Assembly: GCF_003815975.1 (NCBI RefSeq) | Contig: NZ_CP033932.1 | Span: 5,127,501-5,191,500 of the forward strand | Direction: 5' to 3' | Origin: Chryseobacterium bernardetii | GTDB lineage: Bacteria; Bacteroidota; Bacteroidia; Flavobacteriales; Weeksellaceae | DNA: 64,000 bases | Shown here: in pieces, positions 1-64,000 of the stretch | Layout of the letters: each line of letters opens with the position of its first letter | Position numbering within the stretch: the first letter of the stretch is position 1 | Made by a program: the position numbers and the translations under genes | The notes under the pieces: model-generated | The model's input: the letters and a program-made list of their open reading frames with translations, nothing else | Database searches by the model: none | What the model was told of the DNA's origin: nothing

Positions 1-1
1 T

Positions 2-166
2 AATGAAGGAGCCCTCATTGTTGACCTTATTGATGCAAAATCCAACAAACTGGTTTGGCAAGGTATCGGAAGCGGAATTTCTGTAGATTCTCCTAGATCT
101 AAGCAGAGACAGATTCCTGAAATTATGGCTGAGATCATGAAAAATTATCCGCCACAAAGAAAATAA
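2..166 (+). CDS. DUF4136-type lipoprotein, C-terminal end (partial)
   Basis: Open reading frame entering from the left edge, 54 codons to TAA. The visible end reads GALIVDLIDAKSNKLVWQG and later MKNYPP, which matches the end of DUF4136 proteins: a strand 'DLIDAKTNKLVWQG' followed by a helix ending in 'YPP'. Those are usually small exported lipoproteins of unknown role. The N-terminus, and any lipobox, lies outside the window. A hairpin terminator follows 21 bases after the stop. Family assignment rests on one short motif, so it is moderate. Confidence 0.6.
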   Translation, partial: NEGALIVDLIDAKSNKLVWQGIGSGISVDSPRSKQRQIPEIMAEIMKNYPPQRK

Positions 167-187
167 GATTAATCGATTATTATATGG

Positions 188-215
188 GCCGGTACTTCTG
201 TACCGGCTCTTTTTG
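188..215 (+). terminator. Rho-independent terminator after the DUF4136 gene
   Basis: Perfect 8-bp stem GCCGGTAC / GTACCGGC with a TTCT loop, followed by TCTTTTTG. It sits just after the stop of the partial gene. Confidence 0.8.
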
Positions 216-452
216 TTACCATACCATAGATTTTATAGATATTGATTTCAATGTAAAGTATGAAATTGGTAACTCTCGTTTTAAAGCCCGGGATTACGAA
301 TTGATTATTTGGCGATGTAAATTTATTTTTTTACTATAATTAATTCATTTAAAAAACATTAGATGAAGCAAAATGCTCTACATTTAAAATTAATGATAAT
401 GTCATTTTTTATTCATAAAAATGTAGTAATCTTGTGGGGAAATTATATTAAT

Positions 453-2246
453 ATGAAAAAAATTATCTTATTCTCTGTATTTTCAGGATTTGCCTGTGCC
501 CAGGCGCCTGCAGGATACTACAACTCAGCCAACGGATTGAGCGGTGCAGCACTTAAAACTGCTTTGAGCAGCATTATTACCAGCGGACATCAGGATAAAG
601 GCTACAATGGATTATGGACCGCCTATAAGACCACAGATATTGATAAAGATTACGAAAATGACGGATCTATACTTGATATTTATTCGGAAAAACCTATAGG
701 TACTGATCCTTATAAATACACACCGGGCACTAACCAGTGTGGAACTTATTCTACAGAAGGGAACTGCTATAACAGAGAACATATTGTACCTCAAAGTTTA
801 TTCAGCCAGGCTTCTCCCATGGTAGCAGATATTCATTTCATCAGGGCTACAGATGGTAAAGTAAACGGAATGAGAAGCAACTATCCGTTCGGAAAGGTGG
901 GAAGTGCCACTTTTACGTCTCAAAATGGATCAAAATTGGGTAGTTCTGCTTCTTCAGGATATTCCGGAACTGTTTTTGAACCTATTGATGAGTTCAAAGG
1001 TGATGTGGCGCGTATGATCTTTTATTTTGTAACACGTTATCAAAATAAGCTCTCTTCTTTTGCTTCAGGAGATATGTTGGGAAGTTCTACATTTCCGGGT
1101 CTTCAGACCTGGGAACTGAATGTTCTTTTGGCATGGCATAATCAGGATCCGGTTTCTCAGGCTGAAATCAAGAGGAATAATGCTTCTTATGCTTATCAGG
1201 GTAACAGAAATCCTTTTATCGATAATCCAAGCTACGTAAACCTTATCTGGGGTTCTCAACAGCCAGCCGGTGATACACAGGCTCCAACAGCTGCTACCAA
1301 CTTAGCAGTGTCTGCCAAAACATCCAGCAGCATTTCCCTTACATGGAATGCCTCCACAGACAATGTTGGCGTTTCTGCCTATAATGTCTATATGAACGGA
1401 AATCTGCAAACAACGGTAAATTCAACTTCTGCTACAATTTCGGGATTAAATCCATCAACTACTTACAGCTTTTATGTTGTGGCTAAGGATGCTGCAGGAA
1501 ATTTATCTTCTAACAGTTCCACTGTTGCAGGAACAACCAATACAGGAACTACTAATCCTAGCCCATCTACGGATTGTGCCAATGAAAATTTTGAATCCAT
1601 TCCTGCTGCAAGTTCTACCTATTCTACCAGAACATGGAGCAATGGTGGTATTTCCTGGACCGCTACAGATTCAAGAACAGACCAAACCATCAATAATAAA
1701 GCAATTACTGTAAGAAGCGGATCATTAACATCCGGAAGCTCAGCTAATGGTATTGGTTCTTTAACAGTAACCACGCAGCTGAAATTCTCAGGAAGCAACG
1801 GGGTCCTTGATGTGAAAGTAAACGGAACAACTGTAGGAACGGTTCCTTACAGTACCACAGCTACCACAACTACAATTAACAATATCAATATTTCCGGAAA
1901 TGTAACGGTAAGCCTTGTAAATAATTCAGGCAGTAACAGGGTGGCTATTGATGATCTGAAATGGACATGTTACTCCGGAACTTCTGCCAGACAAGCTCAA
2001 AGTTTTACCCCAGAGGCTACGCAAAGCTTTAAAATTACCCCTAACCCGATCACCAATCAGGAAATTACGGTAAAAGGTGATGTTCAGAATGTTAAAAAAG
2101 CTGAAATCTACACCTTACAGGGGAAAGTTCTACAAAAGATTGACAGACCTTTCAGAAATGGTAATGTCATCAGAACCGGAGCTCTTAACCAAGGAGTTTA
2201 TATTTTAAAACTGGATGGAACTACAATGCAGTTTTTAGTAAAATAA
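453..2246 (+). CDS. Secreted endonuclease I with fibronectin III domain and T9SS sorting domain
   Basis: Extracellular DNA/RNA nuclease of the endonuclease I (EndA/NucM) family. The ATG at 453 is preferred over one 90 bases upstream because it directly begins a signal peptide (MKKIILFSVFSGFACAQ). The nuclease domain spans roughly residues 20-270 and carries the His-Me finger motif NREHIVPQS. A fibronectin type III domain (about 275-365) and a Ser/Thr-rich beta domain follow. The last 70 residues (TPNPITNQEI... GVYILKLDG... FLVK) form a type A T9SS C-terminal sorting domain. Expected route: Sec to the periplasm, then T9SS to the surface or medium. It is monocistronic, with a terminator just after. 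Likely role is nucleic-acid scavenging. Confidence 0.92.
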   Translation: MKKIILFSVFSGFACAQAPAGYYNSANGLSGAALKTALSSIITSGHQDKGYNGLWTAYKTTDIDKDYENDGSILDIYSEKPIGTDPYKYTPGTNQCGTYSTEGNCYNREHIVPQSLFSQASPMVADIHFIRATDGKVNGMRSNYPFGKVGSATFTSQNGSKLGSSASSGYSGTVFEPIDEFKGDVARMIFYFVTRYQNKLSSFASGDMLGSSTFPGLQTWELNVLLAWHNQDPVSQAEIKRNNASYAYQGNRNPFIDNPSYVNLIWGSQQPAGDTQAPTAATNLAVSAKTSSSISLTWNASTDNVGVSAYNVYMNGNLQTTVNSTSATISGLNPSTTYSFYVVAKDAAGNLSSNSSTVAGTTNTGTTNPSPSTDCANENFESIPAASSTYSTRTWSNGGISWTATDSRTDQTINNKAITVRSGSLTSGSSANGIGSLTVTTQLKFSGSNGVLDVKVNGTTVGTVPYSTTATTTTINNINISGNVTVSLVNNSGSNRVAIDDLKWTCYSGTSARQAQSFTPEATQSFKITPNPITNQEITVKGDVQNVKKAEIYTLQGKVLQKIDRPFRNGNVIRTGALNQGVYILKLDGTTMQFLVK

Positions 2247-2264
2247 TACAAGTATATTCAGCAT

Positions 2265-2300
2265 AAAATGGCTGGCCTCTTTTTGAGGCCAGCCATTTTT
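2265..2300 (+). terminator. Terminator after the endonuclease I gene
   Basis: 15-bp perfect stem (AAAATGGCTGGCCTC pairing with GAGGCCAGCCATTTT) ending in a T run. The A-rich left arm would let it act in both directions. Confidence 0.85.
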
Positions 2301-2427
2301 GTTTTCGCAGATCTTGTTGATATCGCAGATATTTCTGAATGTTATTTTTCAGACGCAGAAATTTTATCTGCGATAAATTTGATGATTCAAATTATCTTAG
2401 TTAATCTGTTCCAATAAACTCCATTAT

Positions 2428-2823
2428 TCATCCCTCTTTCCTGGTTTTGCTTTTATCTTTTTCCTCAATTATTTTAGACCAATCTGTAAACATTTTAGTA
2501 ATGGCTTGCTCGTTCATAAGGCAGAAAAAGAACATTCCTATAAAAATGGTTAACCAGCAATACATCAGTTTAATCCCATTCTTATCTGTGATGAAATAGA
2601 GAACAAAGATGGTTAAAACGCCCAATAAAAAAGTAAACATCAGGGTATATAATACTACATTAATAATATACATATTGAACTTAAGCTTCCTGAAAACCCA
2701 ACCTATTAAAGCTATGGGAAGCATCAGCAATATTGGAAGGAGAAGTGCTGCAAAAATCAGCATTTCAGGATGAGACATAAGGTCTTTTTCGAAGCCCAAA
2801 AAAGTATTAAAACTGAACTCCAT
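2428..2823 (-). CDS. Small multi-pass membrane protein, unknown
   Basis: 131 residues, not recognised. Three or four hydrophobic segments are visible (about residues 20-42, 50-76, 86-100), with a charged C-terminal tail (EEKDKSKTRKEG). Its start overlaps the end of the lemA-like gene by 17 bases, so the two are translationally coupled in the minus-strand cluster GIDE-LemA-this gene. Membrane location is clear; function is not. Confidence 0.75.
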   Translation of the reverse strand: MEFSFNTFLGFEKDLMSHPEMLIFAALLLPILLMLPIALIGWVFRKLKFNMYIINVVLYTLMFTFLLGVLTIFVLYFITDKNGIKLMYCWLTIFIGMFFFCLMNEQAITKMFTDWSKIIEEKDKSKTRKEG

Positions 2824-3367
2824 GGTATTGTTTTTCCTGTTCTGTTACTTCCAGCAGGGTCTTGTCTTTATAGCCAAGCATTTTGGCCAATATCACATTC
2901 GGGAATTCATGGATTCCGATATTGTAAAGATTGATGCTGTCATTGAAAAACTCTCTTCTGTCAGAAATTTTGTTTTCCATTTCTGAAATTCTTTTCTGAA
3001 GCTCCAGGAAATTACTATTGGATCTCAGTTCCGGATAGTTTTCGGATACGGCAAAAAAGGAAGATAAAACTTTTGAAGTTTCATTGGCTAATTCTGTTTT
3101 CTTATCTGAATCTTTAGTTGTATTATAAACAGTTCTGAGCTCCGTAAGCCTGGTAAGAATGTCTTTTTCATGGTTCATAAAGCTTTTGGCTACACTTATC
3201 AGATTGGGAATTTCATCAGCTCTCTGTTTCAGGACAACGTCAATATTGCTGTACGCTTTATCAACATTGAATTTAAGCAACACTAATTTGTTATATAAGT
3301 TAATCAGAAAGCTTATCACTGCTACAGCCAGCAGTGCAAGTAATATGATGGCTACGGTTTGATTCAT
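2807..3367 (-). CDS. lemA: LemA family protein
   Basis: 186 residues from the ATG at 3367. The longer in-frame start 87 bases upstream would lie inside the previous gene. One N-terminal transmembrane helix (about 5-25) is followed by the LemA signature YNKLVLLKFNVDKAYSNIDV and then QRADEIPNLI, and a helical coiled domain containing HEKDILTRLTELR. LemA proteins are membrane-anchored helical proteins of unclear function, often beside membrane peptidases or GIDE proteins. Here the start ATG overlaps the stop of the GIDE gene by one base, so the pair is probably translated together. Confidence 0.9.
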   Translation of the reverse strand: MNQTVAIILLALLAVAVISFLINLYNKLVLLKFNVDKAYSNIDVVLKQRADEIPNLISVAKSFMNHEKDILTRLTELRTVYNTTKDSDKKTELANETSKVLSSFFAVSENYPELRSNSNFLELQKRISEMENKISDRREFFNDSINLYNIGIHEFPNVILAKMLGYKDKTLLEVTEQEKQYHGVQF

Positions 3368-4149
3368 TATTGTATAAGTATATAAATGATGATTAATAAA
3401 ATAACTGAACAGGTAAAAAGGAATGATCTCAACAAGGGCTGGTATTTGTTCCACACGGTAATTCCTGATGATGAGGTAATCCCAAGAACTTTATAGTGTT
3501 CATCTTTTCTGATAAAAGAAACTCCGTTTTTTGAATCGGCATAGCCTACTAAAAGCATTTGCTGACCATCTTTTAAAAGGGTTTCTTTATACCTTTTATT
3601 GTAACTGCTGCTTATATTGGTTTCTCCCAGTAAGACCAGTTCAATTCCCTCGGGCTGTATTTCAATGGTCCCTGTACTGTCTTTCATTTGAAAGGCATTG
3701 CATTGAGTTTCTCTGTAAACGGTTGTATAAGTATTCTTCCCGTCTGAATCTTTATCAATATCTTCAATGGTATAATGATAGCCAATACATTCTTCATTAC
3801 TTACCGGTGAACGTAAAGGAGTTTTCATGATCAGTATTCCTTCTACTTCAACAATTCCTTTGGCCAGTGAAGCTATTCTGGAAGTAGGCAGTGAAGCCTG
3901 TAATCTTAAAAAACGCTTGGTGCCGGAAGGTTTGAAAATGGTAAAAAAGATCAGGATAAAAATCACCATAGGAATACAGTACCAGATACGGCCTGCATAT
4001 TCGTCATAGTTGGCATTAATATCAGAAATATACTCATGCAGCGGCATTTTTTCCCGAAAGATCAGCCATAATATATAATAGAGAAAACAGAACAGCAATA
4101 TTCCTGAAACGGTATAGCCTGCAGATGACATTTTTTTCTTATTCTCCAT
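3367..4149 (-). CDS. GIDE-domain membrane protein (MUL1/MAPL-like side domain)
   Basis: 260 residues: an N-terminal transmembrane segment (about 12-33), a second one (about 55-72), a soluble domain (about 85-225) and a C-terminal transmembrane helix (about 240-258). The soluble part (IASLAKGIVEVEGILIMKTPL... ECIGYHY... GEKxY-like strands) matches the GIDE domain, the bacterial relative of the side domain of the mitochondrial ubiquitin ligase MUL1/MAPL. There is no RING finger, so it is not expected to be a ligase. First gene of a tightly coupled trio with LemA and a small membrane protein. Confidence 0.8.
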   Translation of the reverse strand: MENKKKMSSAGYTVSGILLFCFLYYILWLIFREKMPLHEYISDINANYDEYAGRIWYCIPMVIFILIFFTIFKPSGTKRFLRLQASLPTSRIASLAKGIVEVEGILIMKTPLRSPVSNEECIGYHYTIEDIDKDSDGKNTYTTVYRETQCNAFQMKDSTGTIEIQPEGIELVLLGETNISSSYNKRYKETLLKDGQQMLLVGYADSKNGVSFIRKDEHYKVLGITSSSGITVWNKYQPLLRSFLFTCSVILLIIIYILIQ

Positions 4150-4242
4150 GTATGATTTTATATTTTCAATTCTTTTATGTCAGTTTTATCTCAAAAATAC
4201 ATTTTTATTTCAGAATCATTCTGTTTTCTTTATGGTCCTGCA

Positions 4243-4896
4243 TTAATACTTCAACCCCATCAGCAATATACATCCCGCGTTAAGTATAATGATAAAAAAA
4301 GCTCCGTATAGAGAAAAATTGATCCGCTTTTTTAAAGTTTCGTTATGAATAAAACTAGTGAGTAAACATGCAAAAAAGGCTGATAATCCGGTAAAAACAC
4401 ATCCAAATATCAACATTATCCAATTGAGTTCAATACTGTTGACTTCTTTACTGATTTCACGGTCTGTAATTTTTATAACCTGTCCTATGGCAGGCGGATG
4501 ATCATCAGTAATATCCAATGTTTTCACCACTTCTCTTCCACTCGTATTTATGTATTTTACCTTCGGAAAATATACCTGTTTATTATAATATCCGGAAGTG
4601 GGGAAATTTTTAGTAGAAATATTTTCTTTTTTATAACCGATAACTACAGCTTCATACTGCTTTTCTAACAGGGTTCTATATGCTTTTTCCCAAAAGAAGC
4701 TGTAAGACAGAACCAGTGTTAAGGAATTGAGCGAAATCACCAGCAGGCTTATAAAAAACAGCATGAATACTTTTTCCAATAATCCTGATTTACCTTTTAC
4801 AACAGTTCTTTTCTTCAGAATTTTATCAAAAATTCTGTACGCGATGCATAACGACAATAAACATACAGCTAAAAAGAAATATCCTAAAAAGCTCAT
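4243..4896 (-). CDS. Membrane protein with DUF3592-like domain
   Basis: 217 residues with hydrophobic segments near 1-20, 42-68, 155-182 and 192-214. The central soluble part (YEAVVIGYK... VYFPKVKYINTSGREV... IGQVIKI) has the layout of DUF3592 domains: a 'V.Gy....' strand, a 'yP.v.Y' strand and a 'G..v.v' end. Four bases lie between its stop side and its upstream neighbour, so it is probably cotranscribed with the secreted protein at 4900-5958. Function unknown. Confidence 0.65.
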   Translation of the reverse strand: MSFLGYFFLAVCLLSLCIAYRIFDKILKKRTVVKGKSGLLEKVFMLFFISLLVISLNSLTLVLSYSFFWEKAYRTLLEKQYEAVVIGYKKENISTKNFPTSGYYNKQVYFPKVKYINTSGREVVKTLDITDDHPPAIGQVIKITDREISKEVNSIELNWIMLIFGCVFTGLSAFFACLLTSFIHNETLKKRINFSLYGAFFIIILNAGCILLMGLKY

Positions 4897-4899
4897 ATT

Positions 4900-5958
4900 T
4901 TATTGTTCTTTATTGGATACAAGAAGCCTTGTCAGGTATTGGTTTCCAAACTCAAGACGAACATAGCTATTGTTCATTTTGAAAGTAACTACCGTCAATG
5001 CACTTGAAGTATTGGCATCAGCCTCTACCGTGGTCTGATAAAGTTGTGCATTATACCTGGCAAACTTAGTTTTGCATTCTGAAGCTGTGCTTTCATTAAA
5101 TACCAATCCATAAGGCAAACCCGAAACTTTTTTGTCGCCATAATACTGAAGGGCATAATATTCTTCCCCATCGTTCATCCTGGCATAGATCAGATTAAAG
5201 ACTTCCTCTATATCCCAGCTTGCATATTTCCCACTTTTACAATTCTCGCATTCCAGTTCGCTGGGCTGTATCTGTAAAAGATTTGTAAAAGTATCTGCTG
5301 CTGTTGGTAAGGTAATAAACTGTTTCTTACTGAATAATGACTGTAACTTTTTTGAAGTTGTCTGCTGAATTAGCTTCCTATTATCAAGTTCCTCCATTTG
5401 AGCTGCTGCCTGTGCTTCTGCTACGGCAATTTGTGCTTCAGAAGGTTCTGCTGAGGCATCTGCTGTAGCCCATTCAGAAGACTTTTGTTTATTATAGGTT
5501 AGTAGGAATTCTTTAATCTCGTTTTCTACTTTTCCCGTAGATTGGGTAAGTTTAAGATCTACATCTTTCCTGGACAGACGATCGGGAACAATGGATTCAA
5601 TATCTATGGTGACTTTTGTACTTTTTTTGGAAATTTTCTTAAAGGTTACCATCCAGCTTGCCCGTTCAATGAACTGCTTACTTTTCGCTCCTTTATTTAG
5701 GGCAAGGTTAAGGTAAGGATTCTTATTTCCGGCGTCATATTTAAGATTAAAAAGATCAACAGTGGTTGAGAAGTTATCCTCCATAGCAGCTGCATCCACA
5801 GCAATATCCTTTGTGAAATTATTTTTAAAATCAAAAATGATATTTTCCAGAACATCGATACTTTTAGGTACAGTGAATTCTACTTTCTGGGCAAAAGACA
5901 GGCTGAAGCAAAGACTGCTTATTGCCGTAAAAAGTTTATGGCTTAAATTGAGTTTCAT
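4900..5958 (-). CDS. Exported protein, unknown function
   Basis: 352 residues with a signal peptide (MKLNLSHKLFTAISSLCFSLSFAQ). Not recognised. There is an Ala/Glu-rich helical stretch around residues 165-195 (EAQIAVAEAQAAAQMEELDNR) between two beta-rich parts, and a Cys pair (ELECENCKSG). Probably periplasmic or outer-membrane associated. It is followed four bases later by the DUF3592-like gene. A strong terminator upstream separates it from tssD. Confidence 0.7.
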   Translation of the reverse strand: MKLNLSHKLFTAISSLCFSLSFAQKVEFTVPKSIDVLENIIFDFKNNFTKDIAVDAAAMEDNFSTTVDLFNLKYDAGNKNPYLNLALNKGAKSKQFIERASWMVTFKKISKKSTKVTIDIESIVPDRLSRKDVDLKLTQSTGKVENEIKEFLLTYNKQKSSEWATADASAEPSEAQIAVAEAQAAAQMEELDNRKLIQQTTSKKLQSLFSKKQFITLPTAADTFTNLLQIQPSELECENCKSGKYASWDIEEVFNLIYARMNDGEEYYALQYYGDKKVSGLPYGLVFNESTASECKTKFARYNAQLYQTTVEADANTSSALTVVTFKMNNSYVRLEFGNQYLTRLLVSNKEQ

Positions 5959-5992
5959 TTTATCCGGTTTTTATAATCAAGGTAATATGATA

Positions 5993-6023
5993 AAAAAGAC
6001 TGTCTTATAAGGACAGTCTTTTT
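5993..6023 (-). terminator. Terminator of tssD
   Basis: 12-bp stem AAAAAGACTGTC / GACAGTCTTTTT around TTATAAG, followed on the minus strand by a T run. It lies 20 bases past the tssD stop and closes it as a single-gene unit. Confidence 0.85.
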
Positions 6024-6042
6024 ATCTTTAAGTGACGAAGAC

Positions 6043-6447
6043 TTAGCTGGTTGGCCAAAGTCCTGCATATTCAGAATTACCATAAGTAATGGTTTCAGCG
6101 CTTACTACGAAGCTAATCAGCATATTATTGCTGTCTATTGCGTCAAAGTCTACTTCGTGCTGAATCACATATCCGTTTTCCCATTTCAAAGTGATTAATG
6201 TTCCTTCTTCATGAGATTTGTTGAAATTGATTTCTCCGGTTGTAGGCTTATATTTGCTGTTCAGTAAACTTTCCAATACATCAGATTTCTCCGTTGCTTC
6301 GATGGTTACTTTAATCAAAGCATTTGACGGATCTGATGCTACACGTCCTGAAACATCTGTAGCCCTTGAAACGCTGTAATTAAGTTTTAATAACTTCTGA
6401 CCTTCACCTCCATTGAATTTTAAGATTCCTCTTGAATTTCCTGCCAT
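6043..6447 (-). CDS. tssD: Type VI secretion tube protein TssD (Hcp), Bacteroidota type
   Basis: 134 residues. Small all-beta protein with the Bacteroidota TssD/Hcp pattern: NYSVSRATDVSGRVAS near the start, then IKVTIEATEKSDVLESLL, an acidic DFDAID, and the C-terminal MLISFVVSAETITYGNSEY. No signal peptide, as expected for a tube subunit assembled in the cytoplasm. No other T6SS gene (sheath, baseplate, ClpV, membrane complex) is in the window. It has its own -7 promoter element (TATCTTTG at 6500-6507) and its own terminator. It may serve a T6SS encoded elsewhere or be an effector-carrying or orphan Hcp. Confidence 0.82.
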   Translation of the reverse strand: MAGNSRGILKFNGGEGQKLLKLNYSVSRATDVSGRVASDPSNALIKVTIEATEKSDVLESLLNSKYKPTTGEINFNKSHEEGTLITLKWENGYVIQHEVDFDAIDSNNMLISFVVSAETITYGNSEYAGLWPTS

Positions 6448-6499
6448 ATTCTTAAATTTAAATCATTAATGATAGCCCTGTTTAAAGGTTTTTCTGTAA

Positions 6500-6507
6500 C
6501 AAAGATA
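6500..6507 (-). promoter_or_regulatory. -7 promoter element for tssD
   Basis: TATCTTTG on the minus strand, matching the Bacteroidota TAnnTTTG element, 53 bases before the tssD start. No clear TTTG at -33. Confidence 0.4.
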
Positions 6508-6640
6508 GACTTCATGTTCTAATTTAAAAAGTTTTAAGGCCATAGTTTTAAAAATTGTAGTAATTCTACGACTTTACAGTTTACGGAATTATTTAGTCTT
6601 TAAAAATTGTTTACTCTTTTTAATCTTCTCTACTCTATAA

Positions 6641-6919
6641 TCAAAAATGTTTATAAACATAGGAAACAACCATAATCACAAGATTAATAACGATCAAAGT
6701 CATAAGAACAGAAGAATATTTTCTTTTCTTATCTATAAAACTTAGTCCCAGAATGAAAAAAAAGAGCAATACGGTGTATACAGCAGGATACATTGTAAAT
6801 GCTTCTGAAAACTTTCCTTGAAATACCAGCACAATGGCACGCTGGGCACCACACCCAAGACATTCCACACCCAGAAATTTCTTACTGGGACATGTCAGCA
6901 TAAAGTCTTCTATATTCAT
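6641..6919 (-). CDS. DUF2752 membrane protein
   Basis: 92 residues with the DUF2752 signature: TCPSKKFLGVECLGCGAQRA near the N-terminus (paired cysteines), then two transmembrane helices (about 45-62 and 70-88). The family is small, membrane-bound and of unknown role. Located 27 bases downstream of the old-yellow-enzyme gene on the same strand, so possibly cotranscribed. Confidence 0.85.
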   Translation of the reverse strand: MNIEDFMLTCPSKKFLGVECLGCGAQRAIVLVFQGKFSEAFTMYPAVYTVLLFFFILGLSFIDKKRKYSSVLMTLIVINLVIMVVSYVYKHF

Positions 6920-6946
6920 TACCGGAGAGTTATTATATTCAGATAA

Positions 6947-7999
6947 TTATGAAGAGATCTTCGCTCTGGTATATTGATGGGGGAAGAAGCAGTCTTCTTT
7001 CGTTTCAAAGCTTCCCTGAACGGCAATGTATGGATTTCTTAGAATTTCCCTTGCTATAAAGATCAGATCAGCTTCGTCATTCTGAAGAATTTTTTCAGCC
7101 TGCTCCAGTTCTGTAATTAAACCTACTGCTCCCGTTTTCATATGAGACTCATTTCTTACCTGAGAAGAAAAAGGAACCTGGTACCCATTGAAAACTGAAA
7201 TTTTTGCTCCATGGATATTCCCGCCACTTGATACATCTACGAGGTCTACAGAGTGTTCTTTTAAAATTTTTGCCAAAGCTACACTATCCTGAATATCCCA
7301 GCCATTCTCTGCATACTCGGTTCCGGAGATCCTTACAAAAAGAGCCGTATCTTCATTCAATTCCTCATTAACGGCATCTACAATTTCAATAAGAAAACGG
7401 ATTCTGTTCTCAAAGCTTCCGCCGTACTCATCTGTTCGGATATTGGATAACGGTGACAGGAACTGATGGATCAGATAACCATGTGCCCCATGAATTTCAA
7501 TTACATCAAAACCAGCCTTCACCGCTCTTCCGGCAGCTTTTTTAAAATTTTGAACTTGTTTCTTTACCTCATCCGTACTCAAAGCATGTGGAATTCTTTC
7601 TGATGGATGATAAGGTATGGAACTTGGCGCAATGGTTTCCCAGCCTTCTTCAACAGGAATCTGTACATTATTCCATGTGGAGCCTTTTCTTCCGGCATGG
7701 GCCAGCTGAATTCCTATTTTACTGTCTGAATTCTGATGAACAAATTCTACAATTCTCTGTAGTTTCTCTGCCTGTTCATCATTCCATATCCCCATGCAAT
7801 GGTTGGTAATTCGGCCTCTCGGTTCTACTCCTGTAGCTTCCACCACAAGCAAACCGGTTCCTCCCTGCGCTCTGCTTCCGTAATGGACGAGATGAAAATC
7901 ATTGGCCATTCCGTTTTCACATGAATACATACACATGGGAGACATTACCCAACGGTTTTTTAATTCTACATTCCTGAATTGTATTGGAGTATATAACAT
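6947..7999 (-). CDS. namA: NADPH:flavin oxidoreductase, YqjM-like old yellow enzyme
   Basis: 350-residue TIM-barrel flavoenzyme reducing C=C bonds of enones with NADPH. Visible: PMCMYS with Cys23, which equals the redox-tuning cysteine of YqjM; IQLAHAGRKGS; the substrate-binding pair in EIHGAHGYLIHQFLSP; NIRTDEYGGS; and a C-terminal FMN-phosphate region ADLIFIAREILRNP. Length matches the YqjM subclass. Cytoplasmic; likely stress or xenobiotic reduction. The symbol is used by similarity. Confidence 0.9.
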   Translation of the reverse strand: MLYTPIQFRNVELKNRWVMSPMCMYSCENGMANDFHLVHYGSRAQGGTGLLVVEATGVEPRGRITNHCMGIWNDEQAEKLQRIVEFVHQNSDSKIGIQLAHAGRKGSTWNNVQIPVEEGWETIAPSSIPYHPSERIPHALSTDEVKKQVQNFKKAAGRAVKAGFDVIEIHGAHGYLIHQFLSPLSNIRTDEYGGSFENRIRFLIEIVDAVNEELNEDTALFVRISGTEYAENGWDIQDSVALAKILKEHSVDLVDVSSGGNIHGAKISVFNGYQVPFSSQVRNESHMKTGAVGLITELEQAEKILQNDEADLIFIAREILRNPYIAVQGSFETKEDCFFPHQYTRAKISS

Positions 8000-8098
8000 T
8001 TTACAGTCTTAAAAAATTGAACTTTTATTGGAAGAATAAAATATTGCCCACTTCATTAAAAAGAACTAATTTTACCCCCCTTTTTTAGTCTACAATAT

Positions 8099-8581
8099 AT
8101 GAAAAAAGACATACAGATCAGTTACGAATATTTTAAAAATAGCAGCGAACTGAACGATATAGAAAAACAATTATTCGAAAGAGCCAAGGAGGCCCGCGAA
8201 AATGCCTATGCTCCCTACTCACAGTTTTTTGTAGGATGTGCGGTTTTACTGGAAAACGGAGAAATATATTCCGGAAACAATCAGGAGAATGCAGCGTTTC
8301 CCTCGGGACTTTGTGCGGAAAGAACCACTCTTTTCTGGGTGGCGGCCAACTTTCCTGATGTGAAGGTAAAAAAGATCTTCGTTGTAGGTGGTCCTAAGGA
8401 ATTTCATGAGAAGAATCCACCAATTCCGCCTTGTGGAGCTTGCCGCCAGAGTTTAATAGAATACGAAACCAAGCAGAACGAAAACATCGATCTTTATTTT
8501 TCAAGCATGAATGAGGAAGTGGTAAAAGTACATGCAGTGAAGGATTTGTTACCTTTCTATTTTGATTCGACATTTTTATAA
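8099..8581 (+). CDS. cdd: Cytidine deaminase
   Basis: 160 residues. Hydrolyses cytidine/deoxycytidine to uridine/deoxyuridine in pyrimidine salvage. Zinc ligands Cys72 (GLCAERTT, with catalytic Glu74), Cys112 and Cys115 (PPCGACRQSL) are all present, as is the substrate motif YSGNNQENAAFPSG. Length fits the tetrameric class with a slight N-terminal extension. Divergent from the old-yellow-enzyme gene; stands alone. Confidence 0.93.
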   Translation: MKKDIQISYEYFKNSSELNDIEKQLFERAKEARENAYAPYSQFFVGCAVLLENGEIYSGNNQENAAFPSGLCAERTTLFWVAANFPDVKVKKIFVVGGPKEFHEKNPPIPPCGACRQSLIEYETKQNENIDLYFSSMNEEVVKVHAVKDLLPFYFDSTFL

Positions 8582-8691
8582 GGAGAATCTCTAGGATTTC
8601 AATTCATGACTTTACAATAAATATTCAGCTTCTGCTGTGATATTTAAAATAATACGGACTTACATTCTATGGTAAGTTCTATCTGATTAAG

Positions 8692-8716
8692 CCAACAGGA
8701 CTTCTGTTGGTTTTTT
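8692..8716 (+). terminator. Probable terminator downstream of cdd
   Basis: Stem CCAACAG / CTGTTGG followed by six Ts, about 110 bases past the cdd stop. The 8582-8691 interval before it contains only a weak hairpin (near 8657-8680) and no recognisable gene. Confidence 0.6.
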
Positions 8717-8821
8717 ATTGGAAATATGGGAAACCCTCTTAAATCTGCGAGAAAAATCTTCTATATAATGTACCCCCCACAGATTACATGCTGATTAAGC
8801 CTGTCTTTGGGGAGTATAAAC

Positions 8822-8853
8822 AAAAAGGCTGTTTTATTTCTAAAACAACCTTT
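8822..8853 (-). terminator. Terminator of the barnase-barstar cassette
   Basis: On the minus strand AAAGGTTGTTTTA pairs with TAAAACAGCCTTT (one G-U pair), then TTTTTG. It follows the barstar stop by 20 bases. Confidence 0.8.
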
Positions 8854-8873
8854 TCTATTTTTTTCATTACCAA

Positions 8874-9182
8874 TTAGTCTTCTGTTTCTTCTTCATCCTC
8901 ATCATCTTCATATTGCTCCAGGTAGTAGCTGAAAGTAAAACCTTCCACTTCTTCTTCAGCATCTTCCAATGTGGTTAAAAGGTCTTCGAAGATTTCAAGC
9001 TGATCTACCGTCATATTCACAAATTCAATGTGAAGCGGCATTTCAAGGTCTCCGGTAATGGTATCGAAAAGCGCATCAAGGTTATCTCCGAAATGTTCAG
9101 GAAGCTGAACCTTTTCTTTTAATTGAGCATAGAAATCCTCATAATCGCCTATGTCTGTAAAATCTATATATACTGTCTTCAT
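8874..9182 (-). CDS. Barstar-family RNase inhibitor
   Basis: 102 residues, no signal peptide, so cytoplasmic. Matches barstar: the MKTVYIDFTDIGDYEDFY start, a helix with LPEHFGDNLDALFDTITG (the conserved 'fG.NlDAl.D.l' segment that plugs the RNase active site), then a beta/alpha C-terminal half. The tail is very acidic (EQYEDDEDEEETED). The ATG overlaps the stop of the archaemetzincin gene (ATGA). The barnase-like gene lies further upstream, so this is very likely its cognate immunity protein. Confidence 0.88.
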   Translation of the reverse strand: MKTVYIDFTDIGDYEDFYAQLKEKVQLPEHFGDNLDALFDTITGDLEMPLHIEFVNMTVDQLEIFEDLLTTLEDAEEEVEGFTFSYYLEQYEDDEDEEETED

Positions 9183-9796
9183 ATTGAACTAAATTTCCAA
9201 TTTTTACTGATTAAAAAAGTTTTGCATTTTTTGCAGAAATCCGTTTCTTCATTGGTAGGATTTTTTCCTTCCGCGGATCTCATAAAACACATTTTTTCCG
9301 GACAATGTGACAACCCTTGAGTATGCCCAAGCTCGTGAATAGCAATTTTATAAAACTGTTCATCCAAATTTTCTTTATTTAGCCTAAAGCTTGAAGCTAC
9401 ACAGGCTTTACCAGGTCTATATCCTAAGCCCATAACTCCAAAATCTTTCACTTTTCCTTTGGTAACACTGATATCTTTTGACGTGAGCCCAATGGTAATA
9501 AAATCTTCTTTTGTTTTATTGCTTAAAAACTTAATGATTGAGTCTGCTCTGTAACGGTTTCTTTCTTTATAATAGGCATTTTCCGGAAAATCTATAGCCT
9601 CAAGAACTTTAACATTGGGATATACTTTTTTAATTCCTTCTGCTACTGCTTCCACCTTTTCAGGTTTTATATCCCTGAAGGGCTGCACCAATATGGTTAT
9701 TGCAGATTTTTGTTCCGGCTCTTTCACTATTTTCTTTTCTGAGCATGAGAATATCATAAATAAACACAATGCGCATGCAAAACTTTTATTTTTCAA
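9179..9796 (-). CDS. Archaemetzincin-like zinc metalloprotease, probable lipoprotein
   Basis: 205 residues. Residues 154-172 carry the archaemetzincin motif HELGHTQGLSHCPEKMCFM: three zinc ligands (His154, His158, His164), catalytic Glu155, and Cys165/Cys170. Cys188/Cys191 (CKKC) complete the second zinc site; their spacing from the Met is two residues shorter than the published pattern as I recall it. An N-terminal signal with a lipobox-like IFSC (Cys18) suggests an outer- or inner-membrane lipoprotein, unusual for a family mostly described as cytoplasmic. It sits between barnase and barstar genes and overlaps barstar by 4 bases. Confidence 0.85.
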   Translation of the reverse strand: MKNKSFACALCLFMIFSCSEKKIVKEPEQKSAITILVQPFRDIKPEKVEAVAEGIKKVYPNVKVLEAIDFPENAYYKERNRYRADSIIKFLSNKTKEDFITIGLTSKDISVTKGKVKDFGVMGLGYRPGKACVASSFRLNKENLDEQFYKIAIHELGHTQGLSHCPEKMCFMRSAEGKNPTNEETDFCKKCKTFLISKNWKFSSI

Positions 9797-9884
9797 AATT
9801 ACTACTTATCCTAAGTTAAATGCAAATTATACTTTTTTACTTTTGATATCATACTTCAGATCTTATCATTGTAAGGAATGGCAG

Positions 9885-10400
9885 TTACTGTTTTTCAAAA
9901 CTCTTGTAATGGTTTTTAGTAAGGTAAACATCTCCATCTTGGGTATAAATAATCCGGTCTGCATTTCTTCCACCGCAATGGTAGTTAACATCAGCCTCAA
10001 AATATTTGTCTCCATCTGGTAATCTTCCTTCCCTGTTTCCGAATTTATCTCCTCCAATGGCCTTTCCTGGAAGTACATCGCAAAGATTTCCTTTTGAAGG
10101 ATTCCATCCCTGGCTTCTTGCTTCTCTTTTGGTAATATAGTAATCGGGAAGCTTATGGTTTTTCTTTACGTAGCTGATAACCGTTTTTTCTTCAGTCAGT
10201 TTTTCAATGGAAACCTGTCCTGATGAAGCTCCGGCATTATACTGATCTTCTGTGGAAGCACTGCCATAATTTACCGTTTCTGTTTTAGCTGAAGTTAGAT
10301 GATCTTTGCTCTTAATGAAATTATTATAGATATACATCACAGACATTCCGAAAAGAAGGCCAAGACATATAAAAAACACAGCTCTTGTTTTACTGTTCAT
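9885..10400 (-). CDS. Barnase-like ribonuclease with N-terminal membrane anchor
   Basis: 171 residues: transmembrane helix or uncleaved signal at 7-28, a polar linker (30-70), then a complete barnase/guanyl-RNase domain (75-171). Conserved elements: LPDYYITKREA (Lys91 = barnase Lys27), GKAIGGDKFGNREGRLP (Arg123 = Arg59), YFEADVNY (Glu135 = catalytic Glu73), GGRNADRI (Arg145 and Arg149 = Arg83 and Arg87) and KNHYKSF (His164 = catalytic His102). Cys107 and Cys142 could form a disulfide, in line with export. Predicted to act outside the cytoplasm on RNA. The gene precedes the archaemetzincin and barstar genes on the same strand. Confidence 0.9.
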   Translation of the reverse strand: MNSKTRAVFFICLGLLFGMSVMYIYNNFIKSKDHLTSAKTETVNYGSASTEDQYNAGASSGQVSIEKLTEEKTVISYVKKNHKLPDYYITKREARSQGWNPSKGNLCDVLPGKAIGGDKFGNREGRLPDGDKYFEADVNYHCGGRNADRIIYTQDGDVYLTKNHYKSFEKQ

Positions 10401-10497
10401 AGTAACGATTATTTAATGTAGCCATATATCAGTCCAGCAATATAATAATGATGAATATAACCTGCTATACTGCTAAATGAACACATTATTATACTTA

Positions 10498-11289
10498 TTA
10501 TTCTCTCCAGTCTTCAGGAATGTCGCAAACAGGGATAGGATTTATCTTATGTTTTGCTGCTTTATGCATTCTGTCAAAGATCTGGAATACTTCCTTATCT
10601 CTTCCTTCATAGTCATCAACTGTTTTAGTTCCGTATTCTTTCTGGATTTTTTCCAGTTCCGGATAGGTTGCACCAATCTGCTGTTCATCGGTACGGTCTA
10701 CATCCCAAAGCCCGTCTGTAGGAATTGCTTCCTGGATGCTTTTGATAAGATTTAGTCCTTTGGCAAGCTCATATACTTCAGTTTTATAGAGGTCTGCAAT
10801 AGGTGAAACATCTACCCCACCATCTCCATATTTTGTATAGAACCCGATTCCAAAATCTTCTACTTTATTTCCGGTTCCACAAACCAAAAGCCCGTTCAGC
10901 TGCCCATAATAATAAAGTGTAAGCATTCTAAGACGTGCTCTAGTGTTGGCAAAGGTTAAATTCTCATTAGGATATACCTCACCCTTTACATGAAAGGTTC
11001 TATAGATCTCTTCAAATGCCGGCGTCAGATCTACAGATATTATTTCTACATTTGGAAATCTGGATTTAAGATCATTCATATGGTCCTTCGCACGGTCTAT
11101 CTGGTCAGCTTTCTGGCGAATCGGCATCCCGATCAATAATGTTTTCATGCCTGTCATGGCTGCCAAAGTAGAAACCACTCCGGAATCTACTCCTCCGGAA
11201 ACTCCAATTACATATCCGTTTACTCCTGCATTTACTGCATAATCCTTTAACCACTTTACGATATGATCTATCACTTTTTGTGTCTGCAT
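10498..11289 (-). CDS. nadE: NH3-dependent NAD+ synthetase
   Basis: 263 residues; converts deamido-NAD, ATP and ammonia to NAD+. N-type ATP pyrophosphatase loop SGGVDSG at 31-37. Further family elements are FANTARLRMLTLYYYGQ, LVCGTGNKVEDFGIGFYTKYGDGGVDVSPIADLYKTEV (in two parts) and the C-terminal KHKINPIPVC. No glutaminase domain, so it uses ammonia. Lies upstream of gldB on the opposite strand; the nadE-gldB neighbourhood recurs in flavobacteria as I recall. Confidence 0.95.
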   Translation of the reverse strand: MQTQKVIDHIVKWLKDYAVNAGVNGYVIGVSGGVDSGVVSTLAAMTGMKTLLIGMPIRQKADQIDRAKDHMNDLKSRFPNVEIISVDLTPAFEEIYRTFHVKGEVYPNENLTFANTRARLRMLTLYYYGQLNGLLVCGTGNKVEDFGIGFYTKYGDGGVDVSPIADLYKTEVYELAKGLNLIKSIQEAIPTDGLWDVDRTDEQQIGATYPELEKIQKEYGTKTVDDYEGRDKEVFQIFDRMHKAAKHKINPIPVCDIPEDWRE

Positions 11290-11304
11290 CGTTTATATTT
11301 TTTT

Positions 11305-11838
11305 TTAGTCTATTCCAAATTCTCTGGGATATTTCACCATCCCTTTTCTATTTTTTAATCCGTCTTTTACCAGCTCAACTGCCATGCCATTTGCTTCCGG
11401 AATCTCAAACGGAAATGAGATCCCAAAATTACTTGTTTTTTTGTAACCAAACTTCGGATAATAATTTTCATGTCCAATCAGTATCACCGATTGGTATCCT
11501 AACTTGCGGGCAATACGATGCCCTTCCTGAATTAACTGACCTCCAACTCCCTGGTTTTGAAACTCAGGTTTTACTGAAACAGGAGCCAGTGCCAATGATT
11601 CGAATGTTTCTGAACCATTCTCAACAATTAATTTTGTAAACAGAATATGTCCGGCAAGAATGCCATTTCCGTTTTCAGCAACCAAAGATAGCTCCGGAAT
11701 AAATGCCTCAGATTTCCTTAACTTTTCAACAAGAAAATGCTCTTTATGATCACTATGTTCAATATCTCTGAAGGCTTCTTCCGTAAGTTTAAAGACTTCC
11801 TTATAATCTTTTTCCTCTTCCTGTCTTATTGTTATCAT
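11305..11838 (-). CDS. GNAT N-acetyltransferase (YhbS-like)
   Basis: 177 residues. GNAT fold: N-terminal MITIRQEEEKDYKEVFKLTEEAF, acetyl-CoA loop VKPEFQNQGVGGQLIQEG (Q/RxxGxG/A type), then VILIGHENYYPKFGYK, which is the pattern of the YhbS subgroup. Substrate unknown. Lies 15 bases upstream of nadE and 6 bases downstream of a second acetyltransferase, so likely an operon. Confidence 0.85.
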   Translation of the reverse strand: MITIRQEEEKDYKEVFKLTEEAFRDIEHSDHKEHFLVEKLRKSEAFIPELSLVAENGNGILAGHILFTKLIVENGSETFESLALAPVSVKPEFQNQGVGGQLIQEGHRIARKLGYQSVILIGHENYYPKFGYKKTSNFGISFPFEIPEANGMAVELVKDGLKNRKGMVKYPREFGID

Positions 11839-11844
11839 TGTGTA

Positions 11845-12369
11845 TTAAATATATTTTTCACGTTTCAATTCATACCAGAAACAAATACCGTCCGGTTCTT
11901 CAAATTCGCCTGTTTTCTCAAATCCCAGTTTTGTTAAAATATAGTTGGAAACTTCATGTTCAGAATGGGCGTAGGCATAAATAGCATCTGCATTCAATTC
12001 ATTAAATCCATAATCCAGAGAAGCAATCCCAGCTTCCATAGCATAACCTTTTCCCCAGGATTCGGGTAAGAAGCGATATCCCAGTTCCAGAACATTCTGG
12101 TGACCATTAGTTTCTTTGGTTAATAGTTTCAAGCCGCTCCAGCCTATCAGTAATCCACTTTCTTTTTCAATCACACCTAATCTTCCTACTCCATTCTCTT
12201 TATATTGTTGTTGGATCATCCTGATGATGTACTTAGATTCTTCAAGGTCTGTTGACACCGGTGTTCCGATATATTTCATCACATCAGGATTAGAATCCAT
12301 AAGGAAAATACGTTCTGCATCTTCTTCTTCAAGTTTCCTTAAAATGAGTCTTTGAGTTTCTATTTTCAT
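11845..12369 (-). CDS. GNAT acetyltransferase, RimJ/RimL type
   Basis: About 174 residues from the ATG at 12369, which gives the usual MKIETQRLILRKLEEED start. Upstream in-frame ATGs at 12387 and 12408 would overlap the preceding gene and add a non-conserved tail. Acetyl-CoA motif: LGYRFLPESWGKGYAMEAG, then YAYAHSEHEVSNYILTKLGFEKTGEF. The typical substrate is an amine or protein N-terminus; not predictable here. Confidence 0.85.
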   Translation of the reverse strand: MKIETQRLILRKLEEEDAERIFLMDSNPDVMKYIGTPVSTDLEESKYIIRMIQQQYKENGVGRLGVIEKESGLLIGWSGLKLLTKETNGHQNVLELGYRFLPESWGKGYAMEAGIASLDYGFNELNADAIYAYAHSEHEVSNYILTKLGFEKTGEFEEPDGICFWYELKREKYI

Positions 12370-12379
12370 ATCATTAGTT

Positions 12380-12958
12380 TTATTCATTGGTTCCAAAAAT
12401 GGTAACATCTGTCTTTAACCCTTTTTTAATATTTTCTTCTTTTATTTTATTTCCGCTTATATTTAAGGTCTGTAGAGCCACATTTCCGGAAATATCAATG
12501 TGCTGGATTTTATTATGCTCTACATTCAGTCTCCTTAAATTTTTAAGCTGAGACAGATCGATTGTTTTTAGCTGATTTAAAGATAATGTTAATTGGTCAA
12601 TTTTCGGTGTTGCTTTCAGGGAAATAGTCTCCAAAAGATTATTATCAATATACAAAGAAGTGAGGTTTTTAAGATTTTCGGCTTTAAATGATACTATTTT
12701 ACATCCTGTGCATGAAAACAGATTCAGTTTGTCCATATCTTTCAGAATAACGGAAGAAATTGCGTTATCATCCAGCATTACCATTTTTACGTTGTTAAAA
12801 AAGTGCAGATCCTCTATGGAAGTAATGCCTTTTTGAACCAAAAACAGGTTGTTTACAGCGTCTGCTTCAGACTGGCTGATTGCCTCGTCCTTATTTAAAT
12901 CAAAGTTTTCAATAACAGCCTTTTCAAGATTCTTATTTAAACTCGAGCTTTTGCGCAT
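12380..12958 (-). CDS. Leucine-rich-repeat protein, probably frameshifted from its signal peptide
   Basis: 192-residue open frame. An EF-hand/dockerin-like loop (FDLNKDEAISQSEADA, 19-34) precedes about six short leucine-rich repeats (for example NLTSLYIDNNLLETI, NLRRLNVEHNKIQHID, ALQTLNISGNKI). The internal Met start lacks any export signal. Just upstream a perfect signal peptide is present in another frame (12933-13016), so this frame most likely represents the mature part of an exported protein that lost its start by a one-base shift. Surface LRR proteins usually bind proteins. Confidence 0.7.
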   Translation of the reverse strand: MRKSSSLNKNLEKAVIENFDLNKDEAISQSEADAVNNLFLVQKGITSIEDLHFFNNVKMVMLDDNAISSVILKDMDKLNLFSCTGCKIVSFKAENLKNLTSLYIDNNLLETISLKATPKIDQLTLSLNQLKTIDLSQLKNLRRLNVEHNKIQHIDISGNVALQTLNISGNKIKEENIKKGLKTDVTIFGTNE

Positions 12959-13016
12959 GTAAAAAAACTAATCCGAAAAAGCCCGCTAGAACAGTAAATA
13001 TTTTAAATTTCATCAT
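12933..13016 (-). other. Out-of-frame signal peptide belonging to the LRR gene
   Basis: ATGATG at 13011-13016 opens a 27-codon frame, MMKFKIFTVLAGFFGLVFLH then AQKLEFK-stop, a classic signal peptide with AQ cleavage site. Removing one base in the AAAA run (12949-12952) or in TTTAAA (12936-12941) joins it smoothly to the LRR frame (AQKLEFNKNLEKAV). Either a real frameshift or a homopolymer sequencing error. Confidence 0.75.
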
Positions 13017-13035
13017 GAAATGTCTATTTAATCCT

Positions 13036-13043
13036 TATTTTTG
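13036..13043 (+). promoter_or_regulatory. -7 promoter element for gldB
   Basis: TATTTTTG, matching TAnnTTTG, 20 bases before the gldB ATG. The -33 element is not evident. Confidence 0.4.
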
Positions 13044-13062
13044 TAAACTTAATGTAAAAATA

Positions 13063-14049
13063 ATGAAGATTTTCAGATATATTGCCGTTTCTTCTGTTTT
13101 AATTGCTGGGCTTAACTCCTGTAAAAAAGAGCCTGAAAACCAATGGAAAATAGAGGTAAAAGATACCACAGAAAAAATTGAAATGACGGATATTTCTAGG
13201 GAATTTTACAATCCGGCTATTCCCTTAGATCAGTTTAAAGCTAAGTTTCCATGGTTCCAGGGAACCGTTTCTGATGCTGATTTCTCTAAAAGAAGAGCGG
13301 ATGCGGAAGAGATCAAAATTTATAAGGAAGCAATAGGGAAAATAGATCAGGCCAAACTGCAGAAAGATCTTCAGGATTTATTTTCACATATCAAACATTA
13401 CTTCCCACAGTTTAAGAGCCCAAAGGTATACCTGTTTTCATCAGCACTGCAAATGGTTCAGGATCCTATCTTTTATGATGAAAAAGGGAATCTTTTATTT
13501 ATTGATATTACCGGATTTATGGGTGATGGCAATGCTCATTACAAAGGATTGGAGCTTTACTTCCAGAAATCTATGAACCCACAGAATATTGTTCCTAAGG
13601 TTTCCCTTCTCTTTGCCGAAAATATTGTAACCGAATCTCCGGATCATCAGAAATTCATAGACCAGGTAATTCTTAACGGAAAAGTAATGATCCTTCAGGA
13701 TGCTTTCCTTCCGGACACTCCAGATTACCTGAAAATGAATTACACCCGAAAACAATATGAATGGGCCACTTACAATGAAGCCAATATCTGGAATTATTTT
13801 GTGGAAAGCAATCTGTTATTCGGAGATGATCCAAGATTGGGAGAACGTTTTATTGCTCCGGGGCCATTCTCAAAGTTCTATACTGAAATAGACAATGAGT
13901 CTTCCCCACAGATCGGTATTTTTACGGGATGGCAGATCTGTAAAGCCTATCTGAAGGAAAAGCCGGATACAAAACTTACAGCCTTCCTGAAAATGGATGC
14001 TACGCAAATTTTTAACGAATCCGGTTATAAACCCCGTGTAACAAAATAA
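13063..14049 (+). CDS. gldB: Gliding motility lipoprotein GldB
   Basis: 328 residues from the ATG at 13063. The earlier in-frame ATG at 13015 lies before a promoter-like element and adds residues that break the signal peptide. The lipoprotein signal MKIFRYIAVSSVLIAGLNSC puts the lipidated Cys at 20. Body matches GldB (REFYNPAIPLDQFKAKFPWF, LFSHIKHYFPQF, FGDDPRLGERFIAPGPFSKF, GIFTGWQICKAYL). GldB is a cell-envelope lipoprotein needed for flavobacterial gliding. A terminator follows, and gldC lies next with its own promoter. Confidence 0.93.
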   Translation: MKIFRYIAVSSVLIAGLNSCKKEPENQWKIEVKDTTEKIEMTDISREFYNPAIPLDQFKAKFPWFQGTVSDADFSKRRADAEEIKIYKEAIGKIDQAKLQKDLQDLFSHIKHYFPQFKSPKVYLFSSALQMVQDPIFYDEKGNLLFIDITGFMGDGNAHYKGLELYFQKSMNPQNIVPKVSLLFAENIVTESPDHQKFIDQVILNGKVMILQDAFLPDTPDYLKMNYTRKQYEWATYNEANIWNYFVESNLLFGDDPRLGERFIAPGPFSKFYTEIDNESSPQIGIFTGWQICKAYLKEKPDTKLTAFLKMDATQIFNESGYKPRVTK

Positions 14050-14068
14050 CCGTTATTTATACCTATAG

Positions 14069-14101
14069 AAGACTTTTTGTTCCTACAGAAAGTCTTTTTT
14101 T
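14069..14101 (+). terminator. Terminator after gldB
   Basis: Stem AAGACTTT / AAAGTCTT around a 12-base loop, followed by TTTTTT. Confidence 0.75.
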
Positions 14102-14136
14102 ATATCATTTCCTGATGAAGATAGTTTCGCAGAAAT

Positions 14137-14166
14137 TTTGGATAAGCTGAAGAAGTATTAACTTTG
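14137..14166 (+). promoter_or_regulatory. Promoter of gldC
   Basis: TTTG (14137-14140), 18 bases, TAACTTTG (14159-14166): both elements of the Bacteroidota housekeeping promoter, 20 bases before the gldC start and after the gldB terminator. Confidence 0.7.
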
Positions 14167-14186
14167 CTGAAAAATTTTAGATTGAT

Positions 14187-14510
14187 ATGAGAAAAACTCA
14201 GATTACAATAGATGTAGAGCTTGATGAAAACCACGTGCCGGAAAATATTACATGGAATGCTCAGGATGGCGGTATTGAAAAACAGGAAACCAAGGCAACC
14301 ATGATCTCTGTATGGGATGATAAAACCAGAGAAGCCTTAAGAATCGATCTTTGGACTAAAGAAATGCCTGTAGACCAGATGAAGATGTTTATCCACCAGA
14401 TTTTGATTTCTCTTGGAAACACCTACCAAAGAGCAACCGGAGAGGAAGATGTGGCACAATGGATGGAAGAAATTGCAGAAGAGTTTGCGGTAAAATCTGC
14501 TATAAAATAA
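14187..14510 (+). CDS. gldC: Gliding motility protein GldC
   Basis: 107 residues, no signal peptide. Matches GldC along its length: ITIDVELDENHVPENITWNA, then KATMISVWDDKTREALRIDLWTKEMPVDQMK in two parts, and GEEDVAQWMEEIAEEF. GldC stabilises or assists the Gld machinery in the cytoplasm or periplasm; its exact role is not settled. It follows gldB, the usual order in flavobacteria. Confidence 0.93.
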   Translation: MRKTQITIDVELDENHVPENITWNAQDGGIEKQETKATMISVWDDKTREALRIDLWTKEMPVDQMKMFIHQILISLGNTYQRATGEEDVAQWMEEIAEEFAVKSAIK

Positions 14511-14613
14511 AACGTTCACAATAAAAATGTAACAATGAAACAATTTAACAGTGGAACAATTCTAAAACATTGATAAATTGGTACACTGTTAGATTGATAA
14601 ATTATAAAATATT

Positions 14614-15753
14614 ATGAATTTTAATACCAAAGTAATTCACGGAGGGCAGCATCATGAGTCTGCAACGGGATCTGTAAATGTTCCTGTATTTTTAACCTCT
14701 ACGTTTGCACAAAAAAGCCCTGGAGTACACTCCGGATATGAATATTCAAGAGCTGCTAACCCTACAAGACAGGCGCTGGAAGATTCTTTAGCAAGCATTG
14801 AAAACGGAGCGAGAGGATTGGCTTTCGGTTCTGGTCTTGCAGCCATCGACTGTGTTTTGAAGTTATTAAACCCTGGTGATGAAGTAATTGCAGTAGATGA
14901 TCTTTATGGTGGTACTTACAGAATGTTCACCAGACTTTTTGAAAAATATCAGCTGAAGTTCACGTTCGTTAATTTTGACGATGTTTCTAAAATTGCAGAT
15001 GTAATTACAGATAAAACCAAACTGATCTGGGTAGAAACTCCAACGAACCCGCTGATGAAGTTAGTAGACATCAAAGCGGTAGTAGAAGTTGCTAAAGGAA
15101 AAGATATATTAGTAGCTGTAGACAATACTTTTGCAACTCCATATATCCAAAGACCAATTGATCTGGGAGCTGATATCGTAATGCATTCAGCAACAAAATA
15201 TTTAGGCGGGCACTCAGACGTTATTGCAGGTGCACTTATTGCTAAAGATGCAGAATTAGGTGAAAAACTTCATTTTATTCAGTTTGCAAGCGGTGGTATC
15301 TTAGGTCCTCACGATTCTTACCTTGTATTAAGAGGGATTAAAACGTTGGCATTAAGAATACAGAGACACTCGGATAATGGACTTGCTGTTGCAAAATATC
15401 TTGAAACTCATCCTGCAGTAGATAAAGTTATTTATCCCGGATTAGAATCTCACCCTCAATATGAGCTGGCAAAATCTCAGATGAAGGAATCCGGAGGAAT
15501 GGTTTCATTCACTTTCAAATCCGGAAAGAAAGAAGATGCCATCAAGTTCCTTGAAAAAGTAAGAGTATTTACTTTGGCTGAATCTTTAGGTGGTGTGGAA
15601 TCTTTAGCGAACCACCCTGCTTTAATGACCCATGCTTCTATCCCGGCTGAAAAACGTGCTGAATTGGGAATTACTGATGATCTTGTACGTTTAAGCGTTG
15701 GTATTGAAGATGCAGATGATCTTATTGCAGATCTGGAAAAAGCATTTTCTTAA
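14614..15753 (+). CDS. PLP enzyme: cystathionine gamma-synthase/lyase
   Basis: 379 residues, Cys/Met-metabolism PLP family. Visible: TKVIHGGQ start, YSRAANPTRQALEDSLASIE, phosphate-binding FGSGLAAI, PLP-stacking region AVDDLYGGTYR, the VDNTFATPYIQRP segment, PLP-lysine Lys195 in HSATKYLGGHSD, and AESLGGVESLANHPALMTHA. It could make cystathionine from O-acyl-homoserine and cysteine (metB) or cleave cystathionine to cysteine (lyase). The sequence alone does not separate them, and no other Met/Cys gene is adjacent. Confidence 0.92.
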   Translation: MNFNTKVIHGGQHHESATGSVNVPVFLTSTFAQKSPGVHSGYEYSRAANPTRQALEDSLASIENGARGLAFGSGLAAIDCVLKLLNPGDEVIAVDDLYGGTYRMFTRLFEKYQLKFTFVNFDDVSKIADVITDKTKLIWVETPTNPLMKLVDIKAVVEVAKGKDILVAVDNTFATPYIQRPIDLGADIVMHSATKYLGGHSDVIAGALIAKDAELGEKLHFIQFASGGILGPHDSYLVLRGIKTLALRIQRHSDNGLAVAKYLETHPAVDKVIYPGLESHPQYELAKSQMKESGGMVSFTFKSGKKEDAIKFLEKVRVFTLAESLGGVESLANHPALMTHASIPAEKRAELGITDDLVRLSVGIEDADDLIADLEKAFS

Positions 15754-15768
15754 GACATTAAAATAAAT

Positions 15769-15806
15769 AAAATGAGAAGGATTCAATATCTTTCTCATTT
15801 TTATTA
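15769..15806 (+). terminator. Terminator after the cystathionine enzyme gene
   Basis: Stem AAAATGAGAA / TTCTCATTTT followed by TTATT. It contains the first in-frame ATG (15772) of the downstream acetyltransferase frame, which argues that translation of that gene starts later. Confidence 0.75.
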
Positions 15807-15822
15807 TCACCACCAGACACCT

Positions 15823-16269
15823 ATGAAAAATACGAGAAAAGCAGTCATTGAAGATTTATCCCAACTGGCTGAGCTGTTTGATCAGTACAGAATATTCTAT
15901 CACAAAACGTCCGATATTCCTGCTGCTACAGATTTTCTTCAGGAAAGAATTGAAAATAAAGATTCCGAAATTTTTGTTACAGAAGAAAACGGAATTCTGA
16001 CTGGTTTTGTACAATTATACCCAATATTTTCATCTACCAGAATGCAGCGTTACTGGCTGCTGAATGATTTGTACGTTAATGCCAATCATAGAGGTAAAGG
16101 CTATTCCAAAGAACTTATTGAAAAAGCAAAAGAACTCTGCCAATCATCAAATGCCTGCGGCATCCTACTTGAAACAGGAAAAAGTAATGATGTAGGTAAT
16201 CAATTGTATCCTTCCTGCGGTTTTAAACTTTATGACTCTGTGAATTTTTATGAATGGAGCAATTCATAA
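15823..16269 (+). CDS. GNAT N-acetyltransferase
   Basis: 148 residues from the ATG at 15823, chosen because the upstream ATG lies in the previous gene's terminator stem. GNAT features: KAVIEDLSQLAELFDQYR start, LNDLYVNANHRGKGYSKELIEKA (acetyl-CoA pyrophosphate loop RGKGYS), then LETGKSNDVGNQLYPSCGFK. Substrate unknown. Confidence 0.85.
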   Translation: MKNTRKAVIEDLSQLAELFDQYRIFYHKTSDIPAATDFLQERIENKDSEIFVTEENGILTGFVQLYPIFSSTRMQRYWLLNDLYVNANHRGKGYSKELIEKAKELCQSSNACGILLETGKSNDVGNQLYPSCGFKLYDSVNFYEWSNS

Positions 16270-16382
16270 GTAACAATCAACCAATAATGAATAATACAAT
16301 ATCATAACCTAATATTTTCGTACTTAAATACGACCCGAAATCTCGTTAACACGAATATTTTAACTTATAACCCCAAAACACT

Positions 16383-16895
16383 ATGACAGATTTTCAAAAA
16401 TACATTCAAAGATACTTAGACAAGATCCCATCCGGAGATTGGTTAGCTGAACTAAAAATATCAGAAGAAAAAACAATAGGAATATATTCTAACCTAACAG
16501 AAGAGCAATCAAAATTCGCTTATGCTGAAGGCAAATGGACATTGAAAGAATTACTTCTACATTTATCCGACACAGAAAGAGTTTTCCAATACAGAATATT
16601 AGCGTTGGCCAGAGGTGATAAAAACAACCTTCCCGGATTTGACGAAAATGAATATGCAGCACGGTCTTTTGCGAATGAAAGATCACTGGAATCTTTGCTG
16701 GAAGAATACAAACTGGTAAGAAAGTCTTCACAGATTTTATTGGAAACAATGAATCCTATTGCTTTACAAAATATCGGTACTGCCAATGGCAATGAAATTT
16801 CGGCAGAAACCATAGGAAAATTAATTATCGGGCATAATTACCACCATCTGAATATTATTGAAGAAAGATATTTATCTAAATTGGGATGGATGTAA
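16383..16895 (+). CDS. DinB/YfiT-like four-helix protein
   Basis: 170 residues. DinB_2 family: KWTLKELLLHLSDTERVFQYRIL with the first metal-binding His, GFDENEYAARS, and the C-terminal GKLIIGHNYHHLNIIEERYL with further His ligands. The family are metal-dependent hydrolase-like or bacillithiol-S-transferase-like enzymes; specificity cannot be read here. Sits directly left of the REP/RAYT element. Confidence 0.85.
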   Translation: MTDFQKYIQRYLDKIPSGDWLAELKISEEKTIGIYSNLTEEQSKFAYAEGKWTLKELLLHLSDTERVFQYRILALARGDKNNLPGFDENEYAARSFANERSLESLLEEYKLVRKSSQILLETMNPIALQNIGTANGNEISAETIGKLIIGHNYHHLNIIEERYLSKLGWM

Positions 16896-16904
16896 TGAAA
16901 TAGT

Positions 16905-17134
16905 AAGTTTTGGCTAAAGCCAATGGAATTATTGTTTATTGTTGAATGGGCTAAAGCCCATTCCTATTGAATTTGATAGATAACATAAAATGATTTTTAA
17001 ATAATACAATCAGGTTTAGTTTTCATTGACGACCAAAAATACATTTATATAATTCATATATAATACATCAATAGGGACGGGCTTTAGCCTGTCTTTTAAA
17101 TTTTATACCAATCCATTGGCTTTAGCCAAAACTT
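16905..17134. repeat. Left REP/BIME-like inverted repeat
   Basis: A 23-base arm at 16905-16927 is the exact reverse complement of 17112-17134 (core TTTTGGCTAAAGCCAATGG). Inside lie a perfect hairpin GAATGGGCT-AA-AGCCCATTC (16944-16963), CCTATTGA facing TCAATAGG, and a near-perfect hairpin GACGGGCT-TT-AGCCTGTC (17076-17093). The about 100 bases in the middle are plain AT-rich sequence. Confidence 0.9.
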
Positions 17135-17171
17135 AATTAAAAAACATTATTTTTGATAAAAAACAACACAA

Positions 17172-17600
17172 ATGTCATTTATCAAAATTTACGTTCACCT
17201 TGTTTTCTCAACAAGAAACAGAACTCCTTATCTTAATACATTTGATCTAAGAATAAAGATTTGGAAACACATCAAAGAATACGCTTCAGAAAAAGGAATA
17301 TTCTTAGACATGATTAATGGATATTCAGACCATTGTCATTGTTTGATTTCCTTAGGTTCCAATCAAAATATAGAAAAAGTTGTACAATTATTGAAGGGAG
17401 AATCTTCATATTGGATCAATAAACATCATCTTACGAAAGATAAATTCTCATGGCAAGATGAATACTTTGCGGTCTCTGTTTCCGAAACAAAATTAGATGC
17501 GGTAAGGAATTATATTAAAAATCAGGAAAAGCATCATCAGAAAAAGAGCTTTACAGAGGAATATCATGAATTTATTGAAAAATATAATTTTAAAATGTAG
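17172..17600 (+). CDS. IS200-like Y1 transposase (RAYT)
   Basis: 142 residues, single-domain HUH transposase. Start MSFIKIYVHLVFSTRNRTPYL is the typical Y1 strand. The HUH metal motif is His54-Cys-His56 (SDHCHCLI), and the catalytic Tyr is Tyr114 in RNYIKNQEKHH. W95/Q96 (FSWQDEYFAVSVS) are also family-typical. All catalytic residues are present and the frame is intact, so it may be active. Such enzymes cut single-stranded DNA at REP hairpins and are usually single-copy, mobilising REPs rather than themselves. Confidence 0.92.
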   Translation: MSFIKIYVHLVFSTRNRTPYLNTFDLRIKIWKHIKEYASEKGIFLDMINGYSDHCHCLISLGSNQNIEKVVQLLKGESSYWINKHHLTKDKFSWQDEYFAVSVSETKLDAVRNYIKNQEKHHQKKSFTEEYHEFIEKYNFKM

Positions 17601-17768
17601 GTTTTAGCTAAAGCCAGATGGAATTTTTATGTATTGTTGAATGGACTAAGGCCCATTCCTATTGAATTTGATAGATAACGTAAAATGATTATAATACATC
17701 AATAGGGACGGGCTTTAGCCCGTCTTTTAAATTTTATACCAATCCATTAGCTTTAGCTAAAAAACTTA
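17601..17768. repeat. Right REP/BIME-like inverted repeat (shortened)
   Basis: Outer arms GTTTTAGCTAAAGCCAGATGGA (17601-17622; split here for reading) and TCCATTAGCTTTAGCTAAAA face each other. Inside are ATGGACTAAGGCCCAT and a perfect GACGGGCT-TT-AGCCCGTC hairpin (17707-17724). Compared with the left copy, about 60 bases between AAAATGAT and TATAATACATC are missing; the rest aligns closely. Confidence 0.88.
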
Positions 17769-17864
17769 AAAACGCACTAACACACCATCCATTTTGCCCC
17801 TAATTTTTTGTTTAAAATTCACAGATTCTCTACCTTTATCCACTGTTTTGAATGTATATAAAAT

Positions 17865-18413
17865 ATGGAACCTATTATTGAAATATTAAAGTCCGGCGGA
17901 ACAATTCTTTATCCTACAGATACCATTTGGGGAATTGGATGTGATGCCACCAATATAGAAGCTGTCAATAAAATTTTTGACATCAAAAAACGTGAGAAAA
18001 ACAAATCGATGATCATTCTGGTAGAGTCTGAAAAAAGGCTTCAGGATCTGGTTGATGTCCCTGAAATGGCTTGGGAAATTATTGATTTAAGCGAAAAACC
18101 GGTGACCATTGTTTATGAAAACCCTAGAGGGCTGCCTAAAGAATTGCTTGCTGAAGACGGCAGCATCGGAATCAGATTGGTAAAGAATGATTTCTGTAAA
18201 AAACTGATCACTAAACTGAATAAACCTTTGGTTTCTACTTCTGCTAATTTCAGCGGCGATAAAAGCCCGTTGAAGTTTTCGGATATTTCCCCGGAAATCA
18301 TTAGCCTTGTAGATTATGCTGTGGAGGAAGACAGGGATAAAGTTTCAAAATACTCAGGATCTTCCGTCATTAAAATATGGGATGATAACAGGATAAAAGT
18401 TCTTAGAGAATAA
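17865..18413 (+). CDS. Sua5/YciO/YrdC family threonylcarbamoyl-AMP synthase
   Basis: 182 residues. Forms threonylcarbamoyl-AMP from threonine, bicarbonate and ATP for the t6A37 modification of ANN-decoding tRNAs. YrdC features: YPTDTIWGIGCDA, KKREKNKSMIILV, SIGIRLVKNDFCK and the nucleotide-binding STSANFSG. It lacks the extra C-terminal Sua5 domain, so it resembles TsaC. YciO-type paralogs look alike, so the exact enzyme is not certain. Confidence 0.88.
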   Translation: MEPIIEILKSGGTILYPTDTIWGIGCDATNIEAVNKIFDIKKREKNKSMIILVESEKRLQDLVDVPEMAWEIIDLSEKPVTIVYENPRGLPKELLAEDGSIGIRLVKNDFCKKLITKLNKPLVSTSANFSGDKSPLKFSDISPEIISLVDYAVEEDRDKVSKYSGSSVIKIWDDNRIKVLRE

Positions 18414-18486
18414 AAATACGGTAGTAACCTGTTTATTTTTTAGAGTCTTGTCTGTGTATATCGGCAGGATTTCTTTTTTTTAATTC

Positions 18487-18494
18487 TATCTTTG
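18487..18494 (+). promoter_or_regulatory. -7 promoter element for the SnoaL-like gene
   Basis: TATCTTTG, 28 bases before the ATG at 18522; no good -33 partner. It overlaps the earlier in-frame start at 18492, arguing against that start. Confidence 0.4.
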
Positions 18495-18521
18495 CAAAAT
18501 CCAACTCTTAAAATACATGCT

Positions 18522-18866
18522 ATGAATCATCAAGAATTCGCTCAAATGTGGGTAAATGCCTGGAACTCTCATGATTTAGAGGACATCCTTTCCCATTATT
18601 CTGACGATATTGAGATTACTACGCCCATGATTGCCATGGCCACCGGAGGAAAAGAAAGTTCTTTAAAGGGAAAAGATGCCGTTCGTGAATACTGGAGAAA
18701 GGCTCTGGATAAATTTCCGGATCTGCACTTCAATCTGATCCATTCAACAGAAGGAGTAGGTTCTGTAGCATTATTTTATAAGTCTATCATGGATAAACAC
18801 GCTGTAGAGGTGATGTTTTTTAATGAAGAGGAAAAAATAAGTAAAATGTACGCTCATTACGACTAA
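18522..18866 (+). CDS. SnoaL/NTF2-like protein
   Basis: 114 residues from the ATG at 18522. Small cone-shaped NTF2-like fold: NHQEFAQMWVNAWNSHDLEDILSHYSDDIE start, then KGKDAVREYWRKALDKFPDLHF, and VEVMFFNEEEKISKMYAHYD at the end. Members are ketosteroid-isomerase-like enzymes or ligand-binding proteins. No neighbour points to a substrate. Confidence 0.85.
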   Translation: MNHQEFAQMWVNAWNSHDLEDILSHYSDDIEITTPMIAMATGGKESSLKGKDAVREYWRKALDKFPDLHFNLIHSTEGVGSVALFYKSIMDKHAVEVMFFNEEEKISKMYAHYD

Positions 18867-18903
18867 TGACCGGCATTGGTAGAAATTGACGCTATTATAA
18901 ACG

Positions 18904-20325
18904 ATGAAAATTAATCTTACTCAAAATAAGAATTTAAAACTTTTTAAAATAATTTCTGAAGCTGCAGAAAGGAATAATCAGTCTGTATACATTGTTGGTG
19001 GATACGTTCGCGATCTCCTGATGAAGAGAAAGGCTTCTACAGATATTGACTTTGTAACTGAACAGAGCGGTATTGAACTGGCTCAAAATGTAGCCCAGGA
19101 TATTGATCCTAAATTAAAAGTTTCTGTATTTAAAACCTATGGAACAGCCATGATCAAATATAAAGATCTTGAGCTGGAATTTGTAGGTGCCAGAAAGGAA
19201 AGCTATACGGAGAACAGCCGAAAGCCTGAAGTAGAAGGCGGAACATTGGAAGATGATCAGAAGAGAAGAGATTTTACCATTAATGCAATGGCCATTTCTT
19301 TGAATAAAGATAATTTCGGAGAGCTGATTGATCCATTCAACGGTATTGAAGACCTTGAAAAAGAAATCTTAAGAACTCCTTTGGAACCTGCTCAGACCTA
19401 TTCTGATGACCCATTGAGAATGATGAGAGCTGTAAGATTTGCATCCACTCTAAGCTTCACTATTGAAGAAAACTCTTTGGAGGCGATTAAGCAGGAAGCA
19501 GAAAGAATCAAAATTGTTTCGATGGAAAGAATCATGGTGGAATTCAATAAGATCATGCTTTCTGAGAAACCTTCCGTAGGCTTAAAATTAATGGAACAAA
19601 CAGGACTTCTAAAGCTTGTTATTCCTGAATTAATCGAATTGAAAGGAATAGAAGAAGTGGAAGGCCAAACTCACAAAGATAATTTCTACCATACTCTTGA
19701 AGTAGTAGATAATATTTCTTTGAATACCGATAATCTCTGGCTGCGTTGGGCTGCATTACTTCACGATATAGGAAAAGCCCCTACGAAGAAATTTGTGGAA
19801 GGAACAGGATGGACATTCCATGGACATGAATTTTTAGGTTCTAAAATGGTAAAAGCGCTTTTCCAAAGATTAAAATTACCTTTGGGAAGTGATATGAAAT
19901 ATGTTCAGAAGATGGTAAAGCTTTCTTCCAGACCTATTGCCTTGATTACAGATGATGCCTCAGACTCTGCTTTAAGAAGGCTTTTATTTGATGCCGGAGA
20001 AGATCTTGAAGATTTATTTACTCTTTGTAAGGCAGATATCACCACCAAAAACTCAAGAAAGCAGGAGAAATTCAAGAAAAACTTTGAATATGTAGCGGTA
20101 AAGATCAAAGAAGTAGAAGAAAAAGATCAGGTAAGAAACTTCCAGCCTCCTATTACCGGAGAAGAGATCATGAAGATGTTTAACCTTCAGCCGGGACGTG
20201 AAATTGGTATTTTAAAGGAAAAGGTGAAAGAAGCCATTCTTGAAGGTGAAATTCCAAATGAAAAGGAAGAAGCTACAAAGTTTGTTATTGCTGAAGCAGA
20301 AAAGTTAGGATTAAAATTAAACTAA
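18904..20325 (+). CDS. CCA-adding-type tRNA nucleotidyltransferase with HD domain
   Basis: 473 residues. Class II nucleotidyltransferase head: VYIVGGYVRDLLMKRKASTDIDFV with the catalytic Asp pair (DID), the RRDFTINAMA segment, ERIMVEFNKIM neck, then an HD hydrolase domain (WAALLHDIGKAPTK). The C-terminal RNA-binding helices include PPITGEEIMKMFNLQPG. The role is adding or repairing the CCA end of tRNAs; poly(A) polymerase is the paralogous alternative. The HD domain suggests extra phosphatase/phosphodiesterase activity. A terminator follows 22 bases after the stop. Confidence 0.9.
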   Translation: MKINLTQNKNLKLFKIISEAAERNNQSVYIVGGYVRDLLMKRKASTDIDFVTEQSGIELAQNVAQDIDPKLKVSVFKTYGTAMIKYKDLELEFVGARKESYTENSRKPEVEGGTLEDDQKRRDFTINAMAISLNKDNFGELIDPFNGIEDLEKEILRTPLEPAQTYSDDPLRMMRAVRFASTLSFTIEENSLEAIKQEAERIKIVSMERIMVEFNKIMLSEKPSVGLKLMEQTGLLKLVIPELIELKGIEEVEGQTHKDNFYHTLEVVDNISLNTDNLWLRWAALLHDIGKAPTKKFVEGTGWTFHGHEFLGSKMVKALFQRLKLPLGSDMKYVQKMVKLSSRPIALITDDASDSALRRLLFDAGEDLEDLFTLCKADITTKNSRKQEKFKKNFEYVAVKIKEVEEKDQVRNFQPPITGEEIMKMFNLQPGREIGILKEKVKEAILEGEIPNEKEEATKFVIAEAEKLGLKLN

Positions 20326-20347
20326 TTTTCACTCAATAGAAAAAGCC

Positions 20348-20374
20348 AAGCTGGATATTTTATCCAGCTTTTTT
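20348..20374 (+). terminator. Terminator after the CCA-adding enzyme gene
   Basis: Stem AAGCTGGAT / ATCCAGCTT with an ATTTT loop, followed by TTTTTT. Confidence 0.85.
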
Positions 20375-20401
20375 AATGCTATAATAATTTATATAACAAA
20401 G

Positions 20402-20428
20402 CCGGGCGGGTTCTAAGAACCCGCCCGG
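20402..20428 (-). terminator. Terminator of the B12-uptake operon
   Basis: Very GC-rich perfect stem CCGGGCGGGTTC / GAACCCGCCCGG with a 3-base loop. On the minus strand it has Ts before and CTTTGTT after; 58 bases past the lipoprotein stop. Confidence 0.8.
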
Positions 20429-20485
20429 AAAAAAACACAAATGATGAAAAAATAAAAAATTATATACGCCGAAGTGTATTATACT

Positions 20486-21529
20486 TTAGTTCCAGTATAC
20501 TGAATTAGAAGCTATACCTGCTGAAAAAGTTTTAATAATATCTCCAGATGTATTATAAACAACAATCTTACTGTCCTGCTTAAATCCATTTGCATCAGAA
20601 GTAAAGATCAGATCTTTTACTACACTGAACCCATAAAGATCAGAATATGGATCAGAGCTACTTGCAACAGTAAATAAAGGTGAAGTAGGCACTGTTCCTA
20701 ACTTCATATCCATAGTATAAACACTTTTACCTGAGCTGAAATAGAATTTATTGTTCGAGATCTCCAGGTTCTTGGCATCAGCAATTCCTGTTAAGGTAAT
20801 CGTTTTTATAATATCACCCGTACTTGAGATCTGATAGATATAAGAATCCGTAGTTCCAGCTGCAATAGCATAAACATTCTGATTATTTGAAATGATTTTA
20901 TTGATATTTCCGTTTACAGAAAAGGTCTTCTGAATCTCATTGGTAGTTGTATTAATAAGTGTAATATTGTTTCCATATCCAAACGAAGCATTCTGTACAA
21001 AGATATTATTACCTGCTTCTACGATTCTCTCAACAGTATCTGAAAAAGGAATTTTTTTAATAAGAGAATTGTCTGAAACTTTATAAACACTTACAAATTT
21101 ATCTCCCTGGTATTTATCATTAGTTACATAAATATTATTGTTTGCAAAAGCCATATAACGAGGCTGATTAAGCCCGGATGTAATTTCACCAGCTGCTTTA
21201 AAATTATAACGGTTTACAATCTGAATCTTATTTGAGTTGTTTAATAATAAATAGGCATTGTTACCATTGAAAGCAATCATCTGCAGAACATCTCCTAATT
21301 TCCCTCCATTATTGAATGAGAAAATATTATCCTGTTTAAGGCTTAGATCTGAAGTTACAAAAGTTACTTCAGCATTTGGAGTACCATATTTTCCTTCGTT
21401 TGCAATCAGAAATCCATTGGCGTAATCAATTCTAGGCTGTAATTCATCACTACTGTCGGTGCTACATGATGCAACACCTAAAAGAAGTACGAAAGCAAAA
21501 AGAAGATGTAAAAGTTTGTTTAGTTTCAT
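20486..21529 (-). CDS. Beta-propeller surface lipoprotein, probable B12-capture partner (BtuG-like)
   Basis: 347 residues. Lipoprotein signal MKLNKLLHLLFAFVLLLGVASC with Cys22. The rest is a chain of propeller blades (YncE/DUF5074-like): repeated GN.IYV.ND / NNIFVQN / NNKFYFSSGKSVYTMD motifs. It lies 5 bases after a BtuB-like receptor controlled by a cobalamin riboswitch. In Bacteroides, propeller lipoprotein BtuG covers BtuB and binds B12 extremely tightly; a similar role is inferred from context, not proven by sequence. Confidence 0.75.
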   Translation of the reverse strand: MKLNKLLHLLFAFVLLLGVASCSTDSSDELQPRIDYANGFLIANEGKYGTPNAEVTFVTSDLSLKQDNIFSFNNGGKLGDVLQMIAFNGNNAYLLLNNSNKIQIVNRYNFKAAGEITSGLNQPRYMAFANNNIYVTNDKYQGDKFVSVYKVSDNSLIKKIPFSDTVERIVEAGNNIFVQNASFGYGNNITLINTTTNEIQKTFSVNGNINKIISNNQNVYAIAAGTTDSYIYQISSTGDIIKTITLTGIADAKNLEISNNKFYFSSGKSVYTMDMKLGTVPTSPLFTVASSSDPYSDLYGFSVVKDLIFTSDANGFKQDSKIVVYNTSGDIIKTFSAGIASNSVYWN

Positions 21530-21534
21530 ATGAT

Positions 21535-23370
21535 TTAAAAATTAATTGTTACGTAAATACTATAATTTCTTTTCGGCATTGGATAATCAAATACTGTTTG
21601 ATACACAATATTTGTAAGATTATTTACCTTAAATCCTAAAGTATTTTTTTTAAAAATATTTGCAGAAACACCTGCATTTAAAATAAAATAAGGATCTAAT
21701 GCCACAGATCTTTTTTCATCTGCAGTGGTATAAGTGAGTCCATTAACAAGTCCTTGAGCATAGATTTTAAGAAAATCAAATGTATAATCTATAGAACCTG
21801 TAGCTTTATGTAAAGGAACATACATCATTTGCTTGTTAGTTTCTTTATTTACAGATTTTGAATAGGTATATCCAGCATTGATCTTTAGACTATGTCTGCC
21901 AAAATTTTTATTCCAGGTAATATTGGATTCCAATCCATAAAATTCGGCTTTATAGGTATTAAAAGGAGCCCAATATCCGTAAGATGTAGGAAGCCAGCTA
22001 ATATAATTTTTAATATCCATATAATATGGGCTGAGAATAATTTTAAAATCTCCAAAATTAAACTCGTGATCCATATCTATATTGGAAGAAGTTTCAGGCT
22101 GTAAATCCAAATTGCCTCCAGGTTTCCAATAAAGATCATTAAAAGTAGGATATCTGAAGTTTTTTGAAAAACTGCCGCCTATATGATACCATTTCAAAAC
22201 GTTCCATTTTCCTGAAAAAGAATACATAACCGGAGAAGAAATATCCTCTACAAAGTCTTTTTTTATTCCGGCTTCAAAGCGTAAATCTTTAAAAGCAAAA
22301 TACCTTACCATTCCGGCTAAAGAAACTACATTCCGGCTAATATTACCTATATCATAACCTTCAGCTTTATTAACTTGAAACTCTCCGATTGCATTAATAT
22401 TAATCTTCGGAGTTATGAAATAATTAAAGTCGTTTTTAAATATATAATTCTTTCCCTCAGCCCCAGTTGATTTAAGCAAATAGATATCTGGAAAATACTG
22501 GTAATTATCTTCAGTATAAGCAGCCTTTAAACTATTTGAAAAATTAGTTTTATTAATATCCCACGAAATCAGGCTTCGCAAAGTATTAGCTTTATACTTT
22601 GTTCTGTTACCATTTTCCTCGTAAATTATATAATGCTGTGAAGCATCAAATATCTGGCTTTGCCACGAAATAGTCTGAGCATCAGTAATTTTATAAGCTG
22701 CACCAATATTAAAGGTTGTATTATAGTATCTTCCATTGATATTTTTAAATGGAGTTGTACCCACTACAAATTCCGGCACCTCATAATCATTTGCACTTAC
22801 AGCATAATTTGCAGAAGTCTTAAAGCTAAATTTTTCATTACTGTAAGAACTTTTAACAAAATTATTATAAGTACCAAAAGAAGCTGCTTCTGAAAATAGA
22901 GATCCGTGAAACCCTTTATTAAAATCAAGGATATTGTTCAGGTGAATACTGCCACCAATAGCACCTGAGCCATAAGTAACACTTCCCCCGCCTGCTTTTA
23001 CTCCAATCTGGTCATATCCGAATAAGGCAATATTGTTGATATCTCCTTGACCCAAAAAATTGGAGTTAATATTAATTCCGTTCCAGACAAAAGCAGTCTG
23101 ATTAGCTGAAGTTCCTCTAAATGATGGTGAAGAAACAGCACCACGTCCGTTTTCTTTAATATAAATGGAAGATTGAAACCTCAACAGCTCTGAAAGATTA
23201 CTGGAGTTCTTTTCAACATCTTCAGTATTAATGATTTTCACAGGATGAAACTGTTTCACTTTGTTCATCTGGCTGTCGAAAATATAAATAGTATCAACAG
23301 CTTTCTCCTGTGCGGAAAGAAAGCAGCCATAAGATGACAAAAACAGTACTAGAAATCTTTTTATATTCAT
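21535..23370 (-). CDS. btuB: TonB-dependent cobalamin receptor (BtuB-like)
   Basis: 611 residues: signal peptide ending SYGCFLSAQ, plug domain (about 40-150; NLSELLRFQSSIYIKENGRG, SPSFRGTSANQTAFVWNG, GSVTYGSGAIGGSIHL) and a 22-strand barrel ending in YSIYVTINF with terminal Phe. No CarboxypepD-like N-terminal extension. A cobalamin riboswitch lies directly upstream, so the ligand is very probably vitamin B12 or another corrinoid. Cotranscribed with the propeller lipoprotein. Outer-membrane, energised by TonB-ExbBD encoded elsewhere. Confidence 0.88.
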   Translation of the reverse strand: MNIKRFLVLFLSSYGCFLSAQEKAVDTIYIFDSQMNKVKQFHPVKIINTEDVEKNSSNLSELLRFQSSIYIKENGRGAVSSPSFRGTSANQTAFVWNGININSNFLGQGDINNIALFGYDQIGVKAGGGSVTYGSGAIGGSIHLNNILDFNKGFHGSLFSEAASFGTYNNFVKSSYSNEKFSFKTSANYAVSANDYEVPEFVVGTTPFKNINGRYYNTTFNIGAAYKITDAQTISWQSQIFDASQHYIIYEENGNRTKYKANTLRSLISWDINKTNFSNSLKAAYTEDNYQYFPDIYLLKSTGAEGKNYIFKNDFNYFITPKININAIGEFQVNKAEGYDIGNISRNVVSLAGMVRYFAFKDLRFEAGIKKDFVEDISSPVMYSFSGKWNVLKWYHIGGSFSKNFRYPTFNDLYWKPGGNLDLQPETSSNIDMDHEFNFGDFKIILSPYYMDIKNYISWLPTSYGYWAPFNTYKAEFYGLESNITWNKNFGRHSLKINAGYTYSKSVNKETNKQMMYVPLHKATGSIDYTFDFLKIYAQGLVNGLTYTTADEKRSVALDPYFILNAGVSANIFKKNTLGFKVNNLTNIVYQTVFDYPMPKRNYSIYVTINF

Positions 23371-23409
23371 ATCATTCTACTTTTCCTCCGAAAGCAATAT
23401 GTTTTTTGA

Positions 23410-23570
23410 TTATTATTCTGGCAGGTCTCCTGACTTTCGCTTTCTGTGCCTTCCCGTTTATACAGTGGCTGTGTACAGAAACTTTTATTGCGATTTACAG
23501 TTGCGGGGACAGTTTGGGAGTTTCACCCAATTCCCTTTTCATTCCAATATACTGGAAACCAAAATTTTTG
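23410..23570 (-). ncRNA. Cobalamin (B12) riboswitch
   Basis: In the 5' leader of btuB on the minus strand. The conserved core reads GGGTGAAACTCCC, then CTGTCCCCGCAACTGTAA (about 23495-23512), then AAAGCGAAAGTC and the B12 box GTCAGGAGACCTGCC (23420-23434). All are hallmark elements in the right order. The B12 box ends 50 bases before the btuB ATG, so B12 binding probably blocks translation or transcription of btuB and the lipoprotein gene. Confidence 0.95.
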
Positions 23571-23681
23571 CAAAGATAGTTTTTTAAATGTATTAGGCAA
23601 AAAATGAATTTTATGACTCAAAAAACCAAACCAGACCCTACTGGAAAATAGTTTCACAACCCTCATTACTTTGGTAAAATA

Positions 23682-23708
23682 AAAAACATTCCGGGAAGGA
23701 ATGTTTTT
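23682..23708 (-). terminator. Terminator of pafA
   Basis: Stem AAAAACATTCC / GGAATGTTTTT, T-rich after on the minus strand; 20 bases past the pafA stop and before the riboswitch. Confidence 0.8.
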
Positions 23709-23727
23709 TCTATATATGTTATTCAGC

Positions 23728-25374
23728 TTATTTACCCATAACTTCAGTAATTGGATTTCCAACATTTCCGCTTGGAAACTGGATTTTCAGTAATGAAGAA
23801 ACCGTAGGCGCAATATCTGTCATGTGATAAGGCTTATTGCTTTCTCCCTGCTGAACTCCCCACCCCATAAAGATTAATGGGATATGTGAGTCATAAGAAT
23901 TCCAAACACTGTGTGTAGTTCCTGTTTTAGAATATGGCGGCAGCATAGAATCATGAGATATCAATTGAATATCTCCGCTTCTCTGTCTGTTGATTCCGTT
24001 AATAATTCTTTGTTTAATTGGCTCAGGAATACTTGATTCAGCAACTTTATCTACAGAAACCGCATATAAAACAGTAGGATCTTTTTCCAGTTCTTTAACA
24101 GCAAAGTTTCTTACATCATCCAATTCAAGTTTACTGTCGGCCAACACTTTTCTGTCGAAATAAATCTGATAGTTATCAATCGCGTTGATTAATTTATCAG
24201 CCCCGAATTTATCTTTCAGTTTTTGATTAAGATTCTTTTCAGCATCTTCTCCAAAGAAACCTGTCGGAATTTTGTGCTCTTTTAAGAATCCTACAGAGTG
24301 TGCGCCACCGTGGTCTGCAGAAAGGAAAACGGTATACTCACCTTTACCAACCTTTGAATCCAGATAATTGAAAAATTGTGCTAAATCCTGATCTAATCTG
24401 ATATAAACATCTTCTACTTCAATAGAGTTCGGGCCAAATTTATGCCCTGCATAATCCGTAGAAGCTAAATTGATTGCTAAAAAGTCTGTAATATTATCAC
24501 CTCCCAATTTTTCTCCTTCCACAGAAGCTTCAGCCAACTTTAATGTGAGTGTATTTCCGAAAGGAGTATAGCGGATGTTGTCTTTTTTTGTCTGATAATC
24601 TTTTGCAAGATCATTGTAAGGGAATGTAGGTGTTTTGGCGCTTCCTAATAATCCTTCCCAAGGAGAATTGTCTGGTGCACTTTCTGTATATTGGCTGATC
24701 GGAAGTAAAGTATTCCAGCCGTTAGCAACCAGTTTTTCCGGTAAATTCTGAGAATTGAATGATTTTACCCATTGAGGAAGACCATTCATATACCATGTAC
24801 TTGTGATAAAGTTTCCTGTACTGTCATCAAACCAGAAAGCTCCGTTTGGCGTATGGCCTGCAGGAAGAATAGAAGCTCTGTCTTTTAAAGAAACCCCGAT
24901 TACTTTCCCCTGGAAATTTGTTGCCAGTCTCAATTCGTCCGTTACCGTTGTAGACCAAAGGTTTTTCGGAGAGTGGCTTCCCGTTTTTGTATTGGTTGTT
25001 CCTACTGGTTGAACACTGTCATCAGCAGTACAATATACGCCTTTACCTGTTTCTTTATCTGTCCAGTCGTTTCCGGCAATCCCGTGAATGGCAGGTACCG
25101 ATCCTGTATAAATACAAGTATGCCCCAAAGCAGTAATGGTAGGAACATAAGGAATATGTACATTATTTAAAGAATATCCTGTATTCAAAAGTCTTTTGAA
25201 ACCGTCATTTCCATATTTGTTGTAAAAACGGTATAAATAATCCCAACGCATCTGGTCTACTACCAGACCTACAACCAATTTAGGTCTTTCTAATTGAGAA
25301 TTTCTGTTCTTCTGCGCATTGATTGTAACTACGGACAAAAAAGTAGCTGCCGCAATTGAAATGTTCCTAAGCAT
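23728..25374 (-). CDS. pafA: Alkaline phosphatase PafA
   Basis: 548 residues, same size and architecture as the Elizabethkingia phosphate-irrepressible phosphatase. Signal peptide (MLRNISIAAATFLSVVTINAQ). Alkaline-phosphatase-superfamily zinc site: Asp40 in GLVVDQMRWDY, nucleophile Thr81 in PTITALGHT, the Asn at 102 (AGNDWT), Lys164/Arg166 in VSLKDRAS, then STDYAGHKFGP and SADHGGAHSVG metal ligands and a late His (GTTHSVWN). Hydrolyses phosphomonoesters in the periplasm. Numbering is two higher than published PafA residues as I recall them. Confidence 0.93.
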   Translation of the reverse strand: MLRNISIAAATFLSVVTINAQKNRNSQLERPKLVVGLVVDQMRWDYLYRFYNKYGNDGFKRLLNTGYSLNNVHIPYVPTITALGHTCIYTGSVPAIHGIAGNDWTDKETGKGVYCTADDSVQPVGTTNTKTGSHSPKNLWSTTVTDELRLATNFQGKVIGVSLKDRASILPAGHTPNGAFWFDDSTGNFITSTWYMNGLPQWVKSFNSQNLPEKLVANGWNTLLPISQYTESAPDNSPWEGLLGSAKTPTFPYNDLAKDYQTKKDNIRYTPFGNTLTLKLAEASVEGEKLGGDNITDFLAINLASTDYAGHKFGPNSIEVEDVYIRLDQDLAQFFNYLDSKVGKGEYTVFLSADHGGAHSVGFLKEHKIPTGFFGEDAEKNLNQKLKDKFGADKLINAIDNYQIYFDRKVLADSKLELDDVRNFAVKELEKDPTVLYAVSVDKVAESSIPEPIKQRIINGINRQRSGDIQLISHDSMLPPYSKTGTTHSVWNSYDSHIPLIFMGWGVQQGESNKPYHMTDIAPTVSSLLKIQFPSGNVGNPITEVMGK

Positions 25375-25396
25375 CCAAGTAAAATTTTATTGCTCA

Positions 25397-25404
25397 CAAA
25401 TTTA
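25397..25404 (-). promoter_or_regulatory. -7 promoter element for pafA
   Basis: TAAATTTG on the minus strand, 22 bases before the pafA ATG. No clear -33 TTTG. No Pho-box-like repeat is seen, in keeping with the constitutive expression described for this phosphatase. Confidence 0.4.
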
Positions 25405-25477
25405 GGGGTTTTGAATGTTTTAGAACATGAATTTTTATTTAAATTTGATCTTTATTCAACTCTCAACATAATTCACC

Positions 25478-26263
25478 ATGATTTTAGGAGTCTACTGGTA
25501 CTTTAAATTTCCTGAAAATTTATATCATTTCAAGTTTTTTAAATTTTTCGAAGGATATGGCGGACATGCAGATAATGAAGCTGAACTGGTTGCAAGAGTT
25601 CAGGTTGGCAATACAGAAAATTTTATTGCAAAACTGGAAGAGCTGAAATCCCGGTTTAAAGAAGCATTTTTGTTTCTTAATATCAATGAGAATCAACTCA
25701 TCATTAATATTGGAGGACATACCCTTTTTGATTTTTATTTTCAGTTTGCTCTTGAAATAGAAGAATTATTGATTCGTGAAAATGCCATCATATTAGATTC
25801 AGATGTGCCATTTAAGTCATTTTCTACTAAAATTTATCATCCTGAAAGAGAAAATTTCGGAAATATTGAACACCGCTTTCTACAGATTATAGGGTCAGAT
25901 TTTAAAAAAAATAATGCTGAAAACCTTTCCATTAGAATCGACTGTAACCTGCCATTAGCAGATAAAAGATTCTTCATTAATGCTTTAAGCTCTATCTGCC
26001 GGGAAGAAAATATCAATGTATTCTATTATATAGATCATGATTTCAGCCACCATTGTAATCTCATGCTTTTCTTCACGAACGGCCGTCAGAAAAAAGATTC
26101 AATTCAAACAGTCAATATCAATTCATTTGGAAGCAAAATAAGGCTACTTACACAAAAATATCCGGTCCATTTCGGTCACCTGGAGGGTATAAAACATTAT
26201 CCCCAAAACGGCCCTCACATTGAGCTGATGGTAGATGAAGAATATATTTTAAACAAAAAATAA
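25478..26263 (+). CDS. Protein of unknown function
   Basis: 261 residues, soluble, no signal peptide or membrane segment, not recognised. Mixed alpha/beta, rich in aromatic residues. Notable stretches: MILGVYWYFKFPENLYHF start, INIGGHTLFDFYF, a His-rich YYIDHDFSHHC, and a C-terminal HFGHLEGIKHYPQNGPHIEL. A -7-like TAAATTTG (25440-25447) lies 30 bases upstream. Divergent from pafA, upstream of a VOC protein. Confidence 0.7.
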   Translation: MILGVYWYFKFPENLYHFKFFKFFEGYGGHADNEAELVARVQVGNTENFIAKLEELKSRFKEAFLFLNINENQLIINIGGHTLFDFYFQFALEIEELLIRENAIILDSDVPFKSFSTKIYHPERENFGNIEHRFLQIIGSDFKKNNAENLSIRIDCNLPLADKRFFINALSSICREENINVFYYIDHDFSHHCNLMLFFTNGRQKKDSIQTVNINSFGSKIRLLTQKYPVHFGHLEGIKHYPQNGPHIELMVDEEYILNKK

Positions 26264-26302
26264 AACAATTCAAATTCGAAAAATATCCCTAAATATAATA
26301 AT

Positions 26303-26695
26303 ATGATTAAATTTAAATATGTTATTCTGTATGTAGAAAATGTAGAATCCTCAATGAATTTCTACAAAAATACTTTTAATGCCGAGATTAAATTCATCAC
26401 CCCTGATAAAGATTATGGAGAACTGATCACAGGAGAAACCACATTGTCTTTTGCATCTGTTGAATTAGCCGGCTCCAATATTAAAAAAGGATTTTTACTT
26501 TCAAAAACTGAAGAAAAGCCTTTTGGGATTGAGCTTGGATTTGTGACAGACGATGTAGAAACTTTGGTGGAAAAAGCAGTAAAAAACGGTGCTGTTCTAT
26601 ATGAAGAGATTGCTGTGAAACCTTGGGGACAAAAGACCGCTTACATTAAAGATCCTGACAATTACCTTGTAGAAATCTGTACTGAAGTTCAATAA
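26303..26695 (+). CDS. VOC-family (glyoxalase/bleomycin-resistance-like) protein
   Basis: 130 residues. Two beta-alpha-beta-beta-beta modules: KFKYVILYVENVESSMNFYKNTFNAEI and IELGFVTDDVETLVEKAVKNGA, ending WGQKTAYIKDPDNYLVEICTE with the metal-ligand Glu. Members are metal-dependent lyases, dioxygenases or drug-binding proteins; the sequence does not decide. It is 12 bases from the next acetyltransferase, likely cotranscribed. Confidence 0.85.
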   Translation: MIKFKYVILYVENVESSMNFYKNTFNAEIKFITPDKDYGELITGETTLSFASVELAGSNIKKGFLLSKTEEKPFGIELGFVTDDVETLVEKAVKNGAVLYEEIAVKPWGQKTAYIKDPDNYLVEICTEVQ

Positions 26696-26707
26696 AAATA
26701 TTCTTTC

Positions 26708-27244
26708 GTGGAAATAAAAAAAATACAACAGCTAACTTCCGACTCTAGTCTGAACTGGGGAAATAATGGATATTCTACAGATATTATTTACTCTGTTTCT
26801 TCAATTGAATTCGCAGGTGCCTTTGAATTTACTCTGAAGGAGAAAAAGCTATCCTACTCTAAAGTTTGGGAAACAGGTTCCGATGATATTGGTGAGCTTA
26901 ATACCATCATTGAAAAAGGTAACTCTTTCGGAGCTTTTGTAGATGATAATCTTCAGGGATGGATCATCTGTGACCATAGAACATGGAATAACAGTTTCTA
27001 TATTGAAAATATCCTGGTTAATGAAAAATACCGAAGACACGGGCTGGGAATTATGCTCATTAAAAATGCGGTCAAAGAAGCCAGAAAACTGAACTGCCGG
27101 GTTATTGAACTTGAAACCCAGAATACGAACTATCCTGCCATACAATTTTACAGAAGAATGGGCTTCAATATCACCGGAGTGAATACACGGCTATATGATA
27201 ATTCCGAAGAAATTGCTCTTTTTATGACGCTGGATATAGAATAA
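26708..27244 (+). CDS. GNAT acetyltransferase resembling streptothricin acetyltransferase
   Basis: 178 residues from a GTG start, 12 bases after the VOC stop; no ATG is available nearby. The GNAT core IENILVNEKYRRHGLGIMLI carries the acetyl-CoA loop RRHGLG. It is followed by IELETQNTNYPAIQFYRRMGF and TRLYDNSEEIALFMTLDI, which resemble the Sat/SatA streptothricin acetyltransferases. Antibiotic modification is possible but unproven; general GNAT activity is the safe call. Confidence 0.8.
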   Translation: MEIKKIQQLTSDSSLNWGNNGYSTDIIYSVSSIEFAGAFEFTLKEKKLSYSKVWETGSDDIGELNTIIEKGNSFGAFVDDNLQGWIICDHRTWNNSFYIENILVNEKYRRHGLGIMLIKNAVKEARKLNCRVIELETQNTNYPAIQFYRRMGFNITGVNTRLYDNSEEIALFMTLDIE

Positions 27245-27249
27245 ATGAT

Positions 27250-27294
27250 AAAAGCGGGCTTCCTTCAACAACCTTCAGGATAAAAACCCGCTTT
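27250..27294. terminator. Bidirectional terminator between convergent genes
   Basis: Stem AAAGCGGG / CCCGCTTT with flanking A and T runs, 26-base loop, between the acetyltransferase (plus) and the M28 peptidase (minus). Confidence 0.65.
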
Positions 27295-27319
27295 ATTGAT
27301 GTTTGAATTGTCATTCTTT

Positions 27320-28660
27320 TTATTTGATTGCTGGTAAAACGATCAGGCTTTCATTTCCTGAAGTGTTTACAGCTTGTACGGCAAAGAAATAGTTGTCTTT
27401 AGAATAAGGCAGCCTAATCGAAGTTTCTTTGGTAAATATTTTTTTCTGCCATACAGAAGCATCGGTTTCACGCATTAATACATAATATCCCGTTATTTCT
27501 CCAGATTTAGGTTTTTCCCAGGAAAGATCTGTAAAATTGGTAAGATTACTGACTTCTATTTTCACATTTTCTGGTTTTGAAGGGGACTTTGCAAGGTTGG
27601 TTAAAACTGCAATATTTACCTCTACATTCTTTTTAAAATATTCAAAATCTATAAATTCCGGTAAATCTCCATATTGTACTCCATTTTCTTTTCTGATATC
27701 CTGATGCTGATGGTTGAAATTTTCGTTGAATTCCGTTAGCCGTACTGCAGAAAAGCCTTTTTCAACAAACGGAGTATGATCTCCACCTCTCAGGAACCGG
27801 TCATTTCTATAAATCAATTTAACCTGTAGATTATCAACATACCGCTCCCCTATTTCTTTAATATATCTTGCCAGCTGCCTTGGCTCTCCATCATTTTCCA
27901 GCCCGAATTTTCTGATATTCTGAGCTTTTTTATCCAGTTCATATTGAGGCAGACCTTCAGAAAAGACTCTCAACTGATGGGTATTAATCAGATTCGTATC
28001 ACTGCTGAGATTATTGGAGATCATGTCATTATTCAGCAAGGCTTCCAGTTGCCAGCCTTCATTGGCGGCTTTTTCAGCCAGCATTCTGGATCCCAGCAAT
28101 CCTTGTTCTTCTCCGGAAAAAGCAACCAATACAATACTTGCCGGGAATTTAGATCTGCTCAATATTCTTGCACTTTCAATCAATGCAGCCACTCCGCTCC
28201 CGTCATCATTGGCTCCCGGAGCGTTATCTTTGAAATTCATCACATCACTTACTCTAGAATCCAGATGTCCGCTCATCATAAAAAGCCTTTTATCATTAGG
28301 ATTTGTTCCATGAATAATGGCAATAGCATTTCCTAAATCGGTAACACGGTCAATTCGTTTTCCATCCGGCTGAATGGTTTGATTCTGAAGAAAAACCTCC
28401 ATTCTTCCGCCCGCATTTTTAGCATAATCATTGAACTTTTTCAGCACCCATTTTCTTGCGGCACCTATACCTCTTTTGGGATCTGTGGTAGAACTCATAG
28501 TATGTCTGGTTCCAAAGCTCACCAGGGAGTTGATGTGACTTTTCAAAGAATCCGTACTTACCTGTGAAACATAATTGATGATTTCCGGATCGCGATGAAC
28601 TGTTTGCTGGGCATGAAATACAGCGGGGATAAAAAACAAAGCGAAGAGTATTTTTTTCAT
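27320..28660 (-). CDS. Secreted M28-family metallopeptidase with C-terminal fibronectin III domain
   Basis: 446 residues: signal peptide (MKKILFALFFIPAVFHAQ), then the M28 catalytic domain with its co-catalytic zinc site (MSGHLDSR; GANDDGSGVAAL; SGEEQGLLGS with the catalytic Glu pair; LNNDMISN; GGDHTPFVEKG). The last about 90 residues (KPENVKIEVSNLTNFTDLSW... YYVLMRETD) form an FN3-like domain. Aminopeptidase or carboxypeptidase acting outside the cytoplasm. No T9SS C-terminal domain seen, so probably periplasmic or outer-membrane bound. Confidence 0.9.
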   Translation of the reverse strand: MKKILFALFFIPAVFHAQQTVHRDPEIINYVSQVSTDSLKSHINSLVSFGTRHTMSSTTDPKRGIGAARKWVLKKFNDYAKNAGGRMEVFLQNQTIQPDGKRIDRVTDLGNAIAIIHGTNPNDKRLFMMSGHLDSRVSDVMNFKDNAPGANDDGSGVAALIESARILSRSKFPASIVLVAFSGEEQGLLGSRMLAEKAANEGWQLEALLNNDMISNNLSSDTNLINTHQLRVFSEGLPQYELDKKAQNIRKFGLENDGEPRQLARYIKEIGERYVDNLQVKLIYRNDRFLRGGDHTPFVEKGFSAVRLTEFNENFNHQHQDIRKENGVQYGDLPEFIDFEYFKKNVEVNIAVLTNLAKSPSKPENVKIEVSNLTNFTDLSWEKPKSGEITGYYVLMRETDASVWQKKIFTKETSIRLPYSKDNYFFAVQAVNTSGNESLIVLPAIK

Positions 28661-28793
28661 AATGGAGCAATCTATTAATCTTTTACAATTTATTTGTCAT
28701 TAAATAAAATTACAAAAAAGAAAACAGACTTTATTAACTATAATATTTCCGTGAAAATTTCAGTATTTTCGTGAAAAAATAACCTTACATCAG

Positions 28794-29339
28794 ATGGATA
28801 CAAAGAAAAATGTTCTGGAAAAAATGTCTGACCGAGAACTTGAGCAATACATACAACCTAACAGTAAATTCGTTCCTCAAGCTATACAATATGCTTATGA
28901 AATACTACAATCAAGAGGAAGAACATTTACAAATGAAGAACAAGATCGTATTCATTCCCTTATTTCTAACGTTGAGTTTAACGATACAATAATACATCCC
29001 AACCATACAAAAGCGTCCAATCTTATCTACCTGTCAGGAGCAATAGGAATTGCCGGTTTAATCTGGACATCAGAACAGTTAAATTCAGGTTTGGCAATCT
29101 TCATTTCAGTAGCGGTCATTGCTTTTGTTTTTGGAACTGGTTATATGATTGGGAAGGGAAATACAGTGGCTAAATATCTGTTCCTTTTTCTTTTTGCAAT
29201 CGGCATCCTTGGAATACCTATAATAATAGCACATTTAAGTACTGATCCTATTCTCGCAATCATAAACGTTTTACAACTCATTCTTCAAACATGGGGTGCT
29301 GTACTTCTTTTAAAAATTCCCAAGAATAAAAAAATATAG
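28794..29339 (+). CDS. Membrane protein, unknown
   Basis: 181 residues. Soluble N-terminal part (1-75; ends of helices such as LEKMSDRELEQYIQPN), then four hydrophobic helices (about 76-95, 100-120, 124-145, 150-172). Not recognised. It is 9 bases upstream of a Crp/Fnr-type regulator gene, so likely cotranscribed. Confidence 0.7.
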   Translation: MDTKKNVLEKMSDRELEQYIQPNSKFVPQAIQYAYEILQSRGRTFTNEEQDRIHSLISNVEFNDTIIHPNHTKASNLIYLSGAIGIAGLIWTSEQLNSGLAIFISVAVIAFVFGTGYMIGKGNTVAKYLFLFLFAIGILGIPIIIAHLSTDPILAIINVLQLILQTWGAVLLLKIPKNKKI

Positions 29340-29348
29340 ACGTTTTAT

Positions 29349-29921
29349 ATGGAAAACCTCCTAAAATACATCCGTTCTCTTACTCCATTTTCAGATGAAA
29401 GCTGGACATTACTCCAACCTGCTCTCTCTGAAAAACAATACAAAAAGAATGAGTTAATACTGAAGGAGGGTGAAGTATGCCAATCTTTATTTTATATTGA
29501 TAAAGGATATTGCAGGTCTTATTATGAAATAGACGGTGTGGCAAAAAACACCAGTTTTTTCTTTGAAAATGAAATTGCAACCAATATCAGCAGTTTCGGA
29601 AGTGGAAAGCCTTCAGAATCCAATATAGCTGCCTGTGAAAATTTACAAGTTGTGATTTTTGATAAAGAAAAACTGTTTACAATTGCAAAGCAGCACATCG
29701 AAATAGAATCATTAGGACGACACTGTATCCGTCAGTTTGCGACTAAGCAGGAGGAGTTTTCCAATTTGTTCAAATTGTATTCAGCTCAGGAAAGACTGGA
29801 ATATATTGAAAAAAAATATCCTGAAATTTTACAAAGGGTTTCTCTTACCCAACTGGCATCATTTCTTGGAGTGGCAAGGGAAACATTAAGCAGGATCAGA
29901 AAACGTAGAATTTCCAAATAA
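29349..29921 (+). CDS. Crp/Fnr-family transcription regulator
   Basis: 190 residues. N-terminal cyclic-nucleotide-binding-like barrel (YKKNELILKEGEVCQSLFYIDKGYCRSYYE), a dimer helix, and a short C-terminal winged HTH (VSLTQLASFLGVARETLSRIRKRR). It lacks the Cys cluster of Fnr and the clear cAMP-binding RSA signature, so its signal is unknown. Typical of the many stand-alone Bacteroidota members of this family. Confidence 0.88.
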   Translation: MENLLKYIRSLTPFSDESWTLLQPALSEKQYKKNELILKEGEVCQSLFYIDKGYCRSYYEIDGVAKNTSFFFENEIATNISSFGSGKPSESNIAACENLQVVIFDKEKLFTIAKQHIEIESLGRHCIRQFATKQEEFSNLFKLYSAQERLEYIEKKYPEILQRVSLTQLASFLGVARETLSRIRKRRISK

Positions 29922-29956
29922 TTAGATTTTATATTATCACACTAAACTAAAAAAAA

Positions 29957-30508
29957 ATGAAAACATTGATCTGGCAGGGAATTGCTTTTCAGTCACTGGA
30001 ATATTTCAGCCTTAAAGAAAATGATAAAGATATTCAGGTAACATCAAAAATTATCGGCTGCTATGAAAGCAAAATATATACTGTAGCATATCAGCTAACT
30101 ATTGATCCTGATTGGAATATTCGGGGATTTACGATTGAATCTGAGATCAACACCATTAAAAACATACTCACAGGTAAGAAATATGAGAATGAATGGGAAA
30201 TCAACAATGTGATTAATCCTGATTTTAGAGATTTTAGCTTCATTGATATTTCTTTAACCCCTTTCACTAATACTTTACCTATTAACAACCTAAAACTGGC
30301 TGAAAATGATACACGGGAAATTAAAGTTATTTATATTGACATTCTGAATAATCTGATAAAACCCGTAGCTCAGCAATACACCAAAATTGCTCCTTACATT
30401 TATCATTATGATAATCTGCAAACCGATTTCAAATCGGATATTTTAGTAGACGGGAATGGGTTGGTTGTGAATTATCCTCAACTATTTGATAAAATAGCTG
30501 AAATTTAA
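29957..30508 (+). CDS. Putative glycolipid-binding domain protein (PF06475-like)
   Basis: 183 residues, cytoplasmic. Begins MKTLIWQGIAFQSLEYFSL, the usual 'W.g....sle.' start of this family, followed by VAYQLTIDPDWNIRGFTIES, then INNVINPDFRDFSFIDISLTPFTNTLPIN in two parts, YIDILNNLIKPVAQQYT, and a closing DILVDGNGLVVNYPQLF. All members share this order; the glycolipid-binding label comes from a structural guess. Follows the Crp-like gene by 35 bases. Confidence 0.8.
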   Translation: MKTLIWQGIAFQSLEYFSLKENDKDIQVTSKIIGCYESKIYTVAYQLTIDPDWNIRGFTIESEINTIKNILTGKKYENEWEINNVINPDFRDFSFIDISLTPFTNTLPINNLKLAENDTREIKVIYIDILNNLIKPVAQQYTKIAPYIYHYDNLQTDFKSDILVDGNGLVVNYPQLFDKIAEI

Positions 30509-30554
30509 AATATAGCCTGTTCAACATTAATTTCTTCATCCTTCTTCATTTTTT

Positions 30555-30562
30555 TATCTTTG
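30555..30562 (+). promoter_or_regulatory. -7 promoter element for the 30583 gene
   Basis: TATCTTTG, 20 bases before the ATG at 30583; a -33 TTTG is not obvious. Confidence 0.4.
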
Positions 30563-30582
30563 AATAAACATCAACAATTACT

Positions 30583-30846
30583 ATGACTATTGCTGAAATA
30601 AAAAAAGCGGCTCTTAGTTCTAAAATACTGAACAAACAAGAACTGAGTGATAAGATAAGAGAATTAAAAGACAGTGGCGTTTCATATCTCGGGTGTTTTG
30701 CTTTTACTCAGCATAATCAACAAATTTCCACTTTAGAAGCCAAAAATCTCACCTTGGAACTTGAGGCATTCACAGATGAAGAAAAAGCTGAGTACAATGG
30801 GTATCACAATTTGATGCTGGAAGATTTTAAAGAAGAAGAAAACTAA
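30583..30846 (+). CDS. Small soluble protein, unknown
   Basis: 87 residues, helical, charged, no signal. Notable: IRELKDSGVSYLGCFAFTQHNQQ. Not recognised. Six bases upstream of the DUF1963 gene, in a probable two-gene operon with its own -7 element. Might be a partner of the DUF1963 protein. Confidence 0.7.
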   Translation: MTIAEIKKAALSSKILNKQELSDKIRELKDSGVSYLGCFAFTQHNQQISTLEAKNLTLELEAFTDEEKAEYNGYHNLMLEDFKEEEN

Positions 30847-30852
30847 CACCTT

Positions 30853-31584
30853 ATGACAAAAATAGATCTAAGAATCCAGGAAATTAAAGATCAAATAGAA
30901 AGACCTGCAACAGAATTTTTCACCGGTGGATTCAGACCTCTGAATGTTTTGGGAGAATCATGGATCGGACGCGTATTTACGTATGCTGAAGATGAAGAAA
31001 TTCCTTTGGATAAAAATGGAGATCCGATGATGCCACTTATCCAGTTTTATCTTCCCAACCAGCCTTTTGTACCCGAACTGATAAAAGATAAAAAATTAAT
31101 AACAGTATTTATCTCTCAGGATTTTCCGGAAACTTTTGAAAAAATGGGTGACAATTGGCTCATCAGGGAATACAATAATCTTGAAGATATTGTCATTAAA
31201 GATTTACAAAGTCCTGTTTCTTATTTAAAACCATTCCCACTGCGCTCTCAGCTATACACTAACGACGCACCTTTATGGGATGGCGGCGGAATTGAAGATA
31301 TAGATTATAATTTGATTTCTGAAATTGTCAAACTTGAAAGAGAAGGACATTTCGACAGCTATTTTCAAATTATTAAGCATTGTTACAGCACTAAACTGGG
31401 TGGTTATCCCTCATTCTGCCAACCGGGTATCGGATTTAAGGACAGTTTTGGAAAAGGTTTTGAATTTGTTTTCCAGGTTTCTTCAGATGGCAAGGCTAAT
31501 TTGAATGTGATTGACAGTGGCAGTTTTATGTTTGCCAAGAATAAAGAGACCGGAGAATGGAGCTTGTATTATGATTTTTATTAA
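30853..31584 (+). CDS. DUF1963 (YwqG-like) protein
   Basis: 243 residues, cytoplasmic. DUF1963 features: PLIQFYLPNQPFVPELIKDK, then the C-terminal KLGGYPSFCQPGIGF (the conserved 'lgGyP...Q' strand), FEFVFQVSSD, and a final DSGSFMFAKNKETGEWSLYYDFY-like strand. Family of unknown function, often in variable neighbourhoods near toxin-immunity loci. Confidence 0.85.
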   Translation: MTKIDLRIQEIKDQIERPATEFFTGGFRPLNVLGESWIGRVFTYAEDEEIPLDKNGDPMMPLIQFYLPNQPFVPELIKDKKLITVFISQDFPETFEKMGDNWLIREYNNLEDIVIKDLQSPVSYLKPFPLRSQLYTNDAPLWDGGGIEDIDYNLISEIVKLEREGHFDSYFQIIKHCYSTKLGGYPSFCQPGIGFKDSFGKGFEFVFQVSSDGKANLNVIDSGSFMFAKNKETGEWSLYYDFY

Positions 31585-31646
31585 AATGAGACTGGAAGTT
31601 ACAGTTGGGGGAAAGTCACTAATCCACCTCTTTCAAACGAAATAAA

Positions 31647-31672
31647 AAACCCGCGCCTCCTGACGCGGGTTT
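31647..31672 (-). terminator. Terminator of mdh
   Basis: Stem AAACCCGCG / CGCGGGTTT; on the minus strand it runs into TTTTTTATTT, 20 bases past the mdh stop. Confidence 0.85.
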
Positions 31673-31692
31673 CCTATATAAAATTCAATATA

Positions 31693-32619
31693 TTAGAATT
31701 TAAGATCTCCATTCACTTCTCTTACTGCATTAGCAGCTTCAGCGAATTTCAATTGCTCTTCAGCAGTCAGCGTTACGTTTACAATTGATTCTACTCCGTT
31801 TGCTCCGATGATGGCAGGAACACCCAGGCAGATATCATTTTGACCGTATTCACCTTCAAGCATTAATGAACAAGGGATCATTTTCTTCTGGTCACAAGCA
31901 ATAGCCTGAACCATTACAGAAACAGCTGCACCTGGTGCATACCAGGCAGAAGTTCCTAATAGCTTAGTAAGAGTAGCACCTCCAACTTTAGTTTCTTCGA
32001 TTACATATTTTTGCTGTTCATCGTTTAAGAACTCAGTTACAGGAACACCATTTCTTGTAGCTTTGCTCAATAATGGAAGCATACCTGTATCACTGTGGGC
32101 AGCGATTACCATACCGTCTACATCAGAAATTGGAGCTTCTAATGCTTCAGCCAATCTGTATTTAAATCTTGCAGAGTCTAGCGCACCACCCATTCCGATG
32201 ATTTTGTGTTTAGGAAGACCTGAAGTTTTGTGTACTAAATAAGCCATTGTATCCATTGGGTTAGAAACCACAATGATGATTACTTCCGGAGAATGTTTTA
32301 CTAAGTTTTCAGTAACGTCTTTCACGATACCTGCATTGATACCGATTAGTTCTTCTCTTGTCATTCCAGGTTTTCTAGGAATCCCTGAAGTGATTACGGC
32401 TACATGAGAACCTGCAGTTTTGCTGTAATCTCCTGTTGTTCCGGTAATTTTTGTATCGAATCCGTTAAGCGATGCTGTCTGCATCAAATCCATTGCCTTA
32501 CCTTCAGCAAACCCTTCTTTAATATCTACCAAAACTACTTCTGAACAGAAGTTCTTCATTGCGATGTATTCTGCACAGCTTGCTCCTACAGCGCCTGCAC
32601 CTACTACAGTTACTTTCAT
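31693..32619 (-). CDS. mdh: Malate dehydrogenase
   Basis: 308 residues, LDH-like MDH of the TCA cycle (malate + NAD+ to oxaloacetate + NADH). NAD-binding VVGAGAVGASCAEYIAMKN; substrate arginines in SGIPRKPGMTREEL; GALDSARFKYRLAEAL with the Asp and Arg; catalytic His in IAAHSDTGMLPL, a HSDTGM variant of the more common HGDT motif that I recall as usual in flavobacteria. Single-gene unit with its own promoter and terminator. Confidence 0.95.
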   Translation of the reverse strand: MKVTVVGAGAVGASCAEYIAMKNFCSEVVLVDIKEGFAEGKAMDLMQTASLNGFDTKITGTTGDYSKTAGSHVAVITSGIPRKPGMTREELIGINAGIVKDVTENLVKHSPEVIIIVVSNPMDTMAYLVHKTSGLPKHKIIGMGGALDSARFKYRLAEALEAPISDVDGMVIAAHSDTGMLPLLSKATRNGVPVTEFLNDEQQKYVIEETKVGGATLTKLLGTSAWYAPGAAVSVMVQAIACDQKKMIPCSLMLEGEYGQNDICLGVPAIIGANGVESIVNVTLTAEEQLKFAEAANAVREVNGDLKF

Positions 32620-32675
32620 ATTGTTACTTTTTTAATTATTTATTTGTTTAGTTACTATTTAAATTTGAAACTTCC

Positions 32676-32707
32676 CAAATTTAATAAATCCTGAAAAAAT
32701 GCGCAAT
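32676..32707 (-). promoter_or_regulatory. Promoter of mdh
   Basis: On the minus strand ATTG (32704-32707), 20 bases, TAAATTTG (32676-32683), 57 bases before the mdh ATG. The -7 fit is exact; the -33 is one base off TTTG. Confidence 0.5.
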
Positions 32708-32738
32708 TTTTCAGAAATTTTATTAGAATTAAAAGAAA

Positions 32739-33290
32739 TTAGTTGACATTCAGCAAAAAGGTATACAGCTTTTTCGCACCGGAAAGCACCTCATCATACT
32801 TCTCCTCTGCTACTTCAGTATCCAGGACCTCCTTAAAATTCTTCCACATAGGCCCTGTATTCTCCTGGTAACATCCGAAAAAGTTAAAAGTAACAGCATC
32901 AAAACCTTCCGTTTTAGAAAGCTGTTTAGCAATCACATTTCCACCCAGTGTGGAGCCTTCAATCACATACATTGCTCCCAGAGCTTCATGTTCATTTTCA
33001 AATTCAAGTTGGTGGGATGCCGGCTGGTTTTTCAAAGCAAGGCTTTCAAGATCTTTTTCTATAAGAGAAAGCTTCTTTCTTTCTGCAAGCTGAAGTTTAT
33101 CACCATACTTAGCAGAAAGGCTGCCGAATATTTTATCTTCACTGTGAAGAAGCATCAGATAATTGGTATGGATGATCTTTTTATAATCTTCTAACGTGAA
33201 GGTTTTATTAAAAATCTTTTCAGAATTAAAAAGCTTCTCCGCTGCATCGTGATAGTCTGCTGTATTTTGTTTTAGATATTCTGATACCAT
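32739..33290 (-). CDS. bphO: Heme oxygenase, biliverdin-producing (BphO)
   Basis: 183 residues, cytoplasmic. Heme ligand His14 in NTADYHDAAEKLF, and the distal helix GAMYVIEGSTLGGNVIAKQL with its flexible glycines. Opens heme to biliverdin, CO and iron. It is 20 bases downstream of the bacteriophytochrome gene on the same strand, the classic bphP-bphO arrangement, so its job is to supply the chromophore. Confidence 0.92.
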   Translation of the reverse strand: MVSEYLKQNTADYHDAAEKLFNSEKIFNKTFTLEDYKKIIHTNYLMLLHSEDKIFGSLSAKYGDKLQLAERKKLSLIEKDLESLALKNQPASHQLEFENEHEALGAMYVIEGSTLGGNVIAKQLSKTEGFDAVTFNFFGCYQENTGPMWKNFKEVLDTEVAEEKYDEVLSGAKKLYTFLLNVN

Positions 33291-33310
33291 AATAACGTTT
33301 TAAAAGTTTA

Positions 33311-35509
33311 TCAAATGTAAGGCTTTTTGAACGTTAAAATGAATGAAGTACCCTCTTTATTACTCTCATAATCTATATTTCCGCCTATTCTCTTCATGAT
33401 GCGGTGAACAATAGACAAGCCTACTCCATTCCCTTTGAACTTCTTCGCATTATCCATCCTGTTAAAAATTTTAAACATCTTGTGTTTTTCCTCTTCAGGA
33501 ATACCAATTCCGTTGTCTGAAATCCTGTACACAATAGTTTGTCCATCTTCCGTTCCCTCAATTTCCACCTTAGGCTTCTCCTTATGAGAAGAATATTTTA
33601 CTGCATTATTGATGATATTCAGGAATACCTGATGGAGCATTGTTTTATCTGCCAATACATCCGGGCATTCCTTAATGGTAATTTCACTTTTTGGACTTCC
33701 ATAGGTGATCTTCGCATTGTCTGAGATCTTTTGAATCGTATTATTCGTTTTCAAAGTTTCAAGCTGTATCTCGCTATGCTTTGCCCGGCTGAGCTGTAAT
33801 ACATCCTGCATCATTTCAGCCATACTGTCGATTTCCTCAATAATGGTATTGATCTTTGTTTTACTTTTCTCAGAACCATCAGCAAGATTTCCCAAAAGCA
33901 TCTGGGCATTCAGTTTCATAACGGTTAAAGGAGTTCCCAGATCGTGAGAAATGGTGTAAGAAAAACTGTCGAGTTCCTCATTTACCTTTTTAAGCTCATC
34001 ATTAAGCCTTTTAATCGCATTATAATTCTTATGGGATGTTTCCAAAATAAGATCTCTCACAGCCTGTACTGCGCTCACATTTCTTGAATTCCATCTTTTG
34101 GAATGCCCTTTAATATTTTCTGTAAAAATGCGGAATGAAGTTCTTGGGGAAATCATTTGCCTGTCTTTTCCGTTTTGGGAAAATACACCTATTTTCTTTT
34201 CCGGATTTCCAGCCCAGTCAATATGCTCATCAAATTCTTTACGGAACCAGATCAGCATCTCATTTTTATCCCTTTCAATGAAATAAATGATAATTCCGGC
34301 TGCATTTTCAGACAGTTCCAGTTCCTCACCGTGGTTTTTAAGGAAACTTCTATTCACATAAATTCTGTCACTAGTATTTTCCAGTGTCCAGTTTACAATC
34401 CTGCTGATGCAACCGGCTGTTGGAGCTTCACCTTCAATAATTATATTTTCATCAGAAACAATGGCAAGACCGTCTGCTTCCGGCAAACTCATGATCTCTT
34501 TTTTACTTTCCAGGAGAGAATCAAACAGGTTATTATGTTTTAAAAATTTCGTTTTAAGCTGAGAAATTCTTTCATTCAGCTCAAGACGATAATTCAGTTC
34601 ATTTTTGGATTTAAAAGAGGAATAGGCATTGGCAGCCAATGCTGTAAAAATCCCTGCCTGTACCCTGTCTTCAAGGTCAATATGTTTAGGTGCCACATTC
34701 TGACAGGTCACTAAGCCCCAAAGATGGTTATCAATAATAATTGACACACTGAAGCTGGAAGAGACTCCTGAATTTTTAAGATACTGACCATGAACGGGAG
34801 ACATAGCCCGTGATGCCGCAAGGCTCAGGTCAATATTTTTAATGGTTTTACTGATAATTGGGACGGTTTCTTCGTAAACATTACTGAAGATTCTTTTTCT
34901 TTTTTTCAGATAAAGTTCTCTTGCCTGCTTCGGAATATCAGATTCAGGATAATGAAGCCCGAGAAAACTTTCCATTTCTTCATTCTTCTTCTCGGCAATC
35001 ACCTTTCCGGAGCCATCCATCATAAACTTGTAAACCATGGTGCGGTCATAATTTACGACCTTAGAAAGCGTTTCCAGAAGATGATTCCAAAGTTCCTGTT
35101 CATCATCAATCACATAAAAGTTATCATATTTATTGGAAATCCGCTTATCAGGATTAATTAAAACTTCCTCAAACTCCAGAAAAATAGATCCGCTGCTTCT
35201 GAAAACAGAAAAATGATATTCTTTTTTATCAATAAAAATCTTATCAAAATACGTTTCATTCTCCCGTCTGGTGTAACGTTCCAGGGAAGTATAAATATCC
35301 GAATCAATAATATTCTGAAAACTTTCCGGGAAATCCGTAAGCTTACTACCAAATACCCCTTCCAGGTTTCCGATTTCAAAAATATCCGATATATTCCTGC
35401 TGAAAAAAGTAATGGAATGAGATACTGCATCAATGCCAATCAGATAACCAAAACTTTGAATAGAGCCTGGAATATGGATAGGTTCTTCGTGACATTCTAC
35501 AAAATTCAT
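33311..35509 (-). CDS. bphP: Bacteriophytochrome histidine kinase (BphP)
   Basis: 732 residues: PAS (1-120), GAF (about 135-300), PHY (about 320-490), HisKA and HATPase. Biliverdin-binding Cys6 (FVECHEEPIHIPGSIQSFG). GAF: YPESDIPKQARELY with Asp191 (= Asp207 of DrBphP), SPVHGQYLKN with His240 (= His260), but LWGLVTCQN where Gln270 takes the place of His290. PHY tongue SPRTSF (453-458). Phosphoacceptor His521 in ISHDLGTPL; N, G1 (DNGIGIPEEEKHKMF) and G2 (GNGVGLSI) boxes present. Red/far-red sensor; no response regulator is in the window. Confidence 0.93.
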   Translation of the reverse strand: MNFVECHEEPIHIPGSIQSFGYLIGIDAVSHSITFFSRNISDIFEIGNLEGVFGSKLTDFPESFQNIIDSDIYTSLERYTRRENETYFDKIFIDKKEYHFSVFRSSGSIFLEFEEVLINPDKRISNKYDNFYVIDDEQELWNHLLETLSKVVNYDRTMVYKFMMDGSGKVIAEKKNEEMESFLGLHYPESDIPKQARELYLKKRKRIFSNVYEETVPIISKTIKNIDLSLAASRAMSPVHGQYLKNSGVSSSFSVSIIIDNHLWGLVTCQNVAPKHIDLEDRVQAGIFTALAANAYSSFKSKNELNYRLELNERISQLKTKFLKHNNLFDSLLESKKEIMSLPEADGLAIVSDENIIIEGEAPTAGCISRIVNWTLENTSDRIYVNRSFLKNHGEELELSENAAGIIIYFIERDKNEMLIWFRKEFDEHIDWAGNPEKKIGVFSQNGKDRQMISPRTSFRIFTENIKGHSKRWNSRNVSAVQAVRDLILETSHKNYNAIKRLNDELKKVNEELDSFSYTISHDLGTPLTVMKLNAQMLLGNLADGSEKSKTKINTIIEEIDSMAEMMQDVLQLSRAKHSEIQLETLKTNNTIQKISDNAKITYGSPKSEITIKECPDVLADKTMLHQVFLNIINNAVKYSSHKEKPKVEIEGTEDGQTIVYRISDNGIGIPEEEKHKMFKIFNRMDNAKKFKGNGVGLSIVHRIMKRIGGNIDYESNKEGTSFILTFKKPYI

Positions 35510-35529
35510 ATCTCTTTCAGTCTATCTAT

Positions 35530-35561
35530 CAAAGATAGTTCTTTTTTTGAACTGTCTTCAA
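35530..35561 (-). promoter_or_regulatory. Promoter of bphP-bphO
   Basis: Minus strand ATTG (35558-35561), 20 bases, TATCTTTG (35530-35537), 21 bases before the bphP ATG. Confidence 0.55.
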
Positions 35562-35878
35562 TAGTGTGGTATTTAATTTTCAGGCTCTTTGTGGGGCAGT
35601 ATATAGCAAAAACTGACGTTTTTTTTCATTGAAAAATTATCCATTTTCAACCGTTTTTCCTATGAAATTTCTAAAATATACGAAAATTTTCTCAACAATA
35701 GTGTTTTTAACCATTAAACTATGATTCATAACATGAAATGCAGTTAATCACCTAAAATAATTATGTTATTTAAACAAATTTAACTAATTTTATATCACCG
35801 AATAATGAATACAGCTATAAAACAATTGAATTATTCACAATAATTTCAATATAAATTTTAAATTCAAATAATACTATT
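35562..35878. other. Intergenic region without a recognised gene
   Basis: Very AT-rich stretch between the divergent bphP promoter and the amidase gene. I see no open frame with coding character, no strong hairpin and no clear TAnnTTTG. It should carry the promoter of the gene at 35879, which I cannot place. Confidence 0.4.
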
Positions 35879-36928
35879 ATGAAAAAGTTCCCATTAATTT
35901 TATTTTCTCTTGTTCTTTCCATAGGATTATGGAATCCGTCAGAAGCGTGTACCCGTGTTGTCTACAAAGGCCCGCAAAATACGATTCTTACAGCCCGATC
36001 TATGGACTGGCGTGATGAGATTCCTGCCAATCTTTGGGTTTTTCCAAAAGGAATAGACCGCAATGGCCAAACAGGTCCTAAATCTGTAAAATGGACTTCT
36101 AAATACGGAAGCATCATCAGTTCCAGTTGGGATATAGCTTCTGCTGACGGAATGAATGAAAAAGGACTGGTAGCGAATATGCTATGGTTAGGAGAGTCTC
36201 AATATCCTAAATTTGATCCTAAAGGAGGAAAAAAAGGCATTGCCATCTCTTTATGGGCACAATATTACCTTGATAACTTCTCCACTGTAAAAGAAGCCGT
36301 AGAATTTTCAAGAAAAGAACCATTCGTGATTGTAAGTGATTATATCCCGGGTACAGAAAGATTTACAACGATTCACCTTTCCATTTCCGATGCTTCAGGA
36401 GACAACGCGGTCTTTGAGTACATTAACGGAAAGCTTGTGATTCATCATGATCCGTCTTACACAGTAATGACCAATTCTCCTATTTTCGATGAACAGCTTG
36501 CTCTTAACAATTACTGGAAAGGCATTCCGGGAACAGTGATGCTTCCGGGAACCAACCGTGCTGCTGATCGTTTCGTAAGAGCTTCTTACTATATTGATGC
36601 CATTCCGAAAACGGCTGACACCCGTACTGCTGTAGCCAGCGTATTCAGTGTCATCAGAAACTGCTCTGTTCCATACGGAATTTCTTCCCCTACTGAACCT
36701 AATATATCTTCAACCAGATGGCGTTCTGTTTCGGATCAGAAGAATCTGGTATATTATTTTGAAACTGTTTTTACTCCCAATACATTCTGGGTAGATCTTA
36801 AAGATTTTGACCTGAGTACAAAAGGCAAAGTAATGAAACTGGATTTAAGTAATTACCAAACCTATAACGGTAAAGCAAATGCCAGTTTCAAAGAAACTCC
36901 ATCTTTCAAATTCTTAGGTTTAGAATAA
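35879..36928 (+). CDS. Exported linear amide C-N hydrolase (choloylglycine hydrolase/penicillin V acylase family)
   Basis: 349 residues. The signal peptide ends ...LWNPSEA, exposing Cys24 as the N-terminal nucleophile (CTRVVYKG), as in Ntn hydrolases. Conserved ARSMDWRDEIP (Arg/Asp of the active site), SADGMNEKGLVANMLWL, YTVMTNSPIFDEQL and TRWRSVSDQKNLVYYFE. Hydrolyses amide bonds of bile-salt, penicillin V or acyl-homoserine-lactone type substrates; the true substrate is unknown. Periplasmic or exported. Strong terminator after. Confidence 0.88.
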   Translation: MKKFPLILFSLVLSIGLWNPSEACTRVVYKGPQNTILTARSMDWRDEIPANLWVFPKGIDRNGQTGPKSVKWTSKYGSIISSSWDIASADGMNEKGLVANMLWLGESQYPKFDPKGGKKGIAISLWAQYYLDNFSTVKEAVEFSRKEPFVIVSDYIPGTERFTTIHLSISDASGDNAVFEYINGKLVIHHDPSYTVMTNSPIFDEQLALNNYWKGIPGTVMLPGTNRAADRFVRASYYIDAIPKTADTRTAVASVFSVIRNCSVPYGISSPTEPNISSTRWRSVSDQKNLVYYFETVFTPNTFWVDLKDFDLSTKGKVMKLDLSNYQTYNGKANASFKETPSFKFLGLE

Positions 36929-36937
36929 AGATTTAGT

Positions 36938-36984
36938 CTTAAGTGTTTCTTTGTGAAGAAATACCGGGAAACACTTAAGGTTTT
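36938..36984 (+). terminator. Terminator after the amide hydrolase gene
   Basis: Perfect 12-bp stem CTTAAGTGTTTC / GAAACACTTAAG, 18-base loop, then GTTTTG. Confidence 0.75.
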
Positions 36985-37195
36985 GTAAATTCTGGATCAT
37001 TACATTCAGAATGAGATAAAGATCATTCCTCCCTCTGAAAGATAGAAACCGGAGATTTAACGGAAAGATTTAAGCAAAAAGTTTTTATCATTATATGAGG
37101 TACGTACAGTACATACTCTCAGCTTTTCAAGGATAGAGACAGAGACTTTTATGCTTACATAAAAATTCAAAAAAGCAAAAATTAAACAAATAGAT

Positions 37196-38359
37196 ATGGC
37201 CTTTTTTTCATTAAAAAAGAGAAGCTTGATCCTGTGCGTACTTATGGGCTGGTTTTCAGCGAATGCACAGATACAGGATTCTCTACAGACCACACCAAAA
37301 CCACAGGAAGAAGATGTAAAATATCCCCAGCTTCAGATCAAAGGCCTTTTCCAGGCGCGTTATCTGGTAGGGATGAGCAAGGATGTTGATGTAAATGGCC
37401 TTCATCATTCTGACGGATCAGGAACCGATAATAATTTCATGCTGAAATACATGAGGGTTCAGGTAAGAGCACAGATCAGTAAACGTACAGAAGTTGTAGT
37501 ACTGGCGAACCTTGCTGATTTTAAAAATGATCCTAAAAGCAGAGTGCTTGAAAATGCTTACCTTAAATATACTTTCAATCCAAAATTAGCGATCACGGTT
37601 GGGCAGTTCAGGCCATGGTTCGGCATTGAAGAGACTTATCCTATTGATATTATTAAATCTTTAGACTGGTCTAATCAGTATACGGAATTCGGAAAACTAG
37701 GCTGGACAAGCTTTCAGATCGGAATGTCTGCTACAGGACAGCTTCAGCTGGGAGAAATTCCTTTCCAATATGCAGTTTCAGTGGTCAACGGAAACGGAAA
37801 GAATCAGATCAATGATAATGATAACGGAAAACAGTATTCTACCCGTCTTGTCTTCGGATTATCTAAAAAATACAATTTCAATGTAGGCCTGAATGGGGGT
37901 ATCGGGGAAGTTTTCAGTAAAAAAGTATATGCACTGGGAGTAGACCTGAGTTCACTGATTCAGTTTGATCCTAAATGGAGCCTCGATATGCAACTGGAGG
38001 CTAAACAGGCAACCAACCATGTCCTGTACAACTCTATCGCTCCTGAAATAAGACCTGATAATCCGGATCAGTATCTGATTCGCGGGGTTTATTTCCTTCC
38101 GAATCTGAGATATGAGATCAACCACAAAAACCTCAGTGCTTTCGAGCTGTCCTGCCGGTATGAATATCTGGATACCAACTTCAGAATGGCATCCAATCCA
38201 AGACAGACCATTACCCCAATGGTTGGGCTTGAGTTCCTTAAAAACTATGGGGCAAGAATTCAGCTGGGTGTGCAGTTTGACCGCTACAAATATCAGGTAG
38301 AAAACACCAATCAATACAATAATAACCTGTTCATTGTGCAGGTACAGAGCAGATTTTAA
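37196..38359 (+). CDS. Porin, phosphate-selective porin O/P family
   Basis: 387 residues: signal peptide (MAFFSLKKRSLILCVLMGWFSANA) then a beta barrel with alternating strands ending in FIVQVQSRF (terminal Phe). Porin_O_P features: LQIKGLFQARYLVG, KYMRVQVRAQISKRTEVVV, AITVGQFRPWFGIEE. First gene of the operon porin-DASS carrier-SdhCAB (17-base gap to the carrier), so it probably lets dicarboxylates rather than phosphate across the outer membrane. That substrate is inferred from context. Confidence 0.85.
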   Translation: MAFFSLKKRSLILCVLMGWFSANAQIQDSLQTTPKPQEEDVKYPQLQIKGLFQARYLVGMSKDVDVNGLHHSDGSGTDNNFMLKYMRVQVRAQISKRTEVVVLANLADFKNDPKSRVLENAYLKYTFNPKLAITVGQFRPWFGIEETYPIDIIKSLDWSNQYTEFGKLGWTSFQIGMSATGQLQLGEIPFQYAVSVVNGNGKNQINDNDNGKQYSTRLVFGLSKKYNFNVGLNGGIGEVFSKKVYALGVDLSSLIQFDPKWSLDMQLEAKQATNHVLYNSIAPEIRPDNPDQYLIRGVYFLPNLRYEINHKNLSAFELSCRYEYLDTNFRMASNPRQTITPMVGLEFLKNYGARIQLGVQFDRYKYQVENTNQYNNNLFIVQVQSRF

Positions 38360-38376
38360 GGATTAAATAGAATATC

Positions 38377-39807
38377 ATGAAAGAAATTAATATCAAAAAC
38401 GTTGCGATCACATTTGTCGTTGCGTTAATCATCTGGTTCATCCCGGCACCCGAAGGGGTTACCCAGAATGCATGGCACTTGTTTGCCATTTTTGCAGCAA
38501 CTATTTTAGGAATTATTCTAAAAGCCGCACCTATGGGAACGATGTGTATGATGGCGATCGGATTTACAGCCCTTACACAAGTTGTAGCTCCCGGAGATGC
38601 AGGAAAATCAATTACCAAAGCACTTTCCGGGTTTGGAGATAAAGTGATCTGGCTGATCGGGATTTCATTCTTTATTGCCAGAGGATTTATAAAAACAGGA
38701 CTTGGAAACCGTATTGCTTTTTTATTTATCAGGGTTTTCGGTAAAAGTTCATTGGGGTTAGCTTACGGATTAGGGCTGGCAGACGTATGCCTGGCTCCTG
38801 CTATTCCAAGTAATACCGCAAGAGGCGGAGGAATTATCTACCCCATCATGAAATCTATGGCCATAAGTTTTGATTCCGTTCCTGAGAAACCGGAAACCCA
38901 TAGAAAACTGGGTTCATTCTTAACATTGAACAGTTACTATATGAACCTCATCGCTTCTTCTATGTTCTTAACCGGAACGGCAAGCAACCCGATGTGTCAG
39001 AAGTTTGCAGCCAACCTTGGAATTGATATCACATGGATGTCATGGGCCGCAGCAGGTTTCGTTCCCGGATTAGTAGCATTCTTTGTAGTTCCTTTGGTTC
39101 TATATAAATTATATCCGCCTGAGCTGAAAAAAACCGGAGATGCACCGAAAATGGCTACCCAGAAGCTAAAAGAAATGGGACCTATTTCCAGAAATGAATG
39201 GTTAATGCTTTTAGCTTTCTTTATCCTTTTATTCCTCTGGATCTTCGGAGGAGCACTTTCTATTGATGCCACTACTACGGCATTCATCGGATTAACTTTA
39301 TTGTTATTAACCTCAGTATTAACCTGGGAAGATGTAAAAGGTGAAAAAGGAGCCTGGGACACTATCGTCTGGTTCGCTGTTTTAGTAATGATGGCAAGTT
39401 CATTAAATGAACTAGGCTTCATTGGATGGTTCAGTAACCTTATCAAAGTTCAGATCGGTGGATTGAGCTGGCAGGTAGCTTTTCCGGTTATTATCATAGT
39501 CTATTTCTTCAGTCATTATATTTTCGCCAGTGCCACTGCTCACGTAGCGGCTATGTATGCAGCTCTTTTGGGAGTTGGTGTTTCTTTAGGAATTCCACCT
39601 ATGCTTTTAGCCATGATGCTTGGTTTCATGGGGTCAATTTATGGGGTGCTTACTCACTATGGACACGGTCCGGCACCGGTATTCTTCGGCAGCGGCTATG
39701 TAGATCTGAAAGTCTGGTGGCTTCGAGGCCTTGAAATAGGAATTGTGCTTTTAATCATCTATATGGTTGTAGGAGGTCTATGGATGAAAGTTTTAGGATA
39801 TTATTAA
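38377..39807 (+). CDS. DASS-family anion:Na+ symporter (dicarboxylate/citrate type)
   Basis: 476 residues with about 12 hydrophobic segments. DASS hairpin motifs are visible: LADVCLAPAIPSNTARGGGI (SNT motif 1), LIASSMFLTGTASNPM (SNT-like motif 1b) and HYIFASATAHVAAMYAA in the second half. Imports C4-dicarboxylates or related organic anions, Na+-coupled or by exchange. Sits between a porin and succinate dehydrogenase genes, pointing to succinate, fumarate or malate. Confidence 0.9.
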   Translation: MKEINIKNVAITFVVALIIWFIPAPEGVTQNAWHLFAIFAATILGIILKAAPMGTMCMMAIGFTALTQVVAPGDAGKSITKALSGFGDKVIWLIGISFFIARGFIKTGLGNRIAFLFIRVFGKSSLGLAYGLGLADVCLAPAIPSNTARGGGIIYPIMKSMAISFDSVPEKPETHRKLGSFLTLNSYYMNLIASSMFLTGTASNPMCQKFAANLGIDITWMSWAAAGFVPGLVAFFVVPLVLYKLYPPELKKTGDAPKMATQKLKEMGPISRNEWLMLLAFFILLFLWIFGGALSIDATTTAFIGLTLLLLTSVLTWEDVKGEKGAWDTIVWFAVLVMMASSLNELGFIGWFSNLIKVQIGGLSWQVAFPVIIIVYFFSHYIFASATAHVAAMYAALLGVGVSLGIPPMLLAMMLGFMGSIYGVLTHYGHGPAPVFFGSGYVDLKVWWLRGLEIGIVLLIIYMVVGGLWMKVLGYY

Positions 39808-39823
39808 TTATTAAATCAACTCT

Positions 39824-40480
39824 ATGTTATCAACATTGTCAAGAAAAATGCTGATGTGCCTTACAGGACTCTTTTTGGGATTCTTCCTGTTGATTCATTT
39901 CCTTGGAAATCTTCAGCTTTTTCTCCCTCAGGAGCAGGCTCACCTTCAATTCAATGCCTATTCGCATTTTTTATCAGGAAATATCATTATCAAAATAGTT
40001 TCTTACATTTTGTATGCAAGTATCATTCTTCATGCTGTAGATGGGCTGGTAATCACCCTGAAAAATAAAAAATCCGGCGGCAGTTACCAGTCGGACAGAC
40101 GTGGAAGAGCCAGCAAATGGGCATCCAGAAATATGGGTATCCTTGGAACTATCATCCTGATATTTCTGGTAATTCATTTTCAGAACTTCTGGTATGTTTA
40201 TAAATTCGGAAATCCACCTTTGGATGAAAATGGAAATAAAGACTTGTATATTTTGGTGGTAACCGTATTTAAAGAATGGTGGTATGTAGTAGTTTATGTT
40301 CTTTCTATGATCGCTTTATGCTATCACCTGATCCACGGATTGTACAGCTCTGTGAGAACACTTGGATTATACCATCCAAAGTTTGTGAAATGGGTTAAAA
40401 TTGCCGGAACGGCTTACTCTGTCATTATCAGTTTAGGTTTTGCCCTGATGCCTGTTTATGTATTCTTTACCTATCATTAA
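39824..40480 (+). CDS. sdhC: Succinate dehydrogenase/fumarate reductase cytochrome b subunit
   Basis: 218 residues, five transmembrane helices, of the single-subunit cytochrome b558 type. Heme-ligating His candidates: LIHFLGNLQLF (helix I), SIILHAVDGLVITL (helix II), LVIHFQNFW (helix III) and CYHLIHGLYSSVRTLG (helix IV). Anchors SdhAB to the inner membrane and passes electrons to or from quinone. 12 bases before sdhA. Confidence 0.92.
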   Translation: MLSTLSRKMLMCLTGLFLGFFLLIHFLGNLQLFLPQEQAHLQFNAYSHFLSGNIIIKIVSYILYASIILHAVDGLVITLKNKKSGGSYQSDRRGRASKWASRNMGILGTIILIFLVIHFQNFWYVYKFGNPPLDENGNKDLYILVVTVFKEWWYVVVYVLSMIALCYHLIHGLYSSVRTLGLYHPKFVKWVKIAGTAYSVIISLGFALMPVYVFFTYH

Positions 40481-40492
40481 AAAGACCTCATC

Positions 40493-42409
40493 ATGATTTT
40501 AGATTCAAAAATACCACAAGGTCCGTTGGAACAGAAATGGGCCTATTATAAAAAGAAAGCCAAGCTTGTGAACCCGGCCAACCGCAAAAAGCTTGATGTG
40601 ATTGTTGTAGGAACAGGTCTTGCAGGAAGTTCCGTTGCCGCTTCTTTAGGAGAAATGGGCTATAATGTAAAAGCATTCTGTTTTCAGGACAGCCCGAGAA
40701 GAGCACACTCCGTAGCAGCTCAAGGTGGAGTAAATGCTGCCAAAAATTATAAAAATGACGGTGACAGTGTTTACAGAATGTTTGTAGATACCTTGAAAGG
40801 AGGAGATTTCAGAGCCCGTGAAGCCAACGTTTACCGAATGGCAGAATGCTCTTTAAACCTCATCGATCAGGCCGTAGCACAAGGTGTTCCTTTCGGGCGT
40901 GAATATGGTGGCTACCTTAATAACCGATCTTTTGGCGGCGTTCAGGTGAGCCGTACCTTCTATGCGAGGGGACAGACCGGGCAACAATTGCTTCTGGGAG
41001 CCTATCAGGCCTTAATGAGACAGGTGGGTAAAGGCTCCGTACAGTTATTTTCAAGACATGAAATGCTTGACTTAGTTACCATTGACGGAAAGGCGAAAGG
41101 AATTATCGTAAGAAATTTAGATACCGGAGAAATTGAAAGACATGCCGCCCATACTGTAATATTAGCGACCGGAGGCTACGGAAAAATTTATTATCTGTCT
41201 ACATTGGCTATGGGGTGTAATGGTTCCGCTATCTGGAGAGCCCATAAAAAAGGAGCTTTAATGGCTTCCCCAAGTTGGATTCAGGTACACCCTACTTCCC
41301 TTCCGCAATCCGGAGATTATCAATCCAAATTAACATTGATGTCCGAATCATTGCGTAATGACGGAAGAATCTGGGTTCCTTTAAAACAGGATGAAAAGAG
41401 AGCTCCTAATGATATCCCGGAAAACGAGAGAGACTACTATCTGGAAAGAAGGTATCCTGCTTTCGGAAATTTAGCTCCAAGAGATATTTCATCCCGCGCT
41501 GCAAAAGAAAGAATTGATGCCGGATTTGGAATTGGTCCTTTGAAAAATGCAGTGTATCTTGATTTCTCTAAAGCCATTAAAGAACAGGGGAAAGATAAGA
41601 TCAAGGAAAAATATGGAAATTTATTTGATATGTATCTTAAGATCACCGGTTATGACGCTTACAAAGAACCAATGATGATCTCTCCTTCTGCCCACTTTTC
41701 CATGGGAGGACTTTGGGTTGATTATGAACTGATGACCACTGTTCCGGGATTATTTGCCTTGGGAGAAGCAAATTTTGCAGATCATGGAGCCAACAGATTG
41801 GGGGCAAACTCTCTTCTACAGGCTTCTGTTGACGGATATTTTATTGCTCCGTATACCATTGCCAATTATTTGGCAGATGAAATTCACACCGGAAAAATCT
41901 CACCGGATGCTCCTGAGTTTGAACAGGCTGAAAATGCCGTTAAAAAACAGATCCAGGATTTAATAAATATAAAAGGAACCAAAACTGTTGACTATTTCCA
42001 TAAAACATTAGGAAAGCTCCTGTACGATTATTGTGGATTAGCAAGAAATGAAGAAGGACTGAAATATGCGATCCAGGAAATCAGAAAATTAAAACAGGAA
42101 TTTTATAAGGATGTAAGAGTTTCAGGACAGGGCAATACAATGAACGCTGAACTGGAAAAAGCAGGCCGTGTTGCCGATTATTTTGAAATCGGAGAACTGA
42201 TGTGCTATGATGCTTTAACCCGTAATGAATCCTGTGGTGCTCATTTCAGAGAAGAATATCAGACTCAGGATGGAGAAGCAATGAGAAATGATGCAGAATA
42301 TCAGTTTATCTCTGCGTGGGCCTGGACAGGTGAAAATGGCGAGCCTGAGCTCATCAAAGAACCACTCATCTTTGAAGAAATACAGCCAACGGTAAGAAGT
42401 TACAAATAA
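40493..42409 (+). CDS. sdhA: Succinate dehydrogenase/fumarate reductase flavoprotein
   Basis: 638 residues. FAD-binding [20 protein letters not shown]; covalent FAD His72 in [30 protein letters not shown] region; active-site [27 protein letters not shown], and [31 protein letters not shown]. The 638-residue length fits the Bacillus-type SdhA used with a cytochrome b558 anchor. Succinate to fumarate in the TCA cycle, or the reverse under low oxygen. Confidence 0.95.
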
Positions 42410-42421
42410 AAAACAAAAATT

Positions 42422-43177
42422 ATGGATTTACACCTTAAGATATGGAGACAGAAGGACAGAAAAAGTGAGGGAAAACTGGTCAGCTATGACCTTAAAGGAT
42501 TAAATTCCCACATGTCTTTCCTTGAAATGCTGGATACTTTAAATGAAAAGCTGATTATTGAGGGGGATGAACCGGTAGAATTCGATCACGACTGTCGTGA
42601 AGGGATATGTGGCCAGTGTGGCATGATGATTAATGGTATCGCTCACGGTCCTTTAAAAAATACCACAACCTGCCAGCTTCACCTGCGCTCATTCAAAGAC
42701 GGGGAAACCATTCTGATAGAACCTTTCCGTGCAGAAGCATTCCCTGTGAAGAAAGATTTAAAGGTAGACCGTTCTGCTTTCGACAGAATTATTTCTTCCG
42801 GCGGCTTTGTATCAGTGAATACAGGTCAGGCTCCTGATGCTACAGCTATTCCGGTTACCCATCAGGTTGCCGAGGAAGCTTTTGATTCTGCTGCATGCAT
42901 TGGATGTGGTGCATGTGTGGCCACCTGTAAAAACGGAAGTGCAGCTTTATTTACTTCTGCCAAAATATCCCATATGGCATTGTTGCCTCAGGGTAAAGAA
43001 GAAAGAAGTAAACGTGTTCTGGATATGGTTTCCCGGATGGATACTGAACTATTCGGGCACTGCTCCAATACAGAAGCCTGTGAAGTGGAATGCCCACAGG
43101 GAATCTCCGTCCTGAATATTGCCAGAATGAATTTTGAATACAACAGAGCCTTATTTTTTAATAAAAAAGGTAAATAA
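42422..43177 (+). CDS. sdhB: Succinate dehydrogenase/fumarate reductase iron-sulfur subunit
   Basis: 251 residues. N-terminal plant-type [2Fe-2S] ferredoxin domain (DHDCREGICGQCGMMING and later TTCQLHLR). C-terminal dicluster domain with CIGCGACVATCKN and HCSNTEACEVECPQG motifs for the [4Fe-4S] and [3Fe-4S] clusters. Electron wire between SdhA and SdhC. Last gene of the operon, with a strong terminator 28 bases later. Confidence 0.95.
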   Translation: MDLHLKIWRQKDRKSEGKLVSYDLKGLNSHMSFLEMLDTLNEKLIIEGDEPVEFDHDCREGICGQCGMMINGIAHGPLKNTTTCQLHLRSFKDGETILIEPFRAEAFPVKKDLKVDRSAFDRIISSGGFVSVNTGQAPDATAIPVTHQVAEEAFDSAACIGCGACVATCKNGSAALFTSAKISHMALLPQGKEERSKRVLDMVSRMDTELFGHCSNTEACEVECPQGISVLNIARMNFEYNRALFFNKKGK

Positions 43178-43205
43178 ACGAAGAACGCTAAAAATGATAC
43201 TATGT

Positions 43206-43248
43206 GAAAGGGCGAATCTGCAAATGCAGATTTGCCCTTTCTGTTTTT
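43206..43248 (+). terminator. Terminator of the porin-carrier-sdh operon
   Basis: 17-bp stem, GAAAGGGCGAATCTGCA pairing with TGCAGATTTGCCCTTTC (one G-U), followed by TGTTTTTTT. Confidence 0.9.
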
Positions 43249-43260
43249 TTAGATGAACTT

Positions 43261-44034
43261 CTATTCATTCATCATGGCAACTACCCTTGCCGGAGCTGCA
43301 GACCCGCCCACAATCTTCAATGGAAATACACAGATTTTAAACCCTGCAGGTGGCAAAGCCTTAAGATTGGTAAGCTGTTCTATATGCAGATATTCTTTTT
43401 CTATTCCTACGCGGTGGCCTTCCCAGAAATATTCGGGATCATTCAGTTCTTTTGCTTTTTTAGCCATAAACTTAAGAGGAAGGTCCCAACCCCATTGATC
43501 TATTCCCATTACTTTTACTCCCTGATCGATCAGCCATTCGGTAGCTTCACGGCTCATTCCGGTTCCTTTTTCTACAAAATCAGGGGTTCCCATCAATTGA
43601 TCCCTATCAGTTCTGATCAAAACAATATTTCCTTCCTGAATGGTGATCCCATTCTTGTTAAGATCTTTTTTCAGATCATCAACTGTAATGGCTACAAAAT
43701 CTTCTTTATGACTGCAATCTATCACAACACCATCTCCATAACACCATTCTAAAGGAATCTGGTCAATTGTTTTAGCAGGTTTTCCTTCTACCACAGGGCC
43801 GTAATGCCACGGTGCATCAATATGAGTAGTAGCATGAAGCCCCATATTTTTAATTGTATCATCGGCCCATCCCGTCCAGTTTTTAGGGAAAAGTCTTGAT
43901 GGAAGTCTCAACGCCAGACGTATCAGCCAATGTGATTTGCGGTGGGCTTTATGCCTGATCTTAACCTTCATAAACCAGGGATCTCCTGCATTGTATTGAA
44001 TAGGTTTTGTAAGGTCAACGATTGTTGTTTTCAT
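43261..44034 (-). CDS. Cyclase-family metal hydrolase (kynurenine formamidase-like)
   Basis: 257 residues. The start at 44034 (MKTTIVDLTKPI) is chosen because the only earlier in-frame codon, a TTG at 44055, falls inside the -7 promoter element. Cyclase signature GLHATTHIDAPWHYG with metal-binding His/Asp, then VLIRTDRDQLMG, and GVKVMGIDQWGWDLP. Family includes kynurenine formamidase KynB and related amide/lactone hydrolases. No tryptophan-pathway genes nearby, so the substrate is open. Confidence 0.88.
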   Translation of the reverse strand: MKTTIVDLTKPIQYNAGDPWFMKVKIRHKAHRKSHWLIRLALRLPSRLFPKNWTGWADDTIKNMGLHATTHIDAPWHYGPVVEGKPAKTIDQIPLEWCYGDGVVIDCSHKEDFVAITVDDLKKDLNKNGITIQEGNIVLIRTDRDQLMGTPDFVEKGTGMSREATEWLIDQGVKVMGIDQWGWDLPLKFMAKKAKELNDPEYFWEGHRVGIEKEYLHIEQLTNLKALPPAGFKICVFPLKIVGGSAAPARVVAMMNE

Positions 44035-44052
44035 ATGATTTAGCTTATAAGA

Positions 44053-44081
44053 CAAAGATAATGAATAGGGTAATGAGCAAA
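44053..44081 (-). promoter_or_regulatory. Promoter of the cyclase gene
   Basis: Minus strand TTTG (44078-44081), 17 bases, TATCTTTG (44053-44060), 19 bases before the ATG. One of the best matches to the Bacteroidota consensus in the window. Confidence 0.7.
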
Positions 44082-44185
44082 AGGAGAAAAAGGAAAAAAG
44101 CTAAATGCTTTGCCTCAATGTTTATTTTCTTAATCAAAAAGTCTTATTCTCCTATCAGAAAATTTTCACTTTTGTAATTTTACCT

Positions 44186-45148
44186 TTAAAATCCTCGGGG
44201 AATCATAATCTTCTTCGGATCATTCTCATCATATATAATTTCTATGGTTCCTTTTTTAGGGACGGAAGACAGATTCAGACGGCTGACAAGTTTCTTATAT
44301 ACAGCAATATGCTCAGTTCCTCTGAAATCTTTAAAGCTTAGCTGAAACATAATCTGGGGCTGATCATTTACTGTAAGCCCCGTCTCATTTACACTGATGA
44401 TATTAGCTTCAGCATTTCTTCCTGAAAAAAGAATACGTTCTTCTTTTGTATTTTTAAAAAACCTGCCGAAAATCAACTGAAAAACCAATACATAGATAAT
44501 TGTCATAACACCGCTGAAAATAATCGGGTGCATGAATGTCAGAAACCTCCAGCCAAAATCAAAGGATTCCCGCATATAAAAATAGTAGTATAAGCCAATA
44601 ACATAAGCAATCAGTAATCCCATAAAAATAATTCTCAACATCATTCCTGATGTGTTGAATCCTACTTTCTGATCACTTAAAATAAAGTAAGGCTCCTTTG
44701 AAACCTGAGGATTAAGCAATACTTTGATTTTATTTCCCACATCAAATCTTTTTTCCTGTGGTTTGGAATCATGAAACATCATTTTATGTTCTATCACCGT
44801 ATTGCTGAGATTGGGAAATGAAAGCATAACCTGAATAAGATTCATGTTCTTTTTAGGAATATACTTGAGGAGTTTATAGTCAATGACTTTGGCTTCCCTT
44901 GGAATTCCGTTATGTAAAATGGATTGAATAATACTCTTCTCTTTAAAAGTTGTAATGAAAAGCGTATTAATAAAGAAAATGATCACATATCCCCATATTA
45001 ATAAAGAAAAACCGAGATACCCATAGCTCACCGCTAATGAATTTCTCGGTTCTGATAACAGTTCCTCATTCAACATATACAATAAAATCGGAAAAGGAGC
45101 ACAGAAAAAAAAGAAAAAAGCTCCCCAGAAAATAATCAGAAATTTCAT
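44186..45148 (-). CDS. Membrane protein with two DUF3592-like domains
   Basis: 320 residues arranged as two similar halves: TM helices (about 1-25, 45-68), a beta domain (85-155; EAKVIDYKLLKYI... VGNKIKVLLNP), TM helices (165-190, 205-230), and a second beta domain (245-318; EANIISVNETGL... KGTIEIIYDENDPKKIMIP). The closing 'G..v.v.y.p.nP....' pattern is DUF3592-like in each half. Probably an internal duplication. Role unknown. Confidence 0.7.
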   Translation of the reverse strand: MKFLIIFWGAFFFFFCAPFPILLYMLNEELLSEPRNSLAVSYGYLGFSLLIWGYVIIFFINTLFITTFKEKSIIQSILHNGIPREAKVIDYKLLKYIPKKNMNLIQVMLSFPNLSNTVIEHKMMFHDSKPQEKRFDVGNKIKVLLNPQVSKEPYFILSDQKVGFNTSGMMLRIIFMGLLIAYVIGLYYYFYMRESFDFGWRFLTFMHPIIFSGVMTIIYVLVFQLIFGRFFKNTKEERILFSGRNAEANIISVNETGLTVNDQPQIMFQLSFKDFRGTEHIAVYKKLVSRLNLSSVPKKGTIEIIYDENDPKKIMIPRGF

Positions 45149-45209
45149 AGCTGCTATTTTGTAACCAGCAATAAAGTTATGATATTATTATGGAACCTGA
45201 GATTTCTTT

Positions 45210-46223
45210 TTACACTTCTTTTTCGAAATAAAGTCTGTAGTATTTTCCTTTATCATCTTCACCCATTTCAATTTTCTGACGGTCTCCGTGAATGTAGATA
45301 TGGAAGTTTTTATCTAATTTGATAATACTTTTAAAATGTCTCTGTGTTTTTTTCACCGCTGCTTCACTTATTGGGAATTCTTCTGCAATATTCACCTGCA
45401 TGTCCTGTTCGTAATCGGTTTTAAAGTTCACAAAACTTTCAATTACATGCTCGTCTCCCAATACTTCATTGGCAAATTCATCTAATTTGAACTCTTCTTT
45501 TTCTTTGAAGAAGTTGATGGATTTATTAAGGAAATCTGCCTGGTCAGCTTTGGAAACCTCGAATTCCTGTGGAAGTTGTTTCGTGATGTAATCTTTGTAC
45601 ACCATCAAAGCTTCCTGCGTGTGGAAATACTCATCATCGCGTTGTTTTACTTTTAAGAAATCTTCGAACCAATAGTACATATCTCCGTTCTTATTGTTGT
45701 CAACCACGGAAAGTACATATCCTGTATCTTTATTGTTGTTGTAAATTAAAGCTGCCTTATCAATTTTAGATAAACCGATCCCCTGATCTTTTTCAATATC
45801 AAAAGTTTCTTCCGCAGGGTTGATTTTCAGGAATGATTCTCTTTTCTCTGTTTTAAAAATCCCGATCTTATCCACTTTATCCGGACGGTCACTTTCGTCC
45901 TCAAAAAGAACAATGAATAGCTCTCCACTCTGAACCCTAGGGTTTTCTGCGGCTTCAAAAAGGTGTTTTGCAATATTCTCAGACTCCCAGATAAACTTAG
46001 ACTTATCTTCAAAGATTTCAGATACGGCACTGTAAACCGGGTTGTTCACCAGATACGTGTCACTGTAAAAATGAAAAGTTTCTTCTGACTTGAATGATCC
46101 TAAAAAGTAATCTTCAAGCATCTCTGCCATTCCTTCCTCCAGCTTCAATTCCTCCTGGGAAAGCGTTAGAGTATCTCCGTTGATCTTATTTCCGACTCTG
46201 TGTACTATGATTTTTGAAAACAT
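45210..46223 (-). CDS. Nucleoid-associated protein (NdpA/YejK-like)
   Basis: 337 residues, cytoplasmic. Opens with FSKIIVHRVGNKINGDTLTLS, the typical 'i.hrvgnk...' start of the 37-kDa nucleoid-associated family. Further SGELFIVLFED, FDIEKDQGIGLSKIDKAALIYN (in two parts), KDTGYVLSVVDNN and MYYWFEDFLKV. Binds nucleoid DNA in E. coli; in Bacteroidota the function is not established. Confidence 0.88.
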   Translation of the reverse strand: MFSKIIVHRVGNKINGDTLTLSQEELKLEEGMAEMLEDYFLGSFKSEETFHFYSDTYLVNNPVYSAVSEIFEDKSKFIWESENIAKHLFEAAENPRVQSGELFIVLFEDESDRPDKVDKIGIFKTEKRESFLKINPAEETFDIEKDQGIGLSKIDKAALIYNNNKDTGYVLSVVDNNKNGDMYYWFEDFLKVKQRDDEYFHTQEALMVYKDYITKQLPQEFEVSKADQADFLNKSINFFKEKEEFKLDEFANEVLGDEHVIESFVNFKTDYEQDMQVNIAEEFPISEAAVKKTQRHFKSIIKLDKNFHIYIHGDRQKIEMGEDDKGKYYRLYFEKEV

Positions 46224-46242
46224 CTTCTGAATATTTGGACTG

Positions 46243-46273
46243 CAAAGATATTCATTCTATCCTTTCTATGAAA
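46243..46273 (-). promoter_or_regulatory. Promoter of the nucleoid-associated protein gene
   Basis: Minus strand TTTC (46270-46273), 19 bases, TATCTTTG (46243-46250), 20 bases before the ATG. Confidence 0.5.
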
Positions 46274-46646
46274 CTGAAAATTAGCATTGATTCTGTTTTG
46301 AAATACTTTGATTTTTTTATACCGCAAATCGAAGATTCAACAAAATGAAAAGACCTAAAAGCTTTTATTCTTAAACGCTTTAGTTCACTTTAGAAGTTTA
46401 AAATAATACTGCAAAAAAGGGATTTAAGATGAAAATCTTAGATTTTCAAAACTTAAGTGTACTCTCAATAACTTAACCCACAAAGGCCCAAATTTTCCAA
46501 TTTGATAAATTCCTTATCATTTTGAAATGCTTTTTATTATTTAATCCATTAAAAATAATTACACAAAATACTTATTTTCAACACATTAAATAAATTCCGG
46601 TTTCAAAGGTATACCATTGGCATCTTCATTTTCAAAACATAAAAAA
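46274..46646. other. Intergenic region without a recognised gene
   Basis: AT-rich. The only visible structure is a short palindrome GAAAATC-TTA-GATTTTC near 46431-46447. No open frame of coding character. Presumably holds the promoter of the small-protein cluster that follows. Confidence 0.4.
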
Positions 46647-46811
46647 ATGGACTTGAAAACATTGAACAGAATAGACAAATTAAGAAGATTAAAAAGCAGA
46701 GGGCCACAAACACCTAAATGGCTGAAACCTTATCATCTTCTTTTTATCGCTTTTTTCATCATTCTCATGTTTGGAGCTTTTATCAAACTGCTGGAGCAAA
46801 ACCACATTTAA
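46647..46811 (+). CDS. Tiny membrane protein, first of a repeated pair
   Basis: 54 residues from the ATG at 46647 (an upstream TTG at 46617 is less likely). Very basic N-terminal half (MDLKTLNRIDKLRRLKSRG), then one transmembrane helix (about 27-47; LLFIAFFIILMFGAFIKLL). Followed 13 bases later by a small helical protein. The same arrangement recurs at 47264-47842. No family recognised. Confidence 0.55.
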   Translation: MDLKTLNRIDKLRRLKSRGPQTPKWLKPYHLLFIAFFIILMFGAFIKLLEQNHI

Positions 46812-46824
46812 CACAATATATACT

Positions 46825-47181
46825 ATGAACTATTTACAGGCTGTACAGGAAATCAAAGAACTGTTTCCTGACTTTGAAACGGAATTGAATGAAACCCAAA
46901 GTCCCAATTCATACAGTGTGATCCGGACTTTCACGGACCGTATTAAAAATATGATCCGCCAGAATGACATTAATCTGCTGTTCACATGCTTACAGAAGAT
47001 AGACAAAATATACCTTCAGGGGGATACGCTGTTAAAAAATGCCATAGAAAATACTTTTATTTACTCTCTGGACAATTTTACTGCATTTTGCAGCAAAGAA
47101 TACCGTCAAATGATCTTCAGCCATATTTCTTCTGACCTGAAAAACAGCTATTCGAGACAAATTTACAGCCATGGTATATGA
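46825..47181 (+). CDS. Small helical protein (DUF7674-like), copy 1
   Basis: 118 residues from the ATG at 46825; the in-frame start at 46771 overlaps the previous small gene. All-helical, no signal: MNYLQAVQEIKELFPDF, then IRTFTDRIKNMIRQNDINLL, LQKIDKIYLQGDTLLKNAIEN and FSHISSDLKNSYSRQ. The middle aligns with the protein at 47447 (INLL..LQKIDKIY / INII..IKLMDGLY; LKNAIENTF / VRTMIENIF). It resembles short Bacteroidota proteins labelled DUF7674; that label is from memory and uncertain. Confidence 0.7.
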   Translation: MNYLQAVQEIKELFPDFETELNETQSPNSYSVIRTFTDRIKNMIRQNDINLLFTCLQKIDKIYLQGDTLLKNAIENTFIYSLDNFTAFCSKEYRQMIFSHISSDLKNSYSRQIYSHGI

Positions 47182-47263
47182 AGCGTTTATTACATTTTTC
47201 AACGGTTTCATTACAAAGTGTTTAAATTAAACAAAATTAAAAATAACTCACAATCAATAGATT

Positions 47264-47395
47264 ATGAAAAATAAAATAAGAAGAATTTCCGACTGGAAAA
47301 CCTGGAAAAACACGACTAACAGACAGAATACAGAGATACTGCTTACCCACATCGCTGTAATTGTAGGTGTATTTATTTTTGCAGCCTGCCTTTAA
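47264..47395 (+). CDS. Tiny membrane protein, second of a repeated pair
   Basis: 43 residues. Basic N-terminal half (MKNKIRRISDWKTWKNTTNR) then a hydrophobic helix (about 25-42) ending AACL. Same architecture as the 46647 protein, and it also precedes a helical DUF7674-like gene by about 50 bases. Too short for family assignment; the support is the repeated layout. Confidence 0.5.
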   Translation: MKNKIRRISDWKTWKNTTNRQNTEILLTHIAVIVGVFIFAACL

Positions 47396-47446
47396 ATTTT
47401 GGTATACATTTCGCTGCAATGTAAAGTGTTTGAAAAATTCTTAATT

Positions 47447-47842
47447 ATGATGAAAGTAAAAATGCAAACTATTAATCAAAAAATAGCTGTTGAATACTTA
47501 AAATTTTTCTATCCGCCACTTCGCAAAGAGATCACACAATTATCTATCCAGGATAATTTTGCAGGCATTATGCAGGCAACCGTTAATTATCTTAAAGGTC
47601 TGCTGAAGGAATCGAAGATTAACATCATTGCCCATCATATCAAACTGATGGACGGGCTTTACAGAAACGGAAACTCCTATGTAAGAACAATGATTGAAAA
47701 CATCTTTGTAAGATCTTTTGAAAGCTTTAAAAAACATGCTAAGATTGCCCATTGGAAACTTCTTTATCAGTATATGCCGGTAAGTTTCCAGATCATTTAT
47801 AATGAGCAGCAAAAGCAGGATCAGCTGTATTTTGGTAAATAA
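47447..47842 (+). CDS. Small helical protein (DUF7674-like), copy 2
   Basis: 131 residues from the ATG at 47447. Helical: KIAVEYLKFFYPPLRKEITQ, ATVNYLKGLLKESKINIIAH, IKLMDGLYRNGNSYVRTMIENIF, KIAHWKLLYQYMPVSFQIIY. Paralog of the 46825 protein at low identity. A terminator follows directly, closing the four-gene cluster. Function unknown. Confidence 0.7.
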   Translation: MMKVKMQTINQKIAVEYLKFFYPPLRKEITQLSIQDNFAGIMQATVNYLKGLLKESKINIIAHHIKLMDGLYRNGNSYVRTMIENIFVRSFESFKKHAKIAHWKLLYQYMPVSFQIIYNEQQKQDQLYFGK

Positions 47843-47847
47843 TTTTT

Positions 47848-47890
47848 AAAACGTAGAAAACTGCAATTATATCAGTTTTCTACGTTTTTT
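47848..47890 (+). terminator. Terminator of the small-protein cluster
   Basis: Perfect 16-bp stem (AAAACGTAGAAAACTG with CAGTTTTCTACGTTTT), 9-base loop, T run after. Confidence 0.9.
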
Positions 47891-47973
47891 TATATATCCT
47901 TATCGTCTACTTTTTTGTAATTTAGTCTGAAAGTTTAGCCAATCAGATATCAGCAATTATAAATAAGTGGAAA

Positions 47974-48762
47974 ATGATTGAAATAAAGAAATATATTAAT
48001 CAGGCTGGGCATCCCAAGCCAAGGCGTGTGATAAAATATACATTATTCTGGTGTAATACCGGAACCGCTGAAATTCTGATTGACGAAAATATTTTCCTCC
48101 TGAAAAGCGGACAAACCGTTACCATTACTTCGGGGCAGTTTCATCAGCTGATCTCTGTGGAAGGTGAGCTTACAGCCCTTGAATTTACCCTGGATTTTTT
48201 CTGTAAAAGTGACAGTGATATTGAACTGATTTTTCACAACGGATTATTCTGCCACTTTGGAATGAATGAAATGATTACCGTTCAGCATCCTGATTTTTTT
48301 ACCGAAACCCTCAACCTTATTGAAAAGGAAATTCGGGAAAAACCCTATCAGTATCTGATTTCTACCCATTCTCTCGTGGAATTATTACTGGTAGAAATTA
48401 ACCGCAGTAAAATTGCCAATGGTGATGAAATTTGGAAGCCTGATGCTTTATTTTTAAAGTTCCTGGAAAGTGTCCGAAATCATTTTTCTGAGAATCATCC
48501 TGTATCTTATCATGCAGATTCTTTGGCAACCACTGAAGCTAAACTGAATGAAGTTTCTAAGCTTCATACCAATAAAACAGCTCAAAATGTTATCTACAGC
48601 CTTATTGTTTCTGAGGCGAAAAGATTATTGCTTTATGAAAAAATGAGTGTCAAGGAAATTGCTTACCAGCTTGGTTTTAATGATCCTTTTTACTTCTCAA
48701 ACTTCTTTAAAAAACATACTTCGCTTTCCCCCAAAGACTATCAAAAGTCTGTGAAGAATTAG
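47974..48762 (+). CDS. AraC-family transcription regulator
   Basis: 262 residues. N-terminal cupin-type sensor (KYTLFWCNTGTAEILIDE, FLLKSGQTVTITSGQFHQL) and a C-terminal double HTH (AKRLLLYEKMSVKEIAYQLGFNDPFYFSNFFKKHTSLSPKDYQKS). It precedes a DoxX-cupin gene pair and probably controls it. The inducer is not readable. Confidence 0.92.
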   Translation: MIEIKKYINQAGHPKPRRVIKYTLFWCNTGTAEILIDENIFLLKSGQTVTITSGQFHQLISVEGELTALEFTLDFFCKSDSDIELIFHNGLFCHFGMNEMITVQHPDFFTETLNLIEKEIREKPYQYLISTHSLVELLLVEINRSKIANGDEIWKPDALFLKFLESVRNHFSENHPVSYHADSLATTEAKLNEVSKLHTNKTAQNVIYSLIVSEAKRLLLYEKMSVKEIAYQLGFNDPFYFSNFFKKHTSLSPKDYQKSVKN

Positions 48763-48902
48763 AGATAACTCTGAATATGAAATTAAGCCCCGTATTCCGA
48801 ACCTCATCCAAATATTATATGCTTTTCCCGGAATTGTCTATTTTTTAAGGCATCACTTTCGCTGAACTTTGTACCTGTCATTGAGACCTTAAAATTACTC
48901 TT

Positions 48903-49319
48903 ATGAAAACAAGACAGGACATCGCCGGATTTTTATTGAGAATAACCCTGGCAGCAGGTTTTTTATCAGCAGTAGCAAGCCGGCTGAATCTCTGGGGAGC
49001 ACAATCTTCCGGATGGAAAAATTTTGTTCAGTATACTGCTGACGTCAATTCATTTTTACCTGCTTCCTGGGCCCCGGTAATTGCTGTACTATCTACAACT
49101 GCTGAATTAATCATTGGCATTTTACTTCTGGTAGGATTTCAGATTCGTAAAACAGCTGTATCCGCATCTGTTCTCACCTTACTCTTTGCTATAGCTATGA
49201 GCATTTCTTTCGGGTGTAAAGAACCTCTGGATTATTCTGTTTTGGTATTCAGTGCGGGAGCATTTTTACTGAGTACTTGTCCTCATTATCCATGGTCTTT
49301 AGAACAATTGTTACATTAA
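48903..49319 (+). CDS. DoxX-family membrane protein
   Basis: 138 residues with four transmembrane helices (about 10-28, 55-78, 84-102, 108-128). DoxX features: IAGFLLRITLAAGFLSAVASRLNLWG, then AELIIGILLLVGFQIRKTA. Family of small inner-membrane proteins linked in other bacteria to thiol/redox or quinone-related stress. Cotranscribed with the cupin gene (22-base gap). Confidence 0.88.
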   Translation: MKTRQDIAGFLLRITLAAGFLSAVASRLNLWGAQSSGWKNFVQYTADVNSFLPASWAPVIAVLSTTAELIIGILLLVGFQIRKTAVSASVLTLLFAIAMSISFGCKEPLDYSVLVFSAGAFLLSTCPHYPWSLEQLLH

Positions 49320-49341
49320 TCATCATTTAAAATTTAATATC

Positions 49342-49695
49342 ATGAGCACTAGCATCAACAACTACATCGTAAAAACAGAACAAAAAGAATGGCAACCTCT
49401 CATTGAGAAAGGAATACACTATGAAGGTATTTTTGTAAAATCCTTAAAATTTGATCCGGAACAAAACAGGTCTACCACTATTCTTCTGAAATTTGAGCCG
49501 GGAGCCAGCTATCCTTATCACAATCATCCTGCCGGTGAAGAACTTTTCATCCTGGAAGGTGATGCAGTTATTGCAGGTGGAAACCTGAAGAAGGGAGATT
49601 ATTTGTATACACCGCCCAGCTTCAAACATTCTGTTACCTCAGAAAATGGCTGTATTATTCTGTTTATCGTTCCGGAAGAAGTGGAAATTCTTTAA
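49342..49695 (+). CDS. Cupin-domain protein (ChrR-like)
   Basis: 117 residues. One cupin barrel: FEPGASYPYHNHPAGEELFILEGDAVIAGGNLKKGDYLYTPPSFKHSV (in parts) contains the two metal motifs, with His in HNHP, Glu in GEE and His in KHS. Resembles the ChrR-type anti-sigma or quercetinase-like cupins. No sigma factor nearby. Functions with the DoxX protein by context. Confidence 0.88.
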   Translation: MSTSINNYIVKTEQKEWQPLIEKGIHYEGIFVKSLKFDPEQNRSTTILLKFEPGASYPYHNHPAGEELFILEGDAVIAGGNLKKGDYLYTPPSFKHSVTSENGCIILFIVPEEVEIL

Positions 49696-49720
49696 CCGGA
49701 TAATTCATTTACAATCAAAC

Positions 49721-49750
49721 AACCTGTGGTGGACTTTTTCATCACAGGTT
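49721..49750. terminator. Hairpin between the cupin gene and the 49765 frame
   Basis: AACCTGTG / CACAGGTT with extra G-U pairs toward the loop. On plus it is followed by CAGCCTTTT; on minus by GTTTGATT. It could end the DoxX-cupin unit or a minus-strand transcript. Confidence 0.5.
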
Positions 49751-49764
49751 CAGCCTTTTATGTC

Positions 49765-49941
49765 TCAATAGCTTGCATTTCCACCACAGCAGGCACAGGA
49801 GCTTTTATTAAAACCGTTCAGTTTAGAAGTTGAAAATAATCTGTAAAAAAGATCATTTAAAGAAAAAAAATAATTTTCAAGAGGTTGTGCTCTCCAATTG
49901 TAAATTATGCGGAAACATTGATTCAGAAATAAAAAATAAAG
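49765..49941 (-). other. Short open frame ending in a Cys-rich tail, no start codon
   Basis: 58 codons between stops with no in-frame ATG. The last third reads LFYRLFSTSKLNGFNKSSCA then CCGGNASY. An out-of-frame ATG at 49851-49853 would join the same frame if one T were added in the T run that follows, giving a 30-residue peptide with that ending. May be a damaged or mis-sequenced small-peptide gene, or chance. Confidence 0.3.
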
Positions 49942-50012
49942 TCATTATCAGCCATCTTTTTCTCTGTAATCGGTGAAATTAATTAATTTTACACCTTTAA
50001 ATTTGATCTGGA

Positions 50013-50735
50013 ATGAAAAAGTTCGGAATATCCGTTATCATATGTTTATCTTCATTATTAAGTGCCCAAAACAAGCAGCAGATTGATGCTTTTTATACCG
50101 CGATCCGCGAAAATAATTTCCCTTTAGTTAAAAAAATAGTTGACCAGGGATTTCCTATTAAAACCATACTTCCGGGTGAAACAGCACCCGTACTGGCTGC
50201 CATCTGGAAAAAGAATATGCCTATGGTAGAATATATGGTGGATAAAGGAGCCGACATCACGACCAACAAAAACCTTGTAGATGCTGCGATTGAATATGGA
50301 AGCGGGGAAATTACGTTCTATCTTATCAAAAAAGGAGCCTATGCCAAAAATGCTTTGTACACAGCAATCTTTTATGAAAATTTTGCGATCGCAAAAGAAT
50401 TATATCTGAACCATCAGCCACAGATCCTTAACCAGGAAGATCCTGGAAAACTTCTGTTATTGGCAGTGAAGAATAAGGATCTGGAATTCATCAAAAAACT
50501 TCCGCTAAAAGGAAAAAACCCACCATTGGATTTCTTTGATTATGATGGATATAACGCTTTATTGCTTGCTGTTGAAAAAAATGATACTGAAATTGCAAAA
50601 TATCTTCTGTCTCAGGGTGCTGATAAAAAGTCTAGAATTACTTTTGAAACCGACAACGGTATGGTTTCCGGAAAAACAGCATTACAAATGGCTAAAGCCA
50701 ATAAAAATGCAGAACTTATGAAGCTCTTGAAATAA
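50013..50735 (+). CDS. Exported ankyrin-repeat protein
   Basis: 240 residues: signal peptide (MKKFGISVIICLSSLLSAQ), then about six ankyrin-type repeats. Clear ones are APVLAAIWKKNMPMVEYMVDKGADI, then a YNALLLAVEKNDTEIAKYLLSQGADKK unit (in parts) and TALQMAKANKNAELMKLL. Probably periplasmic protein-protein interaction; such genes sometimes protect partner enzymes such as catalases, but none is adjacent. Confidence 0.85.
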   Translation: MKKFGISVIICLSSLLSAQNKQQIDAFYTAIRENNFPLVKKIVDQGFPIKTILPGETAPVLAAIWKKNMPMVEYMVDKGADITTNKNLVDAAIEYGSGEITFYLIKKGAYAKNALYTAIFYENFAIAKELYLNHQPQILNQEDPGKLLLLAVKNKDLEFIKKLPLKGKNPPLDFFDYDGYNALLLAVEKNDTEIAKYLLSQGADKKSRITFETDNGMVSGKTALQMAKANKNAELMKLLK

Positions 50736-50879
50736 AACAGTTCCCGGTTTCTATTTTAAATCCATATTCATCTAAAGAAGTGATGATATTGCTGAATAAT
50801 AAATTTCAGGAAAGCAGATCATCTCCAATTTTGTTATCAGGCTAATTATTAAAAAGGGTTCAATCCTATTTTTTAAGCT

Positions 50880-51389
50880 ATGTTTAAACGTCTTATCACC
50901 ATCATTTCCATACTAGGAATTTTGTATATCCCGCTTCGAATGGTGATAAAATCATATGCACTGGAAAAAATACAAGGAACAGTAAGGGACGTTCATGCCT
51001 CTTCCAATAGAATCCCTTATCATACTTTTTCTTTAGAAGAATACCCATGCAGCTTTTATAATAAAGGCAACGGAACTTTAAGCCTGTTGAAAACTCCCCC
51101 TAAACAAGGTGAACAATCGGTTTCTCTGATGATACAATCCGAGGACAGATCTCTGCTGAACAGTAATGAGGCTGTTTTTTATTTTGCATTCCATCAAAAA
51201 GAAAAATTAATTGATCTCTACTACTCTGTAGTGAGACCAGGAATTTTCACTCACTTTACGTTTTTATTCTTCTATTTCTTAGTTTTACTTCTGAATGTAC
51301 TGGGAGCTTATCTTTATCCGAAACAGAACGTATTTACTCATTTCATTAAGGGATATCTCTTGCTGATCTTTTTACTTATGTTTTTATAA
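50880..51389 (+). CDS. Membrane protein, unknown
   Basis: 169 residues with an N-terminal hydrophobic helix (about 5-22), a soluble domain (30-115) and two C-terminal helices (120-142, 150-168). Not recognised. Part of a run of unassigned exported or membrane genes (50-54 kb). Confidence 0.65.
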   Translation: MFKRLITIISILGILYIPLRMVIKSYALEKIQGTVRDVHASSNRIPYHTFSLEEYPCSFYNKGNGTLSLLKTPPKQGEQSVSLMIQSEDRSLLNSNEAVFYFAFHQKEKLIDLYYSVVRPGIFTHFTFLFFYFLVLLLNVLGAYLYPKQNVFTHFIKGYLLLIFLLMFL

Positions 51390-51410
51390 AAACAATCATA
51401 ACGGCAGTTT

Positions 51411-51518
51411 ATGCATTGTGTTCAAACCTTCAAAAAATTTTTAGGCTATATTTTATTTTCAATATCCTTTATTTTATTGTATTTTGCCTTTCCTCAAAAA
51501 ATATTGGAATCAGGATAA
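51411..51518 (+). CDS. Possible 35-residue hydrophobic peptide
   Basis: ATG at 51411 opens MHCVQTFKKFLGYILFSISF ILLYFAFPQKILESG then TAA: short basic start, one hydrophobic helix. It lies in the 205-base gap between two membrane-protein genes. No clear promoter or homology signal; could be chance in AT-rich DNA. Confidence 0.2.
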   Translation: MHCVQTFKKFLGYILFSISFILLYFAFPQKILESG

Positions 51519-51594
51519 AATCCTCCGGCATTCTTTTAATCTTTCCGTTTAAAACCTGCTGCTTTGTCTGATATAAAAACTAAAAACCCATACG

Positions 51595-52626
51595 ATGAAA
51601 ATAAATATCAAAAAGAAATCTGTTATACTCTGGAGCATCGCCATTATTGCTGTAATTATCTTACCGGATTCCGAAATGTATTATCAGCGATACAGGTTGA
51701 GAACTGAAAAACTTCCGGAACAGTATAAATCCTACACAACATTGGACAGCCTCACAGATAATGAGTATGAAGTCATTAAACTATCCACAGGTATTCATGA
51801 ACCGGTTATTCAGGAAAATGACAGTACGATTGTCATCATTACCAAAAGAGATCATGATTCTGAAAAAAAGGGTTCTGATAATATTTATACATGGTATAAA
51901 ATAAACCTCAGAGGACAGATAATAGACAGTCTTCAATATCGATATAACACTGAAAACGGGGTTCACAATTATCAGACCTTTAATGATTATATTGTGGATG
52001 TAGATCAGAACACTTACAGTAATTGGCTGAAAGACGGTGATACCACTCATTATCCGTATAAAAATATAGATGATACCAAAATATTTTCTGTGGCAGAAAC
52101 AGAAGCTATTACTGCAGACAGGGACTATATGTATGACGATATTATTCATTCCGGATCACAAGAGAATGAATACAGGTATAAACTAACAGTATTTAAAGAT
52201 AATGTCTGGAATTATTTTTATGCTGAAAAAGACTGGCACGGCTACCCTGACAATACTCCCAACAAAAAGGCTATTGACTTCAGTAATTCAGGCTATGAGG
52301 TAAATAAATCGTCAGGACTGATTCAAAGAGATCATGTGCGGAAAAAAGAGTGGAATGCCCATACATTCTGGAGCTTAAAAAACTTTAGCTGGGGAACAGG
52401 AAATGGCTCCGGTAACCGTGGATGGACAGGAACATCCTATTTTTCCATCAAAATGCCGAAAAAGACACTTCATTACAAACAGGATGTTTTCATAGAATAT
52501 CCGGACAACTATGTAAGAGATCCCTTTTCCTTTTTTGTATACCAGCCCAAAAAAGGAGATTATATGCTGCTCGTTGATGAAGAGCGCCAGCTTTATTATC
52601 TTATAAGACCTAAAGTTTCAGAATAA
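51595..52626 (+). CDS. Membrane-anchored protein of unknown function
   Basis: 343 residues. An N-terminal hydrophobic anchor (about 8-24, SVILWSIAIIAVIILP) and a large polar outside domain, rich in Tyr, Asp and Trp (for example YFYAEKDWHGYPDN, WSLKNFSWGTGNGSGNRGW). No Cys lipobox. Not recognised. Confidence 0.65.
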   Translation: MKINIKKKSVILWSIAIIAVIILPDSEMYYQRYRLRTEKLPEQYKSYTTLDSLTDNEYEVIKLSTGIHEPVIQENDSTIVIITKRDHDSEKKGSDNIYTWYKINLRGQIIDSLQYRYNTENGVHNYQTFNDYIVDVDQNTYSNWLKDGDTTHYPYKNIDDTKIFSVAETEAITADRDYMYDDIIHSGSQENEYRYKLTVFKDNVWNYFYAEKDWHGYPDNTPNKKAIDFSNSGYEVNKSSGLIQRDHVRKKEWNAHTFWSLKNFSWGTGNGSGNRGWTGTSYFSIKMPKKTLHYKQDVFIEYPDNYVRDPFSFFVYQPKKGDYMLLVDEERQLYYLIRPKVSE

Positions 52627-52660
52627 TCGCAATGAATATGATTAATCTTATTTGGTGATT

Positions 52661-53140
52661 CTAAGGCACACTTTCTATTCCCGAAAGCTTAAAGCTTCCT
52701 TTTTCATCCTTTAACCAGAAGATAAATTGGGCACCTTCATGACCGTCTCCAACTTCATTTGGGCGATGAGTAGTATACAATACGATATAATCTCTGTCTT
52801 TGAATCCTGAATCTGAGCCATCCCACGAAAATTTTGTTTCATTGCGGCCTAATCTGTTAAGTAATTCCTGGTTGAAAATGGTGTTGATATGTTTCTTGTA
52901 AAAAATATCTTTCCCCACAAAATAATTTTTTCCCGGTGCATCATCAAAGCAGAGGGAACAATAGACTTTTGGGGTGGTTAACTGATTCAGGGTGACATAA
53001 TCTTTCTCAGTAATCAGTTGAATCACTTTATGGGTAAACTGTTCTGCTTCAGGCTGCAGTTCTTTGCTATCTTTTTTCTGCCCGTAGCTTGTCAGGCAAA
53101 AACCTATTAATAGTAATGACAGATATTGGGTTAATTTCAT
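52661..53140 (-). CDS. Exported protein, unknown function
   Basis: 159 residues with a signal peptide (MKLTQYLSLLLIGFCLTSYGQ). Mature part has a Cys pair (KVYCSLCFDD) and ends with a beta-rich region (GHEGAQFIFWLKDEKGSFKLSGIESV), a layout like small NTF2- or DUF-type exported proteins. Not recognised. 57 bases downstream of the 53198 lipoprotein on the same strand, possibly cotranscribed. Confidence 0.65.
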   Translation of the reverse strand: MKLTQYLSLLLIGFCLTSYGQKKDSKELQPEAEQFTHKVIQLITEKDYVTLNQLTTPKVYCSLCFDDAPGKNYFVGKDIFYKKHINTIFNQELLNRLGRNETKFSWDGSDSGFKDRDYIVLYTTHRPNEVGDGHEGAQFIFWLKDEKGSFKLSGIESVP

Positions 53141-53197
53141 TTTTAATATTGATTGATTGGTTGTTCTTAATTTTCAGGTTAATGATAATACTGTTGT

Positions 53198-53842
53198 TTA
53201 GCAGGGAAACCACCACCAGATTGAATGGATCAGGTTGTTTTTAAAGTATATATTAATGTGGCCGTCAGAAATACCCTCTTTATCTTCTCTTAACCTGATA
53301 ACCGGAAGTTTTCCTTCCCCCGGACGTTCCAGTTGATCTATATTCTTTACCGAATTAGGAAAGATCTTCCTGACATCATCCAATGTAGTTTTGGCATCTA
53401 TTCTCTTTCCTTTATACAGGATATAATTCCCGTTCATAAACCTGAATTCATTAACACCTACTTTCTCTTTACTGTTTTCAAAAGAAGACCCGTTTTTATA
53501 CAAATATCTATCTTCCGGAGTTCCTTCTTCAAAAATATAGGCACAAGGCTCCTCATCAGCCATCAGCCTGATACTGTCCGGCTTTCCGAAAACCTTTTCA
53601 AAATCTTTAAGGTCAAAGATCCTTTCTGTCTTTCCGTTGAAACGTATATCTTCTGCCAGCATAACATCATCCTGCCCGTCTTTTACATCCTCTGAAATCT
53701 GTTTTGAATGATGTACCGCTGAATCTGTTTCCTTTTTACTTTCCTTCATTTCGGTTGTAGCGGATACAATCTGTTTCTCCTCTTTTTCCTTATTGCAGGA
53801 CTGCAGTAAAATGATAATGAATACAATAGAAAAATACCTCAT
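53198..53842 (-). CDS. Lipoprotein, unknown function
   Basis: 214 residues. Lipoprotein signal MRYFSIVFIIILLQSC with Cys16, a charged linker rich in Glu/Lys, then a domain with KNGSSFENSKEKVGVNEFRF (first part), DDVRKIFPNSVKN and VIRLREDKEG... INIYFKNNLIHSIWWWFPC. The C-terminal Cys is unusual. Not recognised. Confidence 0.7.
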   Translation of the reverse strand: MRYFSIVFIIILLQSCNKEKEEKQIVSATTEMKESKKETDSAVHHSKQISEDVKDGQDDVMLAEDIRFNGKTERIFDLKDFEKVFGKPDSIRLMADEEPCAYIFEEGTPEDRYLYKNGSSFENSKEKVGVNEFRFMNGNYILYKGKRIDAKTTLDDVRKIFPNSVKNIDQLERPGEGKLPVIRLREDKEGISDGHINIYFKNNLIHSIWWWFPC

Positions 53843-54056
53843 ACATTAATTTTGCTTACATCGTGTACAAATATCCGGCTCAAAAGCTATATGCACGCTT
53901 TTTTACCAAAATGATTTTATCAGAGCTAATGTACAAAAAACTGTTTATTAGGATACTATTAGCTGTAATTTCATTTTCTTTCGCTTTATGATTTATTTTT
54001 ATTTTGTATTTTTAGTATTCAATTAAAAACCAAACCATTATAACCTATCATTGAAT

Positions 54057-54551
54057 ATGCTGAATATTTATCATTCTTTACTGATTGGAGCTTCAAGGGA
54101 AAAAGTATATCACGCTATCAGCAGCCAGTCCGGATTATCTGCATGGTGGACGCCGCATACCAAAACCAGTGCTGAAGTAAATAGTATTGCCAGATTCTCC
54201 TTTGGCCCTGATTACTTTAAGGAAATGAAAATAGTAAAGCTTACTCCTTTTGAAGAAATTCAATGGCATTGTATTGCTGGTGCCCACGAATGGATAGGAA
54301 CTGATATCTCTTTTCATCTTGTATCCGGAGACAAGGAAACGCTGCGCAGAATGCATCCGGAAATGGAAGGCCAGATTGAGCAATTGGTATACGACAGCGG
54401 TACTTTATTGATCTTTCATCATAAAGGCTGGGATACCTACTCACCTATGTTTGCAGAATGTAATTATACCTGGGGACAGTTTCTGAGAAGCCTGAAATTA
54501 CTCTGCGAAACAGGAAAAGGCAAACCCTGGCCTCATCAGCACCGTTTATGA
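54057..54551 (+). CDS. SRPBCC (AHSA1-like) protein
   Basis: 164 residues from the ATG at 54057; the frame's earlier TTG at 54051 is not needed. START-like fold: IYHSLLIGASREKVYHAISSQSGLSAWWTP (in parts), then EEIQWHCIAGAHEWIGTDISFHL and GTLLIFHHKGWDTYSPMF. Members bind hydrophobic ligands or act as Hsp90-stimulating-like or cyclase proteins. Single gene. Confidence 0.85.
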   Translation: MLNIYHSLLIGASREKVYHAISSQSGLSAWWTPHTKTSAEVNSIARFSFGPDYFKEMKIVKLTPFEEIQWHCIAGAHEWIGTDISFHLVSGDKETLRRMHPEMEGQIEQLVYDSGTLLIFHHKGWDTYSPMFAECNYTWGQFLRSLKLLCETGKGKPWPHQHRL

Positions 54552-54587
54552 CCTGTTTTAAACAGATAAAATAGAAAATTTACAATC

Positions 54588-55049
54588 TTAGTATTCAGTA
54601 TTTACTCCCGGCTTCTCAAATGCAGTCTGAAAATTGAAGGCATAATCTGATGGTCCGTTCTTCTGAAGATATTCTAATCTTTCCAAAGCTTCTTCTATAC
54701 TTGGATATTGGCCATCTTTAATCCACCACAGTACATAGTATGCTTTTCCATATTTTTGAAACCACTCTCTTCTTCTCCGTACAAAATCCACATGAAAGGT
54801 ATTATAAGTAAAGTGTTCTAATGATTCTTTATCCTCCCATACTGAGAGATTAATGATAACCTGCTCATCATTAAACGGGTTAAAGCCGGTAGCGTTATTG
54901 TCTTCATCTTTTAATCTCCAGACAAAACCATTACTTTCTTCTGCCAGCTCATTTACGGAGTCAACATGTTCTACAAATTCCTTCATTACCGGATCTTCAA
55001 TATTCACACCAATCATCCTGGCTACATTAATCTGTGCTAACTGATACAT
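54588..55049 (-). CDS. DUF3291 protein
   Basis: 153 residues from the ATG at 55049 (MYQLAQINVARM), the usual start for the family; the longer frame adds a non-conserved stretch. Ferredoxin-like alpha/beta barrel: ESNGFVWRLKDEDNNATGF, VIINLSVWEDKESLEHFTY, REWFQKYGKAYYVLWWI, PSIEEALERLEYLQKNGPS. DUF3291 members resemble monooxygenases such as antibiotic-biosynthesis types. Divergent from the HxlR regulator, which probably controls it. Confidence 0.88.
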   Translation of the reverse strand: MYQLAQINVARMIGVNIEDPVMKEFVEHVDSVNELAEESNGFVWRLKDEDNNATGFNPFNDEQVIINLSVWEDKESLEHFTYNTFHVDFVRRRREWFQKYGKAYYVLWWIKDGQYPSIEEALERLEYLQKNGPSDYAFNFQTAFEKPGVNTEY

Positions 55050-55142
55050 TTTATTATTTATTATTTTATGTCTATTATTGTGTAAAAATAGGTGCTGCAG
55101 CATTAGCATAAAATAACTATCAATTTAGATACTATAAAAAAG

Positions 55143-55505
55143 ATGGAAAAACAATGTGAAACTTCTTATGTCAATATTGGTGAAAAGTCTTATCCCTGTG
55201 CCGTAAGTTTTGTGATGGACCTTATTGGCGGGAGATGGAAAGGAGTCATTCTATGTCACTTAAAAAATGATGATAAACGGTTCGGAGAACTCAAAAAAGA
55301 GCTTTCTTTTATTACGGAGACCACCCTAAGCCTTCAATTGAGGCAGCTGGAAAGAGACGGATTAATCACGAGAACTGTTTTCGGAACAAAGCCTCCTGTA
55401 AAAGTTGTTTACAGCTTATCAGATTTAGGAAACTCATTTATTCCCCTGCTGGATAATATCAATGAATGGGGTAAAAATATCCTGAAAAATAAAATAACAT
55501 CTTAA
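55143..55505 (+). CDS. HxlR-family transcription regulator
   Basis: 120 residues, winged HTH. PCAVSFVMDLIGGRWKGVIL is the hallmark start (Cys then GGRWK), followed by RFGELKKELSFITETTLSLQLRQLERDGLI (in parts) and VVYSLSDLGNSFIPLLD. HxlR regulators often sense reactive aldehydes, diamide or electrophiles via the N-terminal Cys. Divergent from DUF3291 gene. Confidence 0.93.
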   Translation: MEKQCETSYVNIGEKSYPCAVSFVMDLIGGRWKGVILCHLKNDDKRFGELKKELSFITETTLSLQLRQLERDGLITRTVFGTKPPVKVVYSLSDLGNSFIPLLDNINEWGKNILKNKITS

Positions 55506-55550
55506 AAAAATCTGACTTATTCTTTCATTTTTTTAAGATGCTAACCCAGT

Positions 55551-56105
55551 TTAATATACTTTACTTCCTTTGATAGTAAGCGCATGCTTAGTTTTTATGG
55601 AAGGACAGCATCTGCCATCTTCTTCTGTATATTCCAGTTTTTCTACAATGATCTTTCCATTTTTAATGGTATCAAAAGCAAAAAGGTAATCAGGTTCATA
55701 CCCTGCAATCACTTTTACGGTATGTCCGTCATTTTTGTACAAAGACAGCCCCTGTCCTATCAGGGCATTTCCACCTTTAGGGGCAATATTCCAATAAATG
55801 GCTACATCTTCTATTCCATCACCGGTAAAATCTCCAACATGAGGATCTTGAAGATCAATTACCCCGTCATCATAGGTTTTAAGGATATTAGGTAAATAGG
55901 CTTCAAATTGTTTTACAGCAAGTTCCACAGCTTCATCTTTAGAAATGCTGTTTTGGGAAGTTTCCGATTCTTTTGAGCTTAGTTCATTTTTCCGGGACAA
56001 AGACTGTTCTTTTTGGGGTTCATCTTTTTTCTGCGCTTTATGTTCAGAATTGTTACAACCTGTCAATACCATCAGAAGGCCTATTATGCCAATAATCTTT
56101 TTCAT
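55551..56105 (-). CDS. Lipoprotein, unknown function
   Basis: 184 residues from the ATG at 56105, which begins the lipoprotein signal MKKIIGIIGLLMVLTGC (Cys17); the earlier in-frame start adds residues before it. A charged Lys/Glu/Ser linker, then a domain with DGVIDLQDPHVGDFTGDGIEDVAIYW (in parts), an FG-GAP-like calcium loop DFTGDGIEDVAIY, and RCCPSIKTKHALTI. Possibly a surface-exposed VCBS/FG-GAP-like domain. Not otherwise recognised. Confidence 0.7.
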   Translation of the reverse strand: MKKIIGIIGLLMVLTGCNNSEHKAQKKDEPQKEQSLSRKNELSSKESETSQNSISKDEAVELAVKQFEAYLPNILKTYDDGVIDLQDPHVGDFTGDGIEDVAIYWNIAPKGGNALIGQGLSLYKNDGHTVKVIAGYEPDYLFAFDTIKNGKIIVEKLEYTEEDGRCCPSIKTKHALTIKGSKVY

Positions 56106-56322
56106 ATACTCTGTAATTGAATGGCTAAATATACAGCAATATGACACAATCACGACTATTCAGACCTTTATTTATTGTTGAAAAGAAGTACAACAGATTA
56201 AAATTTCACTGAAAGGATCCCTGTAGAAAACCAATAAAAGCCAAAATTCAATTTTAAGAAAATTTTAAGTCCTTTTTACAGAATATGCATCTAATAATTT
56301 TAATTTTACACAAAATTATCCG

Positions 56323-58278
56323 ATGAAAAAGCTCATCTTGCCAATTGCCCTGGCAAGCGCTGTACCGGCATTTGCCCAACAGAAAACTGATACTGTAAGA
56401 ACCAGAGAAAACACTATTGAAGAAGTTACTATTGTTGCTTCTACCCGTACTACGGAAAAGGCAGAAAACTCTCCACAAAAAGTGGAAATACTGGGAAAGG
56501 AGGAAATGGCTGAGGAAAGCGGGATTAAACCGGCGGGTATCGGAAGCCTTATCGGGGATATCAGCGGGGTTCAGATCCAGCAGAGCAGTCCTGTATCAGG
56601 AAACACAAATGTCAGAATTCAGGGACTTGACGGGCGTTATACCCAGGTACTGCGGAACGGAATGCCTCTGTTTGACGGCTTCAGTGGCGGATTAGGCTTA
56701 CTTAGCATTCCTCCTCTTGATTTACAGCAGGTTGAATTAATTAAAGGGTCTGCCTCTACACTCTATGGCGGCGGAGCCATTGGCGGATTGGTTAATATGA
56801 TTTCAAGAAAACCCACAGGCAAACAGGAACTGACAGCTCTTGCTAATTATTCTACTCTGGATGAGAAAAATCTGAACTTTTTTGCTTCAAAAAAATACAG
56901 TTGGATAGGTTATACTTTCTTTGGGGGAGTTACCCACCAAAATGCACAGGATGTAGATAAAGATGGTTTTTCGGATATCCCACAAATCCGCTCCTTGGTT
57001 ATTCATCCTAAATTATTCTTTTATCCCTCTGAAAATTCTACTATCAGCCTGGGTTGGAGCGGAAGTTTTGATAAAAACCTGGGAGGGGATATGCAGGTTA
57101 TTAAAAGTAATACTGACAATATTCACCAATACTTTGAGCAAAATAAACTACAGCGCAATACCTATGAAATCATATATCAGCAAAAACTGAGTGATAATTC
57201 TAAAATTGAGTTTAAAAACAGCCTAAGCAACTTCAACAGAAAGTTCAGCAGTAATGATAATTTCCTGAATGCCAAGCAGAACAGTTATTTTTCAGAGCTT
57301 ACTTATATCAGGCCTATGAAGAATATGAGCTGGGTGCTGGGTGCAGATTTTCAGGGAAGCAAATTTACTCCTCAAAACTTTATGCATTTCCAGGTTCCGG
57401 AATTTGAGAATAACAGTTTTGGATTATTTATCCAGAACACGCTGAAACTTAATAAAATGACTGTAGAAACAGGTATTCGTAATGATTTCACCAATAATTA
57501 CGGCAGTTTCTTTCTTCCAAGTATTGCAGCTATTTATCACTTCGATGAACACTGGGCAGCAAGGGGCGGAATTGGATTAGGATATAAAGTACCGAATGCT
57601 CTGGCACCACAAATGGTAGATTATTCCCTGGAAAATATTCAGCCTGTTGATATGAAGACTACACGGGCTGAAAAATCTGTAGGATACAATCTGGAATTCA
57701 ATTATAAAAAGAAGTTGAATAATGGAGGCGCATTATTTATCAATCAGGCTTTCTTTTTGACCTATATCAATCACCCTGTGATCGGACGTACAGATCAGAA
57801 CAATCAGGTTTCCTTTATTAATGAGACCTCTCCCGTTGTATCAAAAGGTTTTGACACCTACATCAAAGGAGATATTGATGACTGGGAATTTTACTTAGGG
57901 TATACTTTTACTATAGCAAAATATACATTTCTTCAGGATAACCAGTTTATCCCATTGACTCCGAAACACAGATTTGCCATGACGACCATAAAGGAACTTG
58001 AAGATGGGTGGAAAATTGGAGTAGAGGCTTCTTTTACAGGCCAACAATACAGAATGGATTATACCCAAACTCCTTCTTACCTGTTTATGGCAGCCATGGT
58101 TTCTAAAGAGATAGGAAAACACATTACCCTTGTCCTTAACTGTGAGAACCTTTTAGATTACAGACAAAGCCGCAAAGAATCATTGTATACCGGCAGTATC
58201 AGCAATCCTACATTCAATCCTTTATGGGCTCCTATAGACGGAAGAGTGGTTAACCTGTCTTTAAAATGGAAACTGTAA
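56323..58278 (+). CDS. TonB-dependent outer-membrane receptor
   Basis: 651 residues: signal peptide ending AVPAFAQ, TonB-box-like region near 28-38 (NTIEEVTIVAS), plug (about 45-165; GDISGVQIQQSSPVSGNTNVRIQGLDGRY (in parts), GLGLLSIPPLDLQQVELIKGSASTLYGGGAIGGLVN (in parts)) and barrel ending in VVNLSLKWKL. Its plug motifs (RIQGLDGRYTQVL, GGAIGG) fit siderophore/heme/cobalamin-type receptors, without a CarboxypepD domain. No SusD, uptake ABC or regulator beside it, so the ligand is unknown. Confidence 0.9.
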   Translation: MKKLILPIALASAVPAFAQQKTDTVRTRENTIEEVTIVASTRTTEKAENSPQKVEILGKEEMAEESGIKPAGIGSLIGDISGVQIQQSSPVSGNTNVRIQGLDGRYTQVLRNGMPLFDGFSGGLGLLSIPPLDLQQVELIKGSASTLYGGGAIGGLVNMISRKPTGKQELTALANYSTLDEKNLNFFASKKYSWIGYTFFGGVTHQNAQDVDKDGFSDIPQIRSLVIHPKLFFYPSENSTISLGWSGSFDKNLGGDMQVIKSNTDNIHQYFEQNKLQRNTYEIIYQQKLSDNSKIEFKNSLSNFNRKFSSNDNFLNAKQNSYFSELTYIRPMKNMSWVLGADFQGSKFTPQNFMHFQVPEFENNSFGLFIQNTLKLNKMTVETGIRNDFTNNYGSFFLPSIAAIYHFDEHWAARGGIGLGYKVPNALAPQMVDYSLENIQPVDMKTTRAEKSVGYNLEFNYKKKLNNGGALFINQAFFLTYINHPVIGRTDQNNQVSFINETSPVVSKGFDTYIKGDIDDWEFYLGYTFTIAKYTFLQDNQFIPLTPKHRFAMTTIKELEDGWKIGVEASFTGQQYRMDYTQTPSYLFMAAMVSKEIGKHITLVLNCENLLDYRQSRKESLYTGSISNPTFNPLWAPIDGRVVNLSLKWKL

Positions 58279-58299
58279 TTCATTCAACGGGTACAATAT

Positions 58300-58413
58300 T
58301 TATACACCAAACTGTTTCAGATGGTGATCCATGTGTTTGTATACAGCAATTCCCCATTTATTGGTAGAAATACTTCGAAAAAAACGGGTTAGACAGTTAT
58401 ATATAATTTGGTA
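58300..58413 (-). pseudogene. C-terminal relic of a DinB-like/DUF1569 gene
   Basis: A 37-codon minus-strand frame, closed upstream by a stop and lacking a start, ends in ISTNKWGIAVYKHMDHHLKQFGV then TAA. That ending is typical of DUF1569/DinB-like proteins (K..DHHL.QFG). No earlier part is found nearby, so it looks like the remains of a deleted gene. The rest of the 58279-58742 gap shows nothing else beyond the -7 element below. Confidence 0.55.
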
Positions 58414-58685
58414 TTAATTAACTCTGTCATTGAAGTAAAATAAAGAATATAAGCCATATTATGGGATTCTTCCTTGGTTAGAAATCGAAGATTCGAAATA
58501 GTTAATGATAATGATGTAAATTGTATAGTCTCCAACAATAATACATCAAATTAAATATGTCACTATCATTGAAAAAATCTTACAATCTAACATAATGGTT
58601 ATGGAGCAACTGTTTAATGCATATACAACTATTAAATTTGCAAAATTATGACCCATACAATAAATAAAATTTGGTTAAAATAAAT

Positions 58686-58693
58686 TATCTTTG
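58686..58693 (+). promoter_or_regulatory. -7 promoter element for the membrane AraC pair
   Basis: TATCTTTG about 50 bases before the ATG at 58743. TTTG elements upstream are at non-ideal spacing. Confidence 0.35.
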
Positions 58694-58742
58694 TCTAAAT
58701 TTATTAATAACCGTACCTACTTTAATAAAATAATGCAGCACA

Positions 58743-59738
58743 ATGTTAGCAGCTAAATATGGAATTATTGAAAAGTCTTTTCCATGGTTTATAAAAGTCT
58801 TTTCCTTAGCGGTTTTTTTAGATATTATTAATATTATTCTGCAACTGAAATTACCTATTTCCTTACTTTACGGAATTATATTAGTTTTTTCTCTAAAAGA
58901 ATACAAAATTGTCAAGAGATTATATTTTCTTCATTTTATTCCTTTTCTTTCTTTTTTGATTTTATGGTTGATTATATGCATTATACCGTTTAAAAATAAC
59001 CATTTTATAGAACCGTGGCTTTTTTTTGATGGTATTCTTAGTTCTGTATATATTTTTTACGCATTCTTCTATCTATATCTTGCCAAATTATATTTATCTG
59101 AAAAAGATGTGGAAGAGAGAAATGTTATTTTTCATATCAGAAACCAGATTATCTTTATTACGATCCTGTCAATTGGTAAATTATTGAAATTATTTCACTT
59201 CACTATTATCAATTTTAATCTTGATGCCCTTCAGTGTGCTATTAATATTTTTACAATTGTCTTCATGACTATTTATTTTCTGACCATAAGAAATAAGGAA
59301 AGCATTATTGTACCACATGATACTCTATCTCATAAAAAAAGCAACCCTAATGTAACGCAGGAAGCGTTTCTGCAATATGAAAAAATAATTGACGGCTTCT
59401 TTTCCTCCAGCCAGGAATATATAAAACCGAATTTCTCAATAACAATCCTTTCTGAAAGGACAGGTATACCCAAACATCATTTAAGTTCTTTTTTCAATCA
59501 TTATCTTGAGCAGAATTTCAATGAATATCTTGCCAAGCACAGAATAGAATATGCAATAGAAATGATGGCAAATAATCATTCTCTCATCAATATGAAAATC
59601 GAAACCATAGCCTTTGAATGTGGATATAATTCCACAACCACCTTCAATAAATGGTTCAAGCTATTTAAAAACTGCCTTCCCAATGAATTTATCAGAGAGC
59701 TTCGTCTTGCGCAGAAAAACAACAACCATACCTTATGA
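58743..59738 (+). CDS. Membrane-anchored AraC-type regulator, first of pair
   Basis: 331 residues. N-terminal 180 residues hold six to seven hydrophobic helices (for example FIKVFSLAVFLDIINIILQL and FLSFLILWLIICIIPF). The C-terminal 115 residues are an AraC DNA-binding domain: ITILSERTGIPKHHLSSFFN and MKIETIAFECGYNSTTTFNKWFKLF. A one-component membrane sensor with cytoplasmic HTH. The stop overlaps the next gene's start (ATGA), so the two are coupled. Confidence 0.88.
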   Translation: MLAAKYGIIEKSFPWFIKVFSLAVFLDIINIILQLKLPISLLYGIILVFSLKEYKIVKRLYFLHFIPFLSFLILWLIICIIPFKNNHFIEPWLFFDGILSSVYIFYAFFYLYLAKLYLSEKDVEERNVIFHIRNQIIFITILSIGKLLKLFHFTIINFNLDALQCAINIFTIVFMTIYFLTIRNKESIIVPHDTLSHKKSNPNVTQEAFLQYEKIIDGFFSSSQEYIKPNFSITILSERTGIPKHHLSSFFNHYLEQNFNEYLAKHRIEYAIEMMANNHSLINMKIETIAFECGYNSTTTFNKWFKLFKNCLPNEFIRELRLAQKNNNHTL

Positions 59739-60751
59739 AATTTTCGTTTTACTTTCAAATTATAGTTATTCTTAGCTGTATAATCTTTCTCATAAAGAAT
59801 AAAAAAGACGGAAAATTACCTCAACTCAATATTATTTTTAATTTTTTTTACTATTCATTATTCCATAATCTTTACACTTTTATAGCCTATTATCTTTATT
59901 ATCCTACTGAAGACTTTTTCTTTATTGAAATTGGAGCACCTTTTGGAACTGCATATGGGCTGTTTCTTTATTACGGTGCACTAAAAATAAACAACAAAAT
60001 GAACATTAATGTAAAAGTTCATTTAATTCCCATATTATTTTGGTTCTTACTGTATATCATTTTCTTTATTACCGGAATCTATAAAAATGTAGGAATCAGA
60101 AAAATATACAATGGCTGCCTTTACTTATTTATGGTACTATCATGGCTGTTTTATACCATTAAATTATATATCTTTCTAAACAAATCTGATTACAGTATAA
60201 AATCAAAAACTATACTTTCAACAATAACCTATATATTAACCTTTACAGCTTGTGTTTTCATTTCTTATTTGCTGACTGTAAGAAAAAATACAAACGATTT
60301 TAAAAGAACTCTGATATACGCCGCTTTTCTTCTATGCATTATTGCAGTGATACGGTTTTATAACTATAAAAAGAAAACGCTCACGAGTGAAGAGCTATCA
60401 GAAATTGAAGAACCGGCTGACACAGAGCCAGCCGATGAACAATATCAGATCTTACTGAATATAATGGAATCTGAAAAACCATTTCTCATTCCTAAGCTCA
60501 CTATGGGTGATTTGTCAAAGGTCAGCAATATACCAGTTACAAAGCTGGCGGAATTGCTTGCCTACAAAAAACATACCTTTGCTACTTTTGTAAACTCCTA
60601 CAGAATTACCTATGCTATTAATCTTCTTTCCACCACAGACCTTCCTATTGAAGATATAGCTTACAGATGCGGATTTAATTCCCGAAGCACTTTTTATAAA
60701 CAGTTTATCCGAATAACCGGAAACCATCCTGGTAATTACCGTACTTTATGA
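59735..60751 (+). CDS. Membrane-anchored AraC-type regulator, second of pair
   Basis: 338 residues, same design as the preceding protein: about seven hydrophobic helices (1-205), an acidic linker (SEEL..EIEEPADTEPADE), and an AraC-type HTH at the end (MGDLSKVSNIPVTKLAELLA; LPIEDIAYRCGFNSRSTFYKQFIRITG). Low identity to its neighbour in the membrane part. Possibly acts as a heteromeric pair. Its 3' end overlaps the convergent HTH gene by 16 bases. Confidence 0.88.
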   Translation: MKFSFYFQIIVILSCIIFLIKNKKDGKLPQLNIIFNFFYYSLFHNLYTFIAYYLYYPTEDFFFIEIGAPFGTAYGLFLYYGALKINNKMNINVKVHLIPILFWFLLYIIFFITGIYKNVGIRKIYNGCLYLFMVLSWLFYTIKLYIFLNKSDYSIKSKTILSTITYILTFTACVFISYLLTVRKNTNDFKRTLIYAAFLLCIIAVIRFYNYKKKTLTSEELSEIEEPADTEPADEQYQILLNIMESEKPFLIPKLTMGDLSKVSNIPVTKLAELLAYKKHTFATFVNSYRITYAINLLSTTDLPIEDIAYRCGFNSRSTFYKQFIRITGNHPGNYRTL

Positions 60752-61089
60752 TCGTGAGAAGAAGAATCTGAAAATAGTTTCTTCCATCGCGAGACTGTAT
60801 TTCTGCTTAGGTTGAACTGTTTCGCTAGCTGTATATTATTAAGCTCATACTTTTTCTGATGATCAAGTATGGCATTGATGGATTTTTTATCATATGATTT
60901 ATGCTGCTGATTAAAAGACTTTATTTCCTTATTTCCTATTCCGAAAATAATCTGGTTCAGTTTGATAATATCAATAGGCATCAGCTCTTTTTTGTTCAAT
61001 ATTTTCCTGCAACCTGCTTCCTTTTCAGGATATTTAAGGTCTAATATATCTTTGTATATTTTTTTATAATCAGGTTTGGTTGTATTCAT
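60736..61089 (-). CDS. Transposase-like HTH protein
   Basis: 117 residues. Charged helical N-terminus (PDYKKIYKDILDLKYPEKEAGC, in part), and a C-terminal homeodomain-like HTH with LNNIQLAKQFNLSRNTVSRW. Resembles the small HTH proteins annotated as transposase in many Chryseobacterium genomes. No DDE partner or terminal inverted repeats nearby, so it is more likely a regulator or domesticated protein. The end overlaps the membrane AraC gene. Confidence 0.6.
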   Translation of the reverse strand: MNTTKPDYKKIYKDILDLKYPEKEAGCRKILNKKELMPIDIIKLNQIIFGIGNKEIKSFNQQHKSYDKKSINAILDHQKKYELNNIQLAKQFNLSRNTVSRWKKLFSDSSSHDHKVR

Positions 61090-61162
61090 ATTCTGTTATT
61101 TTCTACTAATTATTTGGTATAATATTGCGATATATCTCATAGCTGTTTAGAATAAATATGTA

Positions 61163-61618
61163 CTAAGGCTTATCATTGTATTTGTGTATCCATTTATACA
61201 AAGTGCTTTTAGGAATTCCATATTCCTTCATAATTTCGAATTTTGTTTTTTCCTTATTATTTAATCTCTCCATGATAAAGTCAATAATTTCCTTAGTATA
61301 TATGTTTTTACGGAAAACAGGTAGTGCGCCGTTCTTTGCTTCTGTATTTTTTTCGGTTGATGATGGTGGGGCATAAAGGATCAGATGCTGACTATATATC
61401 CGAAAAAAATCATATTCTAACAGCTTACTCCAGCGCAGAAGCATCTGGCTGTTCATATCCGGTAATAAAAACATTTCCTTTATTTCAAGCTCGGTAACTT
61501 TCAGGAAATTGCATGTTCTGACTATATTAATATTTTTCTCACTCCATCTTTCTTCAATCATTTTTCCTATATGAATATCTTTGAACTTATATGTAGTATT
61601 GTTATTTATTGTTTCCAT
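61163..61618 (-). CDS. Transposase-like HTH protein
   Basis: 151 residues. N-terminal helical region (FKDIHIGKMIEERWSEKNIN, the start of a small DNA-binding-like helix set), middle with MNSQMLLRWSKLLEYDFFRIY, and a C-terminal HTH KFEIMKEYGIPKSTLYKWIHKY. Like its neighbour, it looks like a transposase OrfA remnant or domesticated regulator. No catalytic domain is present. Sits directly upstream of a set of secreted paralogs in the opposite transcription order. Confidence 0.6.
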   Translation of the reverse strand: METINNNTTYKFKDIHIGKMIEERWSEKNINIVRTCNFLKVTELEIKEMFLLPDMNSQMLLRWSKLLEYDFFRIYSQHLILYAPPSSTEKNTEAKNGALPVFRKNIYTKEIIDFIMERLNNKEKTKFEIMKEYGIPKSTLYKWIHKYNDKP

Positions 61619-61714
61619 GTAAATTTTTATTTTTTTTATTTGCTAATTCATTATAATAAAGTCAGTTTGAATAATTATTTTTTTGTGTATTCTATTAAAT
61701 ACAGGAAAATGACA

Positions 61715-61734
61715 GAAGCAGGTTTCCCCGCTTC
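61715..61734 (-). terminator. Weak hairpin after the secreted-paralog genes
   Basis: GAAGC / GCTTC stem with partial inner pairing, 58 bases past the 61792 stop; on the minus strand the following TCTGTCATTTTCC is only moderately T-rich. Confidence 0.4.
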
Positions 61735-61791
61735 ATATCATTGGGTAAACAGTTATCACCTTTGAAATGGCAGCTCTAAAATAGGCACAGA

Positions 61792-62535
61792 TCAATAAGG
61801 CTGCAGAACGGATGTCGTCAAAACAGATTGGGACATCTCGGTATTCAGGTAGGATACATTTACTGCTGTTCCTATTCCCAGCGTACCGGAGTTCAGGTTT
61901 CTTTTTGTGCATGCCACCTTCACATTATAATTGTTTTTAGGAGGAAGATTGGTAAGGGTAGTGTTCAGATTAAAGATCTTATTCGTACCGTCCGTTCCCA
62001 GCAAAACATCTGTTCTTACAGCTTTAAGCCTGTCATCCACAAAGATTCCACAGGCAAAACCTGAGGAAGCATCCCCATTTCCTGTCTTTTGAGCGGTAGT
62101 CTGAAACGTGAACACCACTTTATTGGTTAGGCTGGTAATGGAAAATGTATCTCCTGTTCCCTGAAGAACAGTCCATGCACTGGTTATAGCAGCATTTTCA
62201 GCATAAGGTAATGTAGATCCGTTACCTCCGCTAAAGATCACTCCAGCCTGGTCTGAAACTGTATTGATGGAATAAAGGGACATACTTCCCTGCCCGTCCG
62301 CAATTTTTATATTTTTCCAGTCATTAACATTCAGATCAGCATTATTATGAAAAATAGTTCCGGCAGCTCCGGTAGTTCCTTTCAATACATCTGTTCCTCC
62401 TACTCTTATTTCCTTTCTCACATTAAGATCGCTGTTAACATCCAGCATATTTACAGGAGCAGTGGTATTGATTCCAACCTGAGAATGGCACAGGAAAACA
62501 GAAAAAAGCGAAGTTATATACAATATTTTCTTCAT
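61792..62535 (-). CDS. Secreted protein, tandem paralog 3
   Basis: 247 residues: signal peptide (MKKILYITSLFSVFLCHS), then the shared start QVGINTTAPVNMLDVNSDLNVR, a Gly/Ser/Thr-rich beta-rich body with FTFQTTAQKTGNGDASSGFA (in part), and CGIFVDDRLKAVRTD and VKVACTKRN segments found in the two neighbours. No T9SS C-terminal domain is visible. Likely cell-surface or secreted; function unknown. Confidence 0.75.
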   Translation of the reverse strand: MKKILYITSLFSVFLCHSQVGINTTAPVNMLDVNSDLNVRKEIRVGGTDVLKGTTGAAGTIFHNNADLNVNDWKNIKIADGQGSMSLYSINTVSDQAGVIFSGGNGSTLPYAENAAITSAWTVLQGTGDTFSITSLTNKVVFTFQTTAQKTGNGDASSGFACGIFVDDRLKAVRTDVLLGTDGTNKIFNLNTTLTNLPPKNNYNVKVACTKRNLNSGTLGIGTAVNVSYLNTEMSQSVLTTSVLQPY

Positions 62536-62540
62536 AGAAA

Positions 62541-63356
62541 TTAATTGATTATTGGGTTAAAAACTTGTGGCACCTCGTAAACATCTACTTTCAGTGATGA
62601 TTGCGAAATGAAATCATTGATATTGGTATCTGCATTAATTCCAATGGCCAGTGTAATTCCACTGGTGGTATTATAGGATTTCAGTCTTGAACATGCTACA
62701 CTTACCGTATGGGTACCTTTAGAAAGATTTTGCGCCATTCCTATCTGATTGTGCGTAATGAAAGTGCTTGATGCGCTGCTTGCTTTTATATTCCTCTGTC
62801 TCAGATTCACCAGTTTATCATCTACAAAAATTGCACATCCGTAATCAATTGAGATATCTGTACTGCCGTTGGCGGGAAAATTAGCCTGAACCACTGTTTC
62901 AAACTGAAAATAGGTCTTGCTTTCTGTACTGTATACATTGAAGGTCTGAGAAAGCCCTGATATTTTTTTAAAACCGTTAAAGCTGCTGTAGCTGCTGTTT
63001 TTTGTAAACGCTGCAGATCTTGAGACAATATTAGGTTCCTCAGCACTGGTAAATTTAACCCCCATCCTGTCAGAAAAAGAGTTATTGTAAATTAAATAAA
63101 ATTTATTGGGTTCGTATTCCGGAATCCGTAATGTCTTCCATGCCGGAGGATAGCCCTCTCCCTGTGAAACCAAAACCTGGTCATGGGTACCTTCTGACAG
63201 TTTATTATCCATAACATTAAATACAGCAATTTTTCCCCTCAGGTCAAGATCTCCGTTCACATCAAGCCCAGCCTTAGGTTCCGGGGTATTTATTCCTATT
63301 TGAGCAGACAATGGAAGCCCTGCTGTGATCAGCAAAGTCAATATTATTCTTTTCAT
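62541..63356 (-). CDS. Secreted protein, tandem paralog 2
   Basis: 271 residues: signal peptide (MKRIILTLLITAGLPLSA), QIGINTPEPKAGLDVNGDLDLRG, VLVSQGEGYPPAWKTL, GCAIFVDDKLVNLRQRN and SVACSRLKSYN. It is 5 bases from the next paralog, so one operon. Same repeated segments as paralogs 1 and 3: GINT motif, SQGEG (1 and 2), CG.F.DD or similar, and a 'V.VACxR' strand. Confidence 0.75.
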   Translation of the reverse strand: MKRIILTLLITAGLPLSAQIGINTPEPKAGLDVNGDLDLRGKIAVFNVMDNKLSEGTHDQVLVSQGEGYPPAWKTLRIPEYEPNKFYLIYNNSFSDRMGVKFTSAEEPNIVSRSAAFTKNSSYSSFNGFKKISGLSQTFNVYSTESKTYFQFETVVQANFPANGSTDISIDYGCAIFVDDKLVNLRQRNIKASSASSTFITHNQIGMAQNLSKGTHTVSVACSRLKSYNTTSGITLAIGINADTNINDFISQSSLKVDVYEVPQVFNPIIN

Positions 63357-63363
63357 ACTAAAT

Positions 63364-64000
63364 CTAGTTGGTTTTATAGGTTACATATTCAATAACATCT
63401 ATTTTGAGGATAGATTCCAGAGTGAAGGCGTTGGAAGCCGTATTGGTATCGGAGACATTGCGCCCTATAGCAAACTGGTTATTGGTATTGGAGGTTCCCA
63501 TCTTTCTGCATGCAACCTCAACTTTCTGTACACCTACCGGAATATTCTGCTCCGTATAATTGAGCGTAAAGATATAGTCCTGGATTCCCTGCTTTTCGGA
63601 ATTGTTGTTAGAGGAAATCTTGTCCTGGCGTACTGCCACCAGTTGGCCGTTCCTGAAAACCCCACAGGTAAAACTTACATTCTGAGAAGCAGCAGCAGTA
63701 GAAGCTTTCATCTCTACACCGGTCTGAAACTGATAAGTAAGTCGGTTCTTTCCGTTTTTAATGATAAGGTTATTTTCAAGCCCGGTTATTTTATTCCATT
63801 TTCCTTTACTGATATCGGTAATATAATCTCCAACAGTATTCTTATAGACATTATCACCGGCCACTCCGTCAGAAAGTGCAGTAATTCCTGACTGATCTGA
63901 TGATAAATATGAATTGATTAATTTGTACTGTCCCTCTCCCATAAAGGAAACATTTAACGATTTCCACACAGGAGGTAATCCCTCTCCCTGGGAAACCAAT
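63364..64000 (-). CDS. Secreted protein, tandem paralog 1 (partial)
   Basis: At least 211 residues, cut by the right edge; the N-terminus with any signal lies outside. Begins in the window at LVSQGEGLPPVWKSLN and carries QFQTGVEMKASTAAASQNVSF (in part), CGVFRNGQLVAVRQDKIS and VEVACRKMG, matching the two neighbours in order. It is 8 bases from paralog 2, so the three probably form one transcript. Confidence 0.75.
   Translation of the reverse strand, partial: LVSQGEGLPPVWKSLNVSFMGEGQYKLINSYLSSDQSGITALSDGVAGDNVYKNTVGDYITDISKGKWNKITGLENNLIIKNGKNRLTYQFQTGVEMKASTAAASQNVSFTCGVFRNGQLVAVRQDKISSNNNSEKQGIQDYIFTLNYTEQNIPVGVQKVEVACRKMGTSNTNNQFAIGRNVSDTNTASNAFTLESILKIDVIEYVTYKTN

Follow-up and report, generated by a model that had tools for sequence, protein, structure and literature searches.

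Genomes of the genus Chryseobacterium contain a variant of the barnase-barstar pair in which an archaemetzincin gene is embedded between the genes of the RNase and its putative inhibitor. The RNase and barstar belong to the core genes of the genus, and the peptidase appears to be useful where it is kept but dispensable elsewhere, because intact copies are under purifying selection while their presence is patchy. The simple barnase-barstar pair is known, and the variant with the embedded archaemetzincin is new; in open-licence literature, searched by titles and the beginnings of abstracts, no description of an archaemetzincin located between an RNase and a barstar was found. The identities and the order of the genes, the conservation of active-site and interface residues, the grouping of the linked archaemetzincins, their patchy presence and the selection acting on the genes were computed. 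On balance, we consider it reasonably probable that the locus specifies an extracytoplasmic RNase, its cytoplasmic inhibitor and an accessory exported peptidase, which are made together.

Organization of the locus

The window, i.e., the whole stretch of 64,000 nucleotides that was analysed, belongs to a genome consisting of a single 5.3 Mb contig (family Weeksellaceae). As judged from the ORF calls, the genes for RNase, archaemetzincin, and barstar follow one another on the minus strand (8874–10400; Table 1). An earlier note, made from the sequence alone, had assigned these identities to the three products, and all of them were borne out by scores above the Pfam cut-offs: the RNase matched the Ribonuclease family PF00545 (56.8 bits, cut-off 24), the protease Peptidase_M54 (PF07998; 42.2 bits, cut-off 24.4), and the putative inhibitor the barstar family PF01337 (70.5 bits, cut-off 23.4). 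That the protease stop and the start of barstar overlap by four bases was confirmed as well.

Table 1 Features of the locus, with positions in the window
Feature	Position	Strand	Remarks
nadE (NAD+ synthase), upstream neighbour of the RNase gene, same strand	10498..11289	−	ORF and Pfam
Barnase-type RNase, predicted to be membrane-anchored	9885..10400	−	171 aa, ATG start; ORF, Pfam, and structure match
Archaemetzincin-like lipoprotein (predicted), peptidase M54	9179..9796	−	205 aa, TTG start, lipobox-like Cys18
Archaemetzincin zinc motif, H154–C191, HELGHTQGLSHC-x4-C-x-M-x15-C-x2-C	9224..9337	−	read from translation
ATGA, 4-base overlap of protease stop and barstar start	9179..9182	−	read from sequence
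Barstar	8874..9182	−	102 aa, ATG start, by eye no signal peptide; ORF and Pfam
Terminator-like hairpin and T run, directly past barstar	8822..8855	−	pattern scan and folding

Because of the hairpin and T run that follow barstar, this is the probable end of the transcript; the folding z-score of the hairpin is −5.0, and two terminator-like sites were counted in the locus region, as compared to 1.0 in shuffled sequences. Sigma-70-like sites in the same region were no more frequent than in shuffles (7 vs. 6.7), so that no promoter is claimed. The three genes are probably co-transcribed. In other genera, an ORF resembling nadE (by eye) is also located upstream of the locus, either as such (L294, L302, L305, L306, and L307) or with one intervening ORF (L295 and L296). 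The nearest named locus is that of Chryseobacterium jejuense, with a peptidase identity of 87%, although the record of the source genome itself is possibly absent from the list. A gene coding for an Hcp/TssD-like protein (PF17642, 110 bits) is present at 6043–6447 of the window on the minus strand, 2.4 kb from barstar.

The RNase and its predicted membrane anchor

PF00545 is the sole domain above the Pfam cut-off in the RNase. The best relative of solved structure, as found by sequence, is barnase 1bne; the structure model superimposes on barnase with an rmsd of 1.3–1.5 for most Foldseek matches, and the domain shares 46–55% identity with barnase and binase chains. The catalytic residues named in the earlier note (E135, R149, and H164) stood up to alignment: K91, R123, E135, R145, R149, and H164 correspond to K27, R59, E73, R83, R87, and H102 of barnase, which we take to be its active-site residues, and all six are invariant in the 118 rows of the genus alignment. 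In two of the 118 genomes (G032 and G062), the RNase gene is interrupted by in-frame stops or breaks.

The residues C107 and C142 are likewise invariant in all 118 rows. In the alignment they fall on positions 43 and 80 of 1bne, a barnase mutant with the engineered disulfide A43C/S80C, and for this reason they are likely joined by a natural disulfide bond in an oxidising compartment. The natural cysteine pair matches the choice made by protein engineering in 1bne.

In the structure model, a single long helix (residues 3–33) precedes a linker (33–61) with pLDDT <50 and a confidently predicted barnase domain (about 65–171). A strong hydrophobic stretch within residues 1–45 (19-residue mean of at least 1.6) was detected in 117 of the 118 sequences of the genus, the sole exception being G062, the start of which is missing. 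A pattern search identified an AxA-like site at residues 23–34 in four of the 118 sequences, including G062. Because of the long helix, the nearly universal hydrophobic stretch, and the scarcity of AxA-like sites, the N-terminal helix is read as an uncleaved anchor in the inner membrane, which would position the domain in the periplasm.

The archaemetzincin-like protein, a predicted lipoprotein

Besides its match to Peptidase_M54, the protease scored 119.8 bits with the NCBIfam archaemetzincin model NF033823, which is below the curated cut-off of 145 for this subfamily, and 43.4 bits with NF033824 (CarG-type; cut-off 250). The archaeal archaemetzincins 2x7m, 4axq, and 3zvs are its best relatives of solved structure by sequence, and the same three were the best Foldseek matches of the model (pLDDT 88.9), with a TM-score of 0.70/0.89 to 3zvs_B. 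In public annotation, the peptidase already carries ordinary names such as archaemetzincin, Zn-dependent protease, or matrixin.

The archaemetzincin motif is given as HEXXHXXGXXHCX4CXMX17CXXC in PMC3427221. All zinc ligands are present in the protease, as the earlier note had claimed, with a spacing of 15 instead of 17 residues ahead of the last CxxC; a pattern that allows 13–18 residues in this spacing matched 67 of the 68 copies of the genus, broken ones included. The catalytic Glu (Glu155) is present. The TTG start recurs in all 17 genus rows whose match reaches that codon as Leu-Lys. A lipobox-like sequence, [SAF]C[ST][EDKG]K, was found near the N-terminus in 65 of the 68 copies by pattern only. 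Hydropathy, pattern, and model are in line with both the RNase anchor and the protease lipobox that had been proposed earlier. The export signal to which the earlier note had drawn attention is present by pattern, but it is not peculiar to the locus, since export-looking N-termini are common among the relatives of the protease in other Bacteroidia that do not contain this RNase.

A role as peptidase is not certain for the linked protein, because the archaemetzincins of two archaea were inactive on standard substrates (PMC3427221); AMZ-tk is described as an active archaemetzincin in PMC4681839. According to PMC3427221, the biological importance of the archaemetzincins is very poorly known.

Barstar and its possible coupling to the protease gene

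The residues D36 and D40 of the window barstar correspond to D35 and D39 of known barstar, the core of the barnase-binding site, and both are invariant in all 118 rows of the genus. The equivalents of Y29, W38, and W44, which we take to be aromatic contacts to barnase, are H, F, and D in the window copy. Binding of the barstar to the RNase of the window is plausible, as judged by the conserved aspartates; since these two are the only ones kept among the contacts considered, its affinity could be lower.

The ATGA overlap with barstar occurs in 55 of the 61 intact archaemetzincin copies of the genus, as compared to two of the seven broken ones, which makes translational coupling of peptidase and barstar a fair assumption.

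Distribution of the three genes

A sample of 118 Chryseobacterium genomes was searched with each of the proteins (E ≤1e-6 for RNase and barstar, E ≤1e-10 for the archaemetzincin). All 118 genomes contain both the RNase (61–100% identity to the window) and barstar (72–100%), invariably on the same contig and strand and at most 1086 bases apart. The archaemetzincin is present in 68 of the genomes, always between RNase and barstar; 61 copies are intact, and seven are broken by stops or truncation. At E ≤1e-10, none of the 68 genomes carries an archaemetzincin of the linked type away from the RNase-barstar locus. Of the 57 genomes without an intact copy, 50 lack the gene. Remnants of it were recognized in the gap in six of these 50 genomes (E <0.01; none in three shuffled sets), and at E <1 the number of matches rose to 11 (3, 0, and 0 in the shuffled sets). 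Because of these remnants, the absence of the archaemetzincin reflects, at least sometimes, a loss in place.

In 28 genomes, the gap between the RNase gene and that of the protease or barstar is extended to 402–554 bases. All 28 gaps hold a GIY-YIG-like ORF (about 102 aa, PF01541) or its pieces (e.g., L003 and G005), 12 of them in genomes with and 16 in genomes without the peptidase. The ORF is probably a repetitive mobile element, and a fourth gene of the system in these gaps was considered and rejected.

The source genome contains a second archaemetzincin of 318 aa with a lipobox-like FFSC sequence (L002; G000:C1:1979295-1980248, minus strand), which has matches in 57 of the 118 genomes (E ≤1e-30), some copies being broken. 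It accompanies the intact linked copy in 40 of 61 genomes and occurs in 17 of the 57 without it (Fisher p 0.0001, kinship ignored); pairs corrected for kinship indicated no association of the two (16 independent pairs, median p 1). Redundancy with the 318-aa protein as an explanation for the loss of the linked gene was rejected, as the two do not avoid each other.

Among 216 genomes of the family (33 genera), profile searches detected 179 with the RNase (25 genera) and 183 with barstar (27 genera). The archaemetzincin profile matched 61 genomes (12 genera; E ≤1e-6), four of them solely through another protein of roughly 300 aa (G093, G228, and G284) or a remnant (G107). Among the matches listed for family genomes outside the genus, the RNase gene lies next to that of barstar in 61 of the 67 genomes that show both. 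Likewise among the matches listed, 18 family genomes outside the genus carry an archaemetzincin, 13 of them in the locus, and three of these 13 copies contain a mid-gene stop or more. Of the five listed archaemetzincins located elsewhere, the four examined are accompanied by neither RNase nor barstar in the surrounding 3 kb or so.

In a scan of named genomes, 73 of the best 80 of 147 confirmed stretches show the order RNase, archaemetzincin, barstar; Epilithonimonas, Cloacibacterium, Soonwooa, and Halpernia are included. The remaining seven of the best 80 (L252–L258, from Flectobacillus, ‘Cellulophaga’, Ferruginibacter, and others) contain the peptidase alone. The triplet described in the earlier note, whose absence from relatives would have spoken against the proposal, thus recurs in related genomes and, given the same order in 68 of 118 genomes of the genus and in 73 of the best 80 named loci, is not a local accident.

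The sample of the class comprised 295 genomes, three of the genus and 292 others. A profile of the RNase (E ≤1e-10) matched the three genus genomes and none of the 292 others, while the archaemetzincin profile (E ≤1e-20) matched 31 of the 295 genomes, 28 of which are outside the family. A search of the class with the Pfam model of barnase (0/277) was discarded because it missed the RNase of the window itself, and the profile search was used instead.

Recruitment, loss, and selection

A tree of 66 archaemetzincins places the 29 linked proteins together on one side of a single branch (support 97/92; 97% of 200 bootstrap trees, with the bootstrap not fully settled). Because the linked proteins form one group, the simplest reading is that an already exported peptidase was probably recruited once into the RNase-barstar locus and then lost repeatedly. 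When the presence of the intact archaemetzincin was mapped on a tree of RNase and barstar of the 118 genomes, 30 changes (gains or losses) resulted, 16 of which are forced by well-supported branches; this tree was built from 272 columns and leaves 45 of its 115 inner branches open, and two of its long branches are perhaps falsely joined.

Intact archaemetzincins are under purifying selection. In genomes with an intact copy, the median pairwise dN/dS was 0.099 for the RNase, 0.064 for barstar, and 0.107 for the archaemetzincin (282, 284, and 209 pairs, respectively, which are non-independent). Within the RNase, the domain evolves slowly (0.062) and the linker fast (0.34). The medians were higher in genomes without the archaemetzincin, namely 0.144 for the RNase and 0.081 for barstar, and the RNase value was elevated in three of four dS bins, e.g., 0.158 vs. 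0.099 at dS 0.9–1.2 (non-independent pairs). The increase could reflect relaxed constraint, hinting at a functional link, or merely different lineages, and it is too weak to shift the odds among the explanations for the target of the peptidase.

Possible roles of the embedded peptidase

In the arrangement that we consider reasonably probable, the RNase would be tethered to the inner membrane via its uncleaved N-terminal helix, and a flexible tether would keep the disulfide-braced barnase domain on the periplasmic side, where it might cut RNA reaching the cell envelope. Barstar would block RNase that folds prior to export, guarding the cytoplasm. The archaemetzincin lipoprotein would be made alongside the two proteins as a peptidase of the same compartment, probably recruited once and presumably of use to some species but not required by others.

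Release of the RNase by the protease, as suggested in the earlier note, is not supported so far. The archaemetzincin would in this case cut the disordered linker and free the RNase domain to the periplasm, to vesicles, or to the medium, where it would act as a released toxin or as a digestive enzyme with barstar as immunity protein. An envelope location is predicted for both proteins and disorder for the linker, the genes are neighbours in one likely operon after a single recruitment, and the selection on the intact archaemetzincin as well as the higher dN/dS of the RNase where the protease is absent would also fit. Linkers are slightly longer in the presence of the protease (38.2 vs. 36.2 residues; p 0.018, uncorrected for kinship), and their entropy is lower (1.99 vs. 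2.38). However, if a site in the linker were needed, linkers should be better kept in the presence of the peptidase, and no steady difference was observed at equal identity of the domain: linker identities with and without the protease were 0.74 and 0.83 at domain identities of at least 0.95, 0.63 and 0.66 at 0.90–0.95, 0.50 and 0.43 at 0.85–0.90, 0.39 and 0.37 at 0.80–0.85, 0.34 and 0.36 at 0.75–0.80, and 0.29 and 0.30 at 0.70–0.75. No motif was seen in the linker, and a conserved cleavage motif was rejected despite the difference in raw entropy. Besides, RNase and barstar persist in the 50 genomes without the protease, and relatives of the protease occur outside the family without this RNase. 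Cleavage at a linker site is thus regarded as unlikely. The matched-divergence comparison is compatible with cleavage that does not depend on sequence, and a dedicated archaemetzincin might recognise the folded RNase or the tether without a fixed linker sequence and release or trim the RNase, resulting in a three-part device; this version, too, is considered improbable.

An independent passenger, also mentioned in the earlier note, would be an envelope peptidase with a target of its own, which sits in a well-expressed operon without a functional link to the RNase. Outside the family, 28 genomes of the class contain its relatives, many with export-like N-termini, but not this RNase, well-supported branches require 16 or more gains or losses of the intact gene, and the mobile GIY-YIG ORF occupies the same gap in 28 genomes. 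A passenger would not be expected to stay at the locus in all 68 genomes of the genus (E ≤1e-10) and in 13 of the 18 other family genomes among the matches listed, although stable gene order alone could explain this retention. Further points against it are the ATGA overlap with barstar, which 55 of the 61 intact copies share, and the higher dN/dS of the RNase in the absence of the peptidase. As originally worded, the proposal is too simple in view of the single group of linked copies, their purifying selection, and the overlap, while the occurrence of relatives with export-like N-termini in genomes without this RNase supports it in part; we regard it as rather unlikely. The peptidase might instead degrade envelope RNase that is misfolded or present in excess and thus add a second layer of safety beside barstar, for which the shared locus and predicted compartment and the overlap with the other safety gene, barstar, could speak; since 57 of 118 genomes manage without an intact copy, however, such quality control is very unlikely. 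Least probable is a weapon in the sense of the polymorphic toxins, with the RNase being sent into rival cells and barstar conferring immunity. According to PMC3482391, barnase-barstar is an established type of toxin-immunity pair, and the Hcp-like gene is located 2.4 kb away, but RNase and barstar occur in all 118 genomes of the genus as one alignable type, unlike polymorphic toxins, no delivery domain was found by Pfam in the 171 aa of the RNase, and the anchor would retain the toxin. A PADLOC search for defence systems gave no match for the three proteins of the locus.

Relation to known systems

Simple barnase-barstar pairs were described as widely distributed by Zhang et al. 2012 (PMC3482391). 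The locus resembles the barnase-barstar pair of Bacillus in the sequence and the catalytic set of the RNase, the two key aspartates of barstar, and the position of the toxin gene ahead of the inhibitor gene. Bacillus barnase, according to PMC8625414, is secreted with removal of its signal peptide and contains no disulfide, so that the Bacillus model applies only partially. In contrast, the RNase of the window is predicted to remain on a membrane anchor, and its natural cysteine pair occupies the positions at which such a pair was engineered into barnase; moreover, about half of the genus has an archaemetzincin gene between the two genes, and RNase and barstar belong to the core genes of a genus of the Bacteroidota. 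As to the polymorphic toxins, which are characterized by a delivery domain and a variable toxin tip, the RNase is of one type across the 118 genomes.

The protease shares the metzincin fold, the HExxHxxGxxHC sequence, and four cysteines with AmzA (M54) of Archaeoglobus and Methanopyrus, but differs in its lipoprotein-type N-terminus, the shorter spacing before the last CxxC, a score below the NCBIfam cut-off, and its location with an RNase and an inhibitor. CarG of Myxococcus, a non-proteolytic archaemetzincin-like protein, is also a bacterial member with the same fold, to whose model NF033824 the protease shows the sub-threshold match given above. Gln replaces the catalytic Glu in CarG (PMC3427221), whereas the linked protease retains Glu155.

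For the archaemetzincins, about whose natural targets little is known, the locus provides a concrete candidate partner. The question of their substrate becomes directly testable, because a bacterial member is encoded beside an RNase and its inhibitor in several genera, with species that naturally lost the gene available for comparison. If the protease were indeed dedicated to the RNase, it would be the first archaemetzincin with a natural substrate known from its gene neighbourhood. In Chryseobacterium and its relatives (Weeksellaceae), barnase-barstar would represent a core, predictedly anchored, and cysteine-paired enzyme of the envelope, not only the secreted Bacillus enzyme or a toxin tip.

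Other arrangements of RNase and barstar

RNase and barstar are far apart or on different contigs in G190, G167, and G180 of one sister genus (L309 and L310). In three genomes of one sister genus (L291, L292, and L293, from G244, G182, and G212), ORFs for an efflux protein, an HlyD-like protein, and an ABC-2 permease separate the two genes by 5–7 kb; the Pfam identities of these inserts (outer-membrane efflux, HlyD-like, ABC-2) refer to the copies of G212. The pair thus tolerates inserts other than the archaemetzincin. In L292, an ORF that looks by eye like a transposase splits a permease between RNase and barstar.
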